Shown here: positions 1-35,261 of the stretch, piece by piece
Numbering within the stretch: the stretch's first letter is position 1
How the letters are laid out: each line of letters starts with the position of its first letter
Assembly (NCBI RefSeq): GCF_000243395.2
Contig: NZ_CM001484.1
Span: 1,727,841-1,763,101, forward strand
Direction: 5' to 3'
DNA: 35,261 nt
From: Saccharomonospora glauca K62
GTDB taxonomy: Bacteria; Actinomycetota; Actinomycetes; Mycobacteriales; Pseudonocardiaceae
Notes under the pieces: generated by a model
The model's database searches: none
The model's input: the letters and a program-made list of their open reading frames with translations, nothing else
What the model was told of the DNA's origin: nothing
Translations under genes and position numbers: made by a program

Positions 1-1
1 T

Positions 2-1555
2 CTCCCGCCCCGGCACGTTCGTGATCAGGGCGACCTGTTGGACGACGGCGGCGCGGCGGCTCCTCCGCCACCGCCACCACCCCAGCCGCCCTCGGCGCGG
101 CCCGTGGGTAGACCACCGATGCGGCGTCGGCCGTCGCCCAACGACGGTGTTCCCCCGGACAACAACCCCACCGAGATCCTCGAACTCGACGAGCCCTACG
201 ACGACCTCTACGACGAGGAGATCGAGGGCGAGTACCGGGACTACGACGAGGACTACGACGACTACGACTCCGGCTATGCGGAGCGCGTCGACGAGTCCAG
301 GGGGAGCGCTCGCGGGGACCTCGAGGAGAAGGACCGCGCCGACGTGGACGACGACGCCGAGCACGACTCCGACGATCGGGAGGAGCCGGACCTCCTCGAC
401 GACGTGGACGACGAGCTCGACACCAAGCGCGAGGGCAAGGGCCGCCGACTGGTGAAGTGGGCGGGTGCCCTGGCCCTGCTGGCGTTGCTGAGCGTTGGGG
501 CGTTCTTCGGTGCCCGTGAGCTGTTGGGCTTCGGCTACGACGACTACGACGGGCCCGGCGAGAAGGACGTGATCCTCCACGTGGAGGAAGGCGACGTCAC
601 GAGTGCCATCGCGGCGAAGCTCGTCGAGCTCGACGTGGTGGCCAGCTCCGAGGCCTTCATCAAGGCCGGTGAGGACGACGAGCGGATACTCGGCATCCAG
701 CCCGGCTACTACCAGGTCAAGACCAAGATGTCCGGTGAGGCGGCCGTGGCGGCCCTCGTGGACTCCGACTCCAGGGTCGGACACCTCCAGATCAAGCCCG
801 GCACCAAGCTCGCCGACGTCATCCAGCCCGACGACTCGGTGACGCCGGGGATCTACACGTTGCTGGAACGGGCCTCCTGCTTGCGCGTGGACGGCGAGGA
901 GCAGTGCGTGTCGGCCGACGAGCTTCGAAAGGCCGCCGACTCCGCGGACCTCGCCGAACTCGGGGTCCCGGACTGGGCCGTGGCCAGCGCCGAGAAGGCC
1001 CCGAAGGGGCACAAGCTGGAGGGCCTGATCGCGCCGGGCGTCTACGACCTCAGGCCCGGAGGGGACGCCGAGGATCTGCTGTCGCAGGTTCTCGAGGCCT
1101 CGGCCACGAGGATGGAGGCGGCGGGCCTGCCGAGCGCGGCGGGGAGCACGCCGTACAGCCCGTACCAGATCCTGACCATCGCCTCGATCGTCGAGCTGGA
1201 GGCGGTCAAGGCCGACTTCACGAAGGTGGCCAGCGTCATCTACAACCGGTTGGAAATCAACATGGAGTTGCAGATGGACTCCACCGTGAACTACCCGTTG
1301 AAGCGACCGGTTTTGACCACCAAGGCGGAGGAGCGGGCCAAGGAGACGCCGTGGAACACCTACAGCATGTACGGTCTTCCCGAGACTCCGATCGGTTCGC
1401 CGAGCATGGAGGCCATCGAGGCGGCGTTGGAGCCGGAGGAGACCGACTACCTGTACTTCGTCAAGTGTGAGGAAAACGGGTTGTCGTGCTTCAACGTGGA
1501 GCTCGCCGACCACGAGGCTGCCCGAAAGGAGGCGCAGGCTCGCGGTGTCTACTGA
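2..1555 (+). CDS. mltG: Endolytic murein transglycosylase MltG (5' end outside window)
   Basis: MltG (YceG) cuts nascent glycan strands outside the membrane and ends peptidoglycan chain growth. The frame is open to the left edge with no convincing start (only a TTG at 38), so the true start is probably upstream. Numbering from the TTG: a proline-rich stretch, a very acidic D/E/Y-rich segment (about 45-128), a basic patch and one transmembrane helix (about 137-158), then the extracellular YceG domain. The catalytic Glu is in ASIVELE (E386), followed by the conserved VIYNRL and MQMDSTV-like region (here LQMDSTVNY) and a YGLPETPIGSPS segment. The length of about 510 residues fits actinobacterial members with long cytoplasmic N-terminal tails. 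It overlaps aroE, the neighbour it also has in mycobacteria. Confidence 0.93.
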   Translation, partial: LPPRHVRDQGDLLDDGGAAAPPPPPPPQPPSARPVGRPPMRRRPSPNDGVPPDNNPTEILELDEPYDDLYDEEIEGEYRDYDEDYDDYDSGYAERVDESRGSARGDLEEKDRADVDDDAEHDSDDREEPDLLDDVDDELDTKREGKGRRLVKWAGALALLALLSVGAFFGARELLGFGYDDYDGPGEKDVILHVEEGDVTSAIAAKLVELDVVASSEAFIKAGEDDERILGIQPGYYQVKTKMSGEAAVAALVDSDSRVGHLQIKPGTKLADVIQPDDSVTPGIYTLLERASCLRVDGEEQCVSADELRKAADSADLAELGVPDWAVASAEKAPKGHKLEGLIAPGVYDLRPGGDAEDLLSQVLEASATRMEAAGLPSAAGSTPYSPYQILTIASIVELEAVKADFTKVASVIYNRLEINMELQMDSTVNYPLKRPVLTTKAEERAKETPWNTYSMYGLPETPIGSPSMEAIEAALEPEETDYLYFVKCEENGLSCFNVELADHEAARKEAQARGVY

Positions 1556-2426
1556 GTCCGACACGTCCACGACGACCTCGCGGAGGGCGGGGGTGCTCGG
1601 CTCCCCCGTGCGGCACTCGTTGTCTCCCGTGCTGCACAACGCCGCGTACGCCGCCCTCGGACTCACCGGCTGGCACTACGACACCCACGAAGTGGACGCC
1701 GAGACGTTGCCGGGGTTCGTTCGCTCCCTCGGGGACGAGTGGGTGGGACTGTCGGTGACCATGCCCGGTAAACGGGCGGCGTTGGCGGTGGCCGACGAGG
1801 TGACTCCGAGGGCCACGGCCGTGGGGGCGGCCAACACGCTCACCCGCCTCCCCTCGGGTGGCTGGCGTGCGGACTGCACCGATGTGGACGGTGTCGTCGG
1901 CGCGCTCCGGGCCGCGGGAGGTTTCCGCGCCGGAGAGGGGCGGACCGCCGTGGTCCTGGGAGCCGGAGGGACGGCCTCGGCGACCGTGACGGCTCTCGGC
2001 GAACTCGGGCTTTCGGACGTCCACGTGGTGGTGCGTGACCCGGCGCGGGCTCACGCCACCACGGAGGCGGCCCGCCGGGCCGGGCTGGAGGTCTCCGTGC
2101 ATCGGTGGGCGGACACGGATTTCGGGGAACTCGCCACCGGAGCACAGGCGCTGGTGAGCACCGTGCCCCCCGACGCCGTGGCGCCGCACGCGGACGCGCT
2201 CGCCGCGGTGCCGTGCGTCCTCGACGTGATCTACCACCCGTGGCCGACGCCGTTGGCCGAGGCGGTGGCGGCCCGGTCCGGCCGGGTGGCCACGGGGCTG
2301 GACATGCTGTTGCACCAGGCGTTCGGCCAGGTGGAGCAGTTCACGGGCCGGCCCGCGCCACGCGAGGTGATGCGCGATGCGCTGCGTGAGGCCACCGGGG
2401 ACATCCTGCCGTTGCCGTTGGACTGA
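1545..2426 (+). CDS. aroE: Shikimate dehydrogenase
   Basis: AroE reduces 3-dehydroshikimate to shikimate with NADPH in the aromatic amino acid pathway (cytoplasm). The GTG at 1545 (VSTESDTS...) is preferred because it follows an AAAGGAGG box at 1525-1532 and leaves a usual-length protein of 293 residues. It overlaps the end of mltG by 11 bases. Visible motifs: shikimate-binding SLSPVLHN near the N-terminus, the catalytic Lys in VTMPGK, NTLTR, TDVDG, the NADP-binding GAGGTAS loop, and the C-terminal GLDMLLHQAFGQ that closes the active site. A start further left in the same frame (1467) would lie deep inside mltG and adds an arginine-rich non-homologous stretch, so I reject it. The other aro genes lie about 10 kb downstream. 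Confidence 0.95.
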   Translation: MSTESDTSTTTSRRAGVLGSPVRHSLSPVLHNAAYAALGLTGWHYDTHEVDAETLPGFVRSLGDEWVGLSVTMPGKRAALAVADEVTPRATAVGAANTLTRLPSGGWRADCTDVDGVVGALRAAGGFRAGEGRTAVVLGAGGTASATVTALGELGLSDVHVVVRDPARAHATTEAARRAGLEVSVHRWADTDFGELATGAQALVSTVPPDAVAPHADALAAVPCVLDVIYHPWPTPLAEAVAARSGRVATGLDMLLHQAFGQVEQFTGRPAPREVMRDALREATGDILPLPLD

Positions 2427-2472
2427 CCGCCGCCCGTAGCGCACGGGATTCCCGCTGCTTCCGTCCGCCCGC

Positions 2473-2478
2473 TAGGGT
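2473..2478 (+). promoter_or_regulatory. Candidate -10 box (TAGGGT) for the EEP-family gene
   Basis: A TANNNT hexamer lies 28 bases before the ATG at 2507, giving a leader of about 20 bases that would carry the GGAGG at 2498-2502. No clear -35 is visible. Weak on its own. Confidence 0.35.
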
Positions 2479-2506
2479 AGCCGTGTCGAGCAGCAGTGGA
2501 GGTGCG

Positions 2507-3694
2507 ATGCGCGGAAGGGTTGCGGCGCTGACGGCCGCGTTGGTGTTGTCGGGAACGGCCGGGGTCGCGTCGGCGGAGCCCGTCGACCGGGAGCCGGTGC
2601 GGTTCGCGACGTTCAACGCCTCGCTCAACCGCGCCACCGAGGGCGAATTGCTCGCCGATCTGTCCACACCGGACGACGAACAGGCCGCGGCCGTCGCCGA
2701 GGTGATCCAGCGCAGCAGGCCCGACGTGCTGCTGATCAACGAGTTCGACTACGTGGAGGGCGGCGCTGCGGTCGACGCGTTCCGGCGTAATTACCTCGAA
2801 GTGCCGCAGCACGGTGCGAAGCCCATTCACTACCCGTACGCCTACACGGCGCCGGTCAACACGGGCGTGCAGACGGGGTACGACCTCAACCGCGACGGGA
2901 TGGTGGGTGGCCCGGACGACGCGCACGGGTTCGGCGACTTCGTCGGACAGTACGGAATGGTCGTTCTCTCGCGCTATCCCATCGACACCGAGCACGTACG
3001 GACGTTCCGGTCATTTTTGTGGAAGGACATGCCCGGCGCGTTGCTGCCGGACGACGTGGACACCCCGGAGCCGGGGGACTGGTACTCGCCGGAGGTGCTG
3101 GAGGTACTTCGGCTGTCGTCGAAGTCGCATTGGGACGTTCCCGTCAGGATCGGTCGGCGGACCGTCCACGTGCTCGCCGCGCACCCGACTCCACCGTCGT
3201 TCGACGGGCCGGAGGACCGCAACGGCACGCGCAACCACGACGAGATCCGATTCTGGGCCGACTACGTCACTCCCGGACGCGGCGACTACATCTACGACGA
3301 CGAGGGCCGTCGGGGCGGTCTCGCGCCGAACGAGCGGTTCGTCATCGTGGGTGACTACAACGCCGACCCCCTCGACGGCGACAGCACCGCCGGTGCCGTG
3401 AACCAGATGCTCGATGCGCCGCGCGTCCACGACACCCGGCCGGCCAGCGTGGGAGGCGCCGTGGCGGCACGACTTCAGGGCGGCGCCAACGACGACCACC
3501 GGGGTGACCCGTGGCTGGACACCGCTGACTTCGGGGACGAGCAGCCGGGCAATCTGCGCGTCGACTACGTGTTGCCCTCCCGCGAGCTGAAGGTCGTGGG
3601 AGACGGCGTGTTCTGGTCCGTTCCGGGGTCCCGGCTCGACCGCCTCAACTCCACCTCCGACCACCACCTGGTGTGGGTGGAGGTACGCCCCTGA
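2507..3694 (+). CDS. Secreted endonuclease/exonuclease/phosphatase-family protein
   Basis: 395 residues. The ATG at 2507 follows GGAGG at 2498-2502 and begins a clean signal peptide (MRGRVAALTAALVLSGTAGVASA), so the protein is probably exported; an in-frame GTG at 2483 would add eight residues before it. The mature part has the EEP (DNase I-like) fold signatures in order: ATFNASLNR near the N-terminus, LLINEFDY (metal-binding Glu), GDYNADP, DYVLPS, and SDHHLVWVEV at the C-terminus (catalytic Asp-His). Members of this secreted subfamily are annotated only as phosphodiesterase or phosphatase-like, so the substrate cannot be told from sequence. The segment DLNRDGMVGGPDDAHGFGDF looks calcium-binding-like but seems to be part of the family fold. 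Confidence 0.85.
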   Translation: MRGRVAALTAALVLSGTAGVASAEPVDREPVRFATFNASLNRATEGELLADLSTPDDEQAAAVAEVIQRSRPDVLLINEFDYVEGGAAVDAFRRNYLEVPQHGAKPIHYPYAYTAPVNTGVQTGYDLNRDGMVGGPDDAHGFGDFVGQYGMVVLSRYPIDTEHVRTFRSFLWKDMPGALLPDDVDTPEPGDWYSPEVLEVLRLSSKSHWDVPVRIGRRTVHVLAAHPTPPSFDGPEDRNGTRNHDEIRFWADYVTPGRGDYIYDDEGRRGGLAPNERFVIVGDYNADPLDGDSTAGAVNQMLDAPRVHDTRPASVGGAVAARLQGGANDDHRGDPWLDTADFGDEQPGNLRVDYVLPSRELKVVGDGVFWSVPGSRLDRLNSTSDHHLVWVEVRP

Positions 3695-3714
3695 CGGGGC
3701 CTCGGCGCGGGCGT

Positions 3715-3720
3715 TAGCGT
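3715..3720 (+). promoter_or_regulatory. -10 box TAGCGT, leaderless promoter candidate
   Basis: TAGCGT ends six bases before the ATG at 3727, so a start about seven bases downstream of the -10 would coincide with the A of the start codon. No Shine-Dalgarno is needed or clearly present. This is the usual layout of actinobacterial leaderless genes. Confidence 0.55.
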
Positions 3721-3726
3721 GGGGAC

Positions 3727-4671
3727 ATGCGGATCGCGATCCTCGACGACTACCAGAACGTCGCACGGGAACTGGCCGACTGGGACTCGCTCGACGCCGA
3801 GCTCCACGTCTTCACCGAGCACATCGCCGACGAGGACGAACTCGTGCGGCGGCTGGCGGGTTTCGACGTGGTGGTGGCCATGCGGGAGCGCACGCCGTTC
3901 CCCGAGTCCGTGCTGTCGCGGCTGCCCGACTTGCGGCTGTTGGTGACCACGGGGCGGCGCAACGCGTCCATCGACGTCGCGGCCGCGCGGCGACACGGCA
4001 TCCTCGTGTGCGGCACCGGATACGTGTCGCATCCGACGGTGGAGCTGACGTGGGCGTTGATCCTCGCTGCCTGTCGTCACCTGCCCACCGAACTGCGGGC
4101 CATGCGTGAGGGCGGCTGGCAGAGCACCCTCGGGGTGGGACTGCGTGGCCGCACCCTGGGCGTGCTCGGGCTGGGACGGCTCGGGTCGCAGGTGGCCAAG
4201 ATCGGGCAGGCCTTCGGGATGCGCACGATCGCGTGGAGCCACAACCTCACCCCCGCCAGGGCCGCCGAGCACGGTGTCACGGCGGTGTCGAAGGACGAGC
4301 TGCTGGCGAGTTCGGACGTGCTGACGGTGCACCTCGTGCTCAGCGAGCGCACGCGAGGGCTCCTCGGCGCCGCCGAACTCGCGGCCATGAAGCCCACCGC
4401 ACTGTTGGTGAACACCTCGCGCGGGCCCATTGTGGACACCGACGCCCTCGTGCGGGCGCTGCGCGACGGCGTGATCGCCGGAGCAGCCCTCGACGTCTAC
4501 GACGAGGAACCCCTGCCCGCCGACCATCCACTGAGGTCGTTGCCCAACGCCGTGCTCACCCCGCACATCGGGTTCGTGACACGCGACACCTACGAGGTGT
4601 TCTACCGCGACGCCGTGGCCGACATCGCCGCGTTCCGCAAAGGCGAGCCGGTGCGAGTGCTGGAGCCGTGA
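3727..4671 (+). CDS. D-2-hydroxyacid dehydrogenase family protein
   Basis: 314 residues, NAD(P)-dependent, related to D-3-phosphoglycerate dehydrogenase but without the C-terminal ACT/ASB domains, so not SerA. The dinucleotide site GLGRLG lies at residues 148-153. The catalytic Arg232 (NTSRG), Glu261 (DVYDEEPL) and His280 (LTPHIG) are all present. The N-terminal MRIAILDDYQN opening is typical of a subgroup annotated only as D-2-hydroxyacid dehydrogenase. The substrate is unknown. The gene appears leaderless and stands alone between the EEP gene and a convergent beta-lactamase-like gene, whose stop lies only six bases beyond its own. Confidence 0.9.
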   Translation: MRIAILDDYQNVARELADWDSLDAELHVFTEHIADEDELVRRLAGFDVVVAMRERTPFPESVLSRLPDLRLLVTTGRRNASIDVAAARRHGILVCGTGYVSHPTVELTWALILAACRHLPTELRAMREGGWQSTLGVGLRGRTLGVLGLGRLGSQVAKIGQAFGMRTIAWSHNLTPARAAEHGVTAVSKDELLASSDVLTVHLVLSERTRGLLGAAELAAMKPTALLVNTSRGPIVDTDALVRALRDGVIAGAALDVYDEEPLPADHPLRSLPNAVLTPHIGFVTRDTYEVFYRDAVADIAAFRKGEPVRVLEP

Positions 4672-4677
4672 GCCGGG

Positions 4678-5490
4678 TCAGGCGAGTTCGGCGAGCACGG
4701 CGTCGGTGAACTCGGGCCACACCTGCGCCGCCCAGGGACCGAAGGCCCGGTCGGTCAGTGCGATGCACGCCACGCCCGCATCGGGATCCACCCACAGGAA
4801 GGTGCCCGACTGACCGAAGTGGCCGAACGTCCTCGGCGAGCTGCGCTTACCGGTCCAGTGGGGGGCCTTGTTGCCCCGCAGTTCGAAGCCGAGCCCCCAG
4901 TCGTTGGGCTTCTGGTGGCCGAAGCCGGGAAGCACACCGTTGAGACCGGGAAACGCGACCCGAGTCGCGGTGTCCAGCGTGGAGCGGTCGATCAGGCTCG
5001 GGTTCTGGAGTTCGGTGGCGAAGCGCACCAGATCGTCCACACACGACTCCGCGCCCGCGCCCGGTGAACCCTTGAGGACGGTGTCACGCATGCCGAGCGG
5101 CTGGAACAGCGCCTCGTCCTGGTAAGTGTCGAACGCGATGCCGGTGTGCTCGGCGATGGCGTCGGCGAGCTGCTCGAAACCCGCACTGGAGTACAGGCGA
5201 CGCTGACCGGGAGGGGCGAGCACCCGGTGTTCGTTGAACCCGAGGCCCGCCGTGTGTGCGAGCAGGTGCCGGATCGTGGCGCCCTCGGGGCCCGCGGGCT
5301 GATCGAGTTCCACGGCGCCCTCCTCGACGGCGATGAGGGCGGTGTAGGCCGTGAAGAGCTTGGTCACCGACGCGAGGGGAAAGATCCGCGCCGTGTCACC
5401 GTGGGTGCCGAGTACCGTCCCGTCCGCTCGCACCACCGCCGTGGCCGCGTTGTCGACGGGCCACTGCTCGATCAGCCGCACGCTCTCCAT
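4678..5490 (-). CDS. Serine hydrolase, beta-lactamase (class C-like) family
   Basis: 270 residues from the ATG at 5490. The PF00144-type signatures are present: SVTK with Ser41/Lys44 as nucleophile and base, YSSAG (the Tyr-x-Ser/Asn position) and FGHFGQSG near the C-terminus (in place of KTG). There is no signal peptide, so it is probably a cytoplasmic esterase or peptidase rather than a resistance enzyme. The frame stays open upstream to 5592 through the 21-bp tandem repeat, but the ATG at 5490 sits seven bases after a TAGGGT -10 box and starts the homologous sequence. Convergent with the dehydrogenase gene (six bases between stops). Confidence 0.85.
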   Translation of the reverse strand: MESVRLIEQWPVDNAATAVVRADGTVLGTHGDTARIFPLASVTKLFTAYTALIAVEEGAVELDQPAGPEGATIRHLLAHTAGLGFNEHRVLAPPGQRRLYSSAGFEQLADAIAEHTGIAFDTYQDEALFQPLGMRDTVLKGSPGAGAESCVDDLVRFATELQNPSLIDRSTLDTATRVAFPGLNGVLPGFGHQKPNDWGLGFELRGNKAPHWTGKRSSPRTFGHFGQSGTFLWVDPDAGVACIALTDRAFGPWAAQVWPEFTDAVLAELA

Positions 5491-5497
5491 GCCCTCC

Positions 5498-5503
5498 ACC
5501 CTA
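5498..5503 (-). promoter_or_regulatory. -10 box TAGGGT (minus strand), leaderless promoter candidate
   Basis: On the minus strand the order is TAGGGT, seven bases, ATG (5490). The intervening GGAGGGC could also act as a Shine-Dalgarno. The box supports 5490 as the real start and leaves the tandem repeat upstream as non-coding DNA. Confidence 0.5.
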
Positions 5504-5523
5504 ACGGGGTGTCGGCGGGCCGA

Positions 5524-5595
5524 GGACACGCGTACCGCACGTGCGGACACGCGTACGGCAGCTGCGGACATGCGTGCGCAGGCTGCGGACACGGC
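5524..5595. repeat. 21-bp tandem repeat, three copies plus a partial fourth
   Basis: Copies at 5524-5544, 5545-5565 and 5566-5586 with a partial copy from 5587. Each begins GGACAYGCGTRC and ends TGC, the period is exactly 21, and differences cluster in the second half of the unit. It lies between the stop of the alpha/beta hydrolase gene and the promoter of the beta-lactamase-like gene, both on the minus strand. Because 21 is a multiple of three, all frames stay open across it, but no protein role is apparent. Confidence 0.85.
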
Positions 5596-5598
5596 GGG

Positions 5599-6243
5599 TC
5601 AGGACGGTAGATGGCGGGCGAACCACTCCGCGGCGAGCTCGGCGACCCGCTCCAGCGCTCCGGGTTCCGTGAACAGATGCGTGGCTTTCGGAACGACCTC
5701 CAGCTCGTGCGGCCCGGCCAGGCGATGGGCGGCCCGCTCGTTGAGCCGCAGTACCTGCGTGTCCGAACCGCCCACCACGAGCAGGGTGGGGCACTCGACC
5801 TCCGACAACGCGTCACCGGCGAGGTCGGGGCGTCCGCCGCGCGAGACGACGGCACGGACCACTTCCGGCCTGCGTGCGGCGGCCACGAGGGCCGCCGCCG
5901 CCCCGGTGCTCGCTCCGAACAGCCCGAGCGGCAGGCCACGGGTCGCGGGGTCCGCCACGAGCCGGTCCACGGCGGCGACGAGCCGGTCGGCCAGCAGCCC
6001 GATGTCGAACCGGAGCTCACCCGTCGCGGAGTCCCGCCGCTCCTCGGCGGTGGACAGCAGATCGAACAGCAACGTCGCCAGCCGGTGGTCCTGCAGGCTG
6101 CGGGCCACCGCCGTGTTACGCGGACTGTGCCGGGAACTGCCGGAGCCGTGGGCGAACGCCACCACGCCGATCGCGTCGGCGGGCACCGTCAGCTCGCCCG
6201 GCAACGTCGCGGACTCCACCCCCACCCCGAACGGGACGGTCAC
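5599..6243 (-). CDS. Alpha/beta hydrolase, dienelactone hydrolase-like
   Basis: 214 residues from a GTG at 6243. Features of the alpha/beta-hydrolase fold: an early HGSGSS oxyanion region, the nucleophile elbow GASTG (GLFGASTG), an Asp in VVGGSDTQ and a catalytic His in KATHLF near the C-terminus. Its GTG start overlaps the TGA of the upstream phosphoribosyltransferase by four bases (GTGA), so the two are translationally coupled. In Mycobacterium tuberculosis the same two domains occur as one protein (Rv0571c, from memory), which suggests a shared but unknown function. Cytoplasmic; substrate unknown. Confidence 0.85.
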   Translation of the reverse strand: MTVPFGVGVESATLPGELTVPADAIGVVAFAHGSGSSRHSPRNTAVARSLQDHRLATLLFDLLSTAEERRDSATGELRFDIGLLADRLVAAVDRLVADPATRGLPLGLFGASTGAAAALVAAARRPEVVRAVVSRGGRPDLAGDALSEVECPTLLVVGGSDTQVLRLNERAAHRLAGPHELEVVPKATHLFTEPGALERVAELAAEWFARHLPS

Positions 6244-6908
6244 GGAGTCCTCCCGGAGTACCGGGCCAGCAGGGCGACCACCTCGTCGTCGTCGGTCTGC
6301 GAGAAGTCGCCGTACCACTGGCCGACCGCCTGGAAGTTCGCGGGCTCGGACACGCACACCACGCGGTCCGCCTCGGCCCGGAGGGCGGAGGCGGCCTGCG
6401 GCGCGCACACGGGGGAGGCGAACACGAGCCTGCGCGGTCCCTCCCGACGCAGCGAACGCAGGGCGGCCGTGGCCGTCACCCCGGTCGCGAGACCGTCGTC
6501 GACCAGGAGCACGTCGCGTCCCTCGATCCGTTCGGGCTCGCGTCCGCGCTGGTAGACGTCGAGTCTGCGCAGGACCTCCTCCCGTTCCCGCGCGCCCGCG
6601 CGGTCGAGGTCCTCGCGGGTCAGGCCCAGCAGGCGCACGCTGTGGTCGTCCACCACCATGGGCCCGTGGGCGGTGACCGCGCCGATGCCGAACTCGGGGC
6701 GTCCGGGCGCGCCGATCTTGCGCGCCACCGCCACGTCGAGCGGCGCCTTGAGTTCCGCCGCCACCTCGGCGGCCACGGGAACCCCGCCGCGGGCGAGCCC
6801 CAGGACGACGGGATCGACCCAGTCGGTGTCCCGCAGTGCCTCGGCGAGAGCCCGCCCGGCCGCACCGCGGTCGGCGTAGACCCGTCCGGCGACTGTCCCG
6901 GACATCAT
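6240..6908 (-). CDS. Phosphoribosyltransferase-domain protein
   Basis: 222 residues. The PRPP-binding loop is clear in VLLVDDGLATGVTA (about residues 133-146), with the type I fold's LGLARGGVPVA segment near residue 36 and ARKIGAPG downstream. It is not a recognisable PyrE, Apt or Hpt. It belongs to the group of actinobacterial PRT proteins found beside or fused to a dienelactone hydrolase-like domain. Two ATG codons in tandem (6908 and 6905) are both possible starts. It is first in a two-gene unit with the hydrolase; the small membrane protein gene ends 25 bases upstream. Confidence 0.85.
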   Translation of the reverse strand: MMSGTVAGRVYADRGAAGRALAEALRDTDWVDPVVLGLARGGVPVAAEVAAELKAPLDVAVARKIGAPGRPEFGIGAVTAHGPMVVDDHSVRLLGLTREDLDRAGAREREEVLRRLDVYQRGREPERIEGRDVLLVDDGLATGVTATAALRSLRREGPRRLVFASPVCAPQAASALRAEADRVVCVSEPANFQAVGQWYGDFSQTDDDEVVALLARYSGRTP

Positions 6909-6933
6909 CGATCACCCCGATCACTGCCCACGC

Positions 6934-7227
6934 TCATCCCGGCTCCCCGCGCCGCTTGCGGTGGATGACCCAGCCCAGGTCCACCAGGCTGCCGAGTCCG
7001 ACGACGCCGAGGAACACGGTTCCCCACCATGCGTCGTAGTAGGCGAACAGGATCGCCCCACCCACGCAGAGGAGCACGGCGAGGGACGCGAGCACGATCC
7101 GCAGGGTCAGCGCGCTGTACGCCGGTGCCGCGCCGCCGAAACCGCCGGTGGGGTCGTGGTAGTCGGGCAGGCCCCGCGCGTACTCCTCCCGAGTGCGAGG
7201 TCGGTTGTGACGTGCTCGTGCCTGCAT
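6934..7227 (-). CDS. Small membrane protein, unknown function (possibly DUF6343-type)
   Basis: 97 residues from the ATG at 7227 (MQARARHNRP...). A basic, Gly-rich cytoplasmic N-terminus is followed by AYSALTLRIVLA and two hydrophobic helices (about 47-66 and 70-88), and it ends in a basic IHRKRRGEPG tail. The AYSALTLRxVLA segment recalls a small actinobacterial family of unknown function, but this is from memory. A longer open frame reaching 7686 runs antisense through ptsH in shadow sequence and is not used. Confidence 0.7.
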   Translation of the reverse strand: MQARARHNRPRTREEYARGLPDYHDPTGGFGGAAPAYSALTLRIVLASLAVLLCVGGAILFAYYDAWWGTVFLGVVGLGSLVDLGWVIHRKRRGEPG

Positions 7228-7261
7228 GGTGATCGGATACCCCGATCGGGCGGTACGCACA

Positions 7262-7292
7262 CGCGGCCCGCCCCGAGGTGGAGCGGGCCGCG
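7262..7292 (-). terminator. Hairpin terminator candidate downstream of ptsH
   Basis: Perfect 10-bp stem: CGCGGCCCGC at 7262-7271 pairs with GCGGGCCGCG at 7283-7292, with an 11-base loop. It lies 19 bases past the ptsH stop in the direction of transcription. There is no U-tract, as is common in actinobacteria. Confidence 0.6.
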
Positions 7293-7310
7293 GGGAACGC
7301 GTCGGGGGCG

Positions 7311-7586
7311 TCAGCCGTCGAGGTCTCGCGCGACCACGGCCGCGACGGCCTCCACGGCCTCCTCGGCCCCGTCGCCTTGAGCGGCGATCACGACCGTGTC
7401 GCCGTGGGCGGCGCCGAGCGTCATCAGGTTCAGCACGCTCGACGCGGCCACCGGCGTGCCGCCGTCCTTGGCGATGGTGACCTCCACGGACTGTGCCGCC
7501 GCGGTCTTGGCGACCAGGGCCGCGGGCCTGGCGTGCAGTCCCACCTTGCTCGCCACCGTGACTGTGCGTTCGGCCACTTCCGTCAT
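7311..7586 (-). CDS. ptsH: Phosphocarrier protein HPr
   Basis: 91 residues. HPr carries phosphate from enzyme I to EIIA in the sugar phosphotransferase system (cytoplasm). The active-site motif GLHARPA contains His18. The regulatory-serine region aligns as AASSVLNLMTLG, with Ser50 at the position of the HPr-kinase serine in Firmicutes. Its ATG overlaps the EIIC stop by four bases (ATGA), making it the last gene of the leftward regulator-EIIC-HPr unit. No enzyme I gene is in the window. Confidence 0.95.
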   Translation of the reverse strand: MTEVAERTVTVASKVGLHARPAALVAKTAAAQSVEVTIAKDGGTPVAASSVLNLMTLGAAHGDTVVIAAQGDGAEEAVEAVAAVVARDLDG

Positions 7587-8875
7587 TCCTTCGTCGCCCT
7601 CTCCTCGGTCGTCGTGTCGGTCTTCCGCGTCGCGTTCTCGCCTTGCTCCGCCGGGGAGGCCTCCGCGGAGCCCTCGTCCTCCTCACGGCCGGGGGTGCGC
7701 AGGTTCCACTTGGTGATCACCCACCGGAACAGCAGGTAGTAGATCACCGCGTAGACCAGGCCGATCGGGACGAGCAGCCAGGCCTGGTTCGCGGCCTCGG
7801 CTCCCGAGTTGAGCAGGAAGTCGATCCCACCCGCGGAGAACGTGAAGCCGAGGTGGATGTCGAGCGCGTTCACCACGGCCAGCGAGATACCGGTGAGCAC
7901 CGCGTGGATCAGGTACAGCGGCCACGCGACGTACATGAAGGAGAACTCGATCGGTTCGGTGATCCCGGTGAGGAACGCCGTGAGGGCTGCCGAGATCATG
8001 ATGCCGCCCACGACCTTCTTCTGGCTCGGGCGAGCGGTTTGCCAGATCGCGAGGGCCGCCGCGGGCAGGGCGAACATAAAGATCGGGAAGAACCCGGTCA
8101 TGAACGCGCCGGCCTCGGGGTCGCCCGCGAAGAAGTTGTTGATGTCACCGCCGTCGAACACGAACCAGACGGGGACGTTGAGCAACTGGTGCAGGCCGAT
8201 GGGGATCAGCAGTCGGTTGAGGACACCGTAGACACCGCCACCGATCACCGCGTCGCTGGTGACGAGCTCGCCCAGGTTGTTGATGCCCGCGTCGATCACC
8301 GGGAACACCAGGCCGAACACCACGCCGAGCAGTAGGAGCACGACGGAGTTCACGATCGGCACGAAGCGCCGGCCGCCGAAGAACGCCAGGTACGGGGGCA
8401 GCTTCACGCGGTAGAACCGTTGCCACACCACCGCGGTCACCAGCCCCACCACGACACCGGACAGCACGCTGTACGGCCACTTGACCGGGGCGAGGTACCA
8501 GCCGGGCGTCGGTTCGAAGCCCTCCAGCTCCTCGATGGGAGCGAAGACCTGCACGACCTTGCTGAACACCACGAACCCGACCACCGCCGCCAAGCCGGTG
8601 GACCCGTCGCCCTTGCGGGCGAAGCCGACCGCGATCCCGACGGCGAACAACAGGGGCAGCCAGTCGAACAGTCCACCACCCGCGGCGGCCAGCACCTTGG
8701 CCACGTCGGCCGTCGCGTCCCAGCGGCCCAGCATGTCGTTCTGCCCGAGCCGCACCAGCAAACCCGCGGCGGGCAGCGCGGCGATGGGCAGCATGAGGCT
8801 GCGGCCGAACCGCTGCAGCCCCGCGAGTTTCTTCCCTCTTCCCTTGCGTTTTCCGGTCTCGGATGTGGTGCTCAT
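7583..8875 (-). CDS. PTS sugar-specific EIIC component, glucose/N-acetylglucosamine family
   Basis: 430 residues with about ten hydrophobic helices and a charged C-terminal tail. It is the membrane channel that takes up the sugar while it is phosphorylated by EIIB. Family signs: RSLMLPIAALPAAGLL at the start, FARKGDGSTGLAA, the HQLLNVPVWF region and the substrate-site motif GITEPIEFSFMYVA. EIIB and EIIA are not fused but encoded on the opposite strand from 9836. The separate-EIIC layout and DasR-like neighbour match the streptomycete GlcNAc system (NagE2), so GlcNAc is the likeliest substrate and glucose the alternative. Start at 8875 follows GGAGG and overlaps the regulator's stop by four bases. 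Confidence 0.92.
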   Translation of the reverse strand: MSTTSETGKRKGRGKKLAGLQRFGRSLMLPIAALPAAGLLVRLGQNDMLGRWDATADVAKVLAAAGGGLFDWLPLLFAVGIAVGFARKGDGSTGLAAVVGFVVFSKVVQVFAPIEELEGFEPTPGWYLAPVKWPYSVLSGVVVGLVTAVVWQRFYRVKLPPYLAFFGGRRFVPIVNSVVLLLLGVVFGLVFPVIDAGINNLGELVTSDAVIGGGVYGVLNRLLIPIGLHQLLNVPVWFVFDGGDINNFFAGDPEAGAFMTGFFPIFMFALPAAALAIWQTARPSQKKVVGGIMISAALTAFLTGITEPIEFSFMYVAWPLYLIHAVLTGISLAVVNALDIHLGFTFSAGGIDFLLNSGAEAANQAWLLVPIGLVYAVIYYLLFRWVITKWNLRTPGREEDEGSAEASPAEQGENATRKTDTTTEERATKE

Positions 8876-9687
8876 TCGCGTCCTCCGTGCACTCCCGTAC
8901 TGGTGTGGATGCCTGTGGGATCGGGGTTCGGTGGTCGGGCGTCCTCCAGCGCCACCGTGACCTGGTACCGGTCGGCGCGATACCAGGAGGTCGTGTCCTC
9001 GCCGGCCCGCCCCTTGACGCTGGAGACTCGCCGGAAGGTGAGCAGCGGCGCTCCGGGGCGCAGGCCGAGCAGGCGGGCCTGCCCGGAGTCGGCGACCTCG
9101 GCGGTCATGGTCTGTCGCGCGGCGTCGAAGCGCACCCCGTGGTGTCCGGCGAGTTGCGCGTACACCGATCCGGTCAGGTCCAATTCGAGCGGATCCGGCA
9201 GGACGTCCGGGTGGTACCAGCCGTCCTCGATGGCCAGGGGAACGCCGTCGGCCATCCGCAGGCGTCGGATGCGGTGGGCGGGCCTGCCGGTGGGAAGGCC
9301 GAGGGCGCGTCGGGTGGGTTCCGGAGGCACGACCGTGTCGGTGGACAGCACCCGGCTGCTCGGTGTGAGCCCCCGCCTTCTCATGTCGGTGGTGAACGAC
9401 ATGAGGTAGAGCGAGAGGTCGAGGCGCCGGGCGGCGGTGAAGGTCCCCCTGCCGCGCACCCGGCGCAGCAGGCCTTCCTCCACGAGAGCACCGACGGCGG
9501 TGCGGACGGTGAGCCGCGAGACGCCGTAGCGCGCGGCCAGCTCGCGTTCCGAGGGGATTGCCGTTCCGGCGGGGAGTTCGTGCTCCACCATCCGGCGTAG
9601 GATCGCCCGAAGCTGGGCGTGCTTGGGCGTGGGGCCGTCGAGGATGCGGTCGGCGTACCCCGTCGTGACGCCGCGGGCCCGGCCCAT
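8872..9687 (-). CDS. GntR/HutC-family regulator, DasR-like
   Basis: 271 residues. The N-terminal winged helix (about 22-90) contains IPSERELAARYGVSRLTVRTAV and the wing GLLRRVRGRGTF; the C-terminal UTRA ligand domain (about 95-250) contains IRRLRMADGVPLAIE and the YRADRYQ strand. Both halves resemble DasR, the repressor of GlcNAc uptake genes whose ligand is glucosamine-6-phosphate. The ATG at 9687 follows GGAGGTAG. It is first in the leftward regulator-EIIC-HPr unit and divergent from the EIIB-EIIA unit, with a dre-like operator between them. It is longer than DasR at the C-terminus, ending in a Pro/Gly-rich tail. Confidence 0.88.
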   Translation of the reverse strand: MGRARGVTTGYADRILDGPTPKHAQLRAILRRMVEHELPAGTAIPSERELAARYGVSRLTVRTAVGALVEEGLLRRVRGRGTFTAARRLDLSLYLMSFTTDMRRRGLTPSSRVLSTDTVVPPEPTRRALGLPTGRPAHRIRRLRMADGVPLAIEDGWYHPDVLPDPLELDLTGSVYAQLAGHHGVRFDAARQTMTAEVADSGQARLLGLRPGAPLLTFRRVSSVKGRAGEDTTSWYRADRYQVTVALEDARPPNPDPTGIHTSTGVHGGRE

Positions 9688-9730
9688 CGGCTACCTCCGT
9701 ACTCGCCCCAGCGGCTTGAGATTGGTACGT

Positions 9731-9746
9731 TCCGGTCTAGACCACT
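9731..9746. promoter_or_regulatory. dre-like operator for the DasR-type regulator
   Basis: The core GGTCTAGACC at 9734-9743 is a perfect 10-bp palindrome, and the 16-bp site matches the dre consensus ACTGGTCTAGACCACT (from memory) at 14 of 16 positions. It lies in the 148-bp divergent region, 44 bases from the regulator start and 90 bases from the EIIB start, where it could repress both transcription units. Confidence 0.8.
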
Positions 9747-9835
9747 GACGTGGTGGGGCAGAATGCTCCGTGCCCCGCCCCGGTGTCAACCACCGTTACG
9801 CGTTTGTGGCTCGGGACGATGTGAAGGAGGCCGCG

Positions 9836-10072
9836 ATGGCGGACGACAGGCCGGCGAAGATTCTTGCGGCGCTCGGTGGCGCCGACAACGTCGTCGAGAT
9901 CGAGGGGTGTATCACCCGGCTGCGCTGCGAGCTGGAGGACGGGTCCCTCGTCGACGAGGCGGCGCTCAAGCAGCTCGGCGTACACGGGGTCACGAAGATG
10001 GGCGACGTCGTGCAGGTGGTCGTGGGACCGGAGGCCGACGCCATCGCCGAGGACATCCAGGACCTGCTATGA
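9836..10072 (+). CDS. PTS EIIB component, glucose/N-acetylglucosamine family
   Basis: 78 residues. The ATG at 9836 has AAGGAGG at 9824-9830, five bases upstream, so the longer open frame from 9770 is not used. The phosphorylated cysteine is Cys25 in EIEGCITRLR, the signature of the Glc-family EIIB domain. The rest follows the family pattern (LKQLGVHGV, then a strand VVQVVVGPEAD). It passes phosphate from EIIA to the incoming sugar at EIIC. Overlaps the EIIA start by four bases (ATGA). Confidence 0.93.
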   Translation: MADDRPAKILAALGGADNVVEIEGCITRLRCELEDGSLVDEAALKQLGVHGVTKMGDVVQVVVGPEADAIAEDIQDLL

Positions 10073-10524
10073 GCCTGACCGTGCACAGCCCCGTGGCGGG
10101 CACGACGATTCCCATGACCGACGTGCCGGACGCGGTGTTCGCGCAGGCGATGGTGGGGCCGGGGATCGCGGTGCAACCGAAGGAGGAGCCCGCCGACGCC
10201 GTGGCCCCGATCGACGGCACCGTGGCGACCCTGCACCCGCACGCGTTCGTCATTGCGGGCGCCGACGGCCGGGCCGTGCTCGTGCACCTCGGCATCGACA
10301 CCGTCAAGCAGAAAGGGGAGGGGTTCACCCTGCACGTCGTGCGGGGTGAGGCGGTGCGTGCCGGCCAGCCCGTGATCGGCTGGGACCCCGCCGCCGTACG
10401 AGCCGCCGGGTACTCGCCGGTGGTGCCCGTGGTGGCGCTCGACGCGGCTTCCGACTCGCTCTCCCTCGTGCCGACGGGCCGGACGATCGCGACGGGAGAG
10501 TCGCTGTTCACCTGGGGCGATTAG
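10069..10524 (+). CDS. PTS EIIA component, glucose family (Crr-like)
   Basis: 151 residues from the ATG at 10069. A soluble EIIA-Glc domain that takes phosphate from HPr and gives it to EIIB. Both active-site histidines are visible: His58 in HPHAFVI and the phosphorylated His73 in VLVHLGIDTV. The starting motif SPVAGTTIPMTDVPDAVFAQ and the GPGIAV segment are typical. Followed by a short hairpin between this gene and the convergent Rieske gene. Together with EIIB, EIIC and HPr it makes the set complete apart from enzyme I. Confidence 0.94.
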   Translation: MSLTVHSPVAGTTIPMTDVPDAVFAQAMVGPGIAVQPKEEPADAVAPIDGTVATLHPHAFVIAGADGRAVLVHLGIDTVKQKGEGFTLHVVRGEAVRAGQPVIGWDPAAVRAAGYSPVVPVVALDAASDSLSLVPTGRTIATGESLFTWGD

Positions 10525-10529
10525 GACCG

Positions 10530-10549
10530 GCACCCGAGGCGGCGGGTGC
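10530..10549. terminator. Short bidirectional hairpin between EIIA and Rieske genes
   Basis: GCACCCG at 10530-10536 pairs with CGGGTGC at 10543-10549 around a six-base loop, filling most of the 30 bases between two convergent stops. No U-tract. Confidence 0.5.
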
Positions 10550-10554
10550 GTCCG

Positions 10555-10989
10555 TCACGCCGTGACGATGCCGTTGCCCTCGATCGTGACCTCGACGGCG
10601 GGCAACGGCGCGTCGGCGGGACCGCCCCGCACGGCGCCCGTGAACGGGTCGAACGTGGAGTTGTGGCACGGGCAGCGCAGTTGCGACTCCTCGGCGACCA
10701 CGGCGCAGCCCTGGTGGGTGCACACCGCGCTGAAGGCGGCCACCTCGTCCTCCGCCCGTCGCGAGACGATGACCTCGCGACCGTCGGACGTGGTCACGGA
10801 CGTGGCCGAGCCGACGGGAACCTCGTCCAGCGAGGCGAGGCGGGTTCCCCTCGGGAGAGGGGGCTGTTGGTCATCCCCCTGCTGGCCGCCGCCCGCGCAC
10901 CCGGCCAGTGCGCCGGCTCCGAGGGCGGCTCCGGCCACGGCGGCCCCGGTCGCCAACACGGTGCGGCGCGAATGCGCGTGACCGGTCAT
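10555..10989 (-). CDS. Rieske [2Fe-2S] lipoprotein with TAT signal
   Basis: 144 residues. The N-terminus has a twin-arginine motif (SRRTVLATG, R8R9), a hydrophobic Ala/Gly stretch and a lipobox ending in Cys31 (LAGC), so the folded protein is probably exported by TAT and anchored as a lipoprotein. The Rieske cluster ligands are C90 and H92 in CTHQGC and C106 and H109 in CPCHNSTFD, with C95 and C108 placed for the stabilising disulfide. It resembles small free-standing actinobacterial Rieske proteins rather than the bc1 subunit. The redox partner is unknown. A strong GGAGGAG precedes the ATG at 10989. Confidence 0.93.
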   Translation of the reverse strand: MTGHAHSRRTVLATGAAVAGAALGAGALAGCAGGGQQGDDQQPPLPRGTRLASLDEVPVGSATSVTTSDGREVIVSRRAEDEVAAFSAVCTHQGCAVVAEESQLRCPCHNSTFDPFTGAVRGGPADAPLPAVEVTIEGNGIVTA

Positions 10990-11041
10990 GTCTCCTCCCG
11001 TCGTCCGATCCGTTGCCGTTCACTCCCGTGGTGAGAATGAT

Positions 11042-11068
11042 GAGGACTCAATTATCCGGGGAGTCCTC
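11042..11068. promoter_or_regulatory. Inverted repeat in the divergent Rieske/membrane-protein region
   Basis: GAGGACTC at 11042-11049 and GAGTCCTC at 11061-11068 are perfect 8-bp inverted arms around an AT-richer 11-base centre (AATTATCCGGG). It lies between two divergent genes, so an operator is more likely than a terminator. The cognate protein is unknown. Confidence 0.45.
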
Positions 11069-11131
11069 GGCGCGCCGACGCACGGGCTCCTCCCGAGCGA
11101 CACGGACGACACCGACGACGTTGGGGGCACG

Positions 11132-11512
11132 ATGATCGGGTGGACACTGCGGGCGCTCGTCGCGGCGGGCCTGCTCGGCTCGGCATGGGTTCACTGGGTG
11201 GTGTGGCGGGACTGGGCCGCGGACGTCGCGGTGGTCGGCCCGCTGTTCCTCGTCAACGTCGTCGCGGGCGTCGTGCTCGCGGTGGCCGTGCTGGCCTGGC
11301 GGCATCCGCTGCCCGCCGCCGGGGCGATCGCGTTCGGCCTGGCGACCCTCGCGGCGTACGGGTTGTCGCTGACGGTCGGCTTCTTCGGCGTGCGGGAACA
11401 GTTCGTCACGCGGGAGGAGCTGTGGGGCGTGATCACCGAGGTGGCGTGTGTGGTGTTCGGAGCGGCACTGTTGACGCCATGGGCGCGAGCCGCCGAGCGG
11501 CGTCGGGACTGA
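11132..11512 (+). CDS. Small membrane protein, unknown function
   Basis: 126 residues from the ATG at 11132, with four predicted helices (about 5-25, 33-56, 60-82 and 97-116) and a basic RAAERRRD tail. The second helix starts LFLVNVVAGVVLAVAV, and a GFFGVREQF segment lies between helices three and four. I do not recognise a family. The frame is open further upstream (from 10988), but that stretch is a hydrophilic region including the inverted repeat, and no better ribosome site is seen there; GGGGG shortly before 11132 is the only purine run. Confidence 0.65.
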   Translation: MIGWTLRALVAAGLLGSAWVHWVVWRDWAADVAVVGPLFLVNVVAGVVLAVAVLAWRHPLPAAGAIAFGLATLAAYGLSLTVGFFGVREQFVTREELWGVITEVACVVFGAALLTPWARAAERRRD

Positions 11513-11528
11513 GGCTCTCGTCGCCCGA

Positions 11529-11544
11529 CCGGGTGGGAACCCGG
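11529..11544 (+). terminator. Hairpin after the small membrane protein gene
   Basis: CCGGGT at 11529-11534 pairs with ACCCGG at 11539-11544 around a GGGA tetraloop, 17 bases past the stop. Compact GC stem without a U-tract. Confidence 0.4.
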
Positions 11545-11620
11545 CGCTTCGGGAATCGAGCGTTACCAACCGCGTACCCGGAGTGTTGCCGAGTGCTCGG
11601 GGGTGGCTCACGCTGGCGTC

Positions 11621-12271
11621 ATGTCGTGGGGGATACCGCTGATCTGCTTCGGAACGGCGACGGGATGGGCCGCGGGACGGCTGCTCGCCGCCGGGCCTCG
11701 GCCCGCGCCCGTGCCCGTCGGGTGGTGTGCCGCCGCGACCGGTGTCCTGTGGGGCGCGGTGTGGGCGTTGCGACGGGACGGCGCGCTGCCGGGATGGTGG
11801 CTACCGGTCCCGCTGGCAGCCACGGCCTTCGCTGTCCCTCTGGCGACGGCGGACATCCTCCACCGCAGGGTGCCCGACGTGCTGACCTTGCCCGCCTATG
11901 GAATCGGGGTCGTGGCCGTGGGCGCTGCCGCGTCGGGCGGACCGGGACCTCCGCTCGCGATCACTGCCGTCGTCGGCGGAGCCGCCACGCTGGGCGCGCA
12001 CCTGCTCGTCCGTGCCCTCGCGCCCGCCTCCCTGGGCGCCGGGGACGTCAAGCTGTCGGGCAGCCTGGGACTGCTCGCCGCCGCCGCGGGCTGGCCGACG
12101 TTGGTGGTGTCGATGGTGTTCGCGTCGTTGGTGACGGCGGTGTTGGCCGGGGCGGCGGCTCTGATGCGAAGCGCTCGCTGGCGGGACGGCGTTCCCCACG
12201 GGCCCGGTCTTCTCGCCGCCACGTGTGTGGGTGTGCTGTTCCCCGGTGGGCTTCCGCCGGTGGGCGGCTGA
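11621..12271 (+). CDS. Prepilin peptidase, A24 family (TadV/CpaA-like, no methylase domain)
   Basis: 216 residues, about seven hydrophobic segments. The two catalytic aspartates of type IV prepilin peptidases are Asp78 in [11 protein letters not shown] and Asp142 in GAGDVKL. The N-terminal cysteine-rich methyltransferase domain of PilD is missing, as in short Tad/Flp-type enzymes. No pilin or secretion ATPase lies nearby, so its substrate is encoded elsewhere. The position beside aro genes is shared with mycobacteria (Rv2551c next to aroE, from memory). The ATG at 11621 is used; an in-frame GTG at 11603 would add six residues. Confidence 0.88.
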
Positions 12272-12305
12272 GGCCGGGTTTCGGGTGCGTGACAACATGG
12301 GCGCT

Positions 12306-15584
<3,279 letters not shown>

Positions 15585-15601
15585 GGGCTCGCCGCGGTCT
15601 C

Positions 15602-15607
15602 TAGACT
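15602..15607 (+). promoter_or_regulatory. -10 box TAGACT upstream of the lipoprotein gene
   Basis: TAGACT lies 58 bases before the ATG at 15666, giving a leader of about 50 bases that contains the GGGGGAGG ribosome site. The lipoprotein gene therefore probably has its own promoter separate from the aro operon. Confidence 0.45.
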
Positions 15608-15665
15608 GAGATGTCACGCCGCCGGGATCTGCCGGTGGGGAGAGGGGGAGGTTCGGCGGTTCATC

Positions 15666-17195
15666 ATGGGCACATCCCGTCACCGGAAGTCCTTCGGCGG
15701 GCCCGTGCCGGCGGTCGTCGTAGCACTGGTCGTGATGCTCGTCGCGGCCTGTACCGCGGGTGAGGCCGCACCCAACGCCGAATGGGCCGAGTCGTCGGGA
15801 GGGTCGGGCCCGGTACCTCGACGGCCCGGTTCCTCGTCCCCGGACGCGCCGATCACGCTCGCGGTCGATAACCCGCGCGGCGGCGACCGCGTGGTGGCGA
15901 GTGGTGGTGAGGACGCGGTCTACAACTACGGCCCCACCGTGCTCGTCGAGGGGGACACCGTACGAATGTGGTGGTGCAGTCAGTACGGCAGCGCGCCGCC
16001 CGCGGGCGACGACATCCTCTACGCCCAGGCGAGTTCGCCGTCCGGACCGTTCGCCGGGCCCGACGGAGGCGTTCCCCGCGCCGTGTTTTCCGGCAATCCG
16101 GGCCACTTCGACGCGATGCACACCTGCGATCCGTCCGTGCTCCGGGTGAACGGGAAGTACTACATGTACTACACCGGCGCGCCCGACGATCACGCCCACG
16201 GCAACGCCATCGGGGTGGCCACCAGCGACGACGGTCTGCGGTGGAGCCGCGTGACGACCGAGCCGATCGTCAGACCCGCCCACGACACGCACCGCGACAA
16301 CACCTACGGCGCGGGACAACCCGCCGCGGTGTACCTCGACGGCTGGTTCTACCTGATGTTCACCGACACCACGGGCGAGGCCGCGGGATGGAACGGCGCG
16401 GGCCAGTTCCTCCTGCGGTCACGGGACCCGGCGTTCGCGACCGGTGTCGAGGCGCTGGGCCCGAACGGCTTTGCCCCCGTGCCCCACACCGCCTCGCCGC
16501 GTACGCGTTCGGTCGTGGACGCGTTCAGCGCCGATCTTGTGTGGGTGGACGCGCTGGAGGCCTTCGCCATCGCCCACCAAACCGCCGAGGGCACGACACT
16601 GACGTTCTGGAACCGCGACTTTTCGGCACAGCCCTACGAGTCCGTGCTCATCCGGAGCCAGTGGGAGGAAGGACCGGGCCTGGTGCGCCAACCCGACGGA
16701 CACGCCCCCCTGTCGCAGAGCGACGTGTGCGGGCGGGTGCCGTTCGACGTCGTGCACGCCACGGTGATGGGGCAGGCGGGAGCCCCGACGGACCTGCGCC
16801 ACTACGGGATCGACGTGTACGGGATCGACGGCTGCGGCGACGAAAGGCGCGCCCTCGCGGTGCTCGACGGTCTGGCCATGCCCTCGCCGGTGCGCACGAT
16901 GGATCTCGTCGTCGACGGCCGGGTGGTGCGGATCGACCGACGCTCGGTGGCCACCGCACTGGCCCGGCGCGTCCTGGACGAGCGGCTTTCCGTGCTCGAC
17001 CGGGTGCCCGTGGCGGCCCGACTGACGGCGGGAGCCCGCGGGGTCAGCGCGCCCGGCGAGGGACTCGGCGTCGTACTGGACGGCACGTTGTGGCCGGTGA
17101 CGTCGCCGACCGCGTTGGAGGCCAACGACTCGCCGGTCACCTCGATCACCCCGGAGGAGTGGCGGGCGTACCCGAAGGGACCGGTGCTCGGTTAA
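15666..17195 (+). CDS. Secreted lipoprotein with GH43/GH32-like beta-propeller
   Basis: 509 residues. A basic start, a hydrophobic stretch and the lipobox VAAC (Cys29) mark it as an exported lipoprotein, followed by a Ser/Gly/Pro-rich linker (about 35-60). Residues about 65-370 read as a five-bladed propeller of the glycoside hydrolase 43/32 kind: YNYGPTVLVEGDTVRMWW, CDPSVLRVNGKYYMYYTG, NTYGAGQPAAVYLDGWFYLMF and a SADLVWVDALEAFAIAH blade. The C-terminal 120 residues form a separate domain I do not recognise. Whether it is an active glycosidase is unclear, since the acid/base residues cannot be fixed without alignment. Its TAA overlaps the stop of the convergent gene. Confidence 0.75.
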   Translation: MGTSRHRKSFGGPVPAVVVALVVMLVAACTAGEAAPNAEWAESSGGSGPVPRRPGSSSPDAPITLAVDNPRGGDRVVASGGEDAVYNYGPTVLVEGDTVRMWWCSQYGSAPPAGDDILYAQASSPSGPFAGPDGGVPRAVFSGNPGHFDAMHTCDPSVLRVNGKYYMYYTGAPDDHAHGNAIGVATSDDGLRWSRVTTEPIVRPAHDTHRDNTYGAGQPAAVYLDGWFYLMFTDTTGEAAGWNGAGQFLLRSRDPAFATGVEALGPNGFAPVPHTASPRTRSVVDAFSADLVWVDALEAFAIAHQTAEGTTLTFWNRDFSAQPYESVLIRSQWEEGPGLVRQPDGHAPLSQSDVCGRVPFDVVHATVMGQAGAPTDLRHYGIDVYGIDGCGDERRALAVLDGLAMPSPVRTMDLVVDGRVVRIDRRSVATALARRVLDERLSVLDRVPVAARLTAGARGVSAPGEGLGVVLDGTLWPVTSPTALEANDSPVTSITPEEWRAYPKGPVLG

Positions 17196-17677
17196 CGAGC
17201 CGACTCGGCCCTCCGCCGCGGCCGAGGTGACGGTTTGCGGTCGGCGTCCGCCTCGTGGTCGGGCTCGTCGGTTTCGAGCCGGTGGTAGGAGGCGGCGACC
17301 CGCCCTCCCACGAAAAGCCCGAGCCCGGCGGGCACGAGGACGAGGAGCGCGGTGAAGGCCGCTCCTCCCGTGAGAGCGGAGGCCAGCGCGCTCACCCCCG
17401 TCCCGTCCACGAACACGGCCTTGCCGACGACGGTGAGGACACCCGACCCCACCCCGGCAAGCAACGAGGCCACGAACCAGGCGCGGCCCGCGTCGGCGAG
17501 CCTCGTCCACGCGTCGATCGCGCTCCACAGGGCGACGGTGCCCACGAGCACCGCCAGGGCGATCGCGGTGACGAGCGTGCGCTCGGTGGGGTGGAACACG
17601 GCGTACTTCGCGGTCGCGACGGCGGCAGCGGCATGCAGGACGGCCATGCCGACTCCGCGAGGAAACCAGGACGGCAT
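17192..17677 (-). CDS. B-4DMT-like four-helix membrane protein
   Basis: 161 residues from the ATG at 17677 (MPSWFPRGVGMAVLHA). Four hydrophobic helices (about 9-27, 33-53, 64-86 and 98-123) are followed by a charged tail rich in Asp, Arg and Pro. It fits the small actinobacterial B-4DMT transporter family and has the position of M. tuberculosis Rv2536 between aroQ and pepQ, on the opposite strand (from memory). Transport substrate unknown. Its stop overlaps that of the lipoprotein gene within TTAA at 17192-17195. Divergent from pepQ with 87 bases between starts. Confidence 0.8.
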   Translation of the reverse strand: MPSWFPRGVGMAVLHAAAAVATAKYAVFHPTERTLVTAIALAVLVGTVALWSAIDAWTRLADAGRAWFVASLLAGVGSGVLTVVGKAVFVDGTGVSALASALTGGAAFTALLVLVPAGLGLFVGGRVAASYHRLETDEPDHEADADRKPSPRPRRRAESAR

Positions 17678-17752
17678 TTGCGTGACTGTACTGATCCGAC
17701 GCGCGTCCGGGAACCGTTCGGGCATGATCGCGGTCGACCGACGCGGCGGTCC

Positions 17753-17758
17753 TACACT
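17753..17758 (+). promoter_or_regulatory. -10 box TACACT, leaderless promoter candidate for pepQ
   Basis: TACACT ends six bases before the GTG at 17765, matching transcription starting at the start codon. No Shine-Dalgarno is present, which agrees with leaderless translation. Confidence 0.6.
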
Positions 17759-17764
17759 GGGCCG

Positions 17765-18862
17765 GTGCCCGAGATTCATGCCACGCGACGTCACGCGCTT
17801 CGTCGGCGACTCCAGGACTCCGAACTCGACGCCCTGCTCGTCACCGACCTGCGCAACATCCGCTACCTGACCGGATTCACGGGTTCGAACGCGGCCCTGC
17901 TGGTGCACACCGACGGCGATGAGCACAGCGTGTTCTGCACCGACGGCCGGTACACCACCCAGGCCGAGGCGCAGGTACCCGACCTGCGCAGGGTCATCGA
18001 GCGGCCGAGCGCGTTGGCATTGGTCCGGGAGGCGGACACGCGGCTTGCGCGCGGAGCCGCCGTCGGCTTCGAAAGCCAGTACGTCAGCGTGGAGCAGCAC
18101 GCCACCTTCACCGACGCGGTCGAGTCGGTGCGGCTGACACGGGCACCGGGTCTGGTGGAGCGGCTGCGCGAGGTGAAGGACGACACGGAGATCGCGGCGT
18201 TGCGGGCGGCGTGCGCGGCCGCCGACCGGGCGCTGGCGGACCTGCTGGAGCACGGCGGGTTGCGTCCGGGCCGTACCGAACGCGAGGTGGCGCGCGAGTT
18301 GGAGAACCGCATGTTCGACCACGGCGCGGAGGCCGTCGCCTTCCCGTCGATCGTCGCCGCGGGCGCCAACTCGGCGATCCCGCACCACCGACCCACCGAC
18401 GCCGTGCTCGCCCGCGGGGACTTCGTGAAGCTCGATTTCGGCGCGGTGGTGGACGGGTACCACTCGGACATGACGCGCACGATCGTGCTCGGCGAGCCCG
18501 CCCAGTGGCAGCGTGATCTGTACACGTTGGTCGCCACGGCCCAGGCCGCGGGCACGGAGGCCGTCCGTCCGGGGACGGACGTCTCCGACGTGGACGCCGC
18601 AGCACGGACCGTGATAGCCGAGGCCGGGTACGGTGAACAGTTCAGTCACGGCCTCGGCCACGGTGTGGGTTTGGACGTACACGAGGCGCCGAGTCTCGCG
18701 AAGACGGGCGTCGGTACACTGTCGGCTTGCATGGCGGTCACCGTGGAGCCGGGAATCTACCTGGCGGGGCGCGGTGGCGTCCGTATCGAGGACACGCTCG
18801 TCGTGCGGGAGGGGACTCCCGAGCTCCTCACCCTGAGCACCAAGGAACTCGTGGTCGCCTAG
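17765..18862 (+). CDS. pepQ: Xaa-Pro aminopeptidase/dipeptidase, M24B family
   Basis: 365 residues. Creatinase-like N-terminal domain (to about 125) and pita-bread metallopeptidase domain. Metal ligands appear in order: Asp in [10 protein letters not shown], Asp in YHSDMTRT, His in [13 protein letters not shown], Glu in VTVEPGIY and Glu in VRIEDTLVV. It releases N-terminal residues next to proline. The GTG at 17765 (VPEIHATRR) is chosen from the -10 box six bases before it; the frame is open further upstream but only as antisense of the neighbouring gene. The pepQ-efp-nusB order is conserved in actinobacteria. Confidence 0.93.
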
Positions 18863-18897
18863 GCGCGACCCCACCCGATACAGGAGAACGCACACTC

Positions 18898-19455
18898 GTG
18901 GCCACCACCAACGACCTCAAGAACGGCATGGTCCTCAACCTGGACGGGGAGTTGTGGTCCGTCGTCAACTTCCAGCACGTCAAGCCCGGCAAGGGCGGTG
19001 CCTTCGTCCGCACGACGCTGAAGCACGTCGTCAGCGGCAAGGTGGTGGACAAGACGTTCAACGCCGGGACCAAGGTCGACACCGCGACGGTCGACCGTCG
19101 GGACATGACGTACCTGTACAACGACGGGTCCCACTACGTGTTCATGGACTCCGAGACCTACGACCAGCTCGAACTCCCGGCCGACCTCGTGGGGGACGCC
19201 GCCAAGTTCCTGCTGGAGAACACCCAGGTGCAGATCGGCATGCACGAGAACACGCCGCTGTACGTCGAGCTGCCCACCTCGGTCGAGCTGACCATCGAGC
19301 ACACCGACCCCGGCCTGCAGGGCGACCGCTCCACCGGTGGCACGAAGCCCGCGAGGTTGGAGACCGGCGCCGAGATCCAGGTTCCGCTGTTCCTCAGCAG
19401 CGGCGAGAAGATCAAGGTGGACACCCGCGACGGTCGTTACCTCGGCCGTGCCTGA
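18898..19455 (+). CDS. efp: Elongation factor P
   Basis: 185 residues, three-domain EF-P that relieves ribosome stalling at polyproline stretches. The loop that reaches the peptidyl-transferase centre is KPGKGGAF. Further markers are [16 protein letters not shown] and the C-terminal RYLGRA. GTG start ten bases after AGGAGA; 35 bases separate it from pepQ. No EF-P modification enzyme is present in the window. Confidence 0.96.
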
Positions 19456-19477
19456 GCTCCGGACGGCGACGACCACG

Positions 19478-19939
19478 GTGAACGACGAGTCCCGTTCTTC
19501 CGGCCCCACGCGGCGCGGCGGCATCAGCCGCCGCGCGTCTCGCCGTCGGGCGGTGGAACTGCTGTACGAGGCGGCCCTGCGCGACGTCGACCCGGTGACG
19601 CTGCTGTCGGAGCGCGTCGGGGCGGTCGACGTCGACCCGATCAGCGACTACACCATCACGCTGGTGGAAGGCGTCGGTGAGAACCGCGAGCGCATCGACG
19701 AGGTGCTCGCCGAACACGCACGGGGCTGGTCGCTGCGGCGCATGCCGCCGGTCGACCTCGCCGTGCTGAGGGTCGGTCTCTACGAATTGTTGTGGGCCGA
19801 GGACGTGCCCGACCCCGTCGCCATCGACGAGGCCGTGGGTATCGCCAAGCAGTTGTCGACCGACGACTCCCCACGGTTCGTCAACGGCGTGTTGGGCCGG
19901 ATCGGTTCGATCGCCGACCGGCTTCGCGCGGTCCTCTGA
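19478..19939 (+). CDS. nusB: Transcription antitermination factor NusB
   Basis: 153 residues from GTG 19478. RNA-binding all-helical protein of the rRNA antitermination complex. Signatures: RRRAVELLYEA at the start, DYTITLVEGV, RMPPVDLAVLRVGLYELLW, PVAIDEAVGIAKQLSTDDSPRFVNGVLGRI. A second in-frame GTG at 19448 would overlap efp by eight bases and add ten residues; neither has a good Shine-Dalgarno. It ends in convergence with bldD, with two strong hairpins between. Confidence 0.93.
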   Translation: MNDESRSSGPTRRGGISRRASRRRAVELLYEAALRDVDPVTLLSERVGAVDVDPISDYTITLVEGVGENRERIDEVLAEHARGWSLRRMPPVDLAVLRVGLYELLWAEDVPDPVAIDEAVGIAKQLSTDDSPRFVNGVLGRIGSIADRLRAVL

Positions 19940-19944
19940 CGAGC

Positions 19945-19983
19945 CCCCGGTTTCCGCCCGCAAGGCGTGGGCGAGGACCGGGG
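19945..19983. terminator. Hairpin 1 between nusB and bldD
   Basis: CCCCGGT at 19945-19951 pairs with ACCGGGG at 19977-19983, enclosing an inner stem CGCCC (19955-19959) with GGGCG (19969-19973). It starts five bases after the nusB stop. Confidence 0.6.
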
Positions 19984-20007
19984 CGTCGAGGACCGCGCGG
20001 GCCGGAC

Positions 20008-20035
20008 CGCGGCGGGTCGGGTGTTGCCCGCCGCG
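20008..20035. terminator. Hairpin 2 between nusB and bldD
   Basis: Perfect 9-bp stem CGCGGCGGG (20008-20016) with CCCGCCGCG (20027-20035), ten-base loop, 12 bases past the bldD stop on the minus strand. Probably the bldD-side terminator. Confidence 0.6.
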
Positions 20036-20047
20036 ATGGAAGCCGAC

Positions 20048-20536
20048 TCACTCCTCCGTGGACGGGCGGGCTTCCGGGGGCAGCACGCCCCATTCGATGA
20101 GCTGTTCGGTCAGCTCACCCGGTGTCATGTCGTAGATGATGGCCAGCGACCGCAGGTCCTCGGTCCGGATCGACAGCACTTTGCCGTTGTAGTCGCCTCG
20201 CTGGCTCTGGATGGTGGCGGCGTAGCGGGCCAGCGGGCCCACCTTCTCCGCCGGGAGCTGTTGCAGCCTTTCGAGGTTGATCACGATCTTGGTGGCGGGT
20301 TCGGCGCCGGAGGGCACCCTGCCCTCGGGCAGCAACTCGACCACCGGAACACCGTAGAAGTCGGCGAGTTCGGCCAGCTTCTGTACGGTCACCGCGCGGT
20401 CGCCTCGTTCGTAGGAACCGACGACGACGGCCTTCCAACGGCCGCCCGACTTCTGCTCGACCCCGTGCAAGGACAGGCCCTGTTGCTGGCGGATACCGCG
20501 GAGCTTGGCCCCGAGCGCCTTGGCGTAATCGCCCAT
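20048..20536 (-). CDS. bldD: Developmental master regulator BldD
   Basis: 162 residues from the ATG at 20536 (MGDYAKALGAKLR), aligning with Streptomyces BldD from the first residues. Helix-turn-helix domain to about residue 70 (GLSLHGVEQKSGGRWKAVVVGSYERGDRAVT). The C-terminal domain carries the c-di-GMP signature: R113-G-D115, eight residues, then R124-T-E-D127. Dimerised by tetrameric c-di-GMP, BldD represses sporulation and antibiotic genes in streptomycetes. A longer frame upstream (to 20635) reads through the operator region and is not used. It is divergent from the pyr operon, and the shared region carries BldD-box candidates. Confidence 0.95.
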   Translation of the reverse strand: MGDYAKALGAKLRGIRQQQGLSLHGVEQKSGGRWKAVVVGSYERGDRAVTVQKLAELADFYGVPVVELLPEGRVPSGAEPATKIVINLERLQQLPAEKVGPLARYAATIQSQRGDYNGKVLSIRTEDLRSLAIIYDMTPGELTEQLIEWGVLPPEARPSTEE

Positions 20537-20601
20537 GTGGTGGTTCTCCGTTTCCTCGCCCCGATGCGGCCACCGATGACCGACAGGGAACACTTGACCC
20601 G

Positions 20602-20616
20602 AATACTCAGAGTAAT
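20602..20616. promoter_or_regulatory. BldD box upstream of bldD (autoregulation candidate)
   Basis: The 15-mer AATACTCAGAGTAAT is a near-perfect palindrome. Against the BldD consensus nTnACnC(A/T)GnGTnAn (from memory) it matches eight of nine fixed positions. It is 65 bases upstream of the bldD start. BldD is known to repress its own gene in Streptomyces. Confidence 0.7.
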
Positions 20617-20663
20617 GGTTACGCCTCGTCGTCACTAGGTCAAGCAGATCATCGCCGCCTGGG

Positions 20664-20678
20664 GTTACTCACCGAGAC
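20664..20678. promoter_or_regulatory. Second, weaker BldD-box candidate in the bldD-pyrR region
   Basis: The 15-mer GTTACTCACCGAGAC matches seven of nine fixed consensus positions, with a good left half and a poor right half. Centre spacing to the first box is 62 bases. It is nearer the pyr promoter side. Confidence 0.35.
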
Positions 20679-20763
20679 AGACCACCCGTAAGGGCGAGGT
20701 CGTCAACCTGTTACCGTCATGTCGGTTCACCTGCGGAACCAGCGAAAAAACTTCCTTTAAGGA

Positions 20764-20781
20764 CCCGTCCAGCGAGGCGGG
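20764..20781 (+). promoter_or_regulatory. PyrR-binding RNA hairpin over the pyrR ribosome site
   Basis: The RNA CCCGUCCAGCGAGGCGGG folds into a stem closed by CCC/GGG with the loop and bulge sequence of known PyrR sites. Against the PyrR consensus ARUCCNGNGAGGYU every internal fixed position matches (20767-20778); only the outer A-U pair is replaced by C-G (20766/20779), a compensatory change. The stem ends two bases before AAGGAG (20783-20788), the Shine-Dalgarno of pyrR, so PyrR-UMP bound here would block translation initiation. No terminator follows it, unlike Bacillus attenuators. A TACCGT -10 candidate at 20712-20717 would give a leader of about 70 bases. Confidence 0.8.
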
Positions 20782-20795
20782 GAAGGAGACTCTCT

Positions 20796-21377
20796 GTGGC
20801 GCCACGATCACGTGGCGTGACGGGATCGGCCGCTGAGCGCGAGTTGCTCTCGGCCGGTGACGTTGCGCGCACCATCGCCCGAATGGCCCATCAGGTCATC
20901 GAAAAGACCGCGCTGGGTGCCGAGGGCATGCCTCCACCCGTGTTGCTCGGGATCCCCACGAGGGGGGCACCGCTCGCCACCCGACTCAGCACGAAGATCA
21001 CCGAATTCTCCGGGGTGACGGTGCCCGCGGGCACGCTCGACGTCACTCTCTACCGCGACGATCTTCGGCGCAGGCCCACGCGCCCCCTTTCGCAGACGCA
21101 GCTTCCCGACACCGGCATCGACGACCGCGTCGTGATCCTGGTCGACGACGTGCTGTACTCCGGCCGCACCGTCAGGGCGGCGTTGGACGCGCTGCGGGAC
21201 CACGGTCGGCCCAGGGCGGTGCAACTGGCGGTGCTCGTCGACCGGGGACACCGGGAGCTTCCCATCCGCGCCGACTACGTCGGCAAGAACGTGCCCACCT
21301 CGCGCTCGGAGGACGTCTCCGTGCTGCTCGCCGAGGTGGACGGCCGGGACGCCGTACTGCTGGGGGTACGTCGATGA
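20796..21377 (+). CDS. pyrR: Bifunctional pyr operon regulator / uracil phosphoribosyltransferase PyrR
   Basis: 193 residues. PyrR binds UMP/UTP and the pyr mRNA, and has uracil phosphoribosyltransferase activity. Type I PRT fold with the PRPP loop [14 protein letters not shown] (about 111-124) and the [11 protein letters not shown] loop near residue 52. GTG start with AAGGAG seven bases upstream, just downstream of its own RNA target. First gene of the pyr operon; overlaps pyrB by four bases (ATGA). Confidence 0.96.
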
Positions 21378-22309
21378 AGCACTTGCTGTCCACCGAAGGC
21401 CTCGACGCGGCCTCGGCCACGGCGGTGCTCGACACGGCAGACGAACTGAAGCGGACCCTGCTGGGCAGGGAGGTCCGCAAGCTGCCGACCCTGCGTGGCC
21501 GCACCGTCGTCACGTTGTTCTACGAGAACTCCACCCGCACCAGGGTGTCGTTCGAGATCGCCGGCAAGTGGATGAGCGCGGACGTGGTGAACGTCTCCGC
21601 GAGCTCTTCGTCGGTGGGGAAGGGCGAGTCGCTGCGCGACACCGCGTTGACCCTGGCCGCGGCGGGAGCCGATTGCGTCATCCTCCGGCACCCGGCCTCC
21701 GGCGCCGCCCACCGGCTCGCCGACTGGTTGCGCGACACCGGGACCAGCGTGGTCAACGCCGGGGACGGGACGCACGAACACCCGACCCAGGCGTTGCTCG
21801 ACGCGGCGACACTGCGGGAACGGCTCGGCGACCTCGCCGGCCGCCGGGTGGCGATCGTGGGTGACATCCTGCACAGCAGGGTCGCCCGTTCGAACGTGCA
21901 CCTGCTGACGACGCTCGGCGCCGAGGTGACACTCGTCGCGCCACCGACCCTGTTGCCGGTGGGCGTGGAGTCGTGGCCGGTCGTCGTCTCCCACGATCTG
22001 GATTCCGTGTTGCCCGCCTCCGACGCCGTGATGATGTTGCGAGTGCAGGCGGAGCGCATGCACGGAGGTTTCTTCCCCTCGGCGCGGGAGTACTCGATCG
22101 CGTACGGGCTGAACGAGACCAGAGCGCGGCTTTTGCCGGAGCACGCGGTGGTGTTGCATCCGGGCCCGATGCTGCGCGGCATGGAGATCGCCTCGGCCGT
22201 GGCGGACGCACCGAACGCGGCGATCACGGAACAGGTGCGCAACGGCGTGCACGTGAGGATGGCGGTGCTGTACCACCTGCTGGCGGGAGATGGAGGCGAC
22301 CGTGACTGA
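21374..22309 (+). CDS. pyrB: Aspartate carbamoyltransferase, catalytic chain
   Basis: 311 residues. Condenses carbamoyl phosphate and aspartate to carbamoyl aspartate. Signatures: [13 protein letters not shown] (carbamoyl phosphate site), SSVGKGES loop, [35 protein letters not shown] and the late HPGPM. No regulatory chain (pyrI) is present. Its last residues GDGGDRD are encoded by the first copy of the 23-bp repeat, and its stop lies inside an 8-base overlap with the next small ORF. Confidence 0.96.
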
Positions 22310-22384
22310 GAATCAGTGGCAGTCGGGGGCGCCGACCGGGTGCGGGTGGCCCGCAGGAAACGGAGGCGACCGTGACTGAGAATC
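22292..22384 (+). repeat. 23-bp perfect direct repeat, 70 bp apart, at the pyrB-pyrC junction
   Basis: The 23-mer starting GGAGGCGACC and ending GAGAATC occurs at 22292-22314 and 22362-22384. Each copy holds a ribosome site (GGAGG), a GTG start and a TGA stop in the overlapping string GTGACTGA. The 47 bases between copies are unlike the flanks apart from short GC-rich matches. Confidence 0.95.
22302..22379 (+). CDS. 25-codon ORF bridging pyrB and pyrC
   Basis: Starts with the GTG of the first repeat copy and stops in the second; the peptide is [20 protein letters not shown] followed by GGDRD. Its first four residues (MTEN) equal the start of PyrC, and its last five (GGDRD) equal the end of PyrB. 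It overlaps both pyrB and pyrC by the same eight bases GTGACTGA, and has GGAGG at 22292-22296. It may be a coupling ORF that carries ribosomes from pyrB to pyrC, or a by-product of a junction duplication. No family is recognised. Confidence 0.5.
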
Positions 22385-23670
22385 GGAACTTGCTGCTACG
22401 GCGGGTGCGGCCGTACGGCGAGGGCGAGCCGGTCGACGTGCTCGTCTCCGACGGCGTCATCGCCGAGATCGGGCGGCTCGACCCGCCCGGCGGCGTCGAG
22501 GTGATCGAGGGCGAGGGACGGATCCTGCTGCCGGGATTCGTCGACCTGCACACGCACCTGCGGGAACCGGGCCGCGAGGACGCCGAGACGATCGAGACCG
22601 GGTCCGCCGCGGCCGCGCTGGGCGGCTACACGGCGGTGTTCGCCATGGCCAACACCGACCCGGTGGCGGACAACGCGGTGGTGACCGACCACGTGTGGCG
22701 CCGGGGGCGCGAGGTCGGACTCGTGGACGTGCACCCGGTCGGCGCGGTCACCGTGGGACTCGCGGGGGAGCGCCTGGCCGAGATGGGCACGATGGCGAAC
22801 TCGGCCGCCGGGGTGCGGATGTTCTCCGACGACGGCCACTGCGTCGCCGACCCGCTCGTGATGCGCAGGGCGCTGGAGTACTCGACCGCGCTCGGCGTGG
22901 TGGTGGCCCAGCACGCCGAGGAACCGCGCCTCACCGTCGGGGCCCAGGCCCACGAGGGAGAACGGGCCGCCCGGCTGGGGTACGTGGGCTGGCCCGCGTC
23001 GGCGGAGGAGTCGATCGTCGCGCGGGACTGCGTGCTGGCACGACACGCACGGGCCCGGCTGCACGTGTGTCACGTCTCGGCGGCGGGCACCGTGGAGGTG
23101 CTGCGCTGGGCCAAGGAGCAGGGCACCGAGGTGTCGGCCGAGGTGACTCCCCACCACCTGCTGCTCACCGACGAGCGGTTGGCCACGTTCGATCCGGTCA
23201 ACAAGGTCAATCCGCCGTTGCGCTCCGAGGCCGACGTGCAGCGGATGCGCCGGGCGCTGGCCGACGGGGTCATCGACTGCGTGGCCACCGACCACGCGCC
23301 GCACGCACCGCAGGACAAGGACACCGAGTGGACGACGGCCCGTCCGGGGATGCTCGGACTGCAGACCGCGCTGTCGGTGGTCGTGGAGACGATGGTCCGT
23401 CCCGGCCTGCTCGACTGGCGCGGCGTGGCGCGGGTCATGAGCGAGCGGCCCGCCGAGATCGTCGGGTTGCCGGACCAGGGCAGGCCGCTGGCCGTGGGTG
23501 AACCCGCCAACCTCGTGGTGGTGGACGCGGACGCGGAGTGGACGGTTCGCGGTTCCGAGCTGGCGAGCCGGGCGACCAACACGCCGTACGAAGGGCTGCG
23601 GCTTCCGGCCGTGGTGAGCCTCACGCTACTGCGCGGGCGTGTGACGTCGCGCGAAGGGAAGATTGTGTGA
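22372..23670 (+). CDS. pyrC: Dihydroorotase, type I
   Basis: 432 residues. Cyclises carbamoyl aspartate to dihydroorotate. Zinc-site motifs: [13 protein letters not shown] (first two His), the NTDPV segment, [16 protein letters not shown] and the ATDHAPHA motif with the catalytic Asp. The 430-residue length and [10 protein letters not shown] mark the class I metal enzyme. GTG start at 22372 has the second repeat's GGAGG at 22362-22366, five bases upstream. Confidence 0.96.
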
Positions 23671-24161
23671 TGGACCGGCTCCTGCTGACACTGTTGTGCT
23701 TCGCATTCTTCGCGCTGTGCCTCTACGGCATGTGGCGTGGCTGGCGACGACAGGCCCGTACCCAGAGCGTGCTCGTGCCACCGTTCCCGACGGTTCCCGA
23801 GGAACGAGGCGAGTTGCTGCTCTCCACCCGCGGCCTTTACGTCAGCACGACGATGTCGGGGCATTGGCAGGACCGCATCGTCACCCGCGGCGCGGGGATG
23901 CGGGGGCCGGCGGCGCTGCGACTGTACGACCGGGGAATCGAGGTCGACCGCGACGGCGCTCCGGGTTTTTGGATTCCACGCGACAGCATCGTTCGCGTGG
24001 GGACGGCGAAAGGAATGGCGGGCAAGGTCATGGGCACCGAGAGCCTGTTGGTGTTCACGTGGCGCCTTGGAGACGTCGAGCTCGACACCGGTCTGCGCGG
24101 TGACGACCTTTCCGTCTACCCGCAGTGGATCGAGCAGGCCAAGGGAGGTGCCCAGGTATGA
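23670..24161 (+). CDS. Conserved membrane-anchored protein of the pyr operon (PH-like)
   Basis: 163 residues. One N-terminal helix (about 3-22, LLLTLLCFAFFALCLYGMW), a basic RGWRRQAR stretch, then a soluble beta-rich domain (about 45-160) with LSTRGLYVSTTMSG, GIEVDRDG and IPRDSIVRVG. It holds the place between pyrC and carA seen in other actinobacteria (Rv1382 in M. tuberculosis, from memory), where the domain is described as PH-like. Function unknown. ATG overlaps the pyrC stop by one base (TGATG). Confidence 0.85.
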   Translation: MDRLLLTLLCFAFFALCLYGMWRGWRRQARTQSVLVPPFPTVPEERGELLLSTRGLYVSTTMSGHWQDRIVTRGAGMRGPAALRLYDRGIEVDRDGAPGFWIPRDSIVRVGTAKGMAGKVMGTESLLVFTWRLGDVELDTGLRGDDLSVYPQWIEQAKGGAQV

Positions 24162-25277
24162 CCGGCACGCACACTGCCGCCGTACTCGTGCTCGAGGACG
24201 GTCGGATCTTCCGGGGGACGGCGTACGGCGCGCGGGGGCGCACCCTCGGCGAGGTGGTCTTCTGCACCGGCATGACCGGTTACCAGGAGACGCTGACGGA
24301 CCCGTCCTACCACCGGCAGATCGTGGTGCAGACGGCGCCGCAGATCGGCAACACCGGCTGGAACGACGAGGACGACGAGTCGGACCGCATCTGGGTGGCG
24401 GGCTACGTGGTCCGCGACCCCGCGCGGACGCCCTCCAACTGGCGGGCGACCCGGTCGCTGGACGACGCGTTGCGCGAGCAGGGCGTGGTGGGAATCGCGG
24501 GGATCGACACCCGCGGCCTCACCCGGCATATCCGGGAGCACGGCGCCATGCGCGCGGGCATCTTCTCCGGTGACGCGCTCGCCCCGGACGACGAACTGGT
24601 GGAGCAGGTGCTGGCGAGCCCGAGGATGAAGGGCGCCGACCTCGCCGGCGAGGTGACCACCGCGAAGCCGTACGTGGTGCCCGCGAAGGGCGAGACCCGG
24701 TTCCGGGTCGCGGCGCTGGACCTCGGCATCAAGGCGAACACGCCGAGGCAGCTGACGCGGCGGGGAGTGGAGGTCCACGTGCTGCCCGCGAGCAGCGACC
24801 TCGACGACATCCTCGCCGTCGACCCGCACGGGGTGTTCTTGTCCAACGGACCCGGTGACCCGGAGACGCAGCACCACGCGATCGACCTCACGCGCCGGGT
24901 GCTGGAGCGGGAACTGCCGCTGTTCGGCATCTGCTTCGGCAACCAGATCCTCGGCCGGGCCCTGGGGCTGTCGACCTACAAGATGCGTTTCGGCCACCGG
25001 GGCGTCAACATCCCCGTCCTCGACGTGGCGACGGGCCGGGTGGCGATCACGTCGCAGAACCACGGCTTCGCTTTGGAGGGTGAACCCGGCCAGCACTTCG
25101 ACTCCCCCTTCGGCAAGGCGCGCGTGAGCCACTACTGCGCCAACGACGGCACCGTGGAGGGGCTGCGCTGCGAGGAGGTGCCCGCGTTCTCCGTGCAGTA
25201 CCACCCCGAGGCCGCCGCGGGCCCCCACGACGCGGCACTGCTGTTCGACGACTTCGTGACCCTGATGGAGGCCCGCC

Positions 25278-25294
<17 letters not shown>
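24158..25294 (+). CDS. carA: Carbamoyl-phosphate synthase small chain
   Basis: 378 residues. Glutamine amidotransferase subunit that feeds ammonia to CarB. N-terminal CarA domain with [14 protein letters not shown], and a class I amidotransferase domain with the nucleophile Cys in GICFGNQ and the His-Glu pair in [12 protein letters not shown]. The usual GHQ is GNQ here, a variant I also recall in mycobacterial CarA. ATG 24158 follows AAGGGAGG and overlaps the previous gene by four bases; overlaps carB by 17. Confidence 0.96.
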
Positions 25295-28609
<3,315 letters not shown>

Positions 28610-28613
<4 letters not shown>

Positions 28614-29470
28614 ACGGAGCCGGCGGTGCCTCCTCGGGCGTGCCGTCGTTCGGCGCGCGCCTGACGGAGGCGGTGGCCGCGCGGGGGCCGCTGTGCGTCG
28701 GCGTGGACCCGCATCCGGCGCTGTTGGAGGCCTGGGGGCTCCCCCTCGACGTGGCCGGGTTCGAACGCTTCGCCCTGACCGCCACGGAGGCCCTCGCGGA
28801 CTCCGTGGCGGTGCTGAAGCCGCAGTCGGCCTTCTTCGAGGCGTACGGGGCGGCGGGGATCACGGTCCTCGAACGCGTGATCTCCACCGCCCGGCAGGCG
28901 GGAGCGCTGGTGTTGCTGGACGTCAAGCGCGGTGACATCGGATCGACGATGGCCGCCTACGCGGCCGCGTACCTCGCCGACACCGCGCCCCTGGCGGCCG
29001 ACGCGATCACCGTGTCCCCCTATCTGGGGTTCGGGGCGCTGGAACCCGCGTTCACGCGGGCACGGGAGACGGGACGCGGCGTCTTCGTGCTCGCGCGGAC
29101 GTCCAACCCGGAAGGGCACACCGTCCAACGGGCGCGTGATTCCCGCGACGTCACCGTTGCCCAATCCATTGTGGATGAGGCGGCGAAGCTCAACGCCGGC
29201 GCGGAACCACTCGGTGACGTGGGGGTGGTGGTGGGAGCCACCGTGGAGCCGGACGAGGTGCGGTTGGACACACTCAACGGTCCCGTGCTCGTCCCCGGCT
29301 TCGGCGCACAGGGGGCCACGGCGGAGGACCTGCGGAGGGTCTTCGGGTCCGGGGTGCGGGGGCTGCTGCCCACGTCGTCGCGGGACATCCTGCGTCACGG
29401 TCCCGATGCCGAGGCGTTGCGGGCGGCCGCGGAGCGGGCGAAGGACAGTATCGCCTCCATCCTGCCGTAG
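28610..29470 (+). CDS. pyrF: Orotidine 5'-phosphate decarboxylase, type 2
   Basis: 286 residues. Decarboxylates OMP to UMP, the last step. The catalytic Asp/Lys array is in [12 protein letters not shown]. Other markers are [23 protein letters not shown] and the late VPGFGAQG phosphate loop. The length and the GDIGST motif place it in the longer class 2 group used by mycobacteria. ATG overlaps carB by four bases. Last gene of the pyr operon; pyrE and pyrD are not here. Confidence 0.95.
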
Positions 29471-29792
29471 TCGCCCTCGGCATCGGCACAAGCCCTGGTC
29501 CGACCGTATTTTGATCTTGCACTACGCTACGCCTCGTGGCGTCAGGTGGGGTTCCGACGCGACGAACGGAGTGTTCGATTCCGATCTCACAGCCCGACAT
29601 CGGGAAGCGGTCTTCGTGAGTAGGGTCGTCTCTGGCCGGGTCACGGCGTCCAGTCGTGAACGGTTTCCCTGTGTCGTCGGCCGAGGTCGGCGACATTCGC
29701 GGTCGGCGCCACCCCCGCATTGAGAGTCCAGGTCGAGGGTGGGTACGGTCGCCACACCCACCCAGAATTTTTGAGTAACACCGGAGGAAAAC
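29471..29792 (+). other. 322-bp non-coding leader region before mihF
   Basis: No ORF with coding character was seen on either strand. It is less GC-rich than its neighbours near 29505-29530. It contains a TAGGGT -10 candidate at 29621-29626 without a clear -35, a hairpin at 29673-29694 (outer GTCG/CGAC with further pairs including G-U), a terminator-like hairpin at 29737-29763 with a T-run, and the mihF ribosome site CCGGAGGA. Confidence 0.6.
29737..29772 (+). terminator. Terminator-like hairpin with T-run directly upstream of mihF
   Basis: GGGTGGGT (29737-29744) pairs perfectly with ACCCACCC (29756-29763) around an 11-base loop, and TTTTT follows at 29768-29772. It is the only hairpin in the window that I found followed by a U-tract. 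It ends 20 bases before the mihF GTG, so either it ends the pyr transcript or it attenuates the mihF transcript. Confidence 0.65.
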
Positions 29793-30110
29793 GTGGCACT
29801 TCCCCAGCTCACCGAGGAACAGCGTGCTGCGGCGCTGGAGAAGGCCGCCGCCGCCCGTCGCGCTCGCGCGGAGCTCAAGGAGAGGCTCAAGCGTGGCGGT
29901 ACGACCCTCGCCGAGGTGCTGAAGCAGGCCGACGAGGACGAGGTCCTCGGCAAGATGAAGGTCTCCGCTCTGCTGGAGGCCCTGCCGGGCGTGGGTAAGG
30001 TGCGTGCGCAGCAGACGATGGAGCGGTTGGAGATCGCCTCCAGCCGTCGTCTGCGTGGCCTCGGCGACCGGCAGCGCAAGGCGCTGCTGGCCGAGTTCAG
30101 CGGCGAGTGA
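29793..30110 (+). CDS. mihF: Integration host factor, actinobacterial type
   Basis: 105 residues. Small basic nucleoid protein, unrelated to enteric IHF, that bends DNA and is needed for phage L5 integration and cell viability in mycobacteria. Helical N-terminus rich in Ala/Glu/Arg, then the helix-two-turn-helix DNA-binding region VLGKMKVSALLEALPGVGKV and the conserved basic end SSRRLRGLGDRQRKALL. GTG start with GGAGGA. Overlaps gmk by four bases (GTGA). Confidence 0.95.
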   Translation: MALPQLTEEQRAAALEKAAAARRARAELKERLKRGGTTLAEVLKQADEDEVLGKMKVSALLEALPGVGKVRAQQTMERLEIASSRRLRGLGDRQRKALLAEFSGE

Positions 30111-30775
30111 GCGAGCAGAACCGCGGCTCGAACGCGGCGGGCTTTTCGGCCTGCCGCGCGACGCAGGGTGAGTCGGTGCCGGGCGCGAGCCCACGGCACC
30201 GGCTCACCGTCGTCTCGGGCCCTTCCGGGGTCGGTAAGTCGAGCGTGGTCGCGGAGTTGCGCAGGCTGTGCCCCGACATCTACTTCAGCGTGTCGGTGAC
30301 CACGCGCCCGCCGCGTGCGGGCGAGGTGGACGGCGAGCACTACCACTTCGTCGACCGCGAGACCTTCGAGGCGATGGCGCGCGGCGGCGAGTTGCTCGAA
30401 CACGCCGAGTTCGCGGGTAACCGTTACGGCACCCCTCGGGCCCCCGTGGAGCGCATGCTGCGCGCGGGCCGTCCGGCGGTGTTGGAGATCGAACTCAAGG
30501 GCGCCCGCCAGGTGCGCCGGGCGATGCCCGACGCGCAGTTGGTGATGCTGTTGCCGCCTTCCTGGGAGGAACTGGTCGACAGGCTCACCGGCCGGGGCAC
30601 GGAACACGACGACGCCGTGCGGGCCCGCCTGCGGGAGGCCGAGAAGGAACTCGCGGCGGCCGACGAGTTCGACGCGCGCATCGTCAACGACGACGTGCGG
30701 ACCGCCGCGCGCCAGTTGCTAAGCTTGGTGATTGGCCGAACCACCGTTTGCGACGAGACGGAGCACAGTCAGTGA
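30107..30775 (+). CDS. gmk: Guanylate kinase
   Basis: 222 residues. Phosphorylates GMP to GDP. The first 30 residues are a non-conserved extension, then the P-loop GPSGVGKSS, the GMP site [33 protein letters not shown] and the lid with LTGRGTE. A downstream start is possible, but the GTG that overlaps the mihF stop fits the coupling pattern of this operon. Confidence 0.95.
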
Positions 30776-31047
30776 CCGCGATTACGCTGGGTGCGCAGGG
30801 TGAGCAGCTCGAAGGCATCACCAACCCGCCCATCGACGACCTGCTCGAAAAGGTCAGCTCCAAGTACGCTCTGGTGATCTACGCGGCGAAGCGCGCCCGT
30901 CAGATCAACGACTACTACGCCCAGCTCGGCGAGGGCCTGCTGGAGTACGTGGGGCCGCTCGTGGAGCCGGGCCCGCGCGAGAAGCCGCTGTCGATCGCTC
31001 TGCGCGAGATCCACGCGGGTCTGCTGGAGCACACCGAAGGCGAGTAG
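30772..31047 (+). CDS. rpoZ: RNA polymerase omega subunit
   Basis: 91 residues from GTG 30772, overlapping gmk by four bases. Omega helps assembly of RNA polymerase around beta-prime. Signatures: [32 protein letters not shown] and the C-terminal [16 protein letters not shown]. An in-frame upstream start (30748) would add eight residues inside gmk. Gene order gmk-rpoZ-coaBC is widespread. Confidence 0.95.
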
Positions 31048-31054
31048 TCCGCCG

Positions 31055-32293
31055 GTGGGAACACGGCCGCGGGTCGTCCTGGGCGTCGGCGGTGGTATCG
31101 CTGCCTACAAGGCCTGTGAGGTGCTGCGTGGGCTCACCGAGACCGGACACGACGTCCAAGTGGTCCCCACCGCCGCCGCCCTGAACTTCGTCGGGGCCGC
31201 CACGTTCGAGGCACTGTCGGGAAACCCGGTGAACACCGACGTGTTCAGCCGGGTCCCGGAGGTGCAGCACGTCCGGGTCGGTCAGGAGGCCGATCTGGTG
31301 CTGGTCGTGCCCGCGACGGCCGATCTGCTGGCCAAGGCGGCACACGGACTCGCCGACGACCTGCTCACCAACACCCTGTTGACGGCCCGGTGCCCGGTGG
31401 CGTTCTTCCCTGCCATGCACACGGAGATGTGGGAGCATCCGGCCACCCGTGACAACGTGGCGCTCCTGCGCTCGCGGGGCGTCGTCGTCACCGAGCCCGA
31501 CTCCGGTCGGTTGACCGGCAAGGACACCGGCAAGGGGCGCCTGGCTCACCCGCAGGAGATCGTCGAGCTCGCCCGCCTGTTGTTGGCCCGTCCCGACGCG
31601 TTGCCTCGGGACCTGGAGGGCAAGCGGGTCGTCGTGTCCGCCGGGGGCACCCGCGAGCCGCTGGACCCCGTGCGTTTCCTGGGCAACCGCTCGTCGGGCA
31701 AGCAGGGCTACGCGCTCGCCAGGGTCGCCGCGCAGCGGGGGGCCGAGGTGACGCTCGTGGCCGCGCACACGGCCGCGCTCCCCGACCCCGCGGGCGTGCA
31801 CCTGGTGCGGGTCTCCACGGCCGAGGAGCTTCAGGCCGCGGTGACCACGGCGGCCGAGGCCGCCGACGTCGTCGTCATGGCGGCGGCGGTCGCGGACTTC
31901 CGTCCCGCCACGCGCGCCGAGCACAAGATCAAGAAAAAGGACGACGGCTCGGCGCCGACGGTCGCGCTGACCCGCAATCCGGACGTGCTCGCCGGTCTGG
32001 TGGAGCGGCGGCGTCCGGGGCAGCTCATGGTGGGCTTCGCGGCCGAGACGGGGGACGAGAACGGCAGCGTGCTCGACCACGCTCGCGCGAAGCTGAAGCG
32101 CAAGGGCGTGGACCTGCTCGTGGTCAACGCCGTCGGTGAGGGCCGCGCGTTCGAGGTCGACGAGAACACCGGCTGGCTGCTGTCGTCCGACGGGCTCGAA
32201 CAGCGCATCCCGATGGGCTCGAAGTCCGAACTGGCGACCGCTGTGTGGGACGCCGTGTCGGAGTTGGTGCGGACGGGCGAGCGGTCCCAGTAG
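31055..32293 (+). CDS. coaBC: Phosphopantothenoylcysteine synthetase/decarboxylase
   Basis: 412 residues. Bifunctional coenzyme A enzyme: an N-terminal FMN-dependent decarboxylase (CoaC, about 1-180) with GGGIAAYKA, the active Cys in LTARCPVAFFPAMHTEMW, and a C-terminal CTP-dependent synthetase (CoaB) with SAGGTREPLDPVRF, NRSSGKQG and HKIKKK. The PAMN motif is PAMH here, which I recall from mycobacterial CoaBC too. GTG start seven bases after rpoZ. Confidence 0.96.
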   Translation: MGTRPRVVLGVGGGIAAYKACEVLRGLTETGHDVQVVPTAAALNFVGAATFEALSGNPVNTDVFSRVPEVQHVRVGQEADLVLVVPATADLLAKAAHGLADDLLTNTLLTARCPVAFFPAMHTEMWEHPATRDNVALLRSRGVVVTEPDSGRLTGKDTGKGRLAHPQEIVELARLLLARPDALPRDLEGKRVVVSAGGTREPLDPVRFLGNRSSGKQGYALARVAAQRGAEVTLVAAHTAALPDPAGVHLVRVSTAEELQAAVTTAAEAADVVVMAAAVADFRPATRAEHKIKKKDDGSAPTVALTRNPDVLAGLVERRRPGQLMVGFAAETGDENGSVLDHARAKLKRKGVDLLVVNAVGEGRAFEVDENTGWLLSSDGLEQRIPMGSKSELATAVWDAVSELVRTGERSQ

Positions 32294-32339
32294 GCTTCTG
32301 TCGCATCGACACGTCGAGTGAGGATGGGGCGAAAGTCCG

Positions 32340-33554
32340 GTGAGTGCGTCGAACCGCAGGTTGTTCACGTCGGAGTCGGTGACCGAAGGGCACCCCGACA
32401 AGGTCTGTGACTCGATCAGCGACTCGATTCTGGACGCGCTGTTGAGCAAGGACCCGAACAGCCGGGTCGCGGTGGAGTCGCTCATCACCACCGGCCAGGT
32501 GCACGTGGCCGGTGAGGTGACCACCGAGGCGTACGCCGATATCCCGACCATCGTGCGCGAACGCATCCTGGAGATCGGGTACGACTCGTCGGCCAAGGGG
32601 TTCGACGGGGCCTCGTGCGGGGTGAACGTGGCCATCGGTTCGCAGTCCCCCGACATCGCCCAGGGTGTGGACGCCGCCTACGAGACGCGGGTCGGCGCGC
32701 ACGATCCCGACAACGTCGACGAGTTGGACCGGCAGGGGGCCGGGGACCAGGGGTTGATGTTCGGGTACGCGTGCTCGGACACGCCGGAGCTGATGCCGTT
32801 GCCCATCGCGTTGGCGCATCGGTTGTCGCGGCGGTTGACGGCGGTGCGCAAGGACGGCACGGTGCCGTACCTGCGGCCGGACGGCAAGACGCAGGTGACC
32901 ATCGAGTACGAGGGGGATCGCCCGGTGCGGTTGGACACCGTGGTGATCTCCAGCCAGCACGCCGACGGCATCGACCTCGACAAGCTGCTCGCGGTCGACA
33001 TCGCCGAACACGTGGTGACGCCGGTGCTGCGCGAGATGGGCTGGGAGCAGGGGGACGCCCGGCTGTTGGTGAACCCCACGGGTCGGTTCGTGGTGGGTGG
33101 TCCGATGGGGGATGCGGGGTTGACGGGTCGCAAGATCATCGTGGACACCTACGGTGGGATGGCGCGGCACGGTGGTGGTGCGTTCTCGGGTAAGGACCCG
33201 TCGAAGGTGGACCGGTCGGCGGCGTACGCGATGCGGTGGGTGGCCAAGAACATCGTCGCCGCGGGCCTCGCGGACCGGGTGGAGGTCCAGGTGGCGTACG
33301 CGATCGGCAAGGCGGCGCCGGTGGGGTTGTTCGTGGAGACCTTCGGTACGGAGAAGGTGGATCCGGCCAAGATCCAGTCGGCGATCACCGAGGTGTTCGA
33401 CCTGCGTCCGGCGGCGATCATTCGTGATCTGGACCTGTTGCGGCCGATCTATGCGCCGACGGCCGCCTACGGGCACTTCGGTCGTACCGATCTCGACCTG
33501 CCGTGGGAGAGGACCGACCGGACCGAGGAGTTGCGAAGCGCTGTCGGAGCGTGA
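32340..33554 (+). CDS. metK: S-adenosylmethionine synthase
   Basis: 404 residues. Makes SAM from methionine and ATP. Signatures: [56 protein letters not shown] and AIGKAAPVG. The 46-base gap after coaBC has a TAGGCT -10 candidate overlapping the coaBC stop (32291-32296) and no obvious riboswitch. From about 32740 the codons become strikingly rich in GGG, GTG and TTG compared with the start of the gene. Ends with a UUCG hairpin. Confidence 0.96.
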
Positions 33555-33562
33555 CGGCGCGC

Positions 33563-33578
33563 CACCCCTTCGGGGGTG
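33563..33578 (+). terminator. UUCG-tetraloop hairpin after metK
   Basis: CACCCC (33563-33568), TTCG, GGGGTG (33573-33578): a perfect 6-bp stem on the very stable UUCG loop, eight bases after the metK stop. Confidence 0.7.
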
Positions 33579-33595
33579 TGGACGTTGTGGTGGCC

Positions 33596-33601
33596 TAGAC
33601 T
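33596..33601 (+). promoter_or_regulatory. -10 box TAGACT before the acyltransferase gene
   Basis: TAGACT ends nine bases before the ATG at 33611, so the transcript would start within about three bases of the start codon. The same hexamer stands before the lipoprotein gene at 15602. Confidence 0.5.
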
Positions 33602-33610
33602 TCCTGACTC

Positions 33611-34741
33611 ATGGTGCAGGCTCAGGAGGTCGTGTCGAGCCCGGTGGCGGCGGCCGATTCGGAGAAGACCAAGCCGCGCAAACCGCGTTACATCAGTTGG
33701 GACGCCGTCCGCGTGATCGGCATCTTCGCGGTTTTGAGCTTCCACGCCACGTTGCTCGCGCCCCTGAATCTTCCGGGGCTCGACCTGCCGCCCGAGCCGC
33801 TGCGCATGGACTTCCCGTTCGGCGCCTCGGTGCTGATCACCGTGTCGGGCTACTTCGCGGCGATGACGATCGGCAAGCACTCGTCGCTGCGCTGGTGGCT
33901 GCGTCGGCTCGCGCGTCTGCTGCCCGCGTTCTGGGTGGCCGTGCTGGTGATCTTCGCGGCCACGCAGTTGTTCGCTCCCGAGGGGCTGCCGCGGCACACC
34001 TACCGTGACCTGATCGGCAACCTGGCGCTGGTGCACCTGCTGGTGCCCGACATCGCCTACATCGACCTCGCGCACTGGACGGTTCCGGTGCAGGTCGCGG
34101 GCTTCACCGTGATTGCCCTGCTCGCCGCGAGCAAGCGCGTGCGGGGCAACGTGGCCTCGGCGGTGATGTGGGCGGTGCTGCTCGTGCCGCTGGCGATCCG
34201 GTACCTGTTCATGGGGCCCGGCGACATCGTCCCCACGTGGCTGTCCATCGCGATGGACGGCACCGGCTTGAACCGCTCGCACCTGCTGCTCGCGGGATTC
34301 GCCATCTACCGCTGGTCGAAGAAGCGCATGAGCTTCACCCAGCTCTACCTGATGCTCATCGTCGTGCTGTTCGCCCACGACCTGCACCCGCCGGACAACG
34401 ACGCCGTGCTCCCGTACGCGGTCGCCTTGGTGCTGATCTGTGTGGCGGCCTACGAACCGGCGTGGAACGGCCGGGTCTTCACGGTGCTGGAGCGGCCGAT
34501 CCGCTGGCTCGCCGGCATCTCCTACGGCGTGTACCTCATGCACTACGTGATGGGCACGATCGTCGCCCGCCACCTCGCGGACCTGGGCGTGCCGTGGTGG
34601 GGCTGGGTGCCCGCGTGGTTCGCCACGGCCATCGTGCTGGGCTGGGCGTTGACCAAGTTCGTGGAGCGCCCCGCGTTCGACTTCCTCAACAAGTGGATCA
34701 CGCCGAAGAAGCCCACCGGGGCGACGAGCCCGGCCCGGTAG
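33611..34741 (+). CDS. Acyltransferase 3 family membrane protein
   Basis: 376 residues. A hydrophilic basic N-terminus (about 1-33) and roughly ten membrane helices. The family opening is RYISWDAVRVIGIFAVLSFHATLL, with the His expected in acyltransferase 3 proteins (O-acetylation of sugars and lipids). ITVSGYFAAMTI and WLRRLARLLPAFW follow in the second and third helix region, and RPIRWLAGISYGVYLMHYVMG with a second His near the end. The acceptor is unknown. It seems to be a single-gene unit between metK's terminator and priA. Confidence 0.88.
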   Translation: MVQAQEVVSSPVAAADSEKTKPRKPRYISWDAVRVIGIFAVLSFHATLLAPLNLPGLDLPPEPLRMDFPFGASVLITVSGYFAAMTIGKHSSLRWWLRRLARLLPAFWVAVLVIFAATQLFAPEGLPRHTYRDLIGNLALVHLLVPDIAYIDLAHWTVPVQVAGFTVIALLAASKRVRGNVASAVMWAVLLVPLAIRYLFMGPGDIVPTWLSIAMDGTGLNRSHLLLAGFAIYRWSKKRMSFTQLYLMLIVVLFAHDLHPPDNDAVLPYAVALVLICVAAYEPAWNGRVFTVLERPIRWLAGISYGVYLMHYVMGTIVARHLADLGVPWWGWVPAWFATAIVLGWALTKFVERPAFDFLNKWITPKKPTGATSPAR

Positions 34742-34787
34742 CCCGTGTGAGGTGGGCGAACCGGGCGGGTCTGGTAAAGAGGAACCG

Positions 34788-35261
34788 ATGAGCCGCTCGG
34801 ACACCGACCCACTGTGGGAGCTGCCGCGACCTGCGTCGCGGTCGGCGAGCGCGGGCAAGCCGGCGAAGTCCCGACGTAACGGGAAGGGGCAGCGGCAACC
34901 CGCCGACACCGACCCGGTCGCGCGCGTGCTGGTGGACGTTCCGCTGGCCCACCTCGACCGGACCTTCGACTACCAAGTGCCGCGCGAGTTCGCCGACACC
35001 GCCGTGCCGGGTTGCCGGGTGCGAGTGCGCTTCGCGGGCCAGCTCGTGGACGGCTACCTGGTGGAGCGGGCGGCCACCACCGACTACACCCGGAAGCTGG
35101 CGTTTCTGGAGCGGGTGGTCTCCCCCGAACCGGTGCTGTCGCCCGCGTTGTTGCGCGTGTGCCGGGCGGTCGCCCGCCGGTACGGGGGCACGCTCGCCGA
35201 CGTGGTCCGGCTGGCTGTCCCGCCCCGGCACGCGCGGGTGGAGGGAGAACCTCCGCCGGAA
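34788..35261 (+). CDS. priA: Primosomal protein N' PriA (3' end outside window)
   Basis: 158 codons, open to the right edge. A non-conserved basic N-terminus (about 1-42) is followed by the PriA 3'-DNA-binding domain: ARVLVDVPLAHLDRTFDYQVP, VPGCRVRVRFAGQLVDGYLVER, and then LAFLERVVSPEPVLSPALLRVCRAVARRYGG. PriA restarts stalled replication forks; actinobacterial forms often have a degenerate helicase, but that part is not visible here. The ATG at 34788 follows AGAGGA. Position after metK is typical. Confidence 0.9.
   Translation, partial: MSRSDTDPLWELPRPASRSASAGKPAKSRRNGKGQRQPADTDPVARVLVDVPLAHLDRTFDYQVPREFADTAVPGCRVRVRFAGQLVDGYLVERAATTDYTRKLAFLERVVSPEPVLSPALLRVCRAVARRYGGTLADVVRLAVPPRHARVEGEPPPE

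Follow-up and report, generated by a model that had tools for sequence, protein, structure and literature searches.

A dispersed MIRU-like mini-repeat with a target-mirroring arm at the pyrB-pyrC junction of Saccharomonospora glauca K62

Introduction

What is the perfect 23-bp direct repeat at the pyrB-pyrC junction of Saccharomonospora glauca K62, and how do the two genes come to be linked through a bridging reading frame of only 25 codons? The junction lies in the window, by which we mean the whole stretch of 35,261 nucleotides that was analysed (contig NZ_CM001484.1, positions 1,727,841 to 1,763,101 of the forward strand; coordinates below are those of the window). A first-pass annotation had read the locus as a duplicated junction and the bridging frame as possibly a coupling device, a regulatory leader or a recent duplication. 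We conclude instead, with a probability of about 0.8, that the junction holds a dispersed mini-repeat of the MIRU type, probably mobile, which inserted at the start/stop overlap of pyrB and pyrC, mirrored its target on insertion and was tolerated because coupling was kept.

Results

The two copies of the repeat, GGAGGCGACCGTGACTGAGAATC, lie 70 bp apart on the forward strand at 22292-22314 (T1) and 22362-22384 (T2), and each contains GGAGG, GTG and TGA, as first described; extended upstream, the repeat covers 32 nt at 91% identity. T1 carries a Shine-Dalgarno GGAGG, the GTG start of the mini-ORF, the TGA stop of pyrB and the box GAGAATC, and T2 a Shine-Dalgarno, the GTG start of pyrC and the TGA stop of the mini-ORF. 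The 25-codon mini-ORF runs from GTG at 22302 to TGA at 22377-22379 on the same strand, and would, if translated, act as a relay from pyrB to pyrC; the claim that it overlaps both neighbours by identical bases is borne out, the overlaps with pyrB (21374-22309) and pyrC (22372-23670) both being the 8 bases GTGACTGA. NCBIfam identifies pyrB as aspartate carbamoyltransferase, pyrC as dihydroorotase and the upstream gene as pyrR. The pyrR gene (20796-21377) heads the operon, and control of pyrimidine synthesis by PyrR is likely to be present apart from the junction element. Three families of direct repeats of at least 20 nt within 300 bp occur in the window, and that of the junction is the longest, the other two being 21 nt; these lie at 334-414 and 5524-5565 with spacings of 60 and 21 bp, each divisible by three.

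From T1 onwards the junction consists of the T arm of a stem (GGCGACCGTGACTG, 22295-22308), a loop with the 5′ box of the element (AGAATCAGTGG, 22309-22319), a second arm, T′, which is an inverted, site-specific copy of T (CAGTCGGGGGCGCC, 22320-22333), a conserved core (GACCGGGTGCGGGTGGCCCGCA, 22334-22355) with a hairpin TGCGGG-TGG-CCCGCA at 22341-22355, and a tail GGAAAC (22356-22361), all on the forward strand. When the 281 bases of the junction were searched against their own genome they matched at four other places, and the 22-bp core GACCGGGTGCGGGTGNCCCGCA has eight exact copies at five places. Allowing up to three mismatches added two matches with three mismatches each, compared with one match for the reversed control, and the chance expectation in the window at this threshold is 0.03. 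The other sites lie between gltB and gltD, after zwf, before moaB/mog, where the element forms a 72-bp tandem array, and between ABC permease genes (NCBIfam naming covers gltB, gltD, zwf, moaB/mog and the downstream permease gene). At each of them a copy of some local stretch is found on either side of the core. Because the core recurs at these four places, a spacer made of local sequence only, as in a simple tandem duplication, was rejected; rather than a duplicated pyrB-pyrC junction, a core that recurs between repeats at many unrelated junctions points to an insertion that duplicated its target.

All 12 genomes of the genus contain the core at up to two mismatches, with 4-17 matches each and none for the reversed control. 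In the family it was found at up to one mismatch in 80 of 200 genomes and 28 of 46 genera, an upper figure that includes ordinary coding matches without the element plan (such as loci L160-L162), and the reversed control gave one match in each of three genomes. The exact core is present in at least 120 stretches of named records, with Amycolatopsis, Nocardia, Skermania, Saccharopolyspora, Prauserella, Haloechinothrix, Streptoalloteichus, Myceligenerans and Antribacter among the matches listed. Under strict filters our element model R1 matched 41 of 397 genomes of the order (34 in this family, five in f8/g65 and two weak) and seven of 394 genomes of the class, two of them weakly. A known RNA family was considered and rejected, as Rfam gave no match at gathering score in the window, and ten element loci gave only four weak miRNA matches below that score.

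Variation in the core itself takes several forms. All 36 aligned units, which were chosen for the core, have the palindrome TGCGGG-TGN-CCCGCA unchanged. A long form, GACCGGGTTGGGCCC...GGAGGGTGTCCCGC, has an added hairpin and is found side by side with the short form within arrays (L101, L133, L136, L137, L148 and others); the short form may have arisen from it by internal deletion. Tandem arrays of the core alone, repeating about every 26 bp and without T or T′, were seen at L198 (about 4423-4640, at least eight copies) and L096 (about 743-790), so the core can multiply alone. The same junctions are also occupied across different genera, at sites that from the N-termini of the encoded proteins we take to precede nuoF (L174, L215, L243), pheT (L179, L188, L195), gltD (L180, L189, L240) and opcA (L154, L155, L157); these are either old insertions or repeated hits on the same motif.

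A collection of 215 loci yielded 278 units (269 unique, ten with the long core) that share one plan, namely T, a box (GACAAT or similar), a loop, T′, the core, a tail and again T. T begins with GGAGG and extends through DTGA, that is, from the Shine-Dalgarno to the start/stop; T′ abuts the core, and its last CC faces the GG of GGAGG. A unit of box, T′ and core stands between two copies of its target at many unrelated junctions, with T′ as the reverse complement of the T found at that site. When the T′ of each of 234 units with CC before the core was compared with 100 swapped T′ arms, the unit's own arm was the best fit in 111 and within the top 5% in 175. This anchored test replaced a broader one in which the target window was too wide and only 158 of 269 units reached the top 5%. 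Pairing among units picked by spacing alone (31 distinct T at the commonest spacing) was 88.1%, compared with 63.4% after shuffling (z 10.6). For the remaining four spacings, in which bulges disrupt the fixed register, z was 5.6, 3.8, 1.4 (p33, weak) and 4.0. The spacer between Shine-Dalgarno and start, which is free of consensus, was 77% Watson-Crick in 97 ungapped units, against 36% for shuffled spacers and 41% for the highest single shuffle. In an aligned set of 36 units (of 37 selected) both sides vary at ten of the twelve pairs, but the set was chosen partly by pairing score and its 93.8% pairing is biased upward; the spacing-only test is the unbiased one.

Only 10 of 63 units with an identical second copy of T have a perfect ungapped spacer stem, so a perfect state at birth is not supported by these units, and Watson-Crick pairing by class was 82.6%, 81.6% and 77.6%, with units whose T2 is identical no more perfect than the others. 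Mirroring is equally strong where T lacks a start codon, which is the case in 17 of 177 T/T′ pairs (137 of 167 cells paired, compared with 1284 of 1579). Hiding a start codon cannot therefore be the sole reason for T′, and its independence of the start codon favours an arm made at insertion. Two of the start-less pairs belong to copies inside nuoG, one in each of two species, that leave the frame of the protein intact (named nuoG by NCBIfam for one). These copies, at about 670-760 of L092 and about 2640-2720 of L109 (minus strand), have no second copy of T, and the two species are not sisters in the pyr tree.

The departures from Watson-Crick pairing suggest that T and T′ pair as sense-strand RNA. 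Across 174 of the 177 distinct pairs, scored without any reward for G-U, the non-Watson-Crick cells comprise 168 G-U/U-G against 15 A-C/C-A, together with 127 other mismatches. Forty-eight of the latter are A-G, so T′ leans to G and part of the G-U excess is explained, but a comparison corrected for this bias still favours G-U: T′ has 48 G to 8 C opposite an adenine in T, 107 G to 4 C opposite a thymine, 61 T to 38 A opposite a guanine, and 1 T to 7 A opposite a cytosine. Where T1 and T2 differ, at positions up to DTGA, T′ agrees with T1 alone 74 times and with T2 alone five times, in a count whose register was fitted to T1 and in which T2 is loosely aligned in several rows; an earlier, wider count also favours T1. 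At pyrB-pyrC T1 and T2 are identical, so that both T1:T′ and T′:T2 stems are possible.

The insert preserves the reading chain between the genes on either side of it. Among the 153 units with a duplicated T that contains a start, the inner ORF stops at the next start in 98 (68 of them at -4), runs on in frame in 35, clashes in 11 and stops early in nine; the rest of the 278 units comprise 23 with a duplicated T without a start, 89 with no clear duplicate and 13 in which the ORF is open to the end of the locus. The 98 relay units divide into 70, 18 and 10 by the frame in which they read the core, so that all three frames are used, and a conserved mini-ORF peptide was rejected for this reason. 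Of 134 arrays, counted on 155 of the 215 loci, 94 lie between an upstream ORF that ends in T1 and a downstream one that begins at T2, and 58 of the 134 hold 2-6 copies. By a lenient test the chain is kept at 92 of these 94 junctions (78 by relay, 14 in frame, two broken) and by a strict-overlap test at 79 (65 by relay, 14 in frame, 15 broken). After random deletion of 1 or 2 nt, only 51% or 74% of chains respectively are kept and 49% or 26% broken (strict test, 45% or 73% kept and 55% or 27% broken).

The pyrB-pyrC junction was readable in 10 of the 12 genomes of the genus, and is occupied in five and empty in five. In all five occupied genomes the reading chain is unbroken even though no two inserts are equal in length, and the routes, in ORF codons, are 25; 25 + 38; an in-frame run into PyrC; 24 + 24; and 48. 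The proposal that the ORF keeps pyrB and pyrC coupled is supported accordingly. Its expected conservation among relatives applies to the chain of ORFs, which is kept throughout the occupied group, but not to the peptide, which is not conserved, or to the length of the insert, which varies, as does copy number between species. The occupied genomes form one side of a branch, a single clade with support 90/93 under a midpoint root, a pattern that one gain or one loss would explain. Relatives without the repeat had been named as the finding that would tell against a coupling role; we read the five empty junctions as a state either before insertion or after loss. They retain a Shine-Dalgarno and GTG start of similar sequence, which indicates that T is local and was not brought in. 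An assembly error at the junction was rejected, since the insertion is common to five genomes and its core is found at scattered sites.

Discussion

On the reading that we prefer, insertion would favour GGAGG N4-7 DTGA, mostly the Shine-Dalgarno/start/stop overlap of coupled genes, and would both duplicate T and write an inverted copy of it into the element. The simplest route to T′ would be template switching that copies T back into a hairpin arm, or corrects one. A ribosome terminating on pyrB would then restart at once on the mini-ORF, open the hairpins and end at the pyrC start, and the insert would be tolerated because of this relay, the stem being kept afterwards as RNA in which G-U pairs are allowed. 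Mobility is suggested by the dispersal of the element and by the comparison of empty with occupied sites; no fresh insertion was seen among the genomes compared, and because many sites are common to several species we infer that turnover is slow. More tentatively, and at somewhat less than even odds, the element may represent a new class of mini mobile element in which every insertion duplicates the target and also copies it in inverted orientation, through template switching or an RNA-paired step like that of guide-dependent elements, into a set position between two constant boxes. If so, it would bring to each site a custom hairpin (T1:T′, with T′:T2 as the alternative) and a coupled mini-ORF, and could enter essential operons unnoticed.

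T′ may not have been copied at all. A roughly fitting arm could have been inserted and then matched to its surroundings site by site through selection for a hairpin at the start codon, an account that would explain the G-U excess as a constraint at the level of RNA and that agrees with the preserved reading chains and with the failure of units with an identical T2 to pair more perfectly than others. It sits poorly with the equal mirroring of the 17 pairs whose T has no start codon, one of them inside the nuoG frame, where an arm that masks a start would serve no purpose, and we consider it a serious contender that is nonetheless rather unlikely to be correct.

Descent of the element from the mycobacterial MIRU family, beyond a shared plan, appears improbable. 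Unit size, start-codon sites, an inner ORF at -4 and tandem copies all agree with the relevant passages of the MIRU papers, but the R1 model, for all its matches elsewhere in the order, had none in group g53, which we take to be Mycobacterium, when 397 genomes of the order and 394 of the class were searched. The published ETR-D/MIRU04 primer site was found in 0 of 396 genomes of the group, so the likeness to MIRUs is drawn from published descriptions.

A palindrome of the REP/REPIN type moved by a RAYT (Y1) transposase would account for the palindromic core and the dispersal of the repeat, but is very unlikely here. Y1, the sole enzyme family searched for, was found in 4 of the 12 genomes of the genus and neither in this genome nor in three other near-complete ones (G002, G010, G011), so that mobilisation by Y1/RAYT is not supported, though a distant or lost enzyme may have acted; moreover, the sites are gene starts and overlaps, not only extragenic space. 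We are equally doubtful of a pyrimidine-specific attenuator that would regulate pyrC through alternative T1:T′ and T′:T2 stems. T′ can pair with either copy, and a single-sequence fold of the pyrB-pyrC stretch pairs it with T2 and not T1, closing the pyrC start (z -2.7, with 2 of 200 shuffles as good), a result that also weighs against the reading we prefer, but the same unit precedes genes of unrelated pathways and is absent from the junction in five of ten relatives. The first-pass proposal of a regulatory leader or coupling device, in so far as it was specific to pyr, fails for the same reason, given the units at gltB-gltD, zwf, moaB/mog and the ABC permease genes. Finally, a recent tandem duplication of the junction, retained since coupling survived, would fit the two perfect 23-bp copies and the intact chain, but is almost certainly wrong, being refuted as the whole story by a spacer core that recurs at unrelated junctions and as a recent event by an insertion common to five relatives in one clade.

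An insertion of a dispersed repeat that mirrors its target, the reading we favour, extends MIRU-like repeats tolerated within operons beyond the mycobacteria, and provides an inner arm that mirrors its target and that can be aligned across many unrelated targets. Our searches of open-licence papers listed no description of such repeats in other actinobacteria, or of mirrored targets. If insertion itself writes the arm, a single event would yield an RNA hairpin fitted to its site, and the means by which small repeats spread between coupled genes, a question long open, would become testable. On a practical level, users of genome annotations should be aware that short ORFs at operon junctions encoding these peptides are copies of the repeat, and that the predicted first residues of a downstream gene can be derived from the element, as illustrated by PyrC, which begins MTEN here and MTT in several relatives with an empty junction.

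The element works like the mycobacterial interspersed repetitive units (MIRUs), which were reportedly described by Supply et al. in 1997 and which, to our knowledge, are described as lacking dyad symmetry. According to passages of a 2025 review (PMC12548453), MIRUs occur in many mycobacteria and insert at start codons with an inner ORF coupled at -4 and little effect on the gene. Excerpts of other sources give a length of 40-100 bp and 41 loci in H37Rv (PMC2734929), units of 77 and 53 bp (PMC2453075), an M. tuberculosis stem-loop family containing MIRU repeats (PMC2267715), and, for the units at senX3-regX3, a presence confined to M. leprae and the M. tuberculosis complex (PMC4213456). With a 70-bp unit in eight copies at five genomic places, the element lies within the MIRU range as given in those excerpts and is likewise found at several loci. 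The two also resemble each other in their start-codon or operon-junction (DTGA) sites, with 94 of 134 arrays here spanning the end of one ORF and the start of another, in an inner ORF coupled at -4 (68 of the 98 relay units, the pyrB-pyrC copy overlapping by 8 bases rather than at this commoner offset), and in a variable tandem copy number. They differ in that the hosts of the element are Pseudonocardiaceae (Saccharomonospora, Amycolatopsis, Prauserella), Nocardia and a few others, and in its palindromic core and target-mirroring T′, neither of which is named in the MIRU passages, with which the comparison is by description only.

REP/REPIN sequences, which are associated with RAYT transposases, are short, dispersed palindromic repeats, and the element shares these features through its core; it differs in its position at gene starts and overlaps, its duplicated target, inner ORF and target-matched arm, and in a genome where Y1 was not found. 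Rickettsia palindromic elements are palindromic repeats able to sit in frame inside genes, as our element does in nuoG of two species, but it is found mainly at gene junctions, and the likeness is again drawn from description and not from sequence. Template-switch mutations, which passages of one study (PMC8794818) show creating and mending RNA hairpins, likewise generate an inverted copy of a neighbouring stretch and hence a perfect stem. In those passages they are sporadic events, whereas here such copying would be a regular step in the installation of a single family of elements.
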